A DNA stretch of 64,000 bases from Streptococcus sp. VT 162 (lineage in GTDB: Bacteria; Bacillota; Bacilli; Lactobacillales; Streptococcaceae): contig CP007628.2 in the NCBI GenBank assembly GCA_000688775.2, positions 1,798,001 to 1,862,000 of the forward strand, given 5' to 3'. Shown in pieces: positions 1-64,000 of the stretch. The first letter of the stretch is position 1; each line of letters begins with the position of its first letter. Below the pieces are notes generated by a model. The model was not told the DNA's origin. It saw only the letters and a list, made by a program, of their open reading frames with translations, and searched no databases. The translations under genes were made by a program, and so were the position numbers.

Positions 1-191
1 AGGAATACACGGATGATGCCTTGTTTGTCATCTTCGATGATTTCTACGTTCTTAACAAAACCTTCGCGTTTAAGGATTTCAGCAATCCCTTTTTTGATGT
101 TTGATGCAGGTACTTCAAGTACTTCGTGTTTTGCTTGGTTAGCATTACGAATACGAGTTAGGAAGTCTGCGATTGGGTCAGTCATAACCAT
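1..191 (-). CDS. rpsH: 30S ribosomal protein S8 (partial)
   Basis: N-terminal part of S8, a primary 16S rRNA binding protein of the small subunit; the C-terminal half lies beyond the window edge. The reading frame starts [18 protein letters not shown], typical of S8. The start at 191 is preceded by GAGGAG about nine bases upstream; a second in-frame ATG two codons later (185) is possible. It follows rpsN in the order normal for the spc part of the operon, but after an unusually long gap that holds two inverted-repeat elements. Confidence 0.95.
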
Positions 192-246
192 TTTGTTTTT
201 CTCCTCTTACTAGTAGTTTGCAAGTTGCACTTGCTAGTTAATACAT

Positions 247-354
247 GATACAAAGAGCGTAACAGCAAGAGCAAAAATAGGCAATTTGATGAAGGAGCGA
301 TGCTCCAAAGAAAATTGGTCTTTTTTGCCAAAGCTGTAGCTCGTGTTCAAATTG
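247..354 (+). repeat. Inverted-repeat intergenic element, diverged copy
   Basis: About 108 bp in the rpsN-rpsH gap. It starts GATACAAAGAGCGT and ends near TAGCTCGTGTTCAAATTG, the same ends as the better conserved copy at 6946-7050, though the interior has drifted. An internal hairpin (GGAGCGATGCTCC) replaces the one in the other copy. It abuts a second copy in opposite orientation (362-470). I cannot match the family to BOX, RUP or SPRITE from memory. Confidence 0.5.
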
Positions 355-361
355 GCAAGCC

Positions 362-470
362 CAACTGAACCCGGGCTAAACCCTGTGTGAAAAAGATAAA
401 CTTTCCTAGAAAATTCAGTTTCTTCGTCAAGTTTCCTATTTTCACTTGGAGTTTTAACGCCCTTGATATC
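362..470 (-). repeat. Inverted-repeat intergenic element, second copy
   Basis: Read on the minus strand this begins GATATCAAGGGCGTTAAAAC, continues with a GTGAAAATAGGAAACTTGACG stretch, and ends TAGCCCGGGTTCAGTTG. It aligns over its whole length with 6946-7050 in the rplC leader. Its arms (around GTGAAAATAGGAAACT and AGTTTATCTTTTTCAC) pair, so the transcript would form a long hairpin between rpsN and rpsH. The tail-to-tail pair 247-354/362-470 fills almost the entire gap. Confidence 0.6.
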
Positions 471-475
471 TTAAA

Positions 476-661
476 TTACCAAGATGCTTTTGTTACACCA
501 GGAATTTGTCCTTTGTAAGCTAATTCACGGAAGCAAACACGGCAAAGTTTAAATTTGCGGTAAACTGAATGTGGACGACCACATTTTTCACAACGAGTAT
601 AAGCTTGAGTAGAGAACTTCGCTGGACGTTTGTTCTTAGCAATCATTGATTTTTTAGCCAT
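476..661 (-). CDS. rpsN: 30S ribosomal protein S14, zinc-binding type
   Basis: S14 of 61 residues, a late-assembling protein of the 30S head. The short length and the four cysteines C24, C27, C40 and C43 (CEKC and CRVC) identify the zinc-ribbon form (type Z) and not the longer zinc-free C- form. It lies 17 bp after rplE in the spc order. The start is supported by an AGGAGGT ribosome-binding site a few bases upstream. Confidence 0.97.
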
Positions 662-678
662 TAGATTTACCTCCTATA

Positions 679-1221
679 TTATTTTGCAAAAGGCATTCCA
701 AGGCCTGTAAGCAATGCACGTGACTCTTCGTCAGTGTTAGCAGTTGTTACGATAACGATGTCAAGACCACGAGTTTTGTCAACGTCATCAAAGTTGATTT
801 CTGGGAAGATCAATTGTTCTTTCACACCAAGTGTGTAGTTTCCGCGTCCATCAAATGATTTTGTTGGAACACCGTGGAAGTCACGTACACGTGGAAGTGA
901 AACTGAAACCAATTTGTCCAAGAATTCGTACATACGTTCACCACGAAGGGTAACTTTTGCACCGATCGCTACACCTTCACGAAGACGGAAGCCGGCGATT
1001 GATTTTTTAGCTTTAGTGATAAGTGGTTTTTGACCTGAGATAAGTGCCAATTCTTCAGCAGCTTTTTCAAGACTTTTAGCGTTTGATACAGCTTCACCAA
1101 CACCCATGTTCAAAACGATCTTATCTACTTTAGGCACAGCCATCACTGATGAGTAGTTGAATTGTTCTGTCAAAGCAGGAACTACTTCATTAAGATATTT
1201 TTCTTTTAAACGATTTGCCAT
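679..1221 (-). CDS. rplE: 50S ribosomal protein L5
   Basis: L5, 180 residues, binds 5S rRNA and contacts the P-site tRNA from the central protuberance. The full-length frame contains the conserved segment around LNMGVGEA and the C-terminal [15 protein letters not shown]. It sits between rplX and rpsN with short spacers, as expected, and is preceded by GGAGA. Nothing unusual was seen. Confidence 0.97.
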
Positions 1222-1244
1222 TATACTTCTCCTTTCCTTCGTGA

Positions 1245-1550
1245 TTAATCAAGCACTTCGCCTGATTTTTTGTTGTAGCGAACTTTTTTACCGTCTACAA
1301 ATTTGTAACCAACACGACCAGCTACACCGTTTTTGTCCAAAACTTGAACGTTTGATACGTGAATAGCTGCTTCTTTCTCGATGATACCACCTTGAGGAAG
1401 CTCGTTAGTTGGACGTTGGTGTTTCTTAACGATGTTAACACCTTCAACGATAACTTTGTTTACTTTTGGAAGGGCAGTAAGGACAACAGCTTCTGTTCCC
1501 TTATCTTTACCAGCGATTACGCGAACTTTGTCGCCTTTTTTTACAAACAT
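1245..1550 (-). CDS. rplX: 50S ribosomal protein L24
   Basis: L24, 101 residues, an early assembly protein of the large subunit. The KOW motif is visible near the N-terminus ([15 protein letters not shown]). It lies just before rplE. The gap to upstream rplN is unusually long (about 180 bp) and holds two compact hairpins immediately before the gene plus a larger imperfect inverted repeat, so the leader may be regulatory. Confidence 0.97.
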
Positions 1551-1575
1551 TAGGTTTCTCCTTGATTTTTCTTAC

Positions 1576-1607
1576 GCCCATAAGGGCACCCTAGCCTGAA
1601 GCTAGGG
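1576..1607 (-). promoter_or_regulatory. Paired hairpins in the rplX leader
   Basis: Two adjacent perfect stems lie 26 bases upstream of the rplX start: CCCTAGC/GCTAGGG with a five-base loop (1589-1607) and GCCC/GGGC with a four-base loop (1576-1587). There is no U-run, so they look like RNA structure and not a terminator. They could be a protein-binding leader or an RNA-processing site; function is inference only. Confidence 0.45.
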
Positions 1608-1624
1608 GACTAGTTTGTTTGTTT

Positions 1625-1728
1625 TTGCTCTGCGAAAATCAAAGCAATCCTTCGTCAGTTTCAACTCACCTAACTTAAGTTATGCTTTCGTCTTACTTCC
1701 TAGACTTGTTTTAATTTTCTTTGAGCAA
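1625..1728. repeat. Imperfect inverted repeat in the rplX-rplN gap
   Basis: Terminal arms TTGCTCTGCGAAAAT (1625-1639) and ATTTTCTTTGAGCAA (1714-1728) pair at 12 of 15 positions around an interior that again contains GACGAA-type motifs. The layout resembles the elements at 247-470 and 6946-7050, but sequence identity is weak, so membership of the same family is uncertain. Confidence 0.35.
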
Positions 1729-1732
1729 CCAA

Positions 1733-2101
1733 TTAAAGTACTTCTGGAGCAAGTGACACGATCTTCATGAAGCCACCTTCACGCAATTCACGTGCAACTG
1801 GGCCAAAGATACGTGTTCCGCGAGGAGTTTTGTCTTCACGGATGATAACTGCTGCGTTTTCGTCAAATTTGATGTATGAACCATCAGCACGACGAGCACC
1901 TGATTTAGTACGAACGATAACAGCTTTTACAACGTCACCTTTTTTAACCGCACCACCAGGAGTAGCTTGTTTTACAGATGCCACGATAACATCACCGATG
2001 TTTGCAAATTTACGTCCTGAACCACCAAGAACTTTGATAGTCAAGATTTCGCGCGCACCGCTGTTGTCTGCGACTTTCAAACGAGTTTCTGTTTGAATCA
2101 T
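1733..2101 (-). CDS. rplN: 50S ribosomal protein L14
   Basis: L14, 122 residues, a conserved protein at the subunit interface. The N-terminus [17 protein letters not shown] and the internal KVLGGSGRK are characteristic. It lies between rpsQ (25 bp upstream) and rplX. The ribosome-binding site is AAAGGAG. Length and context are ordinary. Confidence 0.97.
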
Positions 2102-2126
2102 TTCAGTTTTCTCCTTTCAGGTTTGA

Positions 2127-2387
2127 TTAGATGATGACCGCTTCTTCAACAACTTCTACAAGACGGAAACGTTTTGTAGCTGAAAGCGGACGAGTTTCCA
2201 TGATACGTACGATATCGCCTTCTTTGGCAACATTGTTTTCATCATGTGCTTTGTATTTCTTAGAGTAGTTAATACGTTTACCATAGACTGGGTGGTTACG
2301 TTTTGTTTCAACTACAACTGTGATTGTCTTGTCCATTTTGTCAGATACAACACGTCCAACAAGAACTTTACGATTATTGCGTTCCAT
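2127..2387 (-). CDS. rpsQ: 30S ribosomal protein S17
   Basis: S17, 86 residues, an OB-fold primary 16S rRNA binder. The characteristic stretch [14 protein letters not shown] and the MKNHPVYGK-like [10 protein letters not shown] are present. It sits between rpmC and rplN in the canonical order, with a purine-rich ribosome-binding site (AAGGAGAAATTTCA) before the ATG. Confidence 0.97.
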
Positions 2388-2411
2388 TGAAATTTCTCCT
2401 TCCCTAGTCTA

Positions 2412-2618
2412 TTATTTCGCTTCAGATTGAACTGTTTTGATACGAGCGATTTGTTTTTTAACTTCTTTCAAGCGAGCTGTTTGTTCCAATTGACCAGTAG
2501 CAGCTTGGAAACGAAGTTCAAACAATTCTTTTTTCAATTCGTTTTCGCGCTTCGCGAGTTCTTCTTGAGAAAGACCACGAAGTTCTTTAACAAATTCTTT
2601 TACTTCATTAAGTTTCAT
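2412..2618 (-). CDS. rpmC: 50S ribosomal protein L29
   Basis: L29, 68 residues, sits at the peptide exit tunnel next to L23. The sequence is a predicted two-helix protein rich in Lys and Glu with the family motif [14 protein letters not shown]. It begins nine bases after the rplP stop, which suggests translational coupling. Confidence 0.96.
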
Positions 2619-2627
2619 GCCTTCTCC

Positions 2628-3041
2628 TTATTCTGCTTCACGTTTTACGAATTTACATTTAACTGGCAATTTGTGGCTTGCAAGACGAAGCGCTTCGCGA
2701 GCAATTTCTTCAGATACACCAGCGATTTCGAACATCACTTTACCACGTTTAACTGGTGCTACCCAACCTTCAGGTGCCCCTTTACCAGATCCCATACGCA
2801 CACCGATAGCTTTAGCAGTGTAAGATTTGTGTGGGAAGATTTTAATCCAAACTTTACCACCACGTTTCATGTAACGAGTCATGGCGATACGAGCAGCTTC
2901 GATTTGGCGGTTAGTGATCCAGTGGCTAGTTGTAGCTTGAAGACCGTATTCACCGAATGCTACTTCTTTTCCACCTTTTGCTTCACCGCGCATTTTTCCA
3001 CGGAATTCACGACGGTGTTTAACACGTTTAGGTACTAACAT
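2628..3041 (-). CDS. rplP: 50S ribosomal protein L16
   Basis: L16, 137 residues, organises the A-site region of the large subunit. The N-terminal [15 protein letters not shown] and the internal [14 protein letters not shown] are diagnostic. The start lies three bases after the rpsC stop, so translation of the two genes is probably coupled. Confidence 0.97.
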
Positions 3042-3044
3042 TGG

Positions 3045-3698
3045 TTATTTACCTCCTTTAGTGTTTTTACGAGCTGGAAGAACTTCACCACGGTAGATCC
3101 ATACTTTAACACCAAGTTTACCGTATGTAGTATCTGCTTCTTCCCAAGCGTAATCGATATCTGCACGAAGTGTGTGAAGTGGAACAGTTCCTTCAGAGTA
3201 TCCTTCAGCACGGGCGATATCTGCACCGTTCAAACGACCTGATACTTGAGTTTTGATTCCTTTAGCTCCAGCACGCATTGCACGTTGGATTGCTTGTTTT
3301 TGTGCACGACGGAAAGCGACACGTTGCTCCAATTGACGAGCAATTCCTTCACCTACAAGGTGAGCATCCAAATCAGGTTGTTTGATTTCGATGATGTTGA
3401 TGTGTACTTGTTTTCCAGTCAATTTGTTAAGTTTTGCACGGAGTGCATCAACGTTAGCACCACCTTTACCGATAACCATACCTGGTTTAGCAGTGTGAAG
3501 TGAAACGTTAACTTTGTTTACTGCGCGTTCAATTTCGATAGTTGAAACTGCTGCATCAGCAAGTTCTTTTTGAACGAATTTACGGATTGCAAGATCTTCA
3601 TGAAGGTAATCCGCGTATTCTTTTTCAGCATACCATTTGGCATCCCAATCACGGATGATGCCGACACGCATACCAATTGGATGTACTTTTTGACCCAC
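3045..3698 (-). CDS. rpsC: 30S ribosomal protein S3
   Basis: S3, 217 residues, lines the mRNA entry tunnel. It starts [18 protein letters not shown] and carries the KH-domain loop GKGGANVD near residue 78. It lies 12 bp after rplV with an AGGAGGTAAC ribosome-binding site. Family length is normal. Confidence 0.97.
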
Positions 3699-3710
3699 GA
3701 TGTTACCTCC

Positions 3711-4055
3711 TTATTTTTCTGCAACAGCCACAGTGATGTGAGCTGTACGTTTGTTGATTGGTGAAGCTGAACCTTTCGCACGTGGACGGAAACGTTTCAT
3801 AGTTGGTCCTTCGTTTGCGAATGCTTCAGATACTACCAAGTTAGCTTTGTCCAAACCAAAGTTGTTTTCAGCGTTAGCTACAGCTGAATTCAAAACTTTC
3901 AAGATGATTTCAGCAGCTTTGTTTGGTGTGAATGTCAAGATTGCAATAGCATCAGCTACGCTTTTACCACGGATGTTGTCAAGAACAAGACGTGATTTAC
4001 GAGGTGAAACACGTACTGTACGAGCCATTGCTTTAGCTGAAGTAATTTCTGCCAT
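3711..4055 (-). CDS. rplV: 50S ribosomal protein L22
   Basis: L22, 114 residues; its beta-hairpin lines the polypeptide exit tunnel near the macrolide site. The C-terminal hairpin region (residues around 85-105, [19 protein letters not shown]) is complete with no visible insertion. Position between rpsS and rpsC is canonical. Confidence 0.97.
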
Positions 4056-4066
4056 TTATGTTCTCC

Positions 4067-4348
4067 TTATTTTCTACGTGTTTTCTTGTCGTCTGAAGCG
4101 TGACCTTTGTAAGTACGAGTTGGTGCAAATTCACCAAGTTTGTGACCTACCATGTCTTCTTGGATGTAAACAGGTACGTGTTTACGTCCGTCATAAACTG
4201 CAATAGTGTAACCAATGAAACTTGGGAAGATCGTTGAACGACGTGACCAAGTTTTGATAACTTTTTTCTTTTCGTCGTTAGCTTGAGCTTCAACTTTTTT
4301 CATCAAATGCTCATCGACGAAAGGTCCTTTTTTAAGACTGCGTCCCAT
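4067..4348 (-). CDS. rpsS: 30S ribosomal protein S19
   Basis: S19, 93 residues, forms a complex with S13 in the 30S head. I place the start at 4348 ([15 protein letters not shown]), the conserved N-terminus of the family, and not at the longer ORF start at 4396, which would add 16 non-conserved residues. AAAGGAG lies upstream with a longish spacer. The 100-bp gap to rplB holds small GC-rich hairpins. Confidence 0.96.
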
Positions 4349-4451
4349 TTTTATATTTTCTCCTTTAAATGTTGTACCACAGCGGCTTGCGCTCACATGG
4401 AGCGCTACCGAGCTGGCGGATTTCCTAGTTGCTTAGGCGACTAGTTTACTA

Positions 4452-5285
4452 TTATTTCTCGTTGCGACGACGAACGATAAGTTTGTCAGATTTCGCTTTC
4501 TTGTTACGAGTTTTAAGACCAAGAGCAGGTTTGCCCCATGGAGTAGATGGTGCTTTACGTCCAACTGGTGCTTTACCTTCACCACCACCGTGTGGGTGAT
4601 CGTTAGGGTTCATTACAGAACCACGAACTGTTGGGCGGATACCTTTCCAACGGCTACGTCCTGCTTTACCAAGGTTTACAAGTCCATGTTGTTCGTTTCC
4701 GACAACACCAACTGTAGCACGACAAGTTCCAAGAATCATACGAACTTCGCCAGATTGAAGACGAACAAGAACGTATTTACCTTCTTGACCCAATACTTGA
4801 GCAGAAGCACCAGCAGCACGTACCAATTCTCCACCACGACCAGGTTTCAACTCGATGTTGTGGATCAAAGTACCAACTGGGATGTTAGCAAGTGGAAGAG
4901 CGTTTCCGACTTTGATATCTGCTTCAGGACCTGAAACGATACGTTGACCAACTTCAAGACCTTTTGGAGCGATGATGTATGCTTTCACACCGTCAGTGTA
5001 GTGTACAAGAGCGATGTTTGCAGAACGGTTTGGATCGTACTCGATTGTTTTAACAACTGCTTCAACGTTGTCTTTGTTACGTTTGAAGTCAACCAAACGG
5101 TAGAAACGTTTGTGTCCACCACCTTGGTGACGAACAGTGATACGACCGTTGTTGTTACGACCAGCCTTGCTCTTCAAAGCAACAAGCAATGATTTTTCAG
5201 GAGTGCTTGTTGTGATTTCAGCGAAATCCAAAGAAGTCATATTACGGCGACCGTTTGTTGTTGGTTTATAAACACGAATTCCCAC
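4452..5285 (-). CDS. rplB: 50S ribosomal protein L2
   Basis: L2, 277 residues, essential for the peptidyl-transferase region. The conserved [19 protein letters not shown] segment holding the catalytic-centre histidine (HPHGGGEG) lies near the C-terminus. It follows rplW by 17 bp. Length matches the bacterial family. Confidence 0.98.
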
Positions 5286-5302
5286 GATATTTCCTCCTTA
5301 GA

Positions 5303-5599
5303 TTATTCAGCTTCAGCAGCGAACAACTCGATTGCTTTTGAATCAGCTGTAAGTGTGATGATAGCTTTTTTAGTTTTGTTAGTAAAACCAGTGTAACGTC
5401 CAACACGTTTTGCTTTTGGTTTTACGTTGATTGTGTTAACGTTGGCAACTTTAACACCTTCGAAAGCAGCTTCAACAGCTTGCTTGATCAAAAGTTTGTG
5501 TGCACGAGTGTCAACTTCAAATACATATTTTCCTGCTTCAAGTTGAGCCATTGAGCTTTCAGTGATAACAGGTTTTTTGATAACATCATACAAATTCAT
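5303..5599 (-). CDS. rplW: 50S ribosomal protein L23
   Basis: L23, 98 residues, docking site at the tunnel exit for trigger factor and SRP. The motifs [14 protein letters not shown] and [18 protein letters not shown] are typical. Its first base overlaps the last base of the rplD stop codon, so the two are translationally coupled. Confidence 0.97.
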
Positions 5600-6222
5600 T
5601 ATGCAAGAACCTCCTCGATTTTAGAGATAGCTGCTTGTGTGACAAGAAGTTTGTCGCTATTTGCGATGTCAAGAACACTTGCAGTTGTAGCTGTTGCAAC
5701 TTTCACATTTGGAAGGTTACGAGCTGAAAGAGCTGCGAATTCATTTCCTTCTTCAAGGATAACAAGAACTTTAGAATCGATGCTCAATGCTGCAAGAACT
5801 TTTGCAAATTCAGCAGTTTTTGGAGCTGTAAATGAAAGAGCGTCTACAGCTACGAATTTGTTTTCAGCAACTTTTTCAGAGTAAACTGATTTAAGAGCTA
5901 GGCGACGAACTTTTTGTGGAAGTTTGTAGCCGTATGAACGTGGAGTTGGTCCGAAGACAACACCACCACCACGCCATTGTGGTGAGCGGATAGAACCTTG
6001 ACGAGCACGTCCAGTTCCTTTTTGACGCCATGGTTTGCGTCCACCACCTGATACTGCAGAGCGGTTTTTAACAGCGTGTGTTCCTTGACGAAGGCTTGCG
6101 CGTTGGCTGATGATCACATCAAACACAACTGATTCATTTGGTTCGATACCAAATACTGCATCGTTAAGAACAACTTGGCCAGCTTCTTTACCAGTTTGGT
6201 CAAATAATGTTACGTTTGCCAT
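5599..6222 (-). CDS. rplD: 50S ribosomal protein L4
   Basis: L4, 207 residues, with the extended tunnel loop visible around [18 protein letters not shown]. In enterobacteria L4 also represses its own S10 operon through the leader RNA; whether it does so here is not known, but the operon has a structured leader. It lies between rplC and rplW. Confidence 0.97.
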
Positions 6223-6246
6223 TGTGACTGATTTCCCCTTTCTTTA

Positions 6247-6873
6247 TTATTTACCAGCTTTAACTGCTGATTTGATAGTGATAAGAGATTTCTTAGCACC
6301 TGGTACGTTACCTTTGATAAGGATAACGTTCTTTTCTGGAACAACTTGTACAACTTCAAGGTTTTGAATTGTTACGCGGTCGCCACCCATACGTCCTGCA
6401 AGGTTTTTACCTTTGAATACGCGGTTAGGTGCAACAGGTCCCATAGAACCTGGACGACGGTGGTAACGAGAACCGTGAGCCATTGGTCCACGTGATTGTC
6501 CGTGGCGTTTGATAACACCTTGGAAACCTTTACCTTTAGAAGTACCAGTTACGTCAACAACGTCTCCAGCTGCGAATGTTTCAACTGTGATTTCAGCACC
6601 AACTTCCAAGCCTTCAACGTTTTTGAATTCACGAATGAAGCGCTTAGGAGCCGTGTTAGCTTTCGCTACATGTCCTTTAGCAGGTTTGTTGCTCAATACT
6701 TCGCGTTTGTCATCGAAACCAACTTGGATAGCGTTGTATCCATCTGTTTCAACAGTTTTAACTTGAAGAACAACGTTTGGAGTTGCTTCAATAACTGTTA
6801 CAGGGATCAATTCGCCAGCTTCAGTGAAGATTTGAGTCATTCCCACTTTTTTCCCTAAGATTCCTTTTGTCAT
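6247..6873 (-). CDS. rplC: 50S ribosomal protein L3
   Basis: L3, 208 residues, reaches the peptidyl-transferase centre. The start [16 protein letters not shown] and the loop [17 protein letters not shown] are diagnostic, the latter near the conserved methylated Gln position of the family. It is separated from rpsJ by 216 bp, far more than most junctions in the operon, because an inverted-repeat element is inserted there. Confidence 0.97.
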
Positions 6874-6945
6874 GAGAAAATAGTTCCTTTTCTATATTTT
6901 TTATTCAAAAAGTTTTTAACGAGCGTTTTTTATGCTCAAGTCTAA

Positions 6946-7050
6946 GATACAAAGGGCGTCAAACTCAAAGTGAAAATAGGAAACTGACGCAGTGTCTAAC
7001 AGACACTAGGAAGTTTATCTTTTTCACACCGAGTTTAGCCCGTGTTCAAT
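6946..7050 (+). repeat. Inverted-repeat intergenic element, best conserved copy
   Basis: About 105 bp between rpsJ and rplC. Outer arms AAACTCAAAGTGAAAATAGG (from 6961) and the reverse complement starting at 7036 pair with few mismatches over about 25 bp; a perfect inner hairpin AGTGTCT/AGACACT (6991-7007) sits in the middle. Its ends (GATACAAAGGGCG, TAGCCCGTGTTCAATT) recur at 247-354 and 362-470, and its first half recurs at 8375-8420. It is transcribed within the ribosomal operon. Confidence 0.65.
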
Positions 7051-7089
7051 TAAATTGAAACACCAGCCTCTGCTCTTTTATATTTTAGA

Positions 7090-7398
7090 TTAAAGTTTGA
7101 TTTCTACGTTTACACCACTTGGAAGATCCAATTTCATCAAGGCATCAACTGTTTTTTGAGTTGGGTTAACGATATCGATCAAACGTTTGTGTGTACGCAT
7201 TTCAAATTGTTCGCGAGAGTCTTTGTATTTGTGAGTCGCACGAATGATTGTGTAGAGGCTACGTTCAGTTGGAAGTGGGATTGGACCCGCAACTTGTGCA
7301 CCTGTACGAGTAGCTGATTCTACGATTTTTGCAGCCGCTGTGTCAAGCGTACGGTGTTCGTATGCTTTCAAACGGATACGGATTTTTTTGTTTGCCAT
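7090..7398 (-). CDS. rpsJ: 30S ribosomal protein S10
   Basis: S10 (NusE), 102 residues, first gene of the operon; it works in the 30S head and in transcription antitermination. Start [19 protein letters not shown] is diagnostic, and GGAGAAAAAG precedes it. A promoter with near-consensus boxes and 17-bp spacing lies about 135 bp upstream, leaving a leader of roughly 130 nt. Confidence 0.98.
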
Positions 7399-7450
7399 CT
7401 TTTTCTCCTTTTCGTCTATTTAAGATAATAGGCTAGCTCCACAAGAAAAC

Positions 7451-7530
7451 CGACGCGCGTTGCGTGGCAATGCAACCGAGCGTGTCGCAACCTCTTGCAT
7501 CAAAGCTAAGGCTGTAATTTACAGCACCAT
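7451..7530 (-). promoter_or_regulatory. Structured 5' leader of the S10 operon
   Basis: The transcript from the promoter at 7534-7562 would carry this GC-rich segment. GGTTGCG and CGCAACGC can pair around an inner GGTTGCATTGCC, and the segment is repeated with changes at 8422-8500. Firmicutes S10 operons are known to have structured leaders; the covariation needed to assign this one was not tested. Confidence 0.4.
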
Positions 7531-7533
7531 AAT

Positions 7534-7562
7534 AGAATAACACAAAGCCCCTGCGATTGCAA
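7534..7562 (-). promoter_or_regulatory. Promoter of the rpsJ (S10) operon
   Basis: On the minus strand TTGCAA (7557-7562) and TATTCT (7534-7539) are separated by exactly 17 bases. No other convincing promoter lies between the preceding gene and rpsJ. An identical pair of boxes with the same spacing exists at 8506-8534. Confidence 0.7.
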
Positions 7563-7654
7563 GGGATTTGTGAGCTTTTTTTCGTTTTTTTACTAACCTA
7601 AGTTACTAGAGTATGTTCTGATCCTCTTTCGTAAATAAAACATAGTTTGACAAT

Positions 7655-8068
7655 TTACCCATTTTTGGGGGTGGCGATAAAGATAGATACTGTCTGATCT
7701 GGATCATATTTTTCAAAATCAATACTATACTGACGTTGCAGTTCTCTTGCTTCTTCTGCCTGCCAAATTTGTTGCCAGGTATGGAGAAACCCTTTTGAAT
7801 CACTTGTATCCACCTCAAATACTTGGTAGGTTTGTTCTGAAGTGTCAAAATCCCAGTCTTCTTTATCGGATAGACTACAGAGCGACAAGCTGTAATCCCC
7901 CTTGTAGTCGCTGACATAATCATGATAGACTGCATAAATCGGAAGCCCTTGGGCAAATGCCTCCTCTACTTCTTTCTGGTGCTCCTGCCATAGATGGCTA
8001 ATTTTTTCCATCATGTTTGGATCTTGGAAATTATTTGTAGAGATACTACTGATTATTTTTAAAAACAT
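7655..8068 (-). CDS. GyrI-like effector-binding domain protein
   Basis: About 137 residues from the start at 8068, chosen because AGGAG lies seven bases before it; the longer ORF to 8113 has no such site. The composition and the C-terminal YDPDQTVSIFIATPK fit the GyrI-like small-molecule-binding fold found alone or attached to MerR/AraC regulators. No DNA-binding part is present. It lies between the P-loop kinase gene and the ribosomal operon, and the only strong promoter upstream is a duplicate of the rpsJ promoter. Assignment is by fold pattern; ligand unknown. Confidence 0.6.
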   Translation of the reverse strand: MFLKIISSISTNNFQDPNMMEKISHLWQEHQKEVEEAFAQGLPIYAVYHDYVSDYKGDYSLSLCSLSDKEDWDFDTSEQTYQVFEVDTSDSKGFLHTWQQIWQAEEARELQRQYSIDFEKYDPDQTVSIFIATPKNG

Positions 8069-8347
8069 TCCTTCGCTCCTTTTACTTTCACTTCTAAGGT
8101 GACTGACTAGCAATCAACCTCAGCTCTAAACTTTCTAGCTACCAAGAGGCTAATTCACGCAACAAAATGAAATAGCATTCTTTGCGTATAGGATATATCA
8201 CACCATTCACTATCAACTCCCTTTTCCCAGAAAAAACGGTGCCTATAACAAACAAAACGTTCAATTTACCGGTCTCAACCAGAGCTGAAAAACAATGCAG
8301 GCTTCAACCAAGACCATCCTTCCAATTCTTATTGATATAGTCTGGAA

Positions 8348-8562
8348 AGTTTTTAACGAACATTTTTTGTGCTCAAGTCTAAGACATAAAGGGATTCAAA
8401 CTCAAAGCAAAAATAGGAAATCGACGCGCGTTGTGTGGCAGTGTATCCAATCGTGGTCACAACCTCTTGCATCACAGCTAAAGATGTGATTTACAGCACC
8501 ACGGTAGAATAACACAAAGCCCCTGCGATTGCAAGGGATTTGTGAGCTTTTTACGTTTTTTT
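8348..8562 (-). repeat. Chimeric duplicate of rplC-leader and rpsJ-promoter sequences
   Basis: Positions 8348-8420 match 6911-6983 (rplC leader) and 8422-8562 match 7451-7590 (rpsJ leader and promoter), both in the same orientation. The two blocks meet at a GAAA..GACGC motif that both source regions share, so the rpsJ gene expected between them is missing. It looks like a tandem copy that lost rpsJ by recombination at the short homology. The rest of the 8069-8634 gap shows no gene. Confidence 0.75.
8506..8534 (-). promoter_or_regulatory. Second copy of the rpsJ promoter
   Basis: TTGCAA (8529-8534) and TATTCT (8506-8511) with a 17-base spacer, identical in boxes and spacing to the rpsJ promoter at 7534-7562. 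It points toward the GyrI-like gene at 7655-8068 with a leader of about 430 nt. Activity is inferred from conservation. Confidence 0.6.
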
Positions 8563-8634
8563 AAGATGAAACTGTTTTCTCTTTTTATCTTTCCAAAATT
8601 ACGGATTTACATCTATAAAAAACTACCTTTTCTT

Positions 8635-9261
8635 CTATATAATATGTGTCATTTTGACCTTGAATGTATCTTCTGATTGATCTACTAAAATGTCCGCTTT
8701 AGACTCGGTTTCTCTATAGTATCGCAGATACTGCTCCCGTCTCATCTGATGGCTAGCCAATACAAAAGATACATCGCGATTTCTCATAGTCGTATCTCGA
8801 GCTAAGCGCCTCTTTAATTCGGTCTCCTCATCCGTGTAGAAACAGATGGTTTTGTCAAAGAGTTCCTTGGGAAGAAAACCCACGGACATCCCTTCGACTA
8901 TCAAGAACGGTTTTGAACCAGATAGGACTTCGCTTGGCTTCCAAGGTTCATCAATCGTCAAGATGTCCATACCTGCCTGCAAGGCGAGAATATCTCTCTG
9001 TAAACTTGCCAGTTCATGCGCCACTGGCAGACAAGCCGTCACCTTTTGATCTGGCGCTTGCTTTGGTACTACCAGGTGACGTTCTGAGGTGATATAAGGA
9101 TCTGTTTCTAGTAAATTTACTGTAGTAGAATCTAGAGCTTGATGTAATTCCTGAGCGAAGGTTGACTTGCCCGAAGCCCCATGACCGTAGATCCCCAGTG
9201 TCCTAACTCTTCCCGTTTCAATCTCTGAAACCAGTTGTTCTATCAGGTCTTTTTTCTTCAT
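8635..9261 (-). CDS. Uridine kinase-like P-loop nucleotide kinase
   Basis: 208 residues, P-loop NTPase. Walker A GHGASGKST spans residues 26-34, followed by an LETDPYIT segment and a late RRLARD-type lid region as in uridine kinase/phosphoribulokinase relatives. The exact substrate is not determined. The start overlaps the nrdG stop by four bases (ATGA), so it is the last gene of the nrdD-nrdG operon and could serve nucleotide metabolism. Confidence 0.75.
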   Translation of the reverse strand: MKKKDLIEQLVSEIETGRVRTLGIYGHGASGKSTFAQELHQALDSTTVNLLETDPYITSERHLVVPKQAPDQKVTACLPVAHELASLQRDILALQAGMDILTIDEPWKPSEVLSGSKPFLIVEGMSVGFLPKELFDKTICFYTDEETELKRRLARDTTMRNRDVSFVLASHQMRREQYLRYYRETESKADILVDQSEDTFKVKMTHII

Positions 9262-9854
9262 TCTCTCTTCACCTGCTCATAGCTTTCTTTTCCGTCATTA
9301 AGCTTGTCCCAAATCACTACTTTCCCACTTTTGAGGGATTTTTGCACATCGATAATTCGTTGATTGGAAGAACCTCGGAACTGGAGCATAAGATTGCGCT
9401 TGCTTTTGTCATAACGACCATCGACAAGGATGTCAATCAGCGACAAGAGTTCCAGTTTGTCTGGAGTCTCCAGCATCATTTCTTCCCAAGTATAACCTGT
9501 CCAAGACCAGATGTCTTTATCTGGCAATTCCTTCCGAATGCGTTTAACGAGAGGCAAGAGAATGCCCGTATTGAGGAATGGCTCCCCTCCCAGTAAGGTC
9601 AAACCTTGAACATAGGGCTGGGCAAGGTCTGCCATAATCTGTTCTTCTAACTCTGCTGTATAAGGAATTCCTGCATTGAAAGACCAGGTCGCCACATTAT
9701 AACACCCTTCACAGTGAAACATGCAACCTGCGACATAGAGAGAGTTACGCACGCCTTCTCCATCTACAAAGTTAAAGGCCTTGTAGTCAATGATTCGCCC
9801 TTTGCTAAGCTCCTCGCTTTTCCATTCACCTGGTTTTGGTGTATTCCATGTCAT
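9258..9854 (-). CDS. nrdG: Anaerobic ribonucleotide reductase activating protein
   Basis: 198 residues, radical-SAM activase that generates the glycyl radical on NrdD under anaerobiosis. The [4Fe-4S] motif C44-x3-C48-x2-C51 (CMFHCEGC) and LLGGEPF are present. It lies downstream of nrdD, a 46-aa gene and a GNAT gene, and overlaps the next gene by four bases. Confidence 0.95.
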   Translation of the reverse strand: MTWNTPKPGEWKSEELSKGRIIDYKAFNFVDGEGVRNSLYVAGCMFHCEGCYNVATWSFNAGIPYTAELEEQIMADLAQPYVQGLTLLGGEPFLNTGILLPLVKRIRKELPDKDIWSWTGYTWEEMMLETPDKLELLSLIDILVDGRYDKSKRNLMLQFRGSSNQRIIDVQKSLKSGKVVIWDKLNDGKESYEQVKRE

Positions 9855-9858
9855 CCTT

Positions 9859-10359
9859 CTACTCCAAATCTATCCAGTAACGTTCTACGCCATTGCGAAT
9901 ATCCTCAAAGAGTCCGCCATTTGTCACAATCACCACCCTACTAGCAGGATTTTCCGTACTACAGGTCACAAGTGCTTTTTTGATGTTCTTTTCCTTGGCA
10001 ACTTGCAAGCCTTGTCGGAGAGCTTCTTTGGCATAACCTTTGCCTCTTTCAGATGGACGAATGGAGTAGCCAATATGGCCCCCATTTTCTAGTAAGTAGT
10101 CATTTAATCGGAGACGAAGGTTGAGAAAGCCAAGAGCCTGGCCTGCTACGTCAAAACTAACCAGCTGGATAGCAGGAACCCAGTTTTCAGGAATATTGAG
10201 GCCCGCTTCCGCTTGAAGATTTTCTTCTAGCCACTCTTCATAAACAAAATTGTTGGCGTTCCAAAACCCACCATCGTGGGGTGATTGAGTCTGTTCAAAC
10301 TCTGCTATCATCTCTAAAACTGTTTCTTTATCTGCCAATGTTGGTCTGCGTAGTATCAT
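9859..10359 (-). CDS. GNAT family N-acetyltransferase
   Basis: 166 residues from the start at 10359, where GGAGG stands at good distance; the longer frame to 10371 places the ATG inside the ribosome-binding site. The acetyl-CoA loop is visible as RPSERGKGYAKEAL in the second half. The substrate is unknown. It sits between the nrdD block and nrdG, four bases from nrdG, so it is expressed with them. Confidence 0.85.
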   Translation of the reverse strand: MILRRPTLADKETVLEMIAEFEQTQSPHDGGFWNANNFVYEEWLEENLQAEAGLNIPENWVPAIQLVSFDVAGQALGFLNLRLRLNDYLLENGGHIGYSIRPSERGKGYAKEALRQGLQVAKEKNIKKALVTCSTENPASRVVIVTNGGLFEDIRNGVERYWIDLE

Positions 10360-10378
10360 TTTTACCTCCAATTAAGAG

Positions 10379-10404
10379 AAAAGTGAGAGCAGACTCTCAC
10401 TTTT
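10379..10404. terminator. Terminator-like hairpin between the 46-aa gene and GNAT
   Basis: A perfect stem AAAAGTGAGAG/CTCTCACTTTT with a four-base loop. On the minus strand it ends in TTTTCTCTT, directly after the small gene and 20 bases before the GNAT start. Since no promoter is visible behind it, it is probably a leaky terminator that lowers expression of GNAT, nrdG and the kinase relative to nrdD. Confidence 0.6.
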
Positions 10405-10543
10405 ATTTTTTCTTATTCTTGTTTAAAAACTGTTCTCTGAGGTTGAGCAAGCGTTCTTTTTTACCTGTTCCACCTTTCGAGTGTTTCTCGTGATAACGGG
10501 TCACTTGTGCGCGTCCCTTATCGTCTAATTGGTATTTCCCCAT
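10403..10543 (-). CDS. Small basic hypothetical protein (46 aa)
   Basis: 46 residues, very basic, beginning MGKYQLDDKGRAQVTRYHEK and ending in a Lys/Asn-rich tail. AGAAGG precedes the ATG by seven bases. It starts 12 bp after the nrdD stop, and pneumococcal relatives have a small gene in the same place. No known domain recognised; the charge suggests nucleic-acid or ribosome association, but that is a guess. Confidence 0.75.
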   Translation of the reverse strand: MGKYQLDDKGRAQVTRYHEKHSKGGTGKKERLLNLREQFLNKNKKK

Positions 10544-10554
10544 TCCATTTCCTT

Positions 10555-12762
10555 CTAATTTGTTACTTCATGTCCAGCTGTTTTAATAGTTGAACCGTTC
10601 ATGTGTTTGACACGCGCAGCGATTTCCTTGTGGCGTCCATTAACCATTGGACGCGCTTGAGGATTCCCCAGATAACCACACGTACGTTTGACCACATCTA
10701 CTGTTTTAGGGTCGCTATTGCCACAGTTTGGACAAGCAAATCCTCGCTCAGTTGGTTCAAAATCCCCTTCAAAGTCACACTTGTAGCAACGATCAATAGG
10801 AGTATTGGTCCCTAGATAGCCGACACGGTCATAGGCATAGTCCCAAACAGCTTCCAAGGCTTTAGGATTTTGTTGAAGAACTGGATACTCACAATAATGG
10901 ATAAAACCACCTGACGCACCTGCTTCTGGATAAACTTTCTCAAAGTCTAATTTTTCAAACGGCGTTGGATTTTTCCGGACATCGTAGTGGAACGAGTTGG
11001 TGTAGTATTCCTTATCCGTGATGTCAGGAATAGAACCAAACTTCTCTGTGTCTAAGCGACAGAAGCGATCTGTCAGACTTTCAGACGGTGTGGAGTAGAT
11101 CGAGAAATGGTAACCATATTGGTCAGACCACTCTTCCACACGACGTTTCATATCGCGAATAATATCCAATGTGAATTCCTTGGCTTCAGGATTGCTTTCC
11201 CAGCTATTTCCAAAGAAGACTGTAGCCACTTCGTACAAACCGATGTAGCCCAGCGAAACTGTCGCACGGCGATTCTTAAAGAGTTGGTCAACACTTTCTT
11301 CTTTTCCGAGACGGCGGCCGAAGGCTCCATACTGATAAAGGATAGGGGCATTTGCTGGTGTTGCTTCCTTGGTTCGTTCGACACGATAAACCAGAGCATC
11401 CTCCGCAATGTTCATTCTCTCGTTGAAGATTTCCCAAAACTTATTCAGATCTCCTTCAGACTCGAGGGCGATACGAGGCAGATTAACCGTCACAACACCT
11501 AGATTCATACGACCTGAATTGACCTCAACACCATTTTCATCTTTCCAGCCTTGGAGGAAGGAGCGACAACCCATAGGAACCTTGAAAGAACCAGTCAGTT
11601 CGATAATCTTATCATAGGACAAGACATCTGGGTACATCCGCTTGGTTGCACACTCAAGAGCCAACTGTTTGATGTCGTAGTTAGGTGAACCTTCCTCTAA
11701 GTTGAGTCCTCTTTTCAGCGTAAAGATGAGTTTAGGAAAGATGGCTGTGCGGTGTTCTGAACCAAGCCCCTTGATTCGGATGGTCAAGATAGCTTTTTGA
11801 ATTTCCCGCTCAAAACGACTAGTTCCTAGACCAAAACCTAGTGAAGTAAAAGGTGTTTGTCCATTTGAAGTGAAGAGGGTATTGATTTCATACTCAAGAG
11901 ATTGCATGGCATCATAGATATCTTTTTGAGTTTTTTTCCAAGCGTAATCTTCCCGTTTTTCAGGCAAGACCCACTCTTTCGCATCTTTGAGGTGCTTTTG
12001 ATAATTCTTCTCCGCATAAGGCGCCAAGACTTCATCGATACGGTCAGCTGAACAGCCCCCGTACTGGCTAGAAGCAACGTTAGCGATGATTTGTGAAATT
12101 TGAGCTGTCGCAGTCTGGATAGATTTGGGACTCTCTACCTCTGCATTTCCAATCTTAAAACCATTTTCCAACATGCCTTTAAAATCAATCAAACAGCAGT
12201 TGGTCATAGGAGTGTAGGGGCTGTAGTCCAAGTCATGATAGTGGATATCCCCTTTTTGATGAGCATTGGCTACGTGCTTAGGAAGCATTTGCAGTCCGAT
12301 TGATTTCCCAACAATCCCTGCTGTCAAATCACGCTGGGTGTTGAAGACATCACTGTCTTTATTGGCATTTTCATTGACAACTGCTTGATCTTTATTGAGA
12401 AGTTTATGGATACTAAAGTTGATATCTGTCGCTTTTGAGCGCTCAAAATCCCTTTGTGTCCGATAAGTGATATACTCCTCAGCCAGCGCATACTCTTTGG
12501 CTTCAAGGAGTTCATGTTCTACGACATTCTGAATTTCGTAAATCTTGACACCTTGAGGGAAGCGGCTGTGAATTTCCGTCACGATTCTTTCAACTAGACC
12601 ATTTAGGCGTTTTTCTACTAGAGGCGTAAGGTCCATAACCTTTTCCGCCGCCTTGTGGAGAGCCTTGTCAATCTTGTCTACATCAAACACCACACGTCTA
12701 CCATCTCGTTTTTCAACGAACAAGGTGGGGACGGTTGCAAGCTTTTCTTCTAATACAATCAT
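10555..12762 (-). CDS. nrdD: Anaerobic ribonucleoside-triphosphate reductase
   Basis: About 735 residues; class III reductase that makes dNTPs without oxygen. An N-terminal ATP-cone (residues about 10-100) is followed by the catalytic barrel. Near the C-terminus two CxxC pairs (CYKC and CPNC) bind zinc and the RTCGYLG segment holds the radical glycine, about 40 residues from the end. The start at 12762 has AAGAG at better spacing than the ATG at 12768. Upstream NrdR-like palindromes overlap the -35 box. Confidence 0.96.
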   Translation of the reverse strand: MIVLEEKLATVPTLFVEKRDGRRVVFDVDKIDKALHKAAEKVMDLTPLVEKRLNGLVERIVTEIHSRFPQGVKIYEIQNVVEHELLEAKEYALAEEYITYRTQRDFERSKATDINFSIHKLLNKDQAVVNENANKDSDVFNTQRDLTAGIVGKSIGLQMLPKHVANAHQKGDIHYHDLDYSPYTPMTNCCLIDFKGMLENGFKIGNAEVESPKSIQTATAQISQIIANVASSQYGGCSADRIDEVLAPYAEKNYQKHLKDAKEWVLPEKREDYAWKKTQKDIYDAMQSLEYEINTLFTSNGQTPFTSLGFGLGTSRFEREIQKAILTIRIKGLGSEHRTAIFPKLIFTLKRGLNLEEGSPNYDIKQLALECATKRMYPDVLSYDKIIELTGSFKVPMGCRSFLQGWKDENGVEVNSGRMNLGVVTVNLPRIALESEGDLNKFWEIFNERMNIAEDALVYRVERTKEATPANAPILYQYGAFGRRLGKEESVDQLFKNRRATVSLGYIGLYEVATVFFGNSWESNPEAKEFTLDIIRDMKRRVEEWSDQYGYHFSIYSTPSESLTDRFCRLDTEKFGSIPDITDKEYYTNSFHYDVRKNPTPFEKLDFEKVYPEAGASGGFIHYCEYPVLQQNPKALEAVWDYAYDRVGYLGTNTPIDRCYKCDFEGDFEPTERGFACPNCGNSDPKTVDVVKRTCGYLGNPQARPMVNGRHKEIAARVKHMNGSTIKTAGHEVTN

Positions 12763-12798
12763 ATCCATGCTCTTTTCTAAAATGTTGTTCTATGAAGT

Positions 12799-12826
12799 AT
12801 TATACCACTCTAAAAATAAAAATCAA
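12799..12826 (-). promoter_or_regulatory. Promoter of nrdD
   Basis: On the minus strand TTGATT (12821-12826) and TATAAT (12799-12804) are spaced by 16 bases, 37 bp before the gene. The -35 box lies inside the proximal CACAAGATATTGATT palindrome arm, a good place for repression. Confidence 0.6.
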
Positions 12827-12880
12827 TATCTTGTGTTAAAAATCCTAAAATTTTTAAAATTCCACAAGATATTGATTTTT
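12818..12880. promoter_or_regulatory. Inverted pair of NrdR-box-like motifs; also terminator of the upstream gene
   Basis: Arms AAAAATCAATATCTTGTG (12818-12835) and its exact reverse complement (12863-12880) form an 18-bp stem. Each arm contains CACAAGATATTG, close to the palindromic consensus of the NrdR ribonucleotide-reductase repressor (ACACWATATATWGTGT-like). On the minus strand the stem is followed by a T-rich run, so it can terminate the 12883-14400 gene as well. Which role dominates is unclear. Confidence 0.5.
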
Positions 12881-12882
12881 TG

Positions 12883-14400
12883 TTATTTTGATTTATAAAG
12901 TTTGAACTCGCTAGTATCTGTCTGAACAAGCTCATATTTTTCACTGAGCCAGCTCTCTACATCTGACCACAAGGCAACTTTTTGATTGACCACAATCATC
13001 TTCGGTTGATTCTCTTTCAGGTCATTCATCAGTTTGGTTTTATTTTCATCGCTTGCAGTATAAAGTGTTGGAGTTAATAGAGAAGTCGGCGCCAAACGTT
13101 CACTTGCACGGTAGAAATCAGGACGATCATCCCAAGCATAGACACGATCCTCAGAACTCGTTTGTTGTTTGACCACGCTAGCAAGACGGTCTCTCTCCTT
13201 ATAAGTCGCTGGGTGCGAAAGGTAGCGACTCACGATAGGAAGAACAATGAGATAGGCAAGGGCAATCAGTGGTAGATAGAAATTTCCTTTAAGGAAAGAA
13301 GTTTGTTTCTCACGTCTTCTTCTACTACGACTCCCTCCATCTGAAACATCTTCCTTGATTCCTGTCAGAAGGAGCAAGACCAAGAAAGGAATTAGCACCA
13401 CAAGACGAGTAGCGTTGATAGGTTCTTTGGAGAGAATCAAGATTCCCAAAGAAACCAAGAATCCCAAGCTAGCAGCAATCGATAAGACATATTGCTTGGC
13501 TGGTTTTGACTGGAACAAGCCTGCAAAGAGCAAGCCAAGGGAACCTAATCCAATAGCAAGCAAGCCATAGAAGGCTGCATTTTCAAGCAAATGCGAATTT
13601 GAAAAGAGGCTAAGAGTATTTACCGGATACAAGGTCTGGCTAATGGCATCCCCAAAACTACCTGTCCACACTGTATAGTAGCCTAAAGGATAGAATAAGA
13701 GTGAAAATCCTAGGGCTGACGCAAAGAACTGATATAGACCATGAACAAAGTGACCTTTGCCTAGATTAAAGCCGATGATGCCCAAGGCCAGTACAGCCGC
13801 AAACAAGGCTGTTGGGATTGGCGCAAGGAAGAAAGCGAGAGCAAGGCTCATACCCACTCGTACAAATCCTTTGTCATCCTTTGGAAAAGCTAGATAATTT
13901 GTAACGATACTCAATGAATAAAATAGGAAAGGTAGGGCTAGCAAGAGAGCATAACCGCCACCAAAAGCGAGGCCAGCTACAAGCAAGTATAAAATAAAGA
14001 CAACTCGCTTCGCTTCCTTTTCTTGGCCGACAAGAGTATCCGCAGCCTTAAAAAGAAAAACACCTGCTCCAAACAAGGTCAACCACTCAACCAAAGCAAT
14101 CAAAACACTGCCTTGAAAAAGGTAGGTTAGCACATAATAGAGCAATCCCTCCGTCCCAAAGTAATCTGTATACATTTGGCCATTTTGATGCAAAGCCCAA
14201 CCGGTATAAAGATCCTGACTTTGTTGTGGACTGACTACACCAAAAATAAAAGGCAGGGCAACCGAAATGGCTGTAGTCACCAAACTCCAAAGTAAAATAC
14301 TAAAAAAGGGAATGGGAGCTCCTTCTCGTTTCTCTGGCACTGACCAGTCTTGGTAATGAGATTCTTCTTGTTTCTCATCTATTTTCCCGTATACGTTCAT
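12883..14400 (-). CDS. Competence-induced multispanning membrane protein (Ccs4-like)
   Basis: 505 residues with a soluble N-terminal 30, then about eleven hydrophobic segments, a charged RSRRRREK loop near residue 350, and a C-terminal soluble region of about 110 residues with a WDDRPDFYR motif. The layout resembles GT-C-type envelope glycosyltransferases. By position (nrdD neighbour, 47-aa partner, cin-box) it corresponds to pneumococcal Ccs4, known as competence-induced with unassigned function. GAGGAG precedes the ATG. Confidence 0.7.
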   Translation of the reverse strand: MNVYGKIDEKQEESHYQDWSVPEKREGAPIPFFSILLWSLVTTAISVALPFIFGVVSPQQSQDLYTGWALHQNGQMYTDYFGTEGLLYYVLTYLFQGSVLIALVEWLTLFGAGVFLFKAADTLVGQEKEAKRVVFILYLLVAGLAFGGGYALLLALPFLFYSLSIVTNYLAFPKDDKGFVRVGMSLALAFFLAPIPTALFAAVLALGIIGFNLGKGHFVHGLYQFFASALGFSLLFYPLGYYTVWTGSFGDAISQTLYPVNTLSLFSNSHLLENAAFYGLLAIGLGSLGLLFAGLFQSKPAKQYVLSIAASLGFLVSLGILILSKEPINATRLVVLIPFLVLLLLTGIKEDVSDGGSRSRRRREKQTSFLKGNFYLPLIALAYLIVLPIVSRYLSHPATYKERDRLASVVKQQTSSEDRVYAWDDRPDFYRASERLAPTSLLTPTLYTASDENKTKLMNDLKENQPKMIVVNQKVALWSDVESWLSEKYELVQTDTSEFKLYKSK

Positions 14401-14435
14401 TCAATTTCTCCTCTAAGTTTATCTGTTTTAGTATA

Positions 14436-14579
14436 TCAAAATCTTACAGGAATGTCAGCTTGGGATTGATATTTGCTGAATTTCTTATCCAATATCGCAA
14501 AGCGTTCGATTTCACGAAAACGATGAAATCGACTATTACTATACTCTCTGATAAAATCATCATCTTCTAGATTAAGCAT
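14436..14579 (-). CDS. Small late-competence protein (47 aa)
   Basis: 47 residues, starting MLNLEDDDFIREYSNSRFH, charged and without membrane segments. AAAGGAG precedes the ATG at good distance, and a perfect TACGAATA cin-box lies 20 bases before the start, giving a very short leader. The ccs4-like gene follows 35 bp downstream, so both form a late competence operon. Function not recognised. Confidence 0.75.
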   Translation of the reverse strand: MLNLEDDDFIREYSNSRFHRFREIERFAILDKKFSKYQSQADIPVRF

Positions 14580-14599
14580 GGTTTTCTCCTTTACTTATC

Positions 14600-14607
14600 T
14601 ATTCGTA
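14600..14607 (-). promoter_or_regulatory. cin-box (SigX/ComX late-competence promoter)
   Basis: TACGAATA on the minus strand, the exact cin-box that replaces the -10 element in streptococcal late competence promoters, with a T-rich stretch upstream. It lies after the cls terminator and immediately before the 47-aa gene. Competence factor X is known to use such boxes. Confidence 0.75.
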
Positions 14608-14610
14608 AGA

Positions 14611-14643
14611 AGACAAAAAAGACCCAGCCTTGGGCTAGATCTT
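14611..14643 (-). terminator. Terminator of cls
   Basis: Minus-strand stem CTAGCC/GGCTGG extended by AAGA/TCTT and followed by TTTTTT. It lies directly after the cls stop and insulates the competence promoter beyond it. Confidence 0.7.
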
Positions 14644-14652
14644 GATGGATAG

Positions 14653-16185
14653 TTAGAGCATAGGTGCAAACAACTGGACAATTTCCTTGATGAGGCTTTG
14701 ATACCAGCTTGTTTTGATGGTGTGGGGATAAATTTCTTGAGAAACTTTAAAAATCTCTTCGAAGTCCCTTTCAATATCGATGATGGACTGCGTTCTATAA
14801 AGTAAGACGGCATTTTCATAGTGGTGGAGCAAGCTACGATAGTCAAAATTGATGGTCCCCACAGTAGCTGCCTCTCCATCGACAAGCATTTGCTTGCTAT
14901 GAAGGAATCCCGGACTGTACTCATAAATACGAACCCCAGCAGATAGCAAATCTGGATAGGCTCCTCGAGTAACTAACTGAATAACCTTCTTATCTGGGAT
15001 ACACGGCGTCACAATTCGCACATCTACCCCTCTCAGAGCGGCATTTTTGATACTTTCAGTTAGATCGTAGTCAGCAATCAGATAGGGAGTCGTGATGTAG
15101 ACGTAATCTGTAGCTTGATTGATAAGATTTTGGTAGACCGTTTTTCCAACCTGGGCTCGGTAGATGGGTTTTGGTCCACTACTATAGGGAATACAAAGCC
15201 CCATCCCATCTTTTGGTTGATTTTCGAGATGGTATTGGTCAAAGTCACTAATCTCTCCACGGTTGATATACCAGGCAGATAAAAAGAGTCTGGTAAAAGC
15301 CTTTACTGCTGGACCATCCAGCCGAATACCACTATCCTTCCAGTAACCAAAGCGTTCGATATGGTTGATATACTCGTCTGCTAGATTGACACCACCTGTA
15401 TAGGCAATCTGCCCATCGATGATCATGATTTTACGGTGGTCACGGTTGTTATAGGCAACAGTCAAGCGCGGAATCACCTTGTTAAACTTATGAGCTTCAA
15501 TCCCTCGGCTACGAAGCTGGATGGTGTAATCTCCAGGCAAGGTTGCCATACAACCAATATCATCATAGAGGAGCTTCACTTCTACACCTTGAGCGGCCTT
15601 TTCTTCCAAAATCTCCAAAATACTATTCCACATCAAACCTTCTTCGATGATATAGTATTCGAGAAAGATAAACTTCTCAGCTTTCTTGAGATCCTCTAGC
15701 ATCTGCTGCCACATACTTTCACCAGATGCAAAAAATCGTGTATCCGTTCGATCATAGACATCGGCATTCGTGTCCATGCTGAGGAGAGATTTGATAACGC
15801 CATAAGCCGACTTGTCTTGCTCTTTTAACTCCAAACGGAGAGCTCTGCTATTGTCCTCTCTATCAACCATTGATTGGAGCTGCTTTAGCTGCTTCAATTC
15901 CTTTTTAGATAAACGGCGTTCTCCAAACATGATATAGAGTAAGGGACCAAACACTGGCACAAAGGCTACTAACAACCATGTTACCTTACTCTCAGGATTC
16001 ATAGATCGATTAACAATCGATACAATAGTCGCTAAGCTCACTAAAATGACTAGGATAATCCAGACAATTGGAGCCATCTGCCCTAGATAGAGAAATAAAC
16101 CAAAGATGATAAACAACTCCGCCAACATGATGGTAATACTAAAACCATACTTGGACATGAGTAGCTGCATTTTTCTAGCTGTCAT
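14653..16185 (-). CDS. cls: Cardiolipin synthase
   Basis: 510 residues, phospholipase-D superfamily enzyme that condenses two phosphatidylglycerol molecules to cardiolipin. Two N-terminal membrane segments (within residues 1-75) are followed by two HKD motifs: HRKIMIIDGQ in the middle and HSKQMLVDGE near residue 435. The length is typical of full-length bacterial Cls. It appears to be a single-gene unit ending in its own terminator. Confidence 0.93.
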   Translation of the reverse strand: MTARKMQLLMSKYGFSITIMLAELFIIFGLFLYLGQMAPIVWIILVILVSLATIVSIVNRSMNPESKVTWLLVAFVPVFGPLLYIMFGERRLSKKELKQLKQLQSMVDREDNSRALRLELKEQDKSAYGVIKSLLSMDTNADVYDRTDTRFFASGESMWQQMLEDLKKAEKFIFLEYYIIEEGLMWNSILEILEEKAAQGVEVKLLYDDIGCMATLPGDYTIQLRSRGIEAHKFNKVIPRLTVAYNNRDHRKIMIIDGQIAYTGGVNLADEYINHIERFGYWKDSGIRLDGPAVKAFTRLFLSAWYINRGEISDFDQYHLENQPKDGMGLCIPYSSGPKPIYRAQVGKTVYQNLINQATDYVYITTPYLIADYDLTESIKNAALRGVDVRIVTPCIPDKKVIQLVTRGAYPDLLSAGVRIYEYSPGFLHSKQMLVDGEAATVGTINFDYRSLLHHYENAVLLYRTQSIIDIERDFEEIFKVSQEIYPHTIKTSWYQSLIKEIVQLFAPML

Positions 16186-16528
16186 ACATCCCCTTCCTTT
16201 TCTAACATTCTCCTTAACTGCTTGATAAACTCATGTTTCTACTAGTATACCTCAGTTCAGGGGTAGATAGCAACCTTTTACCTTTTTCTATGCAAACTAT
16301 TCCAAGAACTGCAAGATTTCTAAACTACACCCACACTATATGAAGCTCTGCCCCTCTTATCTTTTTAACTAGGGTATTAAGAAACTTAAAAAGAACTACC
16401 AAAATGATAGTTCTTTCCAATATTATTTATATTTTTCAATATCGCACAAATCCTATGACAGTCGCTATTGAAGTTGTAGAAGGTAAAGCTGAAACCTTAA
16501 TTCCAAACTTCTATTTAGATTTGAGATC
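16186..16528. other. Intergenic gap holding one terminator only
   Basis: Between cls and the lipoprotein gene. A hairpin AAAGAACTA/TAGTTCTTT at 16388-16416, followed on the minus strand by TTTTTAAG, terminates the lipoprotein transcript. I see no gene or other clear element in the rest. Confidence 0.6.
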
Positions 16529-16981
16529 CTATTTTGTTAATACCACTCGGTCAGATGCCTCTCGGTCCATATCATCAATAATCAATTGATTACCATTAAC
16601 CGTGTAAATTTTGACATCATCACCGATAATGACACGTTGATTTTCTGGCTCAAAGCTGACTTGCTTGATTTCCTTATCTCCATCTGGCTCGACCTCAGTC
16701 CATGTACCAGTTTTACCTGTTACAACAAGAGTGATTTGGTCATTCTCATCTTTTCCAGTATAGGTACCATCGATATTCGTAGGTTGAGCTACAGTAGTGT
16801 CCTGACTTGAGGACGCCTGTGGTTGACTAGCACTTGTCGTAGCGCTAGAAGATGATTCTTGTTGAGTAGATGATTGCTGAGCAGATTGCTGGGTAGGGGC
16901 TTGTGCCTTAGGTCCACAAGCTGCTAAAAGACTAAGAATTGCTAGGGAAGCAATAGAAAGTGTGAATGTTTTCGTTTTCAT
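16529..16981 (-). CDS. Secreted lipoprotein of unknown function
   Basis: 150 residues. A signal peptide ends in the lipobox LLAAC (Cys at about residue 22), followed by a Ser/Thr/Gln-rich linker to about residue 70 and a small C-terminal domain of about 80 residues (NIDGTYTGKDENDQITLVV) that looks like a compact beta-barrel. It would be anchored on the outer face of the membrane. Pneumococcus has a lipoprotein at the same place. Ligand unknown. Confidence 0.8.
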   Translation of the reverse strand: MKTKTFTLSIASLAILSLLAACGPKAQAPTQQSAQQSSTQQESSSSATTSASQPQASSSQDTTVAQPTNIDGTYTGKDENDQITLVVTGKTGTWTEVEPDGDKEIKQVSFEPENQRVIIGDDVKIYTVNGNQLIIDDMDREASDRVVLTK

Positions 16982-17071
16982 AGCGATTTCCTTTCTTTTG
17001 TGCCAATGTTTTGCTGGAATCGTTTCCAGATATACCTCCTACCTACAGTATAGCAACATAAACCTATAAGG

Positions 17072-18322
17072 TCAACTAATCTCGTCGCTTCCTACCAAAC
17101 TCCCTCGGACTTCCGAGATAAAGTAGAGGGATCCCGTCACGAAAAGCAAGTCCTGGCCATTGGCCTTATCTTCAAATTCTCTGATAAAGTCGCCATAGGA
17201 AGGAATCAAATCATAACCCGCCACATCCTTTTCATCCAGAGAGCCTTGGTAGTCAAAGCCTGTTACCTTAAGTTTTACCTGAGGCAACTGCTTAGATAGA
17301 TAGCCTAGCATCCCCTGATAATCCTTGCGTTTAAGTGCTCCAAAAAGGATGCGAACCTGGTAACCTTGCTGGATTTTCCCCTGGATAAACTCGACCAGAC
17401 GAGTCAAGGCTGGAAGATTGTGAGCCCCATCTAGGTAGATTTGCGGGCGAATCCGTTCCAATCGCCCTGCCCAATGTGTCTCTTGCAAGGCCCTTCTGAC
17501 AAGCTCTTCTTCAACCCCTTCACCTCTTGACACCATAAACAGAAGAAAGCTTTGTAAAGCCAAGGCGGCATTTTCTTGCTGATAAACACCTTCCAAACTG
17601 ATTTCAAGTTGTGAAAAACTAGCTAGGCTACTTGAAAAATCTCCAGCTTTCAAGATGAAGTCTCGCCCAGCTTGATAGAGATCCACACCTAACTCTCTCG
17701 CTGTATTTTGACAGACAAGTTTAGCTTCTGGAGCGAGCTTAGCAATGACCGCCTGCTTGCCAGCCTTGAAAATACCAGCTTTCTGCTCGGCTATTTCCCC
17801 CAGACTATCGCCCAAGGTCTCCTGATGATCTAGCCCAATGGAAGTAATAACTGCAATCTCTCCTGTTACGACATTAGTGGTGTCAAGCAAACCACCAATC
17901 CCCACTTCTAGCAGGACTAGATCCACTCCCTGCTCTTTAAAGTAAAGCAAAGCAATCAGAGTCAGTAATTCAAAAAAGGACAACTGGTCATGGGTTTGCA
18001 AAAGCGTCTTTTCCATCTCCTTGACTTGGTTAGCTATACGAACAAAGTCTTCCTCCGCGATCGGCTGTCCATTGATACAGATTCGATCATGGATGCTGAT
18101 GATATGAGGAGAGGTAAAAGTACCAACTTTTTTACCATGAGCAACAAACAACTCCCTCATGAAGGCAATAGTTGACCCTTTACCGTTAGTCCCTGTTACG
18201 TGGATAATAGGATAAGTCCTCTCTGGATTCCCCAGCAAATCCACTGCTCGCTGCATTCGTCCAAGTCCAGATCTAAAGTTTAAACCAATCCGACTATGCA
18301 GCCATTCTTCTACTTCAAACAT
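17072..18322 (-). CDS. folC: Folylpolyglutamate synthase / dihydrofolate synthase
   Basis: 416 residues, Mur-ligase family ATP-dependent enzyme that adds glutamate to folates (and possibly to dihydropteroate). The ATP loop HVTGTNGKGST is near residue 45, and LDGAHN in the C-terminal half is the family Mur-ligase motif. It is a complete gene, preceded by a structured 340-bp gap and not tightly coupled to the neighbours. Confidence 0.92.
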   Translation of the reverse strand: MFEVEEWLHSRIGLNFRSGLGRMQRAVDLLGNPERTYPIIHVTGTNGKGSTIAFMRELFVAHGKKVGTFTSPHIISIHDRICINGQPIAEEDFVRIANQVKEMEKTLLQTHDQLSFFELLTLIALLYFKEQGVDLVLLEVGIGGLLDTTNVVTGEIAVITSIGLDHQETLGDSLGEIAEQKAGIFKAGKQAVIAKLAPEAKLVCQNTARELGVDLYQAGRDFILKAGDFSSSLASFSQLEISLEGVYQQENAALALQSFLLFMVSRGEGVEEELVRRALQETHWAGRLERIRPQIYLDGAHNLPALTRLVEFIQGKIQQGYQVRILFGALKRKDYQGMLGYLSKQLPQVKLKVTGFDYQGSLDEKDVAGYDLIPSYGDFIREFEDKANGQDLLFVTGSLYFISEVRGSLVGSDEIS

Positions 18323-18385
18323 ACATGTCTCCTTAACAAAAGTCCAATCAACTACCGCATCAAAGTATGATTACAAATAAAAAGC

Positions 18386-18411
18386 GAGGTCGGGACTAAA
18401 ATCCCGACCTC
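18386..18411 (-). terminator. Terminator between DUF1292 gene and folC
   Basis: A perfect 10-bp stem GAGGTCGGGA/TCCCGACCTC with a six-base loop; the minus strand continues into GCTTTTTATT. It terminates the ireB-ruvX-DUF1292 unit and its hairpin-rich tail. Confidence 0.8.
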
Positions 18412-18455
18412 TTACCTGGTTAGCTAATCACTAGCTACTATGAATTTCAACGTGA

Positions 18456-18659
18456 GCTAAAAACATCCACTGGATGTTCCAACTCTTTCTAGTTTCTAGG
18501 AGTTGGGGTGATACAGTCTCCCAGACATACCAGTTCTCTCTTATTTAAAGGAACTGGGGTAAAAACGTTCCCCGGACGTTCCTGCGTTTCTAATTTCTGG
18601 CGCAGGGCTAAAAACTTTCTAATTTCTGGCGCAGGGCTAAAAACATCCACTGGATGTTT
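18456..18659. repeat. Modular array of short hairpins
   Basis: At least six small palindromes in 200 bp: AACATCCA/TGGATGTT (18462-18478 and, extended, 18641-18659), CAACTC/GAGTTG (18480-18505), CCAGTTC/GAACTGG (18530-18557), an AACG..CGTT stem (18564-18580) and CTGCG/CGCAG (18582-18605). A 29-bp unit is exactly duplicated in tandem (18587-18615, 18616-18644). A GCTAAAAACATCCACTGGAT block occurs at both ends. No coding frame is apparent. Confidence 0.7.
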
Positions 18660-18965
18660 TTACTCCTCCATAAAGCTGTTGAAGACTTCTTCAATCATGT
18701 TCCATTCGTCTTCTGAGCCTTCTGGGATTGGTTGCAATTCGCCTTCTGTTCCATCTTCATTTTCGATAAATGAGTAAGCTTGGATTTCAACTTCACCATT
18801 TTCATCTTCTTCTGCGTTAACTGGCACTAGCAGAACATAGTTTTTACCAAATTCTTCTTTCCCATCGATGGTCAAAAGAATTTCAAACAAGGTTTCATTT
18901 CCTTGCTCATCTACTAGTGTAATCAATTCACGTTCTTCGTGGTCATGGTTGTGATCGTGTGACAT
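18660..18965 (-). CDS. DUF1292 family protein
   Basis: 101 residues, strongly acidic with a His-rich N-terminus (HDHNHDHEE). The family is found across Firmicutes next to ruvX and ireB, as here, but its function is unknown. The start is 15 bp after the ruvX stop with GAGGAGA before it. The His/Asp head could bind metal, which is speculation. Confidence 0.85.
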
Positions 18966-18980
18966 AGTTTCTCCTCTGTC

Positions 18981-19400
18981 TTAAAATTTTCTATCTAAAT
19001 AATTCTGCAAAATCAGCTGAGCAGCCAACTTATCAATAACTTTCTTGCGTTTGTTACGGCTGATATCTGCTTGTTCAATCAACATACGCTCCGCAGCGAC
19101 CGTTGTCAAACGCTCATCCTGATAGTCTACTGGCAAACCAAAGAGTTCTTCTAGCTTGGCACCATAGGCTTGACTGGCTTCTACTCGCGGACCGCTAGTA
19201 TTGTTCATGTTTTTAGGCAGACCAACTACAAAGCGTTCTACCTTATAGCTGTCAACCAATTCCTTGATACGGTCAAAACCAAACTGGCCCTGATCCTCAT
19301 TAATCTGGATGATTTCAAGTCCTTGAGCAGTGAAGCCTAGTGGGTCGCTAATGGCAACACCCACTGTTTTTGAACCGACGTCCAATCCCATAATTCTCAT
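18981..19400 (-). CDS. ruvX: Holliday junction resolvase-like / pre-16S rRNA nuclease
   Basis: 139 residues, YqgF/RuvX family RNase-H fold. The first strand [16 protein letters not shown] carries the catalytic Asp, and DERLTT in the C-terminal third the other acidic residues. The E. coli homologue processes the 16S rRNA 5' end; a role in recombination has also been proposed. It begins three bases after the ireB stop. Confidence 0.92.
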
Positions 19401-19403
19401 AGA

Positions 19404-19670
19404 TTATAGATCGACTCCTTGTCCTTTAAGGTAGTAGCGTACCAATTCTTCAACAATTTCATCACGCTCATACTTACGGATTTGATTTCGTGCATTGTTG
19501 TAACGAGGAACGTAGGCAGGGTCACCACTCAATACATAACCGACGATCTGGTTAATCGGATTGTAGCCCTTGTCGTTCAAAGAAGCATAGACGTCTGTCA
19601 ACGTTTCGCTAATTTCTTTCTTATTGGAATCATCCAATTTAAACCGTACAGTTTCTTCAGTAAATCCCAT
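19404..19670 (-). CDS. ireB: IreB family regulatory phosphoprotein
   Basis: 88 residues, DUF965/IreB. In enterococci IreB is a Thr-phosphorylated substrate of the Ser/Thr kinase IreK and affects cephalosporin resistance. The N-terminal [14 protein letters not shown] and C-terminal [10 protein letters not shown] are typical, with the Thr residues near the N-terminus. First gene of ireB-ruvX-DUF1292. Confidence 0.9.
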
Positions 19671-19756
19671 TCTAACACCCTCTTTCCTTAGAATATTACT
19701 ATTATAGCATATTTCCTTACGTTCTACAAATAAGTCAGTCTATTAATTTGGATTTT

Positions 19757-20326
19757 CTATTGTTCTGTTGCTCCATTTGCCACTCTATCTGCAATATATT
19801 GGCTAGGTTCGTTTTTTAAGAGATTTTCAAGACCAATATTTTTTAAATATTCTAGTTGAGATGCCTTTTTGACATCCAAAACTTGAAAATCATAAGTCGT
19901 TGTGGTCTGGATTTCTGTCTCGCTGAGTAGCTTGGTTTCCAGTGTAAATCCTGCCAGTTTGCGCGCCTCTTGGATGGTCTCATCCTTCTCTTCAGCTTCT
20001 AGAAGCGCTTTTTGCGTTTCCTCTAGGCCATTTTCAGAGATAAAAGTCTTGAGTTCATCCCCGACAGGTCGTTTTTGCTGGATGGTCAAGGTCAAAAACT
20101 GATTGCCTTTATAGGTAATGGTTTGAATCTGTTGCGTTCCATTTTCTGACTTCGGCATCAACAGGGTCTTGGTGACAACTGTATTCTTTTCGGCATTGTC
20201 CAAAACGGGAAGGTTGGATTGGAGAGGTTCAGATGCTGTTGTGGAAGCAGCAGGAGTTTCCTTTTTTTGCCCACATCCCGCAAGCAAAAAGAGGAGAGCA
20301 AAACTAGCAATTAGTAACTTTTTCAT
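19757..20326 (-). CDS. Lipoprotein of unknown function (YehR/DUF1307-like)
   Basis: 189 residues. The signal peptide ends in LLAGC (Cys at about residue 18), followed by a short Ser/Thr-rich linker and a domain of about 150 residues with the pattern of small YehR-like lipoproteins. It probably sits on the outer membrane face. Located between ireB and spx; neighbours do not reveal its role. Confidence 0.7.
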   Translation of the reverse strand: MKKLLIASFALLFLLAGCGQKKETPAASTTASEPLQSNLPVLDNAEKNTVVTKTLLMPKSENGTQQIQTITYKGNQFLTLTIQQKRPVGDELKTFISENGLEETQKALLEAEEKDETIQEARKLAGFTLETKLLSETEIQTTTTYDFQVLDVKKASQLEYLKNIGLENLLKNEPSQYIADRVANGATEQ

Positions 20327-20360
20327 AATTCCTCACTTGATTTTAAAACAAAAGAGCAAA

Positions 20361-20387
20361 CAAGGCCAGGAGTCACTCCCAGCCTTG
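20361..20387 (-). terminator. Terminator of spx
   Basis: Stem AAGGC..GGAGT/ACTCC..GCCTT with a one-base centre; on the minus strand followed by GTTTGCTCTTTT. It lies right behind the spx stop. Confidence 0.65.
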
Positions 20388-20392
20388 ATGTT

Positions 20393-20791
20393 TTATAGAG
20401 CTGCACGTAGACGTGCTTCTGCATTTTCTACATTACGGACAGAGCGTGGCAAGAAGGCACGGATATCATCTTCTTTATAGCCGACTTGCAGGCGCTTCTT
20501 ATCAACGAGAATCGGACTCTTTAAGATCCGTGGTGTTTCCATGATTAAGTTGAGCACTTCATTGACACTCAAATCCTCGATGTCAACTCCAAGTGCCTTA
20601 GCGTAGCGGTTTTTTGACGAAACAATACTGGCAATCCCATTATCTGTTTTCGTGAGAATATCTAATAACTCTTCTCTTGTAATTCCTTCTTTACCGAGAT
20701 TTTGTTCTTTATAACTTAACTGGTGGGCATTGAGCCAGGTTTTCGCTTTTTTACAGCTAGTACAACTTGAGACTGTATAAATTTTGATCAT
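20393..20791 (-). CDS. spx: Spx-type RNA polymerase-binding regulator
   Basis: 132 residues, ArsC/Spx family. The redox switch C10-x-x-C13 (CTSC) is present at the N-terminus and the ILVDKKRLQVGY segment typical of Spx is in the C-terminal half. Spx binds the RNA polymerase alpha C-terminal domain and redirects transcription under disulfide stress. Streptococci have two paralogues (SpxA1, SpxA2); which one this is cannot be settled here. Confidence 0.88.
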   Translation of the reverse strand: MIKIYTVSSCTSCKKAKTWLNAHQLSYKEQNLGKEGITREELLDILTKTDNGIASIVSSKNRYAKALGVDIEDLSVNEVLNLIMETPRILKSPILVDKKRLQVGYKEDDIRAFLPRSVRNVENAEARLRAAL

Positions 20792-20925
20792 GTACCTACC
20801 CCTTTCGCTACATGTTACTATCAGTTTAGTCTATTATACCATAAAAAACATCCGACTTGCGACCTATTTTTAAAAAAAATTAACTTTTTTCGCGATTTTC
20901 GTACTTTTTTCTTGACAAAATCAAT

Positions 20926-23586
20926 TTATAACCAACTTTTAAATTTTTTGATATACAATCGTTTTACAACTGTAACACTTATCATATAGAGAACGATAAT
21001 CAAAAGCAAAAAGAGGAAATAAATTGGTTCCAAAGGGGTTAAATGAAGCAGGCTAGCAATTGAAGAGTAGGGAAGGAAGGTCACAAAACTAGCTGCTAGC
21101 AAGGTTGTTCCAAGAACAAACCATGATGGACGACTTTGTAAGAAAGGAAGTTTTGCTGAACGAAGCATATGGATAACCATGGTTTGGGACCACATGGATT
21201 CAATGAACCAACCTGTCTGGAACAAGATGATAAAGCCCGTTGCCGACTCTGCTCCGTGAGCATAAGCTTGACCTGTCGCCATTGGGACAATAACAAAATA
21301 TAGTAAGATAAAGGTCAAAATATCAAAGGCAGAAGAAATCGGACCCATCCAAATCATAAAACGAGTAATAGACTTAGCTTCCCACTTATGGGGATGCTTC
21401 AAAAAGTCTTCATCTACATTATCAAATGGCAAGGCAATGCAAGAAAGGTCGTAGACGAGGTTTAACACAATCAAGTGAATCGGAGCCATAGGAAGGAAGG
21501 GTAAAAAGATACCAGAAACTAACAGAGAGAAAATGTTCCCGAAATTAGAGCTGACCGTCATCTTGATATATTTGGTCATATTAGCGTAGACCTTACGCCC
21601 TTCAACCAGCCCTTTTTCAAGCACCATCAAATCCTTATCTAGCAAAATGACATCAGCCGTTTCTTTGGCAATATCTACTGCTGTATCAACAGAAATCCCC
21701 ACATCTGCCACTTTCATAGAAGGGGCATCATTGATCCCATCTCCCATATAGCCAACACAATGTCCATTCGATTTGATTTGTAAAATGATTCGTGCTTTTT
21801 GATCCGGAGAGAGTTTGGCAAAGACAGTCACTTTCTCAACTGCTTGGGCCAATTCTTCGTCCGTCATGGCGTCAATATCAGAACCCAACAAGATTTGATC
21901 AACGTCTAGACCAACTTTTTCGCAAACTGCTTGGGTTACCTTCTCATTGTCTCCCGTCAAGATCTTTGTTTGAACACCGTGTTCTAACAAAGCTTGGATA
22001 GCAGGGGCTGCTGATGGTTTTGGTGGATCTAGAAAGGCAAGATATCCTGTTAGAATCATCTCTTTTTCATCTTCAACGGAGTAAGCAAAACCTTCTTTTA
22101 GGCCTGTTTTATAGGCGACTCCCAAGACTCGCAATCCCTGTTGATTAAGTTGATCTACTTCTTTTAAGATTTCCACTCGGATATCATCCGTCAGAGGGCT
22201 AATCTGGCCTTGATATTCCACATGGGTTGAAATCGCAAGCATTTCCTCTAGGGCACCCTTGGTTACCAAACTAACAACTTCGTTCTCATCCTTGACGATG
22301 ACACTCATCCGTCTGCGTTCAAAATCAAAGGGTAATTCATCTATTTTTTGGAAGCTAGTATCCAAATTTTGTAGAATAGCGTGTTCTTTAGCTTCTTTTT
22401 CAGTTCTACTGATAATGGCACGGTCCATCAAGTTTTTCAAACCGGTTTGAAAATAGGAATTGAGGTAGGCCCGTCTCAACACAGACAAATCCAAATCTCC
22501 ATGTATATCCAAAGGATATTCCAAGACAATTTCGTCTTGGGTAAGGGTTCCGGTTTTATCCGTGCATAGGATATCAATAGCACCTAGGTCCTGTATGGCA
22601 TTGAGTTTTTTGATGACGACTTTTTCCTTGGCCATGATAATGGAGCCTTTTGCTAAACTGGCTGTGATGATCATAGGAAGCATCTCAGGTGTCAATCCAA
22701 CACCAACACTCAAAGCAAATACGCCAGCTTCCAGCCAGTCGCCGTCTGTCAAGCCATTGGAGAGAAAGACGATGGGAACCATGACTAACATCAAACGGAT
22801 CAAGAGCCAAGAGATGCTGTTCATCTCCCGTTCAAAAGAGGTCGGTTCGTCATAGGTATTGAGGGTCTGCTCGATTTCTCCCATCATGGTATCATCACCG
22901 ACCGCTAGAATCAAAGCCTTGGCACTTCCTGATATCACGTTGGTTCCCATAAAGGCGAGCGCTTCTGCTTCTAGCAGACTATCGAAGTTTGACTGACTCA
23001 TTTTTGACAAGGCTAGTTTTTCAACCGAGTCACTTTCACCTGTCAAACCAGACTGTTGGACAAAGAAATCACGTGATTCAATTAAAATGAGGTCTGCTGG
23101 TATCATATCCCCAGCACTTAACTTGACTATATCTCCAACGACCAAATCTTCAATTGCGACCTCTAAACTCTGGCCTTCGCGAATAACTGTGGCAGTGTTC
23201 ACAATCATTTTTGATAGATTGGTCGCAGCCTTGTCACTCCGCAGTTCTTGGACAAAGCGTATGCCACCAGAAATCAATACGAGAACGACGATGATGATAG
23301 AGGTCGTCGGATCTTCTTGTCCAGGCTTCGCCAACCAGACATTGGTCACCATGGAGATCATAGCGATGACCAGCAGGATGATTGTAAATGGATTGATAAT
23401 AGATTCGTAAATCTTTTTGAGGATACTGTCTTCTTGACCCTTGGTGATGGTGTTTTCGCCATATAGGTCACGATTTTTCTCCACCTGCTCCTCAGTCAAG
23501 CCTGTTAGACTTGTCTTATAAAAAGATAGAGTTTCGTTTAAGGGTGTGTGAATAGCTGTTGCTAATCTTTCTTTTGTAGTTTTCAT
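20926..23586 (-). CDS. mgtA: P-type ATPase, MgtA-type magnesium importer
   Basis: 886 residues, P-type ATPase. The phosphorylation motif DKTGTLT begins at D343, the TGES loop and GDGINDAP hinge are present, and LTPEMLPMI (from residue 298) in the fourth membrane helix is the signature of subgroup IIIB Mg2+ ATPases and not of Ca2+ pumps. Total of ten predicted membrane helices. An M-box riboswitch and a 23-codon leader ORF precede it, supporting Mg2+ as substrate and as signal. Confidence 0.9.
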   Translation of the reverse strand: MKTTKERLATAIHTPLNETLSFYKTSLTGLTEEQVEKNRDLYGENTITKGQEDSILKKIYESIINPFTIILLVIAMISMVTNVWLAKPGQEDPTTSIIIVVLVLISGGIRFVQELRSDKAATNLSKMIVNTATVIREGQSLEVAIEDLVVGDIVKLSAGDMIPADLILIESRDFFVQQSGLTGESDSVEKLALSKMSQSNFDSLLEAEALAFMGTNVISGSAKALILAVGDDTMMGEIEQTLNTYDEPTSFEREMNSISWLLIRLMLVMVPIVFLSNGLTDGDWLEAGVFALSVGVGLTPEMLPMIITASLAKGSIIMAKEKVVIKKLNAIQDLGAIDILCTDKTGTLTQDEIVLEYPLDIHGDLDLSVLRRAYLNSYFQTGLKNLMDRAIISRTEKEAKEHAILQNLDTSFQKIDELPFDFERRRMSVIVKDENEVVSLVTKGALEEMLAISTHVEYQGQISPLTDDIRVEILKEVDQLNQQGLRVLGVAYKTGLKEGFAYSVEDEKEMILTGYLAFLDPPKPSAAPAIQALLEHGVQTKILTGDNEKVTQAVCEKVGLDVDQILLGSDIDAMTDEELAQAVEKVTVFAKLSPDQKARIILQIKSNGHCVGYMGDGINDAPSMKVADVGISVDTAVDIAKETADVILLDKDLMVLEKGLVEGRKVYANMTKYIKMTVSSNFGNIFSLLVSGIFLPFLPMAPIHLIVLNLVYDLSCIALPFDNVDEDFLKHPHKWEAKSITRFMIWMGPISSAFDILTFILLYFVIVPMATGQAYAHGAESATGFIILFQTGWFIESMWSQTMVIHMLRSAKLPFLQSRPSWFVLGTTLLAASFVTFLPYSSIASLLHLTPLEPIYFLFLLLIIVLYMISVTVVKRLYIKKFKSWL

Positions 23587-23639
23587 TGGTTTCTCCTATC
23601 TGTATGAATGATGTGTTTCATACACAGAGACCAATCACT

Positions 23640-23711
23640 TTATAAGGGCAGAACGACACAAATCAGCGATTGGCTGTGTATGTGCGGTTCTGGATGATCG
23701 TCAATTTGCAT
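23640..23711 (-). CDS. Leader peptide ORF upstream of mgtA (23 aa)
   Basis: An ORF of 23 codons plus stop, MQIDDHPEPHIHS..., with a strong ribosome-binding site (AAGGAGA, seven bases before ATG). It lies between the M-box terminator and mgtA and ends 54 bp before the mgtA start. The first nine residues include D, D, P, E, P. Enterobacterial mgtA has an Asp/Pro-rich leader (MgtL) that senses low Mg2+ by ribosome destabilisation; a similar role here is inference. It is too short for standard gene calling. Confidence 0.55.
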   Translation of the reverse strand: MQIDDHPEPHIHSQSLICVVLPL

Positions 23712-23746
23712 CGTTTGTCTCCTTTCCTTGTTCTAAAACAGTAGAA

Positions 23747-23771
23747 AATCCCACCATAAAATGGCAGGATT
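23747..23771 (-). terminator. Terminator / expression platform of the M-box
   Basis: Stem AATCCTGCCAT/ATGGTGGGATT with a three-base loop, then TTTTCT on the minus strand. It lies about 30 bases after the aptamer, where a Mg2+-dependent terminator is expected. Confidence 0.65.
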
Positions 23772-23796
23772 AAAAAACTAATTATCTGTTTTTTCG

Positions 23797-23940
23797 TTCA
23801 AGCTTTAACTCCATAGGGCGATGTAATGAGCTTAGTCTTGGCCTTCGCGACCAGGACTGTTGACCAACGAGTAGTGTCTCCACTGCTTTGCGGTAGTCAT
23901 CCGTATCCCTATGGTAGCCTCACCTACCGTTTTCGTCTAT
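23797..23940 (-). ncRNA. M-box (Mg2+-sensing) riboswitch
   Basis: On the minus strand the conserved 5' block GTAGGTGAGGCTACCATAGG and the 3' block GCCCTATGGAGTTAAAGCTT match the M-box consensus (GTTAGGTGAGGCTCC and GCCATACAGTGCTAAAGCT of the Bacillus example). The two CCATAGGG/CCCTATGG arms pair to close the P1-P2 region. When Mg2+ is high the aptamer folds and a terminator downstream stops transcription of mgtA. Confidence 0.85.
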
Positions 23941-23988
23941 CAGTATAAACCTTTAAAATATAAAAGTCAATGATTTATCTTAATTTTC

Positions 23989-25050
23989 TTAAATAACAAT
24001 TAATTCCTTTGGAGCAAGGGTCAATAATTCGCAACCTGTATCCGTAATCAAGATATCATCCTCGATACGCACCCCGTATTTTCCATCCAGATAAATACCC
24101 GGCTCATCGGTCAAGACCATGCCAGCCTTGATTGGCTCTTCTGACTTGCCAAAGTAAGGAATTTCATGGATATCCAAACCAATCCCATGTCCAATCCCGT
24201 GGCTGAAGTAAGGACCGTAGCCTGCATCGTTAATAATCTGGCGCGGAATCCTGTCAAAATCAATTCGACTGAGACCAGCCTTGGCTGCATCTATGAGGGC
24301 TTGATTGCTGCGCAGGACAATATCATAAATCTCCCGCTCTTCATCTGTCACCTGCCCCACATGAACTGTCCGCGTCATATCGCTGACATAGTGGTTGTAG
24401 TAGCAACCAAAGTCCATGGTCAGGGTTTCACCCTTTTGAATGACCTTGTCACTAGCCACGCCATGTGGCATAGCAGAGCGGTAGCCCGAAGCGATGATAA
24501 AATCAAAAGAAGCACCTGAAGCACCTAGCTGGCGCATACGGGCATCTAAAAAGTTCATAACGGCTAGCTCAGTCGTCTCACCGGGCTTGATAAAATCCAG
24601 TACATCTAGGAAGGCTTGGTCAGAAATCTGGCAGGCCCTACGAATGGTTGCGATTTCTTGCTCATCCTTGATCATCCGCAGATTTTCAATAAAACCAGTC
24701 ATTGGAACCAGCTCATGACCAGCAAACACACTTTCCAGCATCTTGAAGTAAGCATAGGAAATCTCGTCATCAAAGCCAATTTTTTCCAGCTTGTCGTCCG
24801 CTATAATTTTAGCAATTTCACCAACCGCATCGCGCGTTTCCACAATGTCAAAGCCCTCAACCACGCCCTTGGCAATAAGAGTATAACGAGAATCCGTCAG
24901 AAAAATCCGGCGCTTTTTACTGATGAAAACTGTCGCCTCTGTCCCGCTGAAACCAGTCAGATAGTAAATATTCTTCAGATTGGTTACTAAGACAGCATCA
25001 CACTCTGTCTGTTTTAAGGCTACTTCAAATTTTTCAACTCTTGATAACAT
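23989..25050 (-). CDS. pepQ: Xaa-Pro dipeptidase/aminopeptidase, M24 family
   Basis: 353 residues, pita-bread metallopeptidase that cleaves X-Pro bonds. An N-terminal creatinase-like domain (1-125) is followed by the catalytic domain with the metal ligands in DFGCYYNHYVSDMTRT, SHGIGHGIGLDIHE and TDEPGIY. It is likely cytosolic and involved in peptide use. Transcribed toward mgtA's leader; own short upstream region at 25051-25136. Confidence 0.88.
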   Translation of the reverse strand: MLSRVEKFEVALKQTECDAVLVTNLKNIYYLTGFSGTEATVFISKKRRIFLTDSRYTLIAKGVVEGFDIVETRDAVGEIAKIIADDKLEKIGFDDEISYAYFKMLESVFAGHELVPMTGFIENLRMIKDEQEIATIRRACQISDQAFLDVLDFIKPGETTELAVMNFLDARMRQLGASGASFDFIIASGYRSAMPHGVASDKVIQKGETLTMDFGCYYNHYVSDMTRTVHVGQVTDEEREIYDIVLRSNQALIDAAKAGLSRIDFDRIPRQIINDAGYGPYFSHGIGHGIGLDIHEIPYFGKSEEPIKAGMVLTDEPGIYLDGKYGVRIEDDILITDTGCELLTLAPKELIVI

Positions 25051-25136
25051 GAGAAAACCTCCATAAAATGATTTAATTTATTATAGCAAAAAAATATCGA
25101 AAATAATACAATCTATATAGCTAAGATTAGATAAAA

Positions 25137-25165
25137 TTGACATTTGAAAGCGCTTAATGTATAAT
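25137..25165 (+). promoter_or_regulatory. Consensus promoter with cre-like palindrome in the spacer
   Basis: TTGACA (25137-25142), 17-base spacer, TATAAT (25160-25165): a perfect sigma-70/SigA match. The spacer contains TTGAAAGCGCTTAATG, including the palindrome AAGCGCTT, resembling a CcpA catabolite-responsive element with one or two mismatches. It drives the nucleotidyltransferase gene 32 bp downstream. Confidence 0.75.
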
Positions 25166-25197
25166 TTCTGTTAAACAAGAAAGAATGAGGTATCGAT

Positions 25198-25953
25198 ATG
25201 AATAAAACAGAATTGCTGTTACAAAGACTAGATGAGATTGGTCAGTCTCTAAAAGATTCGAACCAAGCACTAGCTTTGCTGGCGCTTGGTTCTTGCGGAA
25301 CAGAAAGAGAACGATTGGATCAGTACTCAGATTTAGACTTCTTTGTTATTGTAAAAGATGGCTACAAGCAGACCTATATCCAAGACCTAACCTGGTTAAG
25401 TAAGCTAGAACCAATTGCATTTCACTACCAAAATACAGTGGACGGACATAAAGTTCTATTTGAAGATGATGTTTTTTGTGAATTTGCTGTCTTTGAAGCT
25501 CACGAACTAGTAAACATTCCCTTCTCTGAAGGCAAGATTATCTGGAAGGAGGTCGGTTTTGATGAAACAATCTGTCAGCCACAAAGACTGCCATCAAAAG
25601 AAAACAGAGATCGTGAATGGCTGTTGGGAGAAATTTTATGTAATCTATATTTAGGGCTAGGTCGCTATCAGCGAGGCGAAAAATTAGCTGCTTATGATTT
25701 AATACAAAACAGATCCGTCAAGCTTTGGACTGAACTAATCAGTTTGGAAACAACTTCTAAATCTAATTTTATAGATATCTTTAATACCAACAGACGATTT
25801 GAAGAAGGTTATCCAAAGGAAGCCAAGCAATTACCTCACTTTTTGCAAGGTTACGAACGCATTTCTGAGTCTGCTCAAGCACTCCTAGAATATCTGGATA
25901 AACACTATTCTCTTAACCCATTTATAAAAGAAAAAATTCGTAATTTATTATAA
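25198..25953 (+). CDS. Nucleotidyltransferase-fold protein
   Basis: 251 residues. Residues about 31-50 hold GSCGTERERLDQYSDLDFFV, the GS-x(n)-DxD pattern of the minimal nucleotidyltransferase superfamily that includes aminoglycoside and lincosamide nucleotidyltransferases. The rest is an alpha-helical C-terminal domain. It may modify a small molecule; there is no evidence here of resistance activity. Single gene between pepQ and uvrA, behind a perfect promoter. Confidence 0.7.
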   Translation: MNKTELLLQRLDEIGQSLKDSNQALALLALGSCGTERERLDQYSDLDFFVIVKDGYKQTYIQDLTWLSKLEPIAFHYQNTVDGHKVLFEDDVFCEFAVFEAHELVNIPFSEGKIIWKEVGFDETICQPQRLPSKENRDREWLLGEILCNLYLGLGRYQRGEKLAAYDLIQNRSVKLWTELISLETTSKSNFIDIFNTNRRFEEGYPKEAKQLPHFLQGYERISESAQALLEYLDKHYSLNPFIKEKIRNLL

Positions 25954-25954
25954 A

Positions 25955-25986
25955 AAAGACTCTGCCTAAAAAAGCAGAGCCTTTTA
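25955..25986. terminator. Bidirectional terminator between 25198-25953 and uvrA
   Basis: Stem CTCTGC/GCAGAG with flanking A- and T-runs on both sides, placed between two converging stop codons. Confidence 0.75.
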
Positions 25987-25990
25987 AATC

Positions 25991-28816
25991 TTATTTTAAC
26001 TTTCCTTTCAAATAGTGTCCTGTGTAGCTGGCTTCGTTGGCCGCTACTTCTTCTGGGGTTCCTGTTGCGATGATGGTTCCACCACCGACACCGCCCTCAG
26101 GACCCAAATCGATGATATGGTCTGCTGTCTTGATAACATCTAGATTGTGCTCGATGACGAGGACTGTATTTCCATCGTCGACAAAGCGAGCCAAGACTTT
26201 AAGCAAGCGAGCGATATCCTCAGTATGAAGCCCTGTCGTTGGCTCATCCAGAATGTAGAAGGATTTTCCTGTCGAGCGTTTATGGAGTTCACTAGCCAAC
26301 TTCATACGCTGAGCTTCTCCTCCAGAAAGGGTGGTAGCCGGTTGCCCTAGCGTTACATAGCCCAGCCCCACATCCTTGATGGTCTGAAGTTTGCGTTGAA
26401 TCTTGGGAATGTGTTGGAAGAATTCCACCGCATCGTTGACGGTCATGTCCAAGACCTGCGAGATATTCTTTTCCTTGTAGTGAACTTCAAGGGTTTCACT
26501 GTTATAGCGGGTCCCGTGGCAGACTTCACAGGCTACATATACATCTGGCAAGAAGTGCATCTCGATCTTGATGATTCCGTCACCCGAGCAGGCTTCACAA
26601 CGACCTCCCTTGACGTTAAAACTGAAACGGCCCTTCTTATAGCCTCGTATCTTAGCTTCATTTGTCTGGGCAAAGAGGTCACGTATATCGTCAAAGACCC
26701 CCGTATAGGTAGCCGGGTTGGACCTCGGCGTTCGTCCAATTGGGCTCTGGTCAATATCAATCAAGCGGTCTACATGCTCAATCCCTGTAATCGTCTTAAA
26801 CTTACCAGGTTTGTCTGAATTGCGATTGAGCTTCTGGGCAATGGCTTTTTTGAGAATGCTGTTGATTAAGGTCGATTTCCCTGAACCTGATACACCTGTC
26901 ACTGCGATGAATTTTCCTAGCGGGAAGCGAGCGGTGATATTTTGCAAGTTGTTCTCACGCGCTCCTGTCACCTCGATAAAACGACCATTTCCGGAACGGC
27001 GCTCTTCTGGTACTGGAATCGCTCGTTTTCCTGATAAGTACTGGCCTGTAATAGACTTACTGTTACGGGCCACCTGCTTGGGCGTTCCTGCAGCAACAAT
27101 CTCGCCACCAAAAACACCGGCACCTGGACCAACGTCAATCAGATAATCCGCCTCGCGCATGGTATCTTCGTCGTGTTCCACCACGATGAGAGTATTGCCC
27201 AAGTCACGCATCTTTTTCAGACTGGCAATCAAGCGGTCATTATCCCTCTGGTGAAGACCAATCGACGGCTCATCCAGGATATAAAGGACACCTGATAGGT
27301 TGGACCCAATCTGGGTTGCCAAGCGAATACGCTGACTCTCCCCACCTGAAAGGGTTCCTGCCGAACGTGACAGAGTCAAATAGTTGAGTCCCACGTTATT
27401 GAGGAAGGTCAAGCGATCCTTTATTTCCTTGAGGATAGGACGGGCAATGATGGCTTCATTTTCAGACAGGGTCAGCTGGCTCACTAATTCCAAATGGTCT
27501 GCGATAGACAGGTCCGAAATTTCACCGATATGTGGCCCTTGCTCCCCACCCACACGGACAGACAAGGCCTGATCGTTGAGACGGTAGCCGTGGCAAGTTC
27601 CGCAGGTCAGCTCATTCATGTAGAGGCGCATCTGGGTGCGCGTGTAATCACTGTTAGTCTCATGGTAACGACGCTTGATATTATTGACAACCCCCTCAAA
27701 AGGAATGTCAATATCGCGCACTCCACCAAATTCATTTTCATAGTGGAAATGGAATTCCTTGCCATCTGAGCCGTAAAGAATCAAGTTTTTATCTTCTTCT
27801 GACAAGTCTTCAAAAGGCTTATCCATATCTACTCCAAAGGCTGTCATGGCCTGCTCTAGCATGTTTGGATAGTAGTTGGATGAGATAGGATTCCAAGGTG
27901 CCAAGGCTCCCTCACGCAAAGTTTTGCTGGTATCAGGAACCACCAAGTCAACATCCACCTCTAGCTTGATGCCCAAACCGTCACACTCACTACAAGATCC
28001 AAAAGGAGCATTGAAGGAGAAGAGTCGAGGCTCTAATTCTGGGACAGTAAAACCACAAACTGGACAGGCATAGTGCTCAGAAAAGAGCAACTCCGAATCG
28101 TCCATAGTGTCGATAATCACATAACCTTCTGCGATACGAAGGGCAGCCTCAATGGAGTCAAAGAGACGGCTACGGATGCCCTCCTTGATGACAATACGGT
28201 CGACCACAACATCGATATTGTGTTGCTTGCTCTTGGATAACTCTGGCACTTCGGTCACATCATAAACTTCCCCATCCACACGAACACGAACATAGCCATC
28301 TTTCTGAATCTTTTCAATGACGCTCTTATGTTGCCCTTTTTTCTTACGAATGACAGGAGCTAATATTTGCAGGCGCTGACGTTCTGGCAATTCCAAGACC
28401 TTATCCACGATTTGCTCTACAGAAGAAGCCTTGATAGCCCCGTGCCCGTTGATACAGTAAGGCGTCCCCACACGTGCGTAGAGGAGACGCAGATAATCGT
28501 TGATTTCAGTCGTGGTTCCCACGGTCGAACGAGGGTTTTTGCTGGTGGTTTTCTGGTCGATGGAAATAGCTGGGCTGAGACCATCAATGGCATCCACATC
28601 TGGTTTTTCCATATTGCCCAAGAATTGTCGAGCATAGGCTGATAGACTCTCTACATAGCGACGTTGCCCCTCCGCATAAAGGGTATCAAAGGCCAGGCTG
28701 GATTTCCCAGACCCTGACAAACCAGTCACAACGACTAGCTTGTCTCGTGGAATCTCCACATCAATATTTTTTAAGTTATGGGCACGCGCCCCATGAATCA
28801 CAATTTTATCTTGCAT
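25991..28816 (-). CDS. uvrA: Excinuclease ABC subunit A
   Basis: 941 residues from 28816; damage-recognition ATPase of nucleotide excision repair. Two ABC modules with Walker [11 protein letters not shown] and GVSGSGKST, two LSGGE signatures, and zinc modules with CPVCGF and CEAC..CEVC motifs. The start at 28816 gives the conserved [17 protein letters not shown]; an upstream ATG at 28849 would add 11 unusual residues. Confidence 0.95.
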
Positions 28817-28953
28817 ATTTGTTCTTTCTAGTCCATTATTGCTTTCCATTATACCAAAAAATGTGAAATTCTATTACCCAAAAAGCCGATTTTGTAGTAT
28901 AATAGTACGGTGCAAAAAATCAAACACTGAAATAGTAGGAAAGGATAGGGGAT

Positions 28954-29898
28954 ATGAAACAAGTTTTTCTCTCAACAACAACTGAATTTAAAGAGATCGA
29001 CACGCTTGAACCGGGTACTTGGATCAACCTCGTCAATCCTACACAAAATGAATCGTTGGAAATCGCTAACGCCTTCGACATTGACATTGCCGACCTTCGA
29101 GCACCGCTCGATGCGGAAGAAATGTCCCGTATTACCATCGAAGACGAGTATACTTTGATCATCGTGGACGTTCCCATCACAGAGGAAAGAAACAATCGCA
29201 CCTACTACGTAACGATTCCGCTAGGGATTATCATCACCGAGGAAACCATTATCACTACCTGCTTGGAATCACTACCTGTTCTTGATGTCTTTATCAACCG
29301 TAGACTGCGCAACTTCTACACCTTCATGCGTTCACGCTTTATCTTCCAGATTCTCTACCGCAACGCCGAACTTTACCTTACGGCCCTTCGTTCGATCGAC
29401 CGTAAGAGTGAACAAATCGAAAGTCAACTTCACAAGTCTACTCGAAACGAAGAACTGATCGAGCTCATGGAATTGGAAAAGACCATCGTCTATTTCAAAG
29501 CCTCCCTCAAGACAAATGAGCGCGTGATTAAGAAATTGACTAGCGCAACTAGCAATATCAAGAAATACCTAGAAGACGAAGACCTACTCGAAGACACCCT
29601 GATTGAAACCCAACAGGCCATCGAGATGGCAGATATCTATGGAAATGTCCTTCACTCTATGACAGAGACCTTTGCCTCTATCATTTCCAATAACCAGAAC
29701 AACATCATGAAGACCCTGGCTCTCGTGACCATCGTTATGTCTGTCCCAACCATGATCTTCTCAGCCTATGGGATGAACTTCAAGGATAATGAAATCCCTC
29801 TAAACGGTGAGCCACACGCCTTCTGGTTAATCGTCTTTATCGCCTTTGCTATGAGTGTTTCGCTCACTCTCTATCTCATCCATAAAAAATGGTTCTAA
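28954..29898 (+). CDS. corA: CorA-type magnesium/divalent cation transporter
   Basis: 314 residues; an alpha/beta and helical cytosolic domain, then two C-terminal membrane helices. The YGMNF selectivity motif lies after the first helix and is intact. A TATAAT at 28898-28903 indicates a promoter. The CorA family forms pentameric Mg2+ channels. The next gene begins 12 bases after the stop. Confidence 0.9.
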   Translation: MKQVFLSTTTEFKEIDTLEPGTWINLVNPTQNESLEIANAFDIDIADLRAPLDAEEMSRITIEDEYTLIIVDVPITEERNNRTYYVTIPLGIIITEETIITTCLESLPVLDVFINRRLRNFYTFMRSRFIFQILYRNAELYLTALRSIDRKSEQIESQLHKSTRNEELIELMELEKTIVYFKASLKTNERVIKKLTSATSNIKKYLEDEDLLEDTLIETQQAIEMADIYGNVLHSMTETFASIISNNQNNIMKTLALVTIVMSVPTMIFSAYGMNFKDNEIPLNGEPHAFWLIVFIAFAMSVSLTLYLIHKKWF

Positions 29899-29909
29899 GA
29901 GGAATCCCT

Positions 29910-30587
29910 ATGTCTCAGATTGATTTACAAAAACTAACCAAAAAAAACCAAGAGTTTATCCATATCGCTACCCAACAATTTATCAAAGATGGTAAAACAG
30001 ACGCTGAAATCAAGGCCGTCTTTGAGGAAGTCATCCCCCAAATCCTTGAAGAGCAAGCCAAAGGGACGACTGCACGTTCCCTCTACGGGGCTCCAACCCA
30101 CTGGGCTCATAGCTTCACTGTCAAGGAGCAATACGAAAAAGAGCATCCAAAAGAAAATGACGATCCAAAACTCATGATTATGGACTCAGCCCTTTTTATC
30201 ACCAGTCTCTTTGCATTGGTTAGCGCTCTGACTACCTTCTTCTCTACAGATCAGGCCATTGGCTATGGATTGATTACCCTCTTGTTGGTTGGGCTTGTAG
30301 GAGGACTTGCCTTCTACTTGATGTACTACTTTGTCTACCAGTACTATGGACCGGACACTGACCGTAGCCAACGTCCTCCATTCTGGAAGTCAATCCTCGT
30401 TATCCTGGCTTCTATGGTCCTTTGGTTGGTTGTCTTCTTTGCAACAAGCTTCCTACCAGCCAACCTCAATCCAGTCCTTGCTCCATTGCCTTTGGCTATC
30501 CTAGGGGCTGCTCTTCTCGCCCTTCGCTTCTATCTCAAGAAACGTTTCAATATCCGAAGCGCAAGCGCGGGCCCATCACGTTATTAA
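29910..30587 (+). CDS. DUF1129 family membrane protein
   Basis: 225 residues from the ATG at 29910, which has AGAGGAA upstream. An N-terminal soluble part of about 85 residues is followed by four to six hydrophobic segments and a basic C-terminus. Streptococcal DUF1129 proteins occur beside corA; role unknown. The spacing suggests an operon with corA and the TfoX-like gene. Confidence 0.75.
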   Translation: MSQIDLQKLTKKNQEFIHIATQQFIKDGKTDAEIKAVFEEVIPQILEEQAKGTTARSLYGAPTHWAHSFTVKEQYEKEHPKENDDPKLMIMDSALFITSLFALVSALTTFFSTDQAIGYGLITLLLVGLVGGLAFYLMYYFVYQYYGPDTDRSQRPPFWKSILVILASMVLWLVVFFATSFLPANLNPVLAPLPLAILGAALLALRFYLKKRFNIRSASAGPSRY

Positions 30588-30602
30588 GAAAAGTGAAAAG
30601 CT

Positions 30603-30950
30603 ATGGCATATAGTCAATCCTTAGCTCAGCAGATTCGAAAAATTCTAGCACTTAAACTTCCTCCCCAAATTTTCGAAGAAGAGTTAGAAGAAAAGAAACT
30701 GTTTGGTGGCCTGGCCTTTATGATTCGTGGGAAAATGGTCCTTACAGTCAGTTCCAGAAAGGACGAGCTGGTTATGGTGAGAATTGGCAAAGAAACGGAA
30801 AAGCAAGTTCTACCCCGAACAGGAGCTCGTACTACATTGATGAGAGGGCGACCTTATCATGGCTATATAGACCTAGATATCGAAGGTCAAAAAGAACTTC
30901 CTTACTGGATTGATTTAGCCCTCTCCTATAATCAAGAGTTGACCAAGTAA
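30603..30950 (+). CDS. TfoX N-terminal-domain protein
   Basis: 115 residues with the pattern of the TfoX/Sxy N-terminal domain (KKLFGGLAFMIRGKMVLTV, then a C-terminal WIDLALSYN). TfoX regulates competence in Gram-negative bacteria; in streptococci the role of this domain is unknown. It starts 15 bp after the previous stop. Confidence 0.75.
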   Translation: MAYSQSLAQQIRKILALKLPPQIFEEELEEKKLFGGLAFMIRGKMVLTVSSRKDELVMVRIGKETEKQVLPRTGARTTLMRGRPYHGYIDLDIEGQKELPYWIDLALSYNQELTK

Positions 30951-30976
30951 CTCATATCTAGTGAGATTAGAAAAAC

Positions 30977-31007
30977 GAAAAGCAACTGCACAGGCGGTTG
31001 CTTTTTC
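30977..31007 (+). terminator. Terminator of the corA-DUF1129-TfoX unit
   Basis: Stem AAAGCAAC/GTTGCTTT with an 11-base loop and a TTTTT tail on the plus strand. Confidence 0.8.
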
Positions 31008-31115
31008 ACTTGCTTTCTTGATATCCAACAGAACTTCTGAGTCTGATTCTTATAGTTTTCTCTCACCTTTTGTGATAAAATAGGCACAATCAATTTATTT
31101 TTAGGAGGATAATAT

Positions 31116-32150
31116 ATGACTTCTACTATTGGTATTATAAGTTTATCTAGTGGGACTATGGGTGAAGACTTTGTCAAGCACGAAGTGGACTTGGGTATTC
31201 AACGTCTCAAGGACCTCGGACTCAACCCTATCTTTTTGCCTCATTCGCTAAAGGGCTTGGACTTTATCAAAGAACATCCTGAAGCTCGTGCAGAGGATTT
31301 GATTCAGGCCTTTTCTGATGATAGTATCGACATGATCCTATGCGCCATTGGTGGAAACGATACCTATCGCTTGCTACCTTATCTTTTTGAAAATGACCAA
31401 CTACAAAAGGTTATCAAACCAAAGATTTTTCTCGGTTTCTCGGATACGACCATGAACCACCTTATGCTACACAAACTAGGAATCAAGACTTTTTACGGCC
31501 AATCATTTCTAGCGGACATTTGTGAGTTAGACAAGGAGATGTTATCTTATAGCCTTCACTACTTTAAAGAATTGATCGAGACTGGGAGAATCTCAGAAAT
31601 CCGCCCTAGCGACCTTTGGTATGAGGAACGGACTGATTTTAGTCCCAATGCCTTGGGAACACCTCGTGTCAGCCATGCAAATACAGGTTTTGACTTGTTA
31701 CAAGGCAATGCCCAGTTTGAGGGAGAAATCCTCGGTGGTTGTCTTGAGTCTCTCTATGATATTTTTGACAACTCTCTACACGCAGATAGCACAGACCTCT
31801 GCCAAAAATACAAACTTTTCCCTGACTTATCCGACTGGGAAGGAAAGATTCTATTGCTAGAAACAAGTCAAGAAAAGCCTGAACCTGATGATTTCAAAAA
31901 AATGTTGCAGGCTTTGAAAGAAACTGGGATATTTGAGGTCATCAGTGGACTCTTGGTCGGGAAACCTATGGATGAAACCTTCTATGACGACTATAAGGAG
32001 GCACTAATGGACATCATTGATAGCAATATCCCGATTGTCTATAATCTAAACGTTGGGCACGCCACACCAAGAGCCATTGTGCCCTTTGGCGTTCACGCCT
32101 ATGTAGATGCACAGGAGCAAGTCATTCGCTTTGACGATAACAAAAAATAA
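31116..32150 (+). CDS. S66 family peptidase (LD-carboxypeptidase/MccF-like)
   Basis: 344 residues, Ser-peptidase family S66. The substrate-binding IGGNDTYRL loop and the nucleophile motif GFSDTT are visible, with a C-terminal NVGHATPRAIVPFG segment carrying the catalytic histidine region. Members either trim murein tetrapeptides at the LD bond or hydrolyse microcin C-like compounds; the motif pattern leans to the MccF side. AGGAGG precedes the start. Confidence 0.8.
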   Translation: MTSTIGIISLSSGTMGEDFVKHEVDLGIQRLKDLGLNPIFLPHSLKGLDFIKEHPEARAEDLIQAFSDDSIDMILCAIGGNDTYRLLPYLFENDQLQKVIKPKIFLGFSDTTMNHLMLHKLGIKTFYGQSFLADICELDKEMLSYSLHYFKELIETGRISEIRPSDLWYEERTDFSPNALGTPRVSHANTGFDLLQGNAQFEGEILGGCLESLYDIFDNSLHADSTDLCQKYKLFPDLSDWEGKILLLETSQEKPEPDDFKKMLQALKETGIFEVISGLLVGKPMDETFYDDYKEALMDIIDSNIPIVYNLNVGHATPRAIVPFGVHAYVDAQEQVIRFDDNKK

Positions 32151-32255
32151 ACAATTTCTCCATTTTTGTGCTTTGGTATTGATTTTCGTTACAATTTGTG
32201 TCTGAATTTATTGCATTTTGCTTATTTCTATGATATCTTTTTAAAGGAGGTGTAT

Positions 32256-32519
32256 ATGACTAAACAAAAAATAAATCAAATTGTCGGTTCAATCGGGGCC
32301 TTTATCGGGATTATTGTATTTATCGCCTACATCCCACAAATTTTTGCCAATTTACAAGGCAACAAAGCTCAACCATTCCAGCCTTTATCCGCAGCAGTAT
32401 CTTGTTTAATTTGGGTTATTTACGGGTGGACAAAAGAACCTAAGAAGGATTGGATACTAATTATTCCAAACTCAGCTGGCGTTGTCTTAGGTGGACTGAC
32501 ATTTCTTACTGCACTATAA
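32256..32519 (+). CDS. SemiSWEET-type PQ-loop transporter
   Basis: 87 residues, three predicted membrane helices, with the PQ motif in IAYIPQIFANL in the first helix and a conserved Asn later (PNSAG). Such half-transporters dimerise to move sugars. The start at 32256 is supported by AAAGGAGGTG. A terminator follows directly. Substrate unknown. Confidence 0.85.
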   Translation: MTKQKINQIVGSIGAFIGIIVFIAYIPQIFANLQGNKAQPFQPLSAAVSCLIWVIYGWTKEPKKDWILIIPNSAGVVLGGLTFLTAL

Positions 32520-32538
32520 AAGTTACTAGCATATAATC

Positions 32539-32569
32539 AAAAAGCTGAGAGGAATTTCTCAGCTTTTTT
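32539..32569 (+). terminator. Terminator of the SemiSWEET gene
   Basis: Stem AAAGCTGAGA/TCTCAGCTTT with a six-base loop and TTTTTT tail, placed 20 bp after the stop. Confidence 0.85.
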
Positions 32570-32602
32570 CTATATTCTCAGATAGTTAGACGCTTGGACT
32601 CA

Positions 32603-33166
32603 CTAACTTCCGCTTTTCCACTCACAATCATTCTCATGGTCGTCAACCAGACCTGCTGCTTGTAGAAAAGCTAAAACGGCGACTGGACCTGTGAACTTGA
32701 AACCTTGTTTTTTTAGATCTTTAGCTAATTTTTCAGACAAGGCTGTTTTAGCAGGTGCTAGGTGATAGTCAGGAACATCATTCACGATCGTTTTTCCCTC
32801 AACAAAGGACCAGAGATAAGCGTCAAAAGAGCCAAAGGTTTTCTGGATTTGTAAAAATGCTTGGGCGTTGGCACGCGTCGCAAAGAGCTTGGCACGATTT
32901 CGGATGATGGCTGGATTCTCTAACAAGGCTTCCAACTCTCCATCTGTCATTTCCGCGACCGCCTGAATTTGATAGCCATGAAATGATTCTCTGAAAGCTT
33001 GGCGCTTGTTTAGCACCGTTTCCCAAGATAGACCCGACTGGTAGGTTTCCATACACAATAACTCAAACAATGCTTGGTCATCATGAAGGGGTTGACCCCA
33101 CTCCTCATCATGATAGGCTACATATAAAGGGTTATTCATTTTTACCCAACCACAGCGTTTTGGCAT
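32603..33166 (-). CDS. tag: DNA-3-methyladenine glycosylase I
   Basis: 187 residues, Tag family base-excision enzyme that removes 3-methyladenine. The N-terminus CGWVKMNNPLYVAYHDEEWG and the motif LCMETYQSGLSWETVLNKR are diagnostic; His and Cys ligands for zinc are at the ends of the protein. It follows ruvA with ten bases between, so DNA repair genes form one unit here. Confidence 0.92.
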   Translation of the reverse strand: MPKRCGWVKMNNPLYVAYHDEEWGQPLHDDQALFELLCMETYQSGLSWETVLNKRQAFRESFHGYQIQAVAEMTDGELEALLENPAIIRNRAKLFATRANAQAFLQIQKTFGSFDAYLWSFVEGKTIVNDVPDYHLAPAKTALSEKLAKDLKKQGFKFTGPVAVLAFLQAAGLVDDHENDCEWKSGS

Positions 33167-33175
33167 ACTCTTCTC

Positions 33176-33769
33176 CTATTTTACCAACATCTTAAGGGCA
33201 GACTTGATATAGTTCTCAGCTGTATCTGTCGTTCCTTCAAAGAATTTCTTGATTTTCTTAAGCTCGGTTGCCTTGTAGCCCAGTGCCAACATGGCTTCCA
33301 TGGCTTCTTCCAGTTCTTGGTTTTCAGCGCTGGTTTGCACTGCCACCTTGGCAGGAAGGTCATCACTAGCCACGACTACCTTGCCTTCCAAGTCCAGCAC
33401 CATCTGTTGGGCTGTTTTCTTACCAATTTTAGGGAACTTGGTCAAGTAGGTGATGTTCTTAGTCTCGATCGCCTGAACCAAGCCAGCATTGTCATCGGCA
33501 GCGATAATAGCAAGAGCTGATACCGGACCAATCCCAGAAACCGAGATCAGACTAAGAAAGAGCTTCTTCTCATCTTCTGAGCGAAAACCATAAAGCAGAT
33601 GAGCGTCCTCACGGACAACTTGGTGCACATAAATTTGGGTCTCTTGATTAACCTGACCTGAGTAAGCATAGGGATTGGCTACATGCAAGATATAACCGAT
33701 ACCATTCGCCTCTAGGACAATGTATTTAGCAGTGATTTTGGTAATGATTCCTTTTAAATATTCGTACAT
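33176..33769 (-). CDS. ruvA: Holliday junction DNA helicase subunit RuvA
   Basis: 197 residues from 33769 ([11 protein letters not shown]), the family start, with GGAGA seven bases upstream; the longer frame to 33880 runs into the divergent promoter. N-terminal OB fold, two helix-hairpin-helix motifs ([24 protein letters not shown]) and a C-terminal domain that contacts RuvB. Works on Holliday junction migration. Confidence 0.95.
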
Positions 33770-33848
33770 AGTTTTTTCTCCATTATTTTGCCTATCTAGT
33801 ATACCATATTTCCTTAAGACAAACTGCAACAAAAGGTGCAACCTCTGG

Positions 33849-33877
33849 TTGACAAATAGTACAGGAGATTGTATTCT
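33849..33877 (+). promoter_or_regulatory. Promoter of the XRE regulator gene
   Basis: TTGACA (33849-33854), 17-base spacer, TATTCT (33872-33877), about 50 bp before the start at 33926. It is divergent from ruvA. Confidence 0.75.
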
Positions 33878-33925
33878 CATTATATGTAAAAATTGTTAGG
33901 ATAGAGGTAGAAAAAGGAGGATAAA

Positions 33926-34432
33926 ATGATGAAACTCGCAGAAAAACTATTTGAGCTTCGCAAGGAAAAAGGTTGGTCCCAAGAAAAGCTAGCAGAACAA
34001 ATTAATGTTTCTCGGCAAAGCATCTCAAAATGGGAGTCTGGACAAGTCCTTCCAGAAATCGAAAAAATCATTGAATTAAGTAAGATTTTTCAAGTGACAA
34101 CTGACTATCTACTTCTGGATGAAAACTCTGAAAAAGGTTCCACAGAAATGATTTTGGAGGAAAACAAGGACAAATACTATAAAGAGGTTAAATCTTTTGG
34201 CCTCTGGCAAGTGATTTATATTTTCGTATTGTCTCTGGCTATCTATCTCTTTTTAGCCGGTTCTAGTTTCCCAGCCGAATTCACCGCCTGGATTTGGCTG
34301 ACCTTCGTTCTATTGATTGCTTCAGCGATTGCTATCAACAAGGCGCTAAAGATTAAGCAAAAGTATCTGGACAAGGTTATAGGCCTTGATGATTTTAAGA
34401 AAGAAGGTGCTAAAGATGAAACTAAAAACTGA
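33926..34432 (+). CDS. XRE-family regulator with membrane tail
   Basis: 168 residues. An N-terminal helix-turn-helix (residues about 8-60, [22 protein letters not shown]) is joined to two predicted membrane helices near residues 95-135. Membrane-tethered XRE regulators often control a neighbouring membrane gene. It overlaps the following RDD gene by 17 bases. AAAAGGAGGAT precedes the start, where two ATGs are adjacent. Confidence 0.85.
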
Positions 34433-34937
34433 CAATCCCATACCTATCAAAACTCGTCTGAAAGAGCTGATTGGAGACTGGCTCTTTATCTCGGGCTACC
34501 TCATTTCTTTATTTTTACTAGCTATGGGCTTTTACAATCTAGTTCTAGGAGGCGTTCCCGTATTCACTGAAGCCCAGAGCCAACTTCTGGCTTTTTCTAG
34601 CTCGGTTCTGCCCCTAACTATCATCTTTGCTTGGCTCGACTATAGAAAAGGAAGTTTTGGCAAGCGTTGGGCAGGTTTACAGCTGATTTACAAGCATAGG
34701 AGCCTTTCCCACAGCCTTTTGCGCTCTGCTATCAAGTTTTTCCCTTGGCAGTTGGGACATATGGGAGCTATTCGTAGTGCTTATCAAGCAGATGCTCTGT
34801 CAATTTTCTTGTCAACCTCAGCAGGGATTCTCTTCTTGATTTTTCTGCTGATGGGACTCCTTCGCAAGGACAAACGTCATCCAGCTGATTTGCTTGCTGG
34901 AACACAAGTTCAGCTCAAAAATTCAAAACAGCTCTAG
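34416..34937 (+). CDS. RDD family membrane protein
   Basis: 173 residues with about four hydrophobic segments and the family-like [20 protein letters not shown] and [13 protein letters not shown] segments; the final Asp-Leu-Leu-Ala-Gly is typical of RDD proteins. The start at 34416 overlaps the XRE stop, so the two are coupled and may form a regulator/target pair. Function unknown. Confidence 0.75.
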
Positions 34938-34957
34938 TTTTATAACTAGGGCTGTTT
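34926..34957. terminator. Bidirectional terminator, RDD gene / mutL
   Basis: Stem AAACAGC.CTAGTT/AACTAG.GCTGTTT overlapping the RDD stop codon, followed by GATTTTCT on the plus strand and by AAT-rich sequence on the other. Confidence 0.65.
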
Positions 34958-34972
34958 GATTTTCTATAAGGT

Positions 34973-36922
34973 TTAGTATTTCCCCAACTCTCGAAGGCTG
35001 GTATGATTCTCCTGAATTCGTCGGAACATTTTTTCCATATCCGACTTGGTGAAATGCACCAAAACAGGACGTCCATGGGGACAGTTGTAAGGATTGTCAC
35101 ATTGAGAGAGCTGATAGAGGAGTTGTCTGGCTGAGTGGTCATCGATGCGATGGTTGGCCTTGATAGACCGCTTGCAGGACATCATGATTGCCAGCTCTGC
35201 TCGGTATTTCTTGATAGAAACTTCCTTGGTCAGGAGAAGCATATCACACATTTCATAGATACCAGACTCAATCTCTTCTTCTGCCATCCAAATAGGATGT
35301 TCACGCAGGATAAATTGATTTTCTCCGTACTCTGCTAGAAAGACTCCAACTTCCTCTAAAAGAGGCATTCTTTCCTTGAGACGAAGGGCATCATCCGCTG
35401 GAAATTCAAAGATATAGGGCACTAGGAGTTGTTGCTGGCTCTGATCAACATTACCAATGCTTTCACGGTATTCCTCGTACTTAACCCGCTCCTGAGCTGC
35501 ATGCTGATCTATGATATAGAGTCCATCTCTCCCTTGGGCAAAGAGATAGGTCCCGTGCATCTGACCAAAAAATTCCAACTCTGGGAAGCTGGATGATTCT
35601 TCTCGCTCCAGCTTGTCATAGGCTTTATCGAGACTGGCTAAATCTAGTTCTGGATGGTCTAGTTGGTCATAGTTAGCTGGCTTTCTCTCTGCGAAATGGA
35701 GCTTTGTCTGCTTGGTCAGCTGATCCAAGGTTTCCTTGGCAAACAGGGTCAAATCTTGCCCTTCCTCAGTTAATTCAACCTGATGATCAGCAACCTCAGC
35801 TTGACTAGGTCTTGAGAGTTCTGTTTTTTCATAGTAAAGCGTATTTTCTTTGAGTGGAAGAATAGTCTGCTCTACCTTTTGACGATTACGCACAGTAGAT
35901 TTGGCCAGATTTTCTAAAGCATCTGGAATCAAGGCTTGTTCCTTGAGACTTTTTGCAATAGCTTCTGAAACCAGCGCCATCAACTCTCTTTCCTTGGAAA
36001 TTCGCACTTCTTGCTTGGTCGGATGCACATTGACATCCGCTAGATAAGGGTCAATATGGATATGAATAACAGTCAACGGAAAGCGTCCCACCATGAGCTT
36101 GCTGCCATAACCATCTAAAATTGCACGATTGAGCAGAAAGTTCTTGATATATCGCCCATTGATGAAGAGGCTGATATAGTTACGATTTGCTCGTGTCAAT
36201 TCAGGCAAGGAAACAAAACCTGAAATTTCGAAATCTAAGTCAGAGTTCTCAATTTCAATCATCTTCTTGGCACTCGCCAAACCGTAAATCCCTGCGATGG
36301 CTTGGCGTAGTTGACCAGTCCCTGCTGTCCGCGTCATTTCCTTGCCATCACTAATCAAACTGAAGGAAATCTCAGGATGGCCCAAGCCCAGACGGTTGAC
36401 AATATCAATGATATGAGACAGCTCCGCTTGCTGGCTCTTCATATACTTGAGGCGGGCAGGTGTGTTGAAAAAGAGGTCCTCTACACAAACCTTGGTTCCC
36501 ACAGGACTAGTCGCTGGGATGATTTCCTCTACTTGACCTCCACGCGCGACGAGCTTGGTCCCATGACTCGCGCCATCCACCGCAGTCAACAGAGTCAAGA
36601 CACTGACGGAAGCGATAGAGGGCAGGGCTTCACCTCGAAATCCGAGCGTCCGAATCCGAAAGAGGTCTGCTTGATTTTTTATCTTACTGGTTGCATGGCG
36701 ACGCAGGGCCAATTCCACCTCATCGTGAGGGATACCATGACCATTATCTGTGATTTGAATTTTCTTAAGACCAGCTTGCTCAATCTCAATGATAATCTGA
36801 CTAGAGCCCGCGTCAATGGCGTTTTCTACCAACTCTTTGACCACACTGGCAGGACGTTCAATAACCTCTCCTGCTGCGATCTGGTTTGCCAGCACCTCTG
36901 GCAATTCAATAATTTGAGACAT
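34973..36922 (-). CDS. mutL: DNA mismatch repair protein MutL (HexB)
   Basis: 649 residues, GHKL ATPase of mismatch repair. ATP-binding motifs [15 protein letters not shown] and GFRGEAL lie in the first 100 residues. The C-terminal region contains [13 protein letters not shown], which fits the DQHA-x2-E-x4-E endonuclease motif of MutL proteins from bacteria lacking MutH, and CPHGRP near the end. Located 1.1 kb from mutS, with the LytTR pair between, in the opposite convergent arrangement to the regulatory genes. Confidence 0.96.
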
Positions 36923-37083
36923 CTTTCAGCCCCTTTCTGTATCTATTTTCCTAGAAATTGATTAGTGCTATTATACCATATTTCAGATACTATCAGAAAA
37001 AGCAAATACCACATAGACTCCAAATCTCTCCACATAGACAAAAGCTCTTGCCAGAGGTCGTAAAATAGTGTTTAATAAAGGTG

Positions 37084-37108
37084 TACAAGAAGTGATCACA
37101 ACCTTGTA
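37084..37108. promoter_or_regulatory. Interrupted palindrome upstream of the LytTR gene
   Basis: TACAAG (37084-37089) and CTTGTA (37103-37108) flank a central GTGATCAC palindrome (37092-37099), 23 bases before the LytTR start. LytTR regulators bind repeated or inverted short sites and often autoregulate, so this is a candidate operator. Confidence 0.45.
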
Positions 37109-37130
37109 TAACTGAAAAGGAGGGAAATTT

Positions 37131-37571
37131 ATGAAAGTAGAATTACAGATTAAGGAGACTTATGAGGAGGAAAAACTGATTGTCCAAACTCCTCAGCCGA
37201 CCGAAAAAGTCCAGAAAGTCATCGAGTTCGCAGAAAATCTTGACCAAAAAGAAACAATCAAAGGAAAGATTGAAGATCAAATCTATCTAGTTGAAATTGG
37301 CAAGATTCAGCGCTTCTATATCGAAAATCGCAAGGTTCTAGCAGAAACTGCATCTCAGATCTATACCATTGATTTGCGTCTCTATCAAGTGCTTGACATT
37401 CTGCCGACCACTTTTATCCAAATTTCCCAATCAGAAATCGTTAATATTGACGCTATCTCTCATCTCAAACTAACCCCCAACGGCCTGGTCGAAATCTTTC
37501 TAAAAAATGAAAGCTTCACCTACTCTTCACGCCGCTACCTAAAAACCATCAAGGAGAAATTAGAACTATGA
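37131..37571 (+). CDS. LytTR-domain DNA-binding regulator
   Basis: 146 residues; a short N-terminal part and a LytTR domain from about residue 45 (IQRFYIENRKVLAET, then FIQISQSEIVNIDAI). No receiver domain. It overlaps the next gene by four bases (ATGA). Such LytTR plus small membrane-protein pairs are the layout of the HdrRM/BrsRM systems of S. mutans, in which the membrane protein restrains the regulator; that comparison is inference. Confidence 0.85.
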   Translation: MKVELQIKETYEEEKLIVQTPQPTEKVQKVIEFAENLDQKETIKGKIEDQIYLVEIGKIQRFYIENRKVLAETASQIYTIDLRLYQVLDILPTTFIQISQSEIVNIDAISHLKLTPNGLVEIFLKNESFTYSSRRYLKTIKEKLEL

Positions 37572-38026
37572 AAAAACAAGTCTTTCACGATGCTGCTGCT
37601 GGTGTTCTCATCGGCCTCATCCTCTCTATCCTCTTTTCACTCATTTATGCACCAAATACCTATGCCCCACTGAGCCCCGATTCTCTCATCGGACAAGTGA
37701 TGGTGCAACATCAGGTTCACGGTGCTCTGGTCTTGCTCTACTGTATGATCATCTGGTCAGCTATCGGCGTTCTCTTTAACTTTGGCAGTCGCTTATTCAG
37801 CCGTGACTGGAGCTTGCTCCGTGCCACACTTTCCCATTTCTTCCTCATGCTGGCTGGCTTTGTTCCACTAGCAACTCTGGCCGGTTGGTTCCCCTTCCAC
37901 TGGACCTTCTATCTCCAACTCATTCCAGAGTTTGCGATTGTCTACCTTATCATCTGGGCTATCCTCTATAAAAGAGAAGCTAAAAAAGTGGACCATATCA
38001 ATCAACTCTTGGCCCATAAAAAGTAA
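37568..38026 (+). CDS. DUF3021 membrane protein, partner of LytTR
   Basis: 152 residues with four hydrophobic segments and a charged C-terminus (LYKREAKKVDHINQLL). DUF3021 proteins sit next to LytTR regulators in many Firmicutes. The four-base overlap with the regulator gene indicates coupled translation. Probably the membrane antagonist or sensor of the pair. Confidence 0.8.
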   Translation: MKKQVFHDAAAGVLIGLILSILFSLIYAPNTYAPLSPDSLIGQVMVQHQVHGALVLLYCMIIWSAIGVLFNFGSRLFSRDWSLLRATLSHFFLMLAGFVPLATLAGWFPFHWTFYLQLIPEFAIVYLIIWAILYKREAKKVDHINQLLAHKK

Positions 38027-38031
38027 TAGAG

Positions 38032-38066
38032 AAAAATCCCACTCACAAATGCATGAGTGGGATTCT
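38032..38066. terminator. Bidirectional terminator, DUF3021 gene / mutS
   Basis: Stem AATCCCACTCA/TGAGTGGGATT with an eight-base loop, A-run before and CTTTTTAT after, between converging genes. Confidence 0.85.
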
Positions 38067-38068
38067 TT

Positions 38069-40603
38069 TTATAATTTTTGTTTGAACTCAACTAAGACAT
38101 TCATAGCCTGCATAGGTGTCATGTTGTACACATCCAGTTTAGCTAATTCTGCTAGGATAGGATGTTCTGCTGGCGCATCAAAGAGAGAAATCTGTTCCGT
38201 GACGGCGCTAGTTTGCCTCATCGGAGCTGGGCTTTCTTGTCCCTGACTCTCCAGTTGTGTCAAAATCTTATCCGCTCTTGCTAAAAGTTCTCCTGGTAAG
38301 CCAGCAATCTTAGCAACGTGGATACCATAGGATTTGTCAGCTGGTCCTGGTTCGATCTTGTGAAGGAAAGTGACCTGCCCATCCTGCTCCAAGGTTGCCA
38401 CATGAACATTGACCAAGTGTTCCAAACTGGACTCCAGACTGGTCAACTCATGGTAGTGGGTCGCAAAGAGGGTCTTGGCTCCGATATGCTCATGGATGTA
38501 TTCGATGATGGACTGGGCAAGAGCCATCCCATCATAAGTCGCAGTTCCTCGACCTAACTCATCAAAGAGAATCAAGGAATCCTTGGTCGCATGCGAAATG
38601 GCATTGTTAGCCTCCATCATCTCCACCATAAAGGTTGATTGACCTGAAACCAAGTCATCTGCCGCTCCGATACGGGTAAAGATAGCATCAAAAATCGGCA
38701 AATGGGCGCTCTCCGCAGGAACATAAGAGCCTAGCTGGGCCATAACCGCCGTCATGGCTAGCTGACGCATGTAGGTAGACTTCCCGCTCATATTCGGCCC
38801 TGTAATCAATTGAATGCTGGTATCTTCTGACATCTGGATACTGTTTGGAATATAGGTCTGCGCTCCCATAACCTTTTCGACGACAGCATGGCGCCCTTTC
38901 TGGATATCAATTTGTGAATCGTCTCCAAACTCAGGTCGGATCAAATGCTGGGTTTCAGCCACAACTGCGAGACTTTGCAAGACATCAACCGTCGCAATTC
39001 CTTGGGCTAAAGCCTGCAAACGCTGGATGTACTTGCTGACTTCCTCACGGATGCGCATAAAGATTTCGTATTCTAGGTTGGCTGACTTCTCACGCGCCTC
39101 CAGCATATCTCCCTCGATACGGGCTAACTCCTCTGTCCCAAAGCGTTCCGAGTTTTTCAGCGTTGCCTTGCGGAAAAAGTGGGCTGGCACATTTCCCAGT
39201 TGCGAATTGGTCACATGGAAATAGTAACCGTCCTTTTTATTGTAGTCGATCTTAAGCGTGCTGATGCTAGAGTTTTCTCTCTCCTTAGCCTCAATCTCAG
39301 CAATCCAGCCAGTCCCTTCTCTGAGGACACGACGGTATTTATCCAAGGTCTCATCAAATCCAGTCCGAATAATGCCACCTTCCGTAATCACGTGAGGGGC
39401 TTCGGGGGCAATCGCTGCGGTAATCAAACTCTCTAACTCTGGAATGGCATCTAATTGTGCGATGAGATAGGCCAGAGCAGGCTGCTCCATTCCCTCTAAA
39501 ATCGCTCGAATCCGTGGCACACTAGATAAGGTAGTCGCCAGTTGCAAGAGATCCTTGGGATTGGTCTTGCCAAAAGAAACCCGACTAGCCAAGCGTTCGA
39601 TATCATAAACACCCTTGAGACTGTCTGTCAAATCACTACGCTCAAAGAAGTGGTCAAGAAAGACCTGCACCACCTCTTGACGTTGGACGATTCGTTCCTT
39701 ATCAATCAAGGGACGATGGATCCAAGAACGCAAGAGTCGCATGCCCATAGCCGTTTTGGTTTCATCCAAAAGCCAGAAAAGACTCCCCTGCTTCTTGCCT
39801 GAACGGGCATTCTCAACCAAGTCCAGACTAGCCTTGGTCGCATAATCCATCTGCAAGAAATCCTTGATTTCATAGCGGATAACTGGTTTGAGGTGGTTCA
39901 ATTCCCGCATCTGGGTTCGATGAACATACTGGAGTAGCTTACTAGCTGCTGCTTGCTCCACAGCTGCTAAACGTGAATCCAGTAAATGAATATCCTCAAA
40001 GACTTCCTTCTCATGGGAAAGCACAAGATTCATCTGACGGCTGAGGATTTGCTCCTCTTCTTCAGACAAGTCATAACCCAGCACTACTTCTCGCGCCTTG
40101 AGGTTACGGATTTCCCCACAAACCAACGTGAAATCCAATAGCCCTGTCACATAGAAATCACCCGTCACCAAATCCATATAAGCCAGACCAAACTGATTGC
40201 TATCACGATCTAAGGCAACCAAAAAATTATTCTGACTATCGGGCTTACTGCTATCAACTACTGTACCAGGTGTGATGACCTGAACCACCTCTCGCTTGAC
40301 AACCCCCACTGCTTGTTTGGGATCTTCCATCTGTTCTGCAATAGCAACTTTATAACCCTGTTCAATCAGAACATCGATATATTGTTGGGCAGAATGATAG
40401 GGGACACCTGCCATGGGTATCGGATTTTCTGCATTTTTATTCCGACTTGTTAAGGAAATTTCTAAAATCTGTGCTGCATTGATTGCATCTTCATAGAACA
40501 ACTCGTAAAAATCACCCATCCGAAAAAGCAAAAAAGCATCTGGGTATTGTTTTTTGATATCCACATACTGTTGCATGCCGGGTGATAGCTTTTCTGTTGC
40601 CAT
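38069..40603 (-). CDS. mutS: DNA mismatch repair protein MutS (HexA)
   Basis: 844 residues from 40603 ([13 protein letters not shown]), chosen for the GGAGAG seven bases upstream; the longer frame adds 13 residues. The mismatch-contact FYE motif is in [10 protein letters not shown], and the ATPase domain has [15 protein letters not shown] and ATHYHEL. In pneumococcus hexA and hexB lie far apart; here mutS and mutL are about 1.1 kb apart. Confidence 0.96.
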
Positions 40604-40653
40604 TTTCCGTCTCTCCTTGCTAAAAATAAGTCTTGAGAGCAACTCCCAAGACC

Positions 40654-41100
40654 TTATTTATCTTTCATCAAATCTAGCAAACGATCTTCCATCAGCTTGG
40701 CAACGTGCTGGTCTCGACAAATAACCAATAAGGTATTAGCACCAGCAACCGTTCCTAAAATCCATTCATCCTTGTTTGCATCTACAATGTTTGCTAAGAC
40801 TGCAGCTTCCCCAAGTTTAGTATGAAGTACCAAGGTGAACTCTGCTCTTGCAACTCCTTCTAAATGATGAGACAAAAACTCAACTAAATCAATCTTATCT
40901 GTCTCATTTGCTAGTACATAATACACCATATCATTTTTCTTAACCTTGGTCAAGCCGATTTCACGCAAATCACGTGATAAAGTCGTTTGTGTCACATAAA
41001 CATTACGAGCTTCTAAACGATCTTGAATCTCTTTTTGTGTCCCAAGTTTTTCTTCGGTGATCATCTTTTTAATCAATTGATGCCGTTCTCTTTTTCTCAT
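40654..41100 (-). CDS. argR: Arginine repressor ArgR/AhrC family
   Basis: 148 residues; an N-terminal winged helix ([28 protein letters not shown]) and a C-terminal arginine-binding oligomerisation domain ending around [13 protein letters not shown]. It is divergent from argS, with AT-rich ARG-box-like sequence between them, suggesting arginine-linked control. Streptococci carry several paralogues; the exact one is not decided. Confidence 0.92.
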
Positions 41101-41113
41101 ATCATCCTCTTAA

Positions 41114-41145
41114 GTGAATATTTATAACAAATTTTACATTTATTT
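41114..41145. promoter_or_regulatory. Possible ARG-box between argR and argS
   Basis: AGTGAATATTTATAA and TTTTATAACTA lie just before argR. The first resembles half of the ArgR palindrome (TGAATAATTATTCA-like). The match is partial and the region is extremely AT-rich, so chance is likely. Confidence 0.25.
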
Positions 41146-41254
41146 TATAACTACATTATACCAAAAAAAATAGATAATTCAAAAAAATTCTTTTCTTTCT
41201 CAAAAAATGTAGTAAATTGTGTTAAAATAGTAAAAAAGCCCAAAAGGAGCCCTT

Positions 41255-42946
41255 ATGAATACAAAAGAATTGATTGCTAGCGAGTTGGCTAGCGTCATTG
41301 ATAGCCTGGATCAAGAGGCTATTTTAAATTTACTGGAAACACCTAAAAACTCAGAAATGGGAGACATCGCCTTCCCTGCCTTTTCTCTAGCAAAGGTCGA
41401 GCGTAAAGCTCCGCAAATGATCGCAGCAGATATTGCTGAAAAAATCAATAGTCAAGCCTTTGAAAAGGTTGTCGCTACTGGACCTTACGTCAACTTTTTC
41501 CTTGATAAAAGTGCTATTTCGGCTCAGGTATTACAGGATGTTATCACTGAAAAAGATCACTATGCTGACCAAACCATTGGCAAGCAAGAAAATGTCGTTA
41601 TCGATATGTCTAGTCCCAATATCGCAAAACCATTCTCTATTGGGCACTTGCGTTCAACAGTTATCGGAGATAGCTTATCACATATTTTCCAAAAAATCGG
41701 TTATCAAACGGTCAAGGTCAACCACCTAGGAGACTGGGGCAAACAGTTTGGAATGTTGATCGTTGCCTACAAGAAATGGGGAAATGAGGAAGCCGTTAAA
41801 GCACATCCAATCGATGAACTTCTTAAACTCTACGTTCGCATCAATGCTGAAGCTGAAAAAGACCCTAGCTTGGATGAAGAAGCACGCGAATGGTTCCGCA
41901 AACTGGAAAATGGAGATGAGGAAGCCCTCGCTCTCTGGCAATGGTTCCGTGATGAAAGTTTAGTGGAATTCAACCGCCTTTACAATGAATTGCAAGTCAA
42001 ATTTGACAGCTACAACGGAGAAGCCTTCTACAACGATAAGATGGATGCTGTTGTAGATATTCTCGCTGAAAAAGGACTTCTTGTTGAGTCAGAGGGAGCC
42101 CAAGTTGTCAATCTTGAGAAATATGGAATTGAACATCCAGCTCTTATCAAGAAATCTGATGGTGCAACTCTCTATATCACACGAGACTTGGCTGCAGCCC
42201 TTTACCGTAAAAACGAATACCAATTTGCAAAATCCATCTATGTTGTTGGTCAAGAGCAATCTGCCCACTTCAAACAACTCAAGGCAGTACTACAAGAGAT
42301 GGGCTACGATTGGAGCCAAGACATTGTCCATGTTCCGTTTGGATTGGTAACAAAAGAAGGGAAAAAACTCTCTACTCGTAAAGGAAATGTCATCTTGCTA
42401 GAACCGACTATCGCTGAGGCTGTTAGTCGTGCCAAAGCCCAAATCGAGGCGAAAAATCCTGAGTTAGAAAATAAAGACCAGGTTGCCCACGCTGTTGGAG
42501 TTGGGGCTATCAAGTTCTATGATCTTAAGACCGACCGTACAAATGGATATGACTTCGACCTTGAAGCTATGGTATCCTTTGAAGGGGAAACTGGACCTTA
42601 CGTTCAATACGCCTACGCTCGTATCCAATCTATCTTGCGCAAAGCCGATTTCAAACCAGATACATCTGGCAACTACAGCCTGAATGATGCTGAAAGCTGG
42701 GAAATCATTAAACTACTCCAAGACTTTCCACGTATTATCAATCGTGCAGCAGATAACTTTGAACCTTCTATCATTGCGAAATTTGCGATTAGTTTGGCTC
42801 AAGCTTTTAACAAGTACTATGCACATACACGTATCCTAGATGAAAGTCCTGAGCGCGACAGTCGTCTGGCCCTCAGCTACGCAACCGCAGTCGTCCTCAA
42901 AGAAGCTCTTCGTTTGCTCGGAGTAGAAGCGCCGGAGAAGATGTAA
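41255..42946 (+). CDS. argS: Arginyl-tRNA synthetase
   Basis: 563 residues, class I enzyme. HIGH-like motif [15 protein letters not shown] near residue 123, KMSKS-like KKLSTRKGN near residue 370, and a C-terminal anticodon-binding domain. AAAGGAG precedes the ATG. Divergent from argR. Its downstream region is full of palindromes. Confidence 0.96.
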
Positions 42947-42954
42947 ATCGCCAA

Positions 42955-43215
42955 AGTTACTTGATTGCGGAGCAATCGAAGTAACTAACGCCAAATCCTA
43001 TTCGGACTTTGGCTAGGCGCTTCACTAGTAAAGAAACATAAATATTGTCGATTTATGTTTCTTTACGTCGTAACCAGTACGAGTTGCCCAAACGCTTCAC
43101 TAATTCACCTAACCAAATAATATCGATTTAGTTTGGTTTAGGTTCTAATCTTTTAAATTACTTGAAAGCAATCTGAACGATTGAGGCAAAATAACATTTA
43201 TATTTTGTTCGGCCT
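42955..43215. repeat. Cluster of five palindromes downstream of argS
   Basis: Consecutive stems: AGTTACTT(C)GATTGC (42955-42986), GCCAAATCC/GGA.TTTGGC (42990-43013), a perfect 16-bp stem GTAAAGAAACATAAAT (43028-43066), CCTAACCAAA (43108-43142) and AGGCAAAATA (about 43184-43214). CGCTTCACTA separates them twice (43018-43027 and 43094-43103). No T-tract follows most of them, so they are not simple terminators. Confidence 0.65.
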
Positions 43216-43280
43216 TGCAGCTGTTCAATGAAATAATTTATTCACTTTTACTATTTCTTTATCACACTGGGAGATTCCTT

Positions 43281-43526
43281 ATGAGCCAATATGCTTATAT
43301 CCTCGTTGTACTTAGCTTGGTTTTCCTTTTTCTGCTCAATAAGTACGAGAAGGAAAGACTGCAAAGACTCTACCAAGAGCAACTCTTGAAGGACGAGACA
43401 TTTAGGTCTGATATCAAAGAGAAAATTCACACGACTGAAAATATCAATGATGTCATTGCACATATCAATAAAACTTACCATCTGGGAATGTTGCTCTCAA
43501 AAGACGTTACAGATCAATTGAAATAA
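43281..43526 (+). CDS. Small membrane-anchored hypothetical protein
   Basis: 81 residues from 43281 (MSQYAYILVVLS), selected because GGGAGA lies six bases upstream. One N-terminal membrane helix (residues about 5-22) and a charged cytosolic tail rich in Glu and Lys that may form helices. No family recognised. It has its own terminator. Confidence 0.65.
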   Translation: MSQYAYILVVLSLVFLFLLNKYEKERLQRLYQEQLLKDETFRSDIKEKIHTTENINDVIAHINKTYHLGMLLSKDVTDQLK

Positions 43527-43528
43527 TC

Positions 43529-43560
43529 AAAATCCGAGAAGCTTTCTTCTCGGATTTTTT
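43529..43560 (+). terminator. Terminator after the 81-aa gene
   Basis: Stem AATCCGAGAA/TTCTCGGATT with a five-to-six-base loop and TTTTTT tail. Confidence 0.85.
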
Positions 43561-43642
43561 AGGATTACCATATTTCCCTTGGAGAAATTTCATTAACGCA
43601 TGTAAAGTTTTCTGTAATTTTCTGTATCTTTTCAAAATGGCC

Positions 43643-43671
43643 TTGCATTTCTTTTAAGTTTTTTGTAGAAT
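43643..43671 (+). promoter_or_regulatory. Promoter of the Nramp-like gene
   Basis: TTGCAT (43643-43648), 17-base spacer, TAGAAT (43666-43671). A CodY-box-like sequence follows just downstream of the expected start site. Confidence 0.65.
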
Positions 43672-43688
43672 AGTAGCTATCTATTCAG

Positions 43689-43703
43689 ATTATTCTGAAA
43701 ATT
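43689..43703. promoter_or_regulatory. CodY-box-like sequence
   Basis: ATTATTCTGAAAATT agrees with the CodY consensus AATTTTCWGAAAATT at 13 of 15 positions. It lies about 15 bases after the predicted transcription start, a position suited to roadblock repression by CodY when branched-chain amino acids are plentiful. Confidence 0.5.
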
Positions 43704-43723
43704 CAAAAATAGGAGCGTTTATT

Positions 43724-44986
43724 ATGTCACAAGTTACGTTATCAAACCAGTCAACCTGGGCAAGCAAACTAAAGGCAATGGGGCCAGGAATCCTAATGGC
43801 TTCTGCTGCCGTTGGAGGTTCTCACATTGTATCCTCTACTCAAGCTGGTGGTTCTTATGGGTGGTCACTACTCCTCTTGGTTATCTTGGCCAATGTTTTT
43901 AAATATCCATTTTTCCGTTTTGGAGCCGAATATACTGCCGACACTGGTAAAACCTTGGTCGAAGGTTATGCCGAAAAAGGAAAACTCTATCTCTGGATTT
44001 TCTTTGTCCTCAACGTCTTCTCTGCCATGGTTAATACAGCTGGAGTCGCTATCCTTTGCTCAGCCATCATCGCTAGCGCTTTTCCAATGATTGGTCTTAG
44101 CATCACTCAGTGGTCCCTTATCCTTGTTGCAGTCATTTGGGCCATGCTACTCTTTGGTGGCTACAAACTATTAGATGGTATGGCAAAATGGATCATGTCT
44201 GCTTTGACCATTGCAACTGTTCTTGCAGTTATCATTGCAGCAATTAAACATCCAGAATACAGCTCTGATTTTGTCGAGAAGACACCTTGGCAAATGGCAG
44301 CCCTCCCTTTTATCGTTTCCCTCCTAGGATGGATGCCTGCCCCTATTGAAATTTCAGCCATCAACTCACTCTGGTCTGCTGAAAAGAAAAAGACTGTCAA
44401 CTTTAATACAGAGGACGCTCTTTTCGACTTTAACGTTGGTTACATTGGAACTGCTATCCTGGCTGTATTCTTTGTAGCACTCGGAGCACTCATTCAGTAT
44501 CCTACAGGACAAGCAGTTGAAGCCGCTTCAGCCAAATACATCTCTCAATTCGTGGGTATGTATGCCTCTGTTCTTGGAGAATGGTCCCGTTATTTGATCA
44601 CCTTTATCGCCTTTCTTTGTATCTTTGGAACGGTCATCACCGTTATCGATGGCTACTCTCGTGTCAATCAGGAATCGCTGCGACTCTTGATTCGGCAAAA
44701 AGAGGATTCTCGCAAATCTTTGAACATCTGGATGACCATTACCGCTATCATCGGTATCGTCATCATCAAGTTCTTTGCTGGACAAGTTTCCACCATGCTT
44801 CGCTTTGCCATGATCGGTTCTTTCCTGACAACACCATTCTTCGCTCTTTTGAACTATGTATTGGTGACACGTGAGAATAAAAATCTTCCTTCTTGGCTAA
44901 AACTCCTCGCTATCGCAGGATTGATTTTCCTCTTTGGCTTTGCTATTTTCTTTATCTATGCACTTGCCATCGGAAAAGCAGGATAG
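43724..44986 (+). CDS. Nramp-family transporter with atypical metal-site motif
   Basis: 420 residues, about eleven membrane helices, Nramp family fold. In helix 1 the usual DPGN metal-binding motif is replaced by GGSH (residues 31-34, in GPGILMASAAVGGSH), and in helix 6 the usual MPH appears as MPAPIE (204-209). Both replacements hit ligands for Mn2+/Fe2+. It may transport Mg2+ or another substrate, as Nramp-related Mg transporters also lack these ligands. Stand-alone gene. Confidence 0.75.
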   Translation: MSQVTLSNQSTWASKLKAMGPGILMASAAVGGSHIVSSTQAGGSYGWSLLLLVILANVFKYPFFRFGAEYTADTGKTLVEGYAEKGKLYLWIFFVLNVFSAMVNTAGVAILCSAIIASAFPMIGLSITQWSLILVAVIWAMLLFGGYKLLDGMAKWIMSALTIATVLAVIIAAIKHPEYSSDFVEKTPWQMAALPFIVSLLGWMPAPIEISAINSLWSAEKKKTVNFNTEDALFDFNVGYIGTAILAVFFVALGALIQYPTGQAVEAASAKYISQFVGMYASVLGEWSRYLITFIAFLCIFGTVITVIDGYSRVNQESLRLLIRQKEDSRKSLNIWMTITAIIGIVIIKFFAGQVSTMLRFAMIGSFLTTPFFALLNYVLVTRENKNLPSWLKLLAIAGLIFLFGFAIFFIYALAIGKAG

Positions 44987-44997
44987 TTTATAAAATG

Positions 44998-45020
44998 GCA
45001 CCCTTACGGGGTGCTTTTTG
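44998..45020 (+). terminator. Terminator of the Nramp-like gene
   Basis: Stem GCACCC/GGGTGC with a TTAC-type loop and TTTTTG tail, 12 bp after the stop. Confidence 0.85.
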
Positions 45021-45067
45021 CATACACGAAAAGCAGTTGAAAATCTCAACTGCCCCTCAGAACTACT

Positions 45068-45538
45068 TTATTTTTCTGTCTCTAACTCATACAAGTCTGC
45101 AATGATTGCTGCGACTTTTTTAATATCTCCCAGCATACCACGCATTTCAAAGTCTGCTAGGACCGGGAAGCCAAAGCGCTGGCTATACTGCTTGGCTGTC
45201 AGGCAGTATTGATTGTTAAAATTGCGGTTACCGGAACCCACTACCCCAAAACACTTACTAGCATTGGCTCCATAAGCAATAAAGTCGCCCACTGGAGTCG
45301 TTAGAATTTCAACATCGCCGTTATCAACGCCATTTCCACCTTCCAGATAGGTCGGCAAGAAAGCGACATAGGGATGCTCCATTTCAAAGAATTCTTGGCC
45401 TTCCTTGACCAAATCCTTGATATGGATTTTTTGAACCTCAATTCCCTCATACTGAGACAGGAGATAGTCCTTGAGTCGGGTTACAAAACTCTCTGTATTC
45501 CCACTCAGACTGATATACACTAAGGATATTTTTTTCAT
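45068..45538 (-). CDS. nrdI: NrdI flavodoxin-like protein
   Basis: 156 residues. The FMN phosphate loop SLSGNTESF starts the protein and GSGNRNFN follows in the second half. NrdI supplies the oxidant for the Mn2-tyrosyl radical of class Ib ribonucleotide reductase (NrdE/F). NrdE/F genes are not in this window. It is a single gene between two terminators. Confidence 0.9.
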
Positions 45539-45566
45539 GTTGACCTCGATTTTTTGTTTACGATTT

Positions 45567-45606
45567 AAAAAGAACTACCAAGATTGTAACTTGATAGTTC
45601 TTTTTT
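45567..45606 (-). terminator. Terminator of the 45615-46148 gene
   Basis: Stem AAAGAACTA.CAAG/CTTG.TAGTTCTTT followed by T-rich sequence on either strand, between nrdI and the upstream membrane gene. Confidence 0.75.
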
Positions 45607-45614
45607 GTCAATAC

Positions 45615-46148
45615 TTAGGCAACTTCTTCTGCTTCGGTTTCTTCGGCCAAATCTTTTTGTTGGCGCCACATCTTGTAAAAGACTAAGGCTAAAAAGAGGA
45701 CATTAATGATGATGAACAAAATATTCGTTCCTTGTGCCAATGCTCCCATTCCTAAGCCGAGAGTAGTATCTTTGATTAATTGAACCGCATCTTGAACGTT
45801 CATATAGCTATAAACCAAACCAACAATCGCTAGTAGAACATAGCCAATATAAGCATAGTTTGCGAATTGCACATTTTTACGTACTAGAAATACAAAGGCT
45901 ACTACAACTAAAATTGCAGATAAGACAATCAACAACGTATTAAAAATAGAGTGCGATGACGCTGTTACTTGGTAAGTATAGTTAACCGTGTCTTCTATTT
46001 GCTGAGCAGTAAGGGACCCACTATTAGATAGGCTTGTACGAAGCACATCTTTACTTGGCAATGGACTCAAGATTCCAAATAATGACATAGATGAAATGAG
46101 GGCTGATAGGACTAACAAGACCCAAAGATAAATAGGATTCTTTTTCAT
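45615..46148 (-). CDS. Hypothetical four-helix membrane protein
   Basis: 177 residues from 46148 (MKKNPIYLWVLL), where GGAGG stands five bases upstream. Four hydrophobic stretches: one near the N-terminus and three in the second half; about 55 residues after the first helix could be extracytoplasmic. The C-terminus is highly acidic (LAEETEAEEVA). No family identified; not obviously linked to neighbours. Confidence 0.65.
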   Translation of the reverse strand: MKKNPIYLWVLLVLSALISSMSLFGILSPLPSKDVLRTSLSNSGSLTAQQIEDTVNYTYQVTASSHSIFNTLLIVLSAILVVVAFVFLVRKNVQFANYAYIGYVLLAIVGLVYSYMNVQDAVQLIKDTTLGLGMGALAQGTNILFIIINVLFLALVFYKMWRQQKDLAEETEAEEVA

Positions 46149-46206
46149 GTTTTCCTCCATAAGATATTTTGAACATTATAGCATTTTTTGTACAGGAATA
46201 CAACTT

Positions 46207-47493
46207 TTACAAGCTGGTTTCAACTTGTTTCCGATAAGCTTTCGGTGATTTTCCGCACAATTTACGGAAAACCTTGTAGAAATATCCAACATTACTGTAG
46301 CCAACTGCATAGCAAATATCTTCAATGCTATCACTGGTCGAAAGTAGGAGTTGCTGCGCTGCTTTTATTCGCTGTTTATTGAGCAATTCCGCAAAGGTTG
46401 AGTTGGTTTCCCTCTTGATCAGCTGACCGAGATAGACAGGATTGATAAAGAGATCCTTGCTAATATCCTTAAGTGAGAGCTCTTTCTGATAATCACGCCC
46501 AATCACTTCCAGAACACTCACCACATTTTCATTCATGCGGTACTGGCCAAAAAACTTGGTCAAGGTTTCTTTGATATAGGAAACCAATTCTTCAAAGGTG
46601 TTAATGGCATGGATAGCTTTGACAATCTCGGTCATATCATCTGCTTTTAGGTGTTCAAATAAATGAAAGACATCCATGACAAACTGAGTGAAGAGCTGCT
46701 TTGTGATGGCCACGCGCGGGGTATTCTTCAAAACAACCTTCTCTAGCAGGGTTAATTCTTCGATGATTTGATTGATATTCCCTTGGATAATCACCCGATA
46801 AATCGGCTCATAATAAGAAAACAAACTCTCGGATTTTTCTAGATTAACTGAACCGTAGAAGAGGGCTTTTTCAGCGTTGATCTTCCAATTCTCAAAGGAC
46901 TGCTGGTAAGGTGCTTCAAATGGTGTCACAACGATGCCATCTAGTGGTTGATCAGATATGAAAATCTGCCAGTCTTGTCCCAAAACATAGTAAGGAATGG
47001 TAAAAGAGCCCTGCTTTTCCTTGGATAGACCAATCCACCAGCTGTCTTTACCTGACAGGTAGTTCGTAAATCCTGTCTCATCCAATTCTTGACTGAGGGT
47101 CTGACTTTGTTCCACCTTTTCCTGAAGCTGCTGCGCAATTTTTTCTAATAAATTGCCCAACTCCACCTTGTCTACTGGCTTGACCAGATAATCCACGACA
47201 CTAAGGTTCATGGCTTTTTTAACGTACTCAAACTCCTGATAACCAGACAGCAAGATATAATAGGTATCTGGAAGTAGCTCTTTCATTTCCCTAATCATCT
47301 CAAGTCCGGTCTTATCTGGCATGTTGACATCGGAAATGACCACATCTACTGGATTTTTCTTAATATAGTCCAAAGCATCATCTGCGTGATTAGCTGTTGC
47401 GACGACTTGCATATCCCATTTTTCAAAGGGGATTAATCGCTTGAGCCCCTCTGTCACCATGTACTCATCGTCTACTAATAAAACTTTATACAT
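46207..47493 (-). CDS. Response regulator, YesN type with AraC HTH
   Basis: 428 residues. Receiver domain at residues 1-120 with phosphoacceptor D55 (ISDVNMPD) and LVKP; a middle region of about 190 residues; C-terminal AraC-type double helix-turn-helix (YLGQLIKRE, SNVGYFYKVFRK). Located after its cognate kinase. In pneumococcus TCS07 has this architecture and has been linked to host N-glycan use. Confidence 0.93.
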   Translation of the reverse strand: MYKVLLVDDEYMVTEGLKRLIPFEKWDMQVVATANHADDALDYIKKNPVDVVISDVNMPDKTGLEMIREMKELLPDTYYILLSGYQEFEYVKKAMNLSVVDYLVKPVDKVELGNLLEKIAQQLQEKVEQSQTLSQELDETGFTNYLSGKDSWWIGLSKEKQGSFTIPYYVLGQDWQIFISDQPLDGIVVTPFEAPYQQSFENWKINAEKALFYGSVNLEKSESLFSYYEPIYRVIIQGNINQIIEELTLLEKVVLKNTPRVAITKQLFTQFVMDVFHLFEHLKADDMTEIVKAIHAINTFEELVSYIKETLTKFFGQYRMNENVVSVLEVIGRDYQKELSLKDISKDLFINPVYLGQLIKRETNSTFAELLNKQRIKAAQQLLLSTSDSIEDICYAVGYSNVGYFYKVFRKLCGKSPKAYRKQVETSL

Positions 47494-47504
47494 TTCTACC
47501 CTTT

Positions 47505-49175
47505 CTATTCATCCTGGATAGTGATATGGTAACGAACACCTTCTTGTTCAGCTGACTCTACACTGATTTGGTAGCGATCCCCAAAGTAGAGAACAAAGCG
47601 TTCGTGTACATTTACTATTCCAATTGATTGCCGCTCCCCACTATAGCTTGCCTCGTGTTCAAAACTTCTCTGAGCTAATTTTTCTTGCAAGCTAGCTAGT
47701 TTCTCAGCGGGCATTCCCCGACCATTGTCTTCCACTAGGATTTCAACGAAGCCTTGGCCCTTCAAGGCTTTGATACTGATGACATTATCCGTTCTGCGAT
47801 GGTCAACACCATGGGCAAAGTAGTTTTCTACTAATGGTTGGAGTGTAAATTTTGGAATCCTCATTTCTTCCAATTCTGATGCAATCTTGAAACCATAGGC
47901 AATGGATTTAGGATAACGCACCATACAGAGATAGCTATATTTTCGGCAAAATTCTAGTTCTTGTTGCAATGTCGTTTCACGCTCATCGGAGATATTGTTG
48001 CGTAACAAGCTACTAAATTCATAGATAATATCTGCCAGTTCATCCTGACTTTGCATGACGGCATACATCCGTAAAAACTCCAGAGTATTGTACATAAAGT
48101 GAGGATTAATTTGAGCTTGTAGAGCTCGCATATTTGCATCTTTTTGACTGAGCTCTAGCTGATAGATATCGTGGATATTTTTTTCCAGGCGATCCAACAT
48201 ATCATTGGTTGTTTCTGCAATGAGAAGCAACTCTTGGTCTTTTTCAGAGGTATCGATTCGAAGGCCTTCTTCCCCTTGAGCAATCACCTCGATCGAATCT
48301 ACTAGATCTACGACCTGCTTTTGGTAATTTGAAAAAGTCTGTCTAAGGGTCACGTACAAAATGATGATAAAGAGGATACTTAGCCCAATAATAACAGCAG
48401 AACTCGTCAAAGTTCCTGTAAGAACAAAATTTTTAGGAACAGCAACTCGAACCTGATAACCGTGAGAGGTGACACCTACAAACCAGTTTTCTCGCTCGGC
48501 TGAGACCTTCTCCCCAATATGGAACATCTCAGTCTCAAAAGGCGAAGTTACTGTTACAGCCATTGGGATATGACCCCGAGTATTGTCAATAGCGCCATGT
48601 AAAACATCTGGGGATAGGGAGATATAAATCACTCCTAAATCCTTGTCAGACACAGGATCGGAAACAGGAATGGCAAAACTATTGGCTGTTGGCTTAAAAT
48701 CCTCCGCAGGAATTTTCTCTCCACTGCGTTTTTCTCTAGTCGAAACATAGACTTCCTTGTAGTCCTGAAGAACAATAGCCACTCCAGTCACAAAATCATT
48801 CCGAACATAGAGATCATCAATATTTTCATACAGAGAAACAGAGATATAAGGCGAAGTTTTACGCTCTAATTGCCAATAGAAGTAGTCTGGTGTGCTGAGA
48901 CTGAAATACTTGTAAATTCCTTCGATGCGGGCCTGATTTTCAACCAAAGACTGAGCAAGTTGAGTTGACTCTCTGTGATAGTATTCCACTTCACTCACTG
49001 TCCGAGTGGTCACACGTTCTGCAACCCGTTGGGCTTCTTTCTCACGTGAGTCCCAGTCAGCATACGATAGCATAATCGCAAAACTGGCAATGACCACGAT
49101 CATAACCAAACTATAAATCCGTAAGAGAGAGTGAAGCCAGAACTGCTTCATTCTATTTTGTCGCCAATTTTTCAT
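47505..49175 (-). CDS. Sensor histidine kinase, YesM/LytS type
   Basis: About 556 residues: N-terminal membrane helix, a large extracellular region to about residue 270, second helix, HAMP-like segment, His-kinase domain with phosphoacceptor His in NPHFMYNTLEFLRM and ATP lid DNGRGMP. Start uncertain: 49151, 49175 or 49187 are possible; the gene overlaps or abuts the yesL stop. Forms a two-component pair with 46207-47493. Confidence 0.88.
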   Translation of the reverse strand: MKNWRQNRMKQFWLHSLLRIYSLVMIVVIASFAIMLSYADWDSREKEAQRVAERVTTRTVSEVEYYHRESTQLAQSLVENQARIEGIYKYFSLSTPDYFYWQLERKTSPYISVSLYENIDDLYVRNDFVTGVAIVLQDYKEVYVSTREKRSGEKIPAEDFKPTANSFAIPVSDPVSDKDLGVIYISLSPDVLHGAIDNTRGHIPMAVTVTSPFETEMFHIGEKVSAERENWFVGVTSHGYQVRVAVPKNFVLTGTLTSSAVIIGLSILFIIILYVTLRQTFSNYQKQVVDLVDSIEVIAQGEEGLRIDTSEKDQELLLIAETTNDMLDRLEKNIHDIYQLELSQKDANMRALQAQINPHFMYNTLEFLRMYAVMQSQDELADIIYEFSSLLRNNISDERETTLQQELEFCRKYSYLCMVRYPKSIAYGFKIASELEEMRIPKFTLQPLVENYFAHGVDHRRTDNVISIKALKGQGFVEILVEDNGRGMPAEKLASLQEKLAQRSFEHEASYSGERQSIGIVNVHERFVLYFGDRYQISVESAEQEGVRYHITIQDE

Positions 49176-49767
49176 GGATACTTTCATAAATAGGTTCCAA
49201 CATATCACTGATAAAGAAATGCCACACACCAATTCCTACAAAAAAGAGGAGAGCAGGCATATAGTAACCAACTCCTACAAGCAAGCCTGTTCCAATTAGA
49301 ACCTTGGCGATTGCTGGCAAGCTCATGAAAATCCCAATAAGAGACAATTTCACGGTATTTCGATAGGATAAATCAAAGTACACCTGAAGTTTCAAGGACA
49401 CAGTATAGGCTAGAAAGACAAGAGCAACTACAAGGACATTGAGAAAGGTCGCCAAGAGATGGAAAATCGTCTGGTGGGGCAATTGAACTAGAAGATACAA
49501 ACCATAAACTAGGACAAGATCAACAAACACAAAACTATAGAAAGCCAGATTACTCTTGACAAAATTGCTCTTGTACAATTCCCAAGCTTCCTTCAAATGG
49601 TATGCTCGATAGGTATAACCATGCTCCCCATACAAACTCATAAGAGTTGCACTAGCTGGTGCCAAACCAAAGACTACTCCTCCTGCTAGTGTGAATAGCC
49701 AGAAATAAGCCGTCGCCATCATTCCCAAAAAGATACGATTAAAGACGAATTCTAGAAATTTTCCCAT
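49153..49767 (-). CDS. YesL family (DUF624) membrane protein
   Basis: 204 residues, five to six hydrophobic segments, YesL/DUF624 pattern. The family accompanies YesMN-type two-component systems and carbohydrate ABC transporters. First gene of yesL-kinase-regulator; the kinase start overlaps its end. A cre-like box lies upstream. Confidence 0.8.
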   Translation of the reverse strand: MGKFLEFVFNRIFLGMMATAYFWLFTLAGGVVFGLAPASATLMSLYGEHGYTYRAYHLKEAWELYKSNFVKSNLAFYSFVFVDLVLVYGLYLLVQLPHQTIFHLLATFLNVLVVALVFLAYTVSLKLQVYFDLSYRNTVKLSLIGIFMSLPAIAKVLIGTGLLVGVGYYMPALLFFVGIGVWHFFISDMLEPIYESIHEKLATK

Positions 49768-49796
49768 GCTACTCTCCTTAAACTAACGATGTAACT

Positions 49797-49823
49797 ATTA
49801 TATCATATTTCAAACGTTTTCAA
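49797..49823 (-). promoter_or_regulatory. yesL operon promoter region with cre-like palindrome
   Basis: On the minus strand TATAAT (49797-49802) is preceded by TTGAAAACGTTTGAAA (49808-49823), a catabolite-responsive-element-like palindrome near the -35 position. Binding by CcpA is suggested, not shown. Confidence 0.5.
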
Positions 49824-49900
49824 AAATATAGAACTCCCATTTACAATCCTCAAAAAGCGTGATACAATTGGTTTTGTTAATTCGCATCAAGGAGATTCTC

Positions 49901-50470
49901 ATGAAGAAAAATATCTTAACCACCCTCTTGGCCGCCGTCCTCTACTTTCTCTGTGTAGGGATTGGAGTCTTCCTAGGACACCTGGTCGATCAAACAGGCA
50001 ATATGTTCTACGCGCCGGCCTTTTCTGCCCTTGTCGGTGGCAGTGTCTACATGCTTCTTTTGACGAAGGTCCCTCGTTTTGGCGCTATCACCAGTCTAGG
50101 ACTTTTTATGGCAATTTTCTTCCTAGCCAGCAAGCATGGCGCTGGTGCCTTTCTCCCAGGACTCGCCTGTGGTCTTGTAGCAGATGCCATCGCTCGTCTC
50201 GGAAACTACAGAGATCGAATCAAAAACACCCTCTCCTTCCTCGTCTTTGCTTTTAGCACAAGTGGCCCTATCTTCCTCATGTGGATCAATCCAGCATCCT
50301 ACGAGGCAGCTCTCCTCGCTCGTGGAAAATCTCAGGAATACATTGACCGTATCATGGTCGCTCCAGAGTTGGACAAAATCCTTCTCTTTGTTTCAAGCAT
50401 CGTCCTAGGTGCCTTGATGGGGGCTGTTATTGGGCAATTTCTAAGTCAAAAAATAGCTGATAAACTATAA
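49901..50470 (+). CDS. MptD-family ECF transporter S component
   Basis: 189 residues, about five to six membrane segments, the MptD/Trep_Strep pattern of putative energy-coupling-factor substrate-binding subunits. No EcfA or EcfT genes are nearby, so it would depend on a shared energising module. AAGGAGATTCTC precedes the ATG at 49901. Substrate unknown. Confidence 0.75.
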   Translation: MKKNILTTLLAAVLYFLCVGIGVFLGHLVDQTGNMFYAPAFSALVGGSVYMLLLTKVPRFGAITSLGLFMAIFFLASKHGAGAFLPGLACGLVADAIARLGNYRDRIKNTLSFLVFAFSTSGPIFLMWINPASYEAALLARGKSQEYIDRIMVAPELDKILLFVSSIVLGALMGAVIGQFLSQKIADKL

Positions 50471-50516
50471 GGTAAAAGCCCTGAAGACTAGCAATGCCTA
50501 GCTCCAGGACCTTTTT
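50471..50516 (+). terminator. Terminator after the ECF S-component gene
   Basis: GGT..CCTG..CTAG pairs with CTAG..CAGG.CC in an interrupted stem, followed by TTTTTG. Confidence 0.55.
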
Positions 50517-50526
50517 GTATACAATC

Positions 50527-50685
50527 TTAAAATTCACTATAGATAAATTCTTGAATATTCGAAAAATCGGTCACAAAACAGTAAATCACGATGCTCAAGA
50601 TAACCGTATAGAAAAATAGTGTCCACAAGATTAAACGATGTGTGTTAGTTAGCTTGGTTTGCAAATTTGTAAAGTTCTTTTTCAA
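50527..50685 (-). CDS. DltX-like membrane microprotein
   Basis: A 52-residue ORF with TTG start at 50685, overlapping the last 41 bases of the DltD-like gene; AAGGA lies ten bases upstream. Residues about 17-38 are one membrane helix. The C-terminus is QEFIYSEF, matching the conserved C-terminal F-x-Y-x-x-F motif of DltX, whose Tyr is the acyl-carrying residue in teichoic acid D-alanylation. Placement after a DltB-like and a DltD-like gene fits. No ATG start is available, so automatic callers would miss it. Confidence 0.65.
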   Translation of the reverse strand: MKKNFTNLQTKLTNTHRLILWTLFFYTVILSIVIYCFVTDFSNIQEFIYSEF

Positions 50686-51817
50686 CTTCCATCCATCCTT
50701 TCACTCCAACGTGCATCACGTCAAATAAAAAGTAATCATCATACTCTCTGTTTCCATAGTTTAATACGGTTGCACCATGACTCTTTGCGACATCTTCTAT
50801 TTTTTTATAAGTTTTTTCTCGCATCTCTCTTGAGACACCAGTGTAGTCATTCCATTTCCCGTTTACTGGGAAAATAATAACCTCAACTTCAATGCCCAAT
50901 TCCTTAGCAACTGTCAAGAAAAGTTCCATATCAGAATACTCTGGTGATTCTAGATAGCTCAAATCTTTTTTAGAATCTTTCAGCGATGCATAGCGATCTT
51001 TTAAGTAAGTATTGTAGTAGTTATTATCAACAGCATAGTCATTATTGTCTGTTTTCTTTTTGACCTCTTCCACAAACTGATCCGTCATCTTTTCCCAATT
51101 ATAGTCTGGGGTTTTGTCTCCTGATGAGGGATAATCTGATTTCTCATGATTTTCATAAAATTTTCGTTTGAGCTTAAAGGAATACATCGCGTTATCTAAC
51201 TCTAATAGTTTTTTATCAACAATGGTTCCTTTTCCATCTATGAAATAACTTTTATATTTTTTGTAGATGTCGTTTTGTTGCTTGTTTCCTTTGGTAATCT
51301 CGATAATGCGATTGATTAGTTTTTCTTTCGTTTCTTTACTAATCTTGTCATTATCTAGCATGTGAAAAATATGTTCCTGAGAAGCCTTGTTCAAAAAGGC
51401 ATCTTGATGAGTCCCATCTTTTTCAAACCACTGAACAGACTCTACTATAGCTACTTTTCGCTTACTCATAGATCCTTCAATAGAAGCTAAAGTAGAGGCC
51501 TGAATGATGTTTTGAGAATAACTAGTCCCAATCTGCATGATATTAAAATCGTTGTAGTTAAAAATTTTATTTGGATGATAGTCTTCATTTATCGTCGCAA
51601 CCAACTCTGAGGAACCCATTAGAACCAGTGTATTGGGGGTGATATTGCTTGTTAGAATATCTCTACTTTTATACTTTTCATATGAAGTGCTGTAACGAAT
51701 ACTGTTATCCTTGACTTTATAATAATCATCAATCTTCTTGACATACGTCACATGTAAAAGGGCAAGCGTCGCAATTACGAGCACAAGCGATAGTAAAAAT
51801 GCTTTTAATTTAATCAT
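50645..51817 (-). CDS. DltD-like envelope acyltransferase
   Basis: 390 residues; an N-terminal membrane anchor (residues 5-24) and an extracellular SGNH-like domain. The nucleophile Ser is in LMGSSEL (S69/S70, the same place as in DltD), and the C-terminal FDVMHVGVKGW gives the catalytic Asp and His. DltD moves D-alanine onto teichoic acid. It lies 47 bp after the MBOAT gene, with no DltA or DltC nearby. Confidence 0.85.
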   Translation of the reverse strand: MIKLKAFLLSLVLVIATLALLHVTYVKKIDDYYKVKDNSIRYSTSYEKYKSRDILTSNITPNTLVLMGSSELVATINEDYHPNKIFNYNDFNIMQIGTSYSQNIIQASTLASIEGSMSKRKVAIVESVQWFEKDGTHQDAFLNKASQEHIFHMLDNDKISKETKEKLINRIIEITKGNKQQNDIYKKYKSYFIDGKGTIVDKKLLELDNAMYSFKLKRKFYENHEKSDYPSSGDKTPDYNWEKMTDQFVEEVKKKTDNNDYAVDNNYYNTYLKDRYASLKDSKKDLSYLESPEYSDMELFLTVAKELGIEVEVIIFPVNGKWNDYTGVSREMREKTYKKIEDVAKSHGATVLNYGNREYDDYFLFDVMHVGVKGWMEVEKELYKFANQAN

Positions 51818-51864
51818 CTCGTTTTATCCTATCCCTTCAATCTGGCCGATTTCTTTTCAATCTC

Positions 51865-53019
51865 TTATCTCTTTAAAATCGTCAGTAAGATTTTATAGGG
51901 TTCACCTGAAAAGATAAAGAAACCAACCATAACCAAATTCATGGTCACAAACCAACTTAGTAGCTTATACCAGTTCTTGTTTTTATTTTTTTTATAAAAA
52001 TTGCTTTTCTTTTGATACACTTCAAATCCAGCCATCAAGACACCATGGTAAAAACCATAAACAATATAGCTTACACTAAGACCATGCCAAAAACCCATGA
52101 CCAACATATTGACCATATAGGCATAGGTTGCATTGTGTAGTCTATTTTTAAACCATTTTTTCCTGATAACTTGCATCAATACTCTTGAAAATACAAAATC
52201 TCTCAACCAGGTCGACAAGGTGATATGCCATCTGGTCCAGAAATCTTTGATATCGACACTCAAGAAAGGTTTGTTAAAGTTCATCGGTGTCTGAATACCT
52301 AGAATATTACTACTTCCAACGGCCATTAGACTATAGCCTGCAAAGTCAAAGAACAGATACAAGGTATAGAGGTACATATACTTGATTGAGTAAACGACTA
52401 TGCCAGTATTATTTAGAGCGAGTAAAATCTGGTAAACATAGGTTGATAAAACAATCTTGTAAAGGAGGCCTAGAACGATACGATATACACCGTCCCCTGC
52501 TAACTCTAGATACTCTTTTCGGGGCATGACCTCGTTTATCTCTTTTAAAAATCTCCTACTCCGATCAATTGGACCAGCACTAACTGTTGGAAAAAAGAGC
52601 AAAAACTGTAGATAATCTTTTACAGTGATTTTTTCTTTGATTAAGCCATCCGATATCTCTAGCATGATCTGAATGGTCTTAAAGGACATGTAAGAAATTC
52701 CAATAAAGGCCAACAAATGCAGAGAAGTCAGAGCAAAGACTTTATTGATCACCAAAGGAAGAATGGAAAGGAAAACCAGTGGTTTCAGCCACTTTGCCTC
52801 TATCCGCTGTGCTAGAAAAACCAGATAATACTGGTAGACGATAAAGGCAAGCAAATAGACAATCATCGCTCGACTCTTACCATAGATAGCTCCTGCAAAT
52901 AAGAGAGAGAGCGCCAAAATATAGTAGTCTTTACGTTTTTCAAAAAAGTTTACCACAAAACCAATCAGTAAAACTACAAATAAGAGAAGGAAAAACTCAT
53001 TCCCCTCGAAATAATTCAT
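51865..53019 (-). CDS. MBOAT-family membrane acyltransferase (DltB-like)
   Basis: 384 residues from the ATG at 53019 (AAAGGAG ten bases upstream; the frame can be extended to a TTG at 53028). About eleven membrane helices; catalytic His H312 in MGFWHGLS, preceded by the conserved DFWTRWHITLSTWLRD segment. DltB passes the activated acyl group across the membrane. This is a paralogue of the main dlt operon enzyme. Confidence 0.85.
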   Translation of the reverse strand: MNYFEGNEFFLLLFVVLLIGFVVNFFEKRKDYYILALSLLFAGAIYGKSRAMIVYLLAFIVYQYYLVFLAQRIEAKWLKPLVFLSILPLVINKVFALTSLHLLAFIGISYMSFKTIQIMLEISDGLIKEKITVKDYLQFLLFFPTVSAGPIDRSRRFLKEINEVMPRKEYLELAGDGVYRIVLGLLYKIVLSTYVYQILLALNNTGIVVYSIKYMYLYTLYLFFDFAGYSLMAVGSSNILGIQTPMNFNKPFLSVDIKDFWTRWHITLSTWLRDFVFSRVLMQVIRKKWFKNRLHNATYAYMVNMLVMGFWHGLSVSYIVYGFYHGVLMAGFEVYQKKSNFYKKNKNKNWYKLLSWFVTMNLVMVGFFIFSGEPYKILLTILKR

Positions 53020-53149
53020 ACCAGCCAAACTCCTTTACATTATCATCCCTTCTACAGCAAACTTTCTGATTTGCTAATTGGGGACCTTTGTTTATTATAG
53101 CATATTTCTAAAAAGAAGCTTTATCCTTCTTGCATTTCGGTGAGAAAAC

Positions 53150-53176
53150 AAAAAGGAGTCGCGTTGAACTCCTTCC
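53150..53176 (-). terminator. Terminator of the methionine ABC operon
   Basis: Stem AAGGAGT/ACTCCTT followed on the minus strand by TTTTTGTTTT, right behind metP. Confidence 0.8.
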
Positions 53177-53178
53177 AT

Positions 53179-53871
53179 TTATTTATGACTCAATTTCTTG
53201 GTCAAGAAATCTCCCAAGAACTGGATTGTAAAGATAATCAAAATGATAATAATGGTTGCCAAGATAGTCACATCGTGGTTGTAACGATTAAATCCATAGG
53301 CAATGGCTACGTTACCGATACCACCAGCACCAACCGCACCGGCCATAGCTGTTTCCCCAACAAGGGAAATCAAGGTCACAGTCGTCACACGAATCAAATC
53401 AGGAAGACCTTCTGATAGGTAAACACCCACAATGTCCCAGAAGGTCGCCCCGCTCGCTTGAGCAGCCTCAATAACACCGCCATCTAGTTCAGCCAAGACA
53501 ACCTGTACCTGACGGGCAAAGAAGGCAAAGACTGCAAATGAAAGTGGCACAAGAGCTGCATTTGGCCCGATGCTCGTCTTCACAATCAAGTGAGAGAGTG
53601 GCGACATGATTGCCAAGAGGATGATAAATGGTACCGCACGGAAAATAGAGGTAATCTTGTCTAAAATCCAGAAGATAACCTTATTTTCCAAGACACCACC
53701 TGGCGCTGTCAAGACAAGGAAAAGACCTGCTACCAACCCCAAGAACCCTCCGATAATAAAGGAAAGAACTGTCATATAAAGAGTTAGGTAAATGGCTGTT
53801 CCCCAGCCTGCCTGACCAGCCCAGCCCATCTTGTAGACATTTGGTAAGTAAGTTTGAATCAACTCTGTCAT
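53179..53871 (-). CDS. metP: Methionine ABC transporter permease
   Basis: 230 residues with five to six membrane helices and the binding-protein-dependent permease EAA-like loop (VIEAAQASGATFWDIVGVYLSEGLP). It starts one base after the metN stop. With MetN and MetQ it forms the high-affinity D/L-methionine importer. Equivalent to MetI of E. coli. Confidence 0.92.
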   Translation of the reverse strand: MTELIQTYLPNVYKMGWAGQAGWGTAIYLTLYMTVLSFIIGGFLGLVAGLFLVLTAPGGVLENKVIFWILDKITSIFRAVPFIILLAIMSPLSHLIVKTSIGPNAALVPLSFAVFAFFARQVQVVLAELDGGVIEAAQASGATFWDIVGVYLSEGLPDLIRVTTVTLISLVGETAMAGAVGAGGIGNVAIAYGFNRYNHDVTILATIIIILIIFTIQFLGDFLTKKLSHK

Positions 53872-53872
53872 T

Positions 53873-54934
53873 TTACTGTCCTCCCTTCAATACTTTTAAC
53901 TGTACACCAGCCTGACGGATGGCTTCTTGAGCACCTACTAGCGCTGCTTTTTCACCTGACAAGACCACCACCAATTCTCCAACAGGAGTGCCATCGAGAA
54001 TTTCGATATTTCCATAGAGGATATTAGCCGTTACTTGGTAATGTTTGTACAATTCATTCAAAAGTGGTTCGTCTGTCGAAGCCCCTGCATACTTGAGTTG
54101 CACTAAGATACTGTTCTCAGACAAGTGCTCTACGATTTCTTGCTTCTCAATCTTAACCATAGCTTCGTCAATACCTGTTGCAGTAGAGATAAAGTCCTGG
54201 GTCAAAGGTTGTTTAGGGTCTGAGAAGATTTCAAGAACACTACCCTCTTCAATCAAACGACCATCCTGCATGACCGCCACACGGTTGGCAATGTCTTTGA
54301 CAATCTGCATTTCATGCGTAATCAAAACAACCGTCAAGCCTAATTTTTGGTTCAAATCTTGTAACAAGGCCAAAATCTGCTTGGTTGTCTTAGGGTCAAG
54401 GGCAGACGTTGACTCGTCTGAAATCAAGATTTTTGGATCATTGGCTAAGGCACGCGCAATGGCCACACGCTGTTTTTGCCCTCCAGATAGTTGAGAAGGG
54501 TAGTTTTCAGCACGATCCGCCAAGCCAACCAAGTCCAACAACTTAGCTACTTTAGCTTTCTTTTCTTCCTTGCTGAGTCCAGAGTGTTTGAGGGCAAAGG
54601 CCACATTTTCCTCCGCTGTCTTTTGACTCATGAGGTTGAAATGCTGGAAAATCATTCCGATATCCTGACGTTTACGACGCAACTGCTCTGCTGTCAAGGT
54701 CACTCTGCCGTTAAAAATAACGTCGTTATCAATGGTAATTTTCCCAGCAGATGGCTTTTGCAAGAGGTTAATCACCCGTACAAGGGTTGATTTCCCTGCT
54801 CCAGAATATCCAACAATTCCGTAGATATCCCCTTCTTGGATGTGAATGGTCACATCCTTGACCGCTGTGATGGTTCTCTTCTTTTGGTGAAAAGTCACAT
54901 CGATCTGATCTAACTTGATAATATCTCTACTCAT
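53873..54934 (-). CDS. metN: Methionine ABC transporter ATP-binding protein
   Basis: 353 residues. Walker [10 protein letters not shown], signature LSGGQKQR, Walker [10 protein letters not shown]-terminal 90 residues form the NIL regulatory domain that binds methionine and inhibits transport. It overlaps the preceding peptidase gene by eight bases, so the M20 gene is inserted in the same operon. Confidence 0.94.
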
Positions 54935-56300
54935 AGCTTCTAATCAGCTCCTCTACTAATTCAATATGGGTGTAGTAATCGGCGATTCGCACGTTTTCAT
55001 CTCCACCATGGTCTCGGCTATTGGCATTTCCTAGACCGAAGGCCACCATGGGTACCTCTAAGGCATCAAAGACCGTATGCATAGGTCCTGTCCCCGCTGT
55101 GGTCGGCAAGACTGAAACGCCCTGTGGATAGAATTTCTTGGCCAACTCGATCACATTGAGAATGGCCGGCGCGCTCATATCGCTTCGATAACTCATCTCT
55201 CCCAAGGTATAGTATAATTCTACCTTATCAAAGCCATTTTTGTCTAGCTGTTTCCGAATTTTTTCCAGAACATCATGCGGTTCTAAGCCAGGAACCAAAC
55301 GAACTTCTAACTTGGCACTGGCTTCTGCTGGCAAAATCGTTTTAACCCCTTGACCTTGATAACCTGACTGAATCCCTTCGATATTAAGGGCTGGCTCGAA
55401 AAAGAACCGTTTTAGAAAGGCTGCACGTTCCTCTTGTAAGAGAGGCAATTCCAAGCCATAAATGCGACTGATTTCCTCAGGATTGCGTTGGGCGTAGGTA
55501 TCTACCAAGGCTAGTTCTCGTTCATTTGGCTCTTGAACATCCTCGTACAAGCCTTCTACCAATATACGTCCATCTGCTGCACGTAGACTACTTAGAGCCT
55601 GGATAAGATACCATGGAGCTGACTCCACGACACCACCATAACTCGAGTGGATATCCACATCCGCACTTTTTATCTTGGCATCAAAGGTTACAATCCCCTT
55701 GTTTCCGCCAGAGATTTCCAGCTGTTCCAAGGCGTTCTTGGTCCCTTGTTCCCAGACTAGCAAGTCCGCTCCACGAAGTTTGTCTGCGTGTTTCTCTAAA
55801 TACTTATCTAGATCCATGGAAGCAGATTCCTCTGCCCCTTCCATGATAAAGCTGATATTGACAGGGAGGTCATCGTGGTGCTGCATATACTTTCTCAAAG
55901 CACTCAAACGAGCTGTGATGTGGCCTTTGTCGTCGTCAACACCACGTCCATACATAAAACCATTTCGCACAGAAAGGGTAAAAGGATTCTCTGTCCACAC
56001 CTGGTCGCCATCCGCTGGCACGGTGTCATAGTGATTATAGAAGATCAAGGTCTTGGCATCTGGACGCGAACTCTTGAAATGCGCTATGACAAAGGGAGCC
56101 GTATAGCTCTCATCAATCTCCACTTCAGCCCCTACACGCTTGAAAATCTCACCCAGATAGTTTGCGACCTCCTTGAGTCCAACCTGTTGGGCAAAGACTG
56201 ATTTCTTGGAAATCAAGGTGCGCAAGACTTCAAAATAATGTTGGGCCACATGATCCTTCTCAAATTTTTCAATCTGCTCTTGTTCGCTAGGAAAAACCAT
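54927..56300 (-). CDS. M20 family dipeptidase-like metallopeptidase
   Basis: 457 residues from 56300 (AGAGAG upstream). Family M20/M28: metal ligands in [24 protein letters not shown] and, late, the final His in [11 protein letters not shown]. It lies between metQ and metN in the same operon, which suggests release of methionine from peptides or acylated forms, as inference. Cytosolic. Confidence 0.85.
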
Positions 56301-56383
56301 TTTCTCTCTCTTTCTACTACGTACTTGCGTCCTCAAAACGACAACAAGTGCCTCTTTAAAATCAACTCTCTATACAAAAGCAA

Positions 56384-56407
56384 GAGGTGGAAACTCTCTC
56401 CCACCTC
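56384..56407 (-). terminator. Attenuator-like hairpin between metQ and the M20 gene
   Basis: Stem GAGGTGG/CCACCTC with ten-base loop; on the minus strand followed by TTGCTTTTG. It may stop part of the metQ transcripts, giving excess binding protein over membrane parts. Confidence 0.6.
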
Positions 56408-56418
56408 CCTGTGTCTTA

Positions 56419-57273
56419 TTACCAAACTGGTTGATCCAAACCGTCTGATGTTTCTTCGATAACTTTTTTCACTTCATCAGTGTGGTAAGCTGCGATAATT
56501 TTCTTGATGGCATCAGCCTTAGGTGATGATTCCCAATCTTTTTTCGCAACAATGATGTTGTACCATTGTTTTGAGTTTTCATCAGCTTGTTCTTTGAAGA
56601 GTGCTTTCTTGTAGTCCAATTTTGCTTCTGTAACGAAGGTATTGTTTACAACGGCAGCATCAACTGATGACAATGAACGAGCTGTTTGGCTAGCGTCCAA
56701 TTCAGTAATCTTCAAGTTCTTTGGATTTTCTGTGATGTTAGCAACTGTTGCAAGTGCAGTTCCAGAAACATCCAATTTGATCAAACCAGCTGATTGAAGC
56801 AAGTAAAGCGCACGGCTTTCGTTTGTTGCATCGTTTGGTACAGCAATTTCACCGTTATCTGGGATTTCTTCCACTTTGGTGTACTTGTTTTCTTCCCCAT
56901 TTTTACCTGAGTAAAGGCGGATTGGTGAGATGTAGGTATCTGCAATCGCTACAAGGTCTTTCCCGTTTTCTTTGTTCCAGTTGTTCAAGAAGTTGTAGTG
57001 TTGGAAAGCATTCAAGTCTACTTCGCCATCAGCAGTTGCCTTGTTTGGTTGTGAATAGTCTGTGAACTCTGTGAATTCCAATTTAATTCCATCTTTTTCA
57101 ACCAATTCTTGGATTTTATCCCAACGCGCTTCTTCAGAACCGCTACGGTTAACTGTTGCAATTTTGACAACTGTTTCGTTGTCTGCTTTCTTTTCTGAAT
57201 TTCCGCAAGCTGCAAGAGTCAAACCTGCGACTGTAGCAAGAGCTGCTACACCGAGCCATTTTTTAATTTTCAT
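56419..57273 (-). CDS. metQ: Methionine-binding lipoprotein
   Basis: 284 residues from 57273 (AAAGGAG upstream). Lipobox LAAC near residue 22, then a NlpA/MetQ-type fold with FTDYSQPNKATADGEVDLNAFQHYNF, which forms the methionine site. The mature protein is anchored to the outer membrane face. A perfect MET-box lies 84 bp before the start. Confidence 0.93.
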   Translation of the reverse strand: MKIKKWLGVAALATVAGLTLAACGNSEKKADNETVVKIATVNRSGSEEARWDKIQELVEKDGIKLEFTEFTDYSQPNKATADGEVDLNAFQHYNFLNNWNKENGKDLVAIADTYISPIRLYSGKNGEENKYTKVEEIPDNGEIAVPNDATNESRALYLLQSAGLIKLDVSGTALATVANITENPKNLKITELDASQTARSLSSVDAAVVNNTFVTEAKLDYKKALFKEQADENSKQWYNIIVAKKDWESSPKADAIKKIIAAYHTDEVKKVIEETSDGLDQPVW

Positions 57274-57356
57274 GATTCTTTCTCCTTTAAAAATAATACC
57301 GTAATAGTATCTCATACTTTATTTGAATTAGCAAATTGTTATTAGATAGGCAGACA

Positions 57357-57373
57357 TATAGTTTGAAACTATA
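57357..57373. promoter_or_regulatory. MET-box (MetR/MtaR operator)
   Basis: TATAGTTTGAAACTATA: a perfect 17-bp palindrome identical to the streptococcal MET-box (TATAGTTTnAAACTATA) bound by the LysR-type methionine regulators MetR/MtaR. It lies 84 bp upstream of metQ. Confidence 0.8.
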
Positions 57374-57387
57374 TACCTAAAAATTGA

Positions 57388-57421
57388 GAAATCATCCGCC
57401 TTTCTCAGACTGGATGATTTC
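57388..57421 (-). terminator. Terminator of the orphan binding-protein gene
   Basis: Stem GAAATCATCC/GGATGATTTC with a T-rich run on the minus strand, between its stop and the MET-box. Confidence 0.7.
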
Positions 57422-57427
57422 ATACGA

Positions 57428-58330
<903 letters not shown>

Positions 58331-58373
58331 TTATATGATATCTATCTCGGTGATAGGTTTTTTTTATGGCTGA

Positions 58374-58697
58374 CTAAAAGACTAGACGCAAGACTGCAAT
58401 CAAGACCACTCCAAAAAGAACCGTACCCACTAGATTGCGGTAGCGAAAGGCTATCCAAGCCGTTGGAAAGACTGCTAAAAAGTCCAGCCATTTGATCTGG
58501 GGAAGGCTGCCAACCTTTCCAGTCACCACGCTTGAAAGGATCAAGGCAAAGATAATGGAAACAGGCAAGAACTTCAAAAACCGCTCAACGATAGCTGGCA
58601 ACCCCTTGTACTTAACCAAGATGAAGGGAATCATACGGGGAATCCAAGTCACTAGGCCTGAAAAGATAACGGCTAACAAAAGATATTTACTGACCAT
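58374..58697 (-). CDS. azlD: Branched-chain amino acid transport protein, AzlD family
   Basis: 107 residues, three to four membrane helices, with RMIPFILVKYKGLPAIVERFLKFLP typical of AzlD. It is the small partner of AzlC and overlaps its 3' end by 11 bases, so the two are coupled and probably export branched-chain amino acids. Confidence 0.88.
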   Translation of the reverse strand: MVSKYLLLAVIFSGLVTWIPRMIPFILVKYKGLPAIVERFLKFLPVSIIFALILSSVVTGKVGSLPQIKWLDFLAVFPTAWIAFRYRNLVGTVLFGVVLIAVLRLVF

Positions 58698-59394
58698 CTA
58701 AGACCACCCCCATGGTACAACCTAGCAAGGTCGCAAACAAAACAGCTAGCGACTGAGACACTACTGTCAAGAGCAAAAAGAAGGACACCGCAACAACGGC
58801 TAGGATCCGCAGCAGATTCCGTACAGGAACCCGTCTTTGCATAATCTGAAATTGCGAAGTAAAAATCCCGATAAACATCCCAACAAGGGCAAAGTCTAAG
58901 CCAAAGACTTCAGGATTTGGAAGAAGGCCACCTAAAGCTGTCCCCGCCACTGTCCCAATAAACCAGGCTACATAACTATTGAGATTGTTCCCGTGCATCC
59001 ACATAGGATGGACTTTGTCTGTATGGGCTAATTCGCCCATCAAAACTCCATAGGTCTCATCAGTCAAGAGGCTAGACATACCGATGTTTTGCCAGAGACT
59101 AGTATGACGGAAATAGGTCGATGCATGCAAGCTCAGCAAAAAGAGTCGCAAGTTGATCAAAAAAACTGTCATAGCAATGGCTGCCACAGGCGCTTGTACC
59201 GCAATCAGTGCCAACATGGCAAACTGGGCACTCCCAGCATAAACAAAGAGGCTCATCAAGCCCATCTCAACAGGTGTCACATAAGGCGCACCAATAATCC
59301 CACAGGCTAGACCAATGCTGACATAGCCAAGAGCAGTCGGCATGGCCGCCTGTACACCTTCCCAAAATCCTTTTTCTTTCATCCTTCTCCTCAT
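58687..59394 (-). CDS. azlC: Branched-chain amino acid permease, AzlC family
   Basis: 235 residues with the AzlC pattern ALGYVSIGLACGIIGA near the N-terminus and ten or fewer membrane helices. The start could be 59394 or the ATG at 59382 (MKEKGFWEG); neither ribosome-binding site is ideally spaced. Partner AzlD overlaps it. Confidence 0.88.
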   Translation of the reverse strand: MRRRMKEKGFWEGVQAAMPTALGYVSIGLACGIIGAPYVTPVEMGLMSLFVYAGSAQFAMLALIAVQAPVAAIAMTVFLINLRLFLLSLHASTYFRHTSLWQNIGMSSLLTDETYGVLMGELAHTDKVHPMWMHGNNLNSYVAWFIGTVAGTALGGLLPNPEVFGLDFALVGMFIGIFTSQFQIMQRRVPVRNLLRILAVVAVSFFLLLTVVSQSLAVLFATLLGCTMGVVLDGQ

Positions 59395-59518
59395 ATTCTC
59401 TCCAATTGAGGCTGTTCATCATCACAGCCACAGCACGGACTATTATAACATATTCAAAGAAGAGAAAAAAGTTTCGGATTCGAAACCTATTGCCAGAAAA
59501 AGTGCTGAAGAGGAAGCA

Positions 59519-60127
59519 TCATGGATACATGAGAAATTGATCCACTCGGATAGTATACTTATCGGTTTCTGTGCCTGTAGCATATTTATTTTCTGTTGGA
59601 TAGACATCGATCCAGAGTTCCCACTGTTGTCCTTTTAACTTGACCTTGTAGCGATAACCGTCATCATAGAGGCCTACTGTCTCAGTTGTCATGGACTGGT
59701 AATCTGGGAGTTCTTCCAGTTCTTTTTTTACAGTCTGGGATAAGTTATCGAGCAATGCTTGCTGCTCAGCTTTTGAGGTAACGAGAAAATAAGCCGCTAC
59801 TGTTTCCAAACGATGCGATTTTGAAAATGTAAAGGTCGCTCGGCCTGGATAGCCTTTCAAAGTAATCTGCTCATAGTGATAGAAAAGGCGACCTGTTTTA
59901 TAAAAATACGGGTCTTCTGCACGCCAGGTATCGCGATAGGCCATTTCTGTTTCCTCCTCCACCTCGCTAGCATTTCCAAATACTTCTTCAAAAGATTTAG
60001 GAGACATACCGAACGAAAGGGATTCAAACAAAACCAGTTGTGTCCTTTTGATATTCTGGCAAGCTGATAAAAGCATGAGTAAAGCTCCAAGAGCAAGCAA
60101 ACTACTGATTATTTTTGTAAATTTCAT
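59519..60127 (-). CDS. Secreted lipoprotein, tandem paralogue 1
   Basis: 202 residues from the ATG at 60127. The signal peptide ends in LLSAC, so it is lipidated. The body (SFGMSPKSFEEVF, YRDTWRAEDPYFYKTGRLF) is nearly shared with 60220-60846. TATAGT six bases before the ATG leaves almost no leader. Streptococcal family of unknown function. Confidence 0.75.
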   Translation of the reverse strand: MKFTKIISSLLALGALLMLLSACQNIKRTQLVLFESLSFGMSPKSFEEVFGNASEVEEETEMAYRDTWRAEDPYFYKTGRLFYHYEQITLKGYPGRATFTFSKSHRLETVAAYFLVTSKAEQQALLDNLSQTVKKELEELPDYQSMTTETVGLYDDGYRYKVKLKGQQWELWIDVYPTENKYATGTETDKYTIRVDQFLMYP

Positions 60128-60167
60128 ATTTCTACTATACAAAAAAAGGGTAGGATTTGTCCAAGAT

Positions 60168-60196
60168 AAAAGAGTCAACAATTAACTGACTCTTTA
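60168..60196 (-). terminator. Terminator of paralogue 2
   Basis: Stem AAGAGTCA/TGACTCTT with nine-base loop, followed on the minus strand by TTTTATC, between the two paralogous genes. Confidence 0.75.
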
Positions 60197-60219
60197 TTCT
60201 ATGGTATAGAAGGAAAGGA

Positions 60220-60846
60220 TTACGATGCATGCCTCCGATATTGACTAATCCCAACCCCATACTCCTTATCTTCAGGCTTTTCATGATATCCAAGTTCTGT
60301 CGAATAAACCTCGACCCTGAGATCCTCCGTTTGCCCTTGTAATTTGACTTTATATTGATAAGAATCTTGATCTAGTCCTACCATTTCAACTGTCATAGAC
60401 TGATAGTCTGGTAAAGATTCAATTTCTGTTTTTATAGCCTGCGATAGTTTGCCAAGTAGTTCTTTCTGTTCCATTTTTGAAGCAACAGGAAAAGAAGCCC
60501 TCGCTTCTTCCAAGGTATGCCATTTTGAAAACGTAAAATCTGCGCGGATAGTATAGCCTTCCCATCTCATATTTTCGTAATAGTAGAAAAGGCGACCTGT
60601 TTTATAGAAATACGGGTCTTCTGCACGCCAAGTATCACGATAGGCCATTTCCTCCTCTTCCACGACTTTGTCAGCTGCTACAAATGAATTTTCAAAAGAT
60701 TCTACAGACATATAAAACGAAAGCGATTTAAACATGACTAACTGCGTACTAGGAAATTCCAAATTTTTAAAATTTTGGTAAGATTTTATAAATAAGATTA
60801 TCACTCCAAGAGCAAGTAAACCACTGATTATTTTTGTAAATTTCAT
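60220..60846 (-). CDS. Membrane-anchored paralogue 2 (lipobox lost)
   Basis: 208 residues from 60846. It aligns end to end with 59519-60127, but where the first has LLSAC-QN this has FIKSY-QN, so the lipobox cysteine is a tyrosine and the N-terminal helix would stay as a signal anchor. The promoter (TTGTCA, 17 bases, TATAGT) ends six bases before the ATG, so the mRNA would be almost leaderless. Confidence 0.72.
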   Translation of the reverse strand: MKFTKIISGLLALGVIILFIKSYQNFKNLEFPSTQLVMFKSLSFYMSVESFENSFVAADKVVEEEEMAYRDTWRAEDPYFYKTGRLFYYYENMRWEGYTIRADFTFSKWHTLEEARASFPVASKMEQKELLGKLSQAIKTEIESLPDYQSMTVEMVGLDQDSYQYKVKLQGQTEDLRVEVYSTELGYHEKPEDKEYGVGISQYRRHAS

Positions 60847-60852
60847 ATTTCT

Positions 60853-60881
60853 ACTATACAAAAAAAGTCTATGATTGACAA
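60853..60881 (-). promoter_or_regulatory. Promoter of paralogue 2, next to the start codon
   Basis: TTGTCA (60876-60881), 17 bases, TATAGT (60853-60858) on the minus strand; the ATG begins six bases after the -10 box. No Shine-Dalgarno sequence is visible, which suggests leaderless translation. Confidence 0.6.
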
Positions 60882-60993
60882 ACTTTGATAGAGTCGGATT
60901 TCGTGGTTAGATTCTAAAATTACTTTTTCATTTAAGGTAACAAGGAATTGAGCAAAAACTAGTAACAGATAGTCAAAATAAAAAAGACTGAAA

Positions 60994-61049
60994 CTGTACT
61001 GCACCCCAAAAGTTAGACAGAAAAATCTAACTTTTGGGGTGCAGTACAG
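60994..61049. mobile_element. Palindromic pair of IS3-type ends (solo remnant)
   Basis: Two perfect 24-bp arms (CTGTACTGCACCCCAAAAGTTAGA and its complement) flank only eight bases. TGTACTGCACCCCAAAAG resembles the terminal inverted repeats of IS150-group IS3 elements of streptococci. No transposase is left and no clear target duplication is seen, so it is either a collapsed IS or a MITE-like scar. As RNA it is a strong hairpin. Confidence 0.6.
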
Positions 61050-61081
61050 AGATTATCTTTTTCATTCTATTTTCTCCTATA

Positions 61082-61237
61082 CTATGAAACAAAGACAGTA
61101 TAACACGAAAACTGCCCTAACTCAAACTTGGATAGCTGAGATGCTGTCAGTCCATCACAAGCTACATCTGACTGCTTGAGTTTTCTAGTCAATCGCAATT
61201 CCTTGTAAAATTCTCCCAATGCCATCTTTTCAATCAT
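61082..61237 (-). pseudogene. Truncated Rgg/MutR-family regulator N-terminus
   Basis: A 51-codon frame starting MIEKMALGEFYKELRLTRKL at 61237 with AGGAG upstream. Residues about 8-42, through LTASQLSKFELGQ, match the helix-turn-helix of Rgg-type regulators. Then the homology ends and the frame stops at TAG (61082-61084), where a full Rgg would have about 280 residues. It is a remnant, with the rest lost before the IS scar. Confidence 0.65.
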
Positions 61238-61418
61238 GACCAAACTCCTGTCCAAAACCCTCTTTACTATTCCATTCGTAAATACTTTTCCTTTTTTAAC
61301 ATATTATAAAATATTGGAACTATATACCAGTTTACACTAGACACAAGATATAGTGCTTACGAGAATATCAAAAAGGCGGCTTACAAACGGAAATCGTCTT
61401 TTAATAATGTCTAAATTC

Positions 61419-61447
61419 TTCGCAGGATTTCAAAATTTTGATATAAT
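61419..61447 (+). promoter_or_regulatory. Probable promoter of the repeat-ORF and methyltransferase
   Basis: TATAAT (61442-61447) with TTCGCA 17 bases upstream (61419-61424). The -10 box is perfect; the -35 box matches four of six. It lies 33 bp before the ATG at 61480. Confidence 0.5.
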
Positions 61448-61479
61448 AGAAGTAACAAAAATAAAGGAAATTAAGTATT

Positions 61480-61701
61480 ATGAACGCAATCACAGCTCAC
61501 AGCTCACAGCTCACAGCTCACAGCTCACACTCACAGCTCACAGCTCACAGCTCACAGCTCACAGCTCACGCTGATTATGTAATCGGACGTGTTTTTTGTC
61601 AAGCATTAAAACAGGCATTTTCACATTTTTGTGAGAAGGCTTTTTATGTTGAGTTTTCTGAGTTATCTTTAGAGAGAAATGGAGAGCTACAATATGCCTA
61701 A
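61480..61701 (+). CDS. Short ORF running through the heptanucleotide repeat
   Basis: 73 codons: MNAI, then a low-complexity TAHSSQL stretch encoded by the repeat, then about 43 residues with normal composition (ADYVIGRVFCQALKQAF). AAAGGA precedes the ATG. It ends with TAA at 61699-61701, overlapping the methyltransferase start (ATGCCTAA). In the other two registers the frame stops at once: TGA 61572-61574 or TAA 61580-61582. It may be a translational coupling leader. Confidence 0.5.
   Translation: MNAITAHSSQLTAHSSHSQLTAHSSQLTAHADYVIGRVFCQALKQAFSHFCEKAFYVEFSELSLERNGELQYA
61492..61567 (+). repeat. Tandem heptanucleotide repeat (ACAGCTC)
   Basis: Ten perfect ACAGCTC units, five on each side of one 6-base variant (ACACTC at 61527-61532), 76 bp in all. 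Seven bases is not a multiple of three, so gain or loss of a unit shifts the reading frame. Such tracts upstream of methyltransferase genes are the hallmark of slipped-strand phase variation. Confidence 0.9.
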
Positions 61702-63985
61702 CCATTTCTCAAACGAAGTTGATGGACAACTCAAGTTTTATCAAGATTATCTACCTCTAGTTGATAAAACTTTGAAAATAGATGATATTTTAACGGATTA
61801 TACAGATGGTATTGTAAATGGAAATCTGATCGAATTTAAAGTTGTTATAAATGATATTAACACTGTTCTATTCCAAGCCATCAAATATCTATCTGCTCGG
61901 AGAATCAAAGGAAAAGAAATCCCCAAAAACATTCTGCTTGTGTCGCTAACGAATAAAAAAATCTATGTTTTTGATAGTCAGGACTATTTAACACATATCG
62001 AAAAAGTATATTTTGGTGGTGCAAGTGTAAAAACCTCTGGTTTTTCTGCTGGTACTCCTCTTGAAGTTTTAGAATACGGTCAAAATCAACTACACGAAAG
62101 TCGTCTTATTAATTTACTACGTTCAAAGCAATATACAAAAATTAACATTGATGAAAACTGTATTGTTGGTTGGGCAGAACGTTTTTATCGTGAAAACAAA
62201 GGAGCTAAAAAGTCTGATTTTATTGGTGATCATACTGGTAAAGTTAAAATTATTGGTGAAATTCGGAAACCTGAGAAACTAAAAGAGTTTATCAATCCTT
62301 ATATCGGTGAAACTAATGTTCAATTTCAATATTTGATGGATAAACTCAATGATACTTTGCAAAAGAAAAATTTAGGAGCTTTCTACACTCCTGAACTTTA
62401 TGTTCAAAAGTCATTGGAGCTAGTCCGACAAGCTATTAAACGTGTTCCAGAAGGAAATGATTATATTATTTTGGATAGATGTGCCGGAACTGGAAACCTT
62501 GAGAAATTGATGAGCGACGAGGAATTAAGTCACTGTGTTCTTTCAACTATAGAATATTATGAATATAAAGTTCTGCTGGAATTGCTTGGAGATAAAGTCC
62601 GTCATATCATTCCACCAACTGAAAAAGAAGATACTTTTAATATGGGGTTAGTTCGAGGAGCAGATGCTCTTAGCGAGGAATATATCAATAATGAAATTAT
62701 TCAACACTATATCAACGATCCAAAAGTAACAATTATTTTGTATGAAAATCCACCCTACGCAGATACACGCAGTATAGAGCATCAAAAAGCAAAAAAGACT
62801 TCATCATCATCACAATGGAAACAAAGTTATTTAATGAAACAGATGAAACAAGAAGTCAAGGGAATGGGTGTAAATGAGATGGGAAATATCTTTATTTGGA
62901 GTGGTTTCAAATATTATCTTCGTCAGCCTACTGACAGTTACATTATTTATAGCCCAATCAAATATTGGAAAGAAATTCATCTCATCGATAAAAAGTTTGA
63001 AAGAGGATTTGCTTTTAATCGAAAACATTTTCACACTAAAATTGATGCGTTAGTTTCTTGTATTCTTTGGTCAAATGTAGATGAAGAATTAAATAATATT
63101 ACTCTTGAAGCATTCAATATAGTCAATAACGAAATCTTACAAGAAGAAGATTTAACCATCAATCGTATTTATAAGAAATATAGTAATGTGTATTACGACA
63201 AACGGAAATTTAGTGACGATAAATTATCTGATTTTGTATTGGGGTTAAATGGAGCAAAATTAATAGGCACGAATAAAATTACTTCTCAGACAATTATAAA
63301 TAACAATCTAATTGGCTATTTGCGAGCTTCTGGAGTGAATTTTGACAATCCTGACTTGGCTTCTTCTTTACTAGTTGCTAGTCTATATAATGGTGCAGGG
63401 TATTTCCCATTAAGAAAAGACAATTTCCTAGAAAAGCTCCCAATGTTTGCCGCCAGTCGCTACATTACTTATAATCGTCACTGGACACAGCGTGCTAATA
63501 TTATGAAATCTGCCGATGGCGTTGAACGTTTCAATAAAGCTGTATCAAGTAACAAGATTGAACAAGACTTATTGAAAATTCTTCTATTCACAACACTTGA
63601 AACGCAAAATCACATGAGAAGTTTATATGGTTCTGATGGACGATTCTACCGAAATGAGTTGTCATTGGATAACACTAATGGAGATACGCTAGCAACAGTT
63701 AACTTAGCAAAATTGAAACAAGGTTCTAAAGAGACTGCTTTATTTGAACAATGGGAAAAAGTCCTAACAGAAGCTAAGAAGACGGAAAATTATGATTCTA
63801 AATTAACGTATTCAGTTTATCAGATTATTGATGAGCTTAACACATCTGAAAAAGATGAAAATGATAAAACAATCTATAACTATCCCGAATTAAACGGACA
63901 CTTGAATACATTGAAAACAATGGTAAAAGAATATTATAATTCTGAAATTGTGCCATTCCTATTTGAGTATGAATTTTTGAAATAA
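61694..63985 (+). CDS. N6-adenine DNA methyltransferase with nuclease-like N-terminus (restriction-modification)
   Basis: 763 residues from 61694, chosen for GGAGAG seven bases before it; an in-frame ATG at 61679 follows a stop at 61670. Residues 34-49 show TDG..EFK, a PD-(D/E)xK-like nuclease pattern. The methyltransferase has motif I DRCAGTGN near residue 261 and NPPY at 352-355. The last third may be a target-recognition region. AT-richer than the core; another gene starts three bases after its stop. Confidence 0.8.
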   Translation: MPNHFSNEVDGQLKFYQDYLPLVDKTLKIDDILTDYTDGIVNGNLIEFKVVINDINTVLFQAIKYLSARRIKGKEIPKNILLVSLTNKKIYVFDSQDYLTHIEKVYFGGASVKTSGFSAGTPLEVLEYGQNQLHESRLINLLRSKQYTKINIDENCIVGWAERFYRENKGAKKSDFIGDHTGKVKIIGEIRKPEKLKEFINPYIGETNVQFQYLMDKLNDTLQKKNLGAFYTPELYVQKSLELVRQAIKRVPEGNDYIILDRCAGTGNLEKLMSDEELSHCVLSTIEYYEYKVLLELLGDKVRHIIPPTEKEDTFNMGLVRGADALSEEYINNEIIQHYINDPKVTIILYENPPYADTRSIEHQKAKKTSSSSQWKQSYLMKQMKQEVKGMGVNEMGNIFIWSGFKYYLRQPTDSYIIYSPIKYWKEIHLIDKKFERGFAFNRKHFHTKIDALVSCILWSNVDEELNNITLEAFNIVNNEILQEEDLTINRIYKKYSNVYYDKRKFSDDKLSDFVLGLNGAKLIGTNKITSQTIINNNLIGYLRASGVNFDNPDLASSLLVASLYNGAGYFPLRKDNFLEKLPMFAASRYITYNRHWTQRANIMKSADGVERFNKAVSSNKIEQDLLKILLFTTLETQNHMRSLYGSDGRFYRNELSLDNTNGDTLATVNLAKLKQGSKETALFEQWEKVLTEAKKTENYDSKLTYSVYQIIDELNTSEKDENDKTIYNYPELNGHLNTLKTMVKEYYNSEIVPFLFEYEFLK

Positions 63986-63987
63986 GC

Positions 63988-64000
63988 ATGAAAAAGACGA
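63988..64000 (+). CDS. Start of a gene cut by the window edge
   Basis: ATGAAAAAGACGA is three bases after the methyltransferase stop, so a co-transcribed partner, possibly restriction or helicase component, begins here. Only four codons are visible and the product cannot be told. Confidence 0.35.

Follow-up and report, generated by a model that had tools for sequence, protein, structure and literature searches.

The window, a 64,000 nucleotide stretch of Streptococcus sp. VT 162 DNA (contig CP007628.2), carries on its + strand, where the promoter-like site, stops, hairpins and enzyme gene described below also are, a leader ORF of 73 codons (61480–61701) that is open in its present register only. 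Within it is a slippage tract (61492–61567) consisting of five ACAGCTC units, one 6-bp ACACTC and five more ACAGCTC units; other copies of the arrangement have tracts of other lengths and units. The score that TRF gives the tract, 153, with 11.6 copies and 97% matches, shows that it is not due to chance, and the description in the initial annotation of ten 7-bp units split by one 6-bp unit, in an ORF from 61480, was exact to the base on recomputation. Upstream is a promoter-like site (61419–61447; TTCGCA, 17 nt, TATAAT, with TG before the TATAAT; 10 matches out of 12), and in most of the copies inspected the leader likewise has a TATAAT-like box before it. The leader ATG is preceded by AAAGGAAA and, to judge from its start, SD and open frame, the leader is presumably translated.

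What does a change in unit number do to its readout? Relative to the ATG at 61480, a TGA (61572–61574) is in frame +2 and a TAA (61580–61582) in frame +1, so gain of one unit leads to a stop at 61572 and loss of one unit to a stop at 61580. The leader stop, TAA 61699–61701, is in frame 0 and lies over the enzyme start at 61694. As the enzyme's frame holds TAA 61580 and TAG 61670, the tract is not within the enzyme's own reading frame, and since that TAG and both candidate enzyme starts, 61679 and 61694, are all in frame +1, synthesis of a leader-enzyme fusion protein is ruled out in any register. That the ORF stays open to 61701 in the present register alone and ends over 61694, that the n-1 and n+1 stops are at 61580 and 61572, respectively, and that the TAG in the methyltransferase frame precludes fusion had all been proposed at the outset, and all hold with the frames recomputed. 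Ribosomal frameshifting at TTTTTTG, judged by eye, was also rejected as off-register ribosomes would already have stopped before it.

Two other repeats in the window are a pair of perfect 29-bp tandem copies at 18587–18644 (TRF) and, upstream of the leader at 60994–61049, an inverted repeat whose 24-bp arms, TACTGCACCCCAAAAGTTAGA and its complement, match perfectly around an 8-nt loop. The latter looks like a small mobile element or an insertion-sequence remnant, and its Rfam matches are to miRNAs only and sub-threshold.

The gene behind the leader (61694–63985) is predicted to encode a 763-aa single-chain type IIG/IIL-like restriction-modification enzyme, with methyltransferase motifs and an N-terminal D-x8-EFK. 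Its start at 61694 is favoured over that at 61679 because query residue 1 is where the matches of the relatives L011–L017 and L019 begin; that of L018 begins at query residue 14. Motifs were the basis of the earlier label, DNA methyltransferase, and no family model has come to its aid, NCBIfam and PADLOC yielding no family at E 0.01, Pfam just two sub-cutoff matches, both to unrelated families, and a sequence search of the PDB no match. For the predicted structure (mean pLDDT 76.8, pTM 0.59) the best PDB structural match is the type IIL restriction-modification enzyme MmeI (E 3.3e-7) and the next is the CamA adenine methyltransferase, the TM-scores being low (0.2–0.3). D38, E47-F48-K49 and NPPY are invariant over 17 relatives. 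A type IIG/IIL enzyme, with methyltransferase and nuclease in one chain, is likely though not proven. In genome G000 no partner gene adjoins it; the neighbouring ORF is on the opposite strand and, by reading, resembles tsaD.

Certain relatives of the enzyme gene have surroundings of their own. A Canibacter record (L010, 5856–6003) has a 77% relative with internal stops, and keeps a hairpin resembling T2, described below; there is no leader or tract there. In gut Clostridia MAGs a strongly folded element of 141–156 nt, with a closing stem of 10–13 bp, is upstream of the relatives (L012 5750–5890, L016 5733–5887, L019 5733–5888), and by eye a terminator-like hairpin is between it and the gene. 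It may be an unknown structured RNA.

Hairpins between the tract and the enzyme

Downstream of the tract the leader ORF crosses two hairpins with T runs. T1, detected by folding, is at 61567–61591 followed by T6 (to 61597), and holds both off-frame stops; T2, at 61614–61641 with a T run at 61641–61645, is terminator-like. The off-register stops are inside T1 and before T2, and the on-register stop is beyond T2. In a 29-row alignment, with duplicates collapsed and L079 excluded because its T2 is lost, 96.6% of the T2 alignment cells are paired and four pairs have compensatory (double) changes. For the two-helix structure the double-change cells number 11, versus 2.1 for shuffles, none of 500 of which has as many, and the covariation score of both helices together was matched by two of 500, though neither the number of pairs with a double change (54 of 500 shuffles) nor that of pair types (146 of 500) is clearly above shuffles. 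By a strict in-silico test for intrinsic terminators, 46 of 47 leaders have T2 as one between their tract and the gene, the sole miss being that of G280 (L079), versus 0.48 matches per kb in controls (128 matches in 269 kb, 217 ORFs). In L093 the sequence at the T2 position is diverged, and yet a hairpin with a T run is there. That T2 is an intrinsic terminator is, for a feature seen through its sequence, well supported. T1 is weaker, with no compensatory changes in the alignment and alternative stems at its position in L090, L092 and L094; it passes a relaxed terminator test in 42 of 47 copies, and is probably also an intrinsic terminator.

Could the hairpins instead be by-products of the codons for a functional leader peptide, whether stalling or regulatory? 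Most copies do have a similar peptide core, YVIGRVFCQALKQAFSHFCE, as would be expected if the peptide itself counted. However, the hairpin is on average weaker once the codons are exchanged for synonyms: each of 30 distinct tails forms a better T2 than its synonymous recodings do in the mean, 25 of the 30 significantly so at the 5% level (this set omits duplicates, L079 and any tail in which a stop occurs within the first 54 nt). The T2 of the window, which has a mismatch, is not significant alone, 63 of 500 recodings folding as well. In addition, L090, L092, L093 and L094 alter the peptide and retain hairpins, and the peptide past T2 varies between gene families. We find a functional peptide scarcely credible.

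At E 0.5 an Rfam search gave no known RNA family over the leader, all of its eight sub-threshold matches being at 60974–61072, and identification of the leader with such a family was dropped. The gap between T1 and T2 (GTCAAGCnCTAAAACAG, 61598–61613) is strongly conserved; its A run could base-pair with T2's T run, which may account for the conservation only in part.

Closer to the gene, folding gives a third structure, H3 (61674–61710), whose arms, 61674–61682 and 61702–61710, are around the SD GGAGAG and the enzyme start codon. Other gene families have different sequences there and their SD is likewise paired. Over 47 copies in 24 start classes the mean unpaired value of the SD is 0.25, versus 0.46 for 133 control genes (p 2e-6), and it is again 0.25 after collapse to 13 families (45 copies, L093 and L142 having too little room and being omitted), with some families close to the control level (MPKSIE 0.43, MLVRKT 0.41, SQAF 0.36). 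The start codons are no more paired than those of the 133 control genes. The leader stop overlaps the enzyme start or is within 11 nt of it in 46 of 47 copies. This greater pairing of the SDs relative to control genes lends support to translational coupling.

Coupling through the leader was the switch envisaged in the initial annotation. The separate ORF, the overlap in 46 of 47 copies and the paired SDs all bear it out in part; it was incomplete in that the candidate terminators T1 and T2, and H3, were overlooked. Might coupling nevertheless be the whole story, with no termination at T1 or T2 and a leader ribosome whose sole role is to open H3 and reinitiate on the enzyme? The proximity of leader stop to enzyme start fits well with this, as does the variation between gene families of the sequences that pair with the SD. 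Coupling alone would have no need for T2, and so it counts against pure coupling that T2 is kept with compensatory changes, with a T run and with its near-constant passing of the strict test, and that even L093, diverged at that place, retains hairpin and T run. We consider pure coupling unlikely. As the leader crosses one well-supported and one probable terminator, transcription attenuation is likely to be the main gate.

The cassette in other streptococci

The promoter, leader start, tract, T1 and T2 together make up a portable cassette. Among 284 Streptococcus genomes, one per species, a DNA search with a 79-base piece from downstream of the tract, in which at most three candidates were scored per genome (more copies are possible), gave at least 48 places in 42 genomes. 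Examination of 47 of the 48, a second place in G166 being the one left out, yielded 42 true copies in 37 genomes; those dropped were L091, which is decayed with a broken enzyme gene, and the unrelated L095–L098. A covariance model has matches in 58 of the 284 genomes at E 0.01, and of nine further places that it provided five are true (L142–L146), L147 is a second decayed copy and L148–L150 are unrelated. The total is at least 47 copies in 40 genomes, four of them in G055 and two each in G122, G082, G266 and G157; the copies are related and the counts not independent. In an order-wide sample of 395 genomes, the genus included, every covariance-model match below 1e-6 is within Streptococcus, the best outside being at E 3.4e-5. 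Spread on plasmids, phages or viral contigs was considered and set aside, distant blastn giving no cassette match in plasmids and phages, and viral contigs no exact match to one 32-base cassette pattern.

The genes behind the cassette, of which at least one of each long type was scanned with profiles, are diverse. They include an EcoRI-type (PF13651), genes with N6_Mtase (PF02384), several of which are type IIG by their best PADLOC names, type III genes (PF01555, plus PF12564 in one group) and type II genes (PF01555, plus a RAMA match short of its cut-off). Pfam gives no match for two types, MPNHF, which is that of the window, and MTPLA (L063, L083), and these are 36–37% identical to each other; the MLKDNR and MSKIQY genes are short and broken. 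The MVRKDK gene (93.5% identical) is present behind leaders with AGCAC units and behind leaders with AAATC units, an indication that cassette or unit has been exchanged.

The units known are ACAGCTC, ACAGTTC, ACCAGCTC, ACAAGCTC, AGCAC/GCACA and AAATC. Their lengths of 5, 7 or 8 nt are not multiples of three, and they are within the leader ORF. Off-frame stops are at most 12 nt past the tract in tract-bearing copies, and at most 13 in G000. For 31 of the 47 copies the whole tract is present with an ATG no more than 40 nt before it, and of these complete copies 10 are in frame (on), 12 in one off frame and 9 in the other; the other 16 copies were not scored, 10 being cut by contig ends, three having no ATG in view (one of these is beside a run of N) and three no tract left. 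For copies that are related, values near one third each fit free slippage. Counting of repeat units across related genomes, a check suggested at the outset, has now been done, and both lengths and registers differ between close relatives of one site: G000 is on with G007 and G189 off, their upstream flanks being 94–98% identical; G056 is on and G040, 99.6% identical, is off, with tracts of 46 and 144 nt; and length and state differ among G157, G243 and G047. Different lengths can also give the same register, G282 being on as are G150 and G157, and G223 and G009 sharing an off frame.

Slippage by itself could be neutral, the enzyme being expressed from its own promoter or at a constant level, and it is indeed common for an off-register copy to have a long intact enzyme gene. 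Against this, the enzyme start is just 5–65 nt past T2, leaving little room for a promoter, and the tract, off-frame stops, terminator and overlap persist across different genes and units. A neutral repeat is, in our estimation, very improbable.

Locked or decayed copies, those of G280, G154 and G239, constitute natural tests. In G280 the tract has shrunk to one unit, T2 is lost and the leader stop is 33 nt before the enzyme start; by reading, its leader is in the open frame. SD pairing persists there despite the distance of the stop, and so ‘fixed on’ is a reading of that copy. G154, with one odd unit, reads as fixed off.

GCAGA tracts are in 7 of the 284 Streptococcus genomes, and one place was inspected in each. 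G188 (L155) has a GCAGA x8 leader and a 15-bp hairpin in which the ribosome-binding site is also contained. Its leader stop coincides with the start of a gene whose beginning, by eye, resembles that of the type III gene of L093, and this may be another leader lineage that shares the layout. L153 (G172) and L156 (G139) have GCAGA leaders followed by a very strong terminator-like hairpin and genes, and are possibly further attenuator switches.

A proposed switch and its known counterparts

The interpretation that we judge quite probable is that of a portable phase-variation cassette in which register-gated attenuation is combined with coupling for expression of a restriction-modification enzyme. 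Transcription would start near 61454 and ribosomes at 61480. Slipped-strand replication would alter the tract in steps of 7 (elsewhere 5 or 8) bases, and since it changes by such units a ribosome would exit it in one of three frames. In two of them it would meet a stop inside T1 and leave; T2 (and T1, once the ribosome is off) would then fold on the nascent RNA and transcription terminate, while in any RNA escaping termination H3 would keep the enzyme's ribosome-binding site closed. In the remaining frame, the ribosome would cross T1 and T2, holding both open, and end on the enzyme start codon, thereby opening H3 and allowing restart on the enzyme. Transcription attenuation and translational coupling would thus act in series, and in live cells the outcome would be heritable, reversible and random on/off expression of the enzyme, with whatever effect that may have on methylation or phage defence.

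Translational attenuation is a feature of erm genes, where leader translation unlocks a folded ribosome-binding site; there the response is to a ribosome-stalling antibiotic, whereas here repeat register would decide. The type III DNA methyltransferase ModA of Haemophilus influenzae is reportedly switched by repeat slippage internal to its ORF. For the S. suis type III ModS, the available text of PMC6265453 has slippage within the enzyme's own ORF switching the methyltransferase, and the ModA/ModS location of the tract contrasts with the present case where leader-enzyme fusion is impossible. In some S. suis strains, according to the same text, GAGCA(n) is before mod, a linking 119 bp is absent and mod was taken as not phase-variable (PMC6265453); that a leader-type switch operates there is, by analogy, speculation. 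Campylobacter jejuni NCTC11168 has a type IIG enzyme which, from what is available of PMC4889913, is likewise switched by phase variation.

The nearest counterpart is in S. gallolyticus, whose pil1 and pil3 pili undergo phase variation by leader-peptide attenuation (Danne et al. 2014, PMC3894217). As given in the accessible part of that article, a GCAGA tract in the translated pil1 leader sets the register, which places the stop either before, or within or beyond, an intrinsic terminator; read-through switches transcription on, for which chloramphenicol and mutants of the ATG and terminator provided support (PMC3894217). As those results show that a repeat leader plus terminator can switch expression in a streptococcus, the kind of device is already known. 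The similarity lies in a non-triplet repeat in a leader ORF with a terminator downstream, identified here by sequence and in-silico folding. The differences are that pilus genes are behind the pil1 leader and restriction-modification genes behind this one; that the pil1 stem-loop is approximately 130 bp before the pilA start, with a stop/start overlap not found described in that part of the article (PMC3894217); and that, unlike what is available on pil1, there are here two hairpins, a leader stop at the enzyme start, a paired SD, and one cassette for many gene types. The suggestion in the initial annotation of an uncommon layout consequently needs qualification: with at least 47 copies it is not a one-off, and the pil1/pil3 logic, as far as the accessible text goes, is published (PMC3894217). 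In the open-licence PMC literature no paper was found that describes this leader before methyltransferase genes, and a 2025 review of phase variation (PMC11868660) is without leader peptide, gallolyticus, ‘terminat’ or translational coupling. New here, as far as that literature goes, are the shared cassette for restriction-modification genes, the overlap of leader stop and enzyme start, the paired SD and the genus-wide spread.

What would it mean? That the cassette moves between streptococcal restriction-modification genes and makes each enzyme a coin toss, with multi-copy genomes drawing combinations independently in a genus-wide lottery, is a proposition that we hold in even balance. A shared cassette would explain how new enzymes turn phase-variable at once, and searches for repeats inside the enzyme gene, of the type in the available text of PMC6265453, would miss enzymes that are switched from outside. 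If true, multi-copy genomes would have many restriction and methylation patterns, phage defence and epigenetic state would be under one double-lock RNA device, and the pilus attenuation logic of one species would become a wider streptococcal device.
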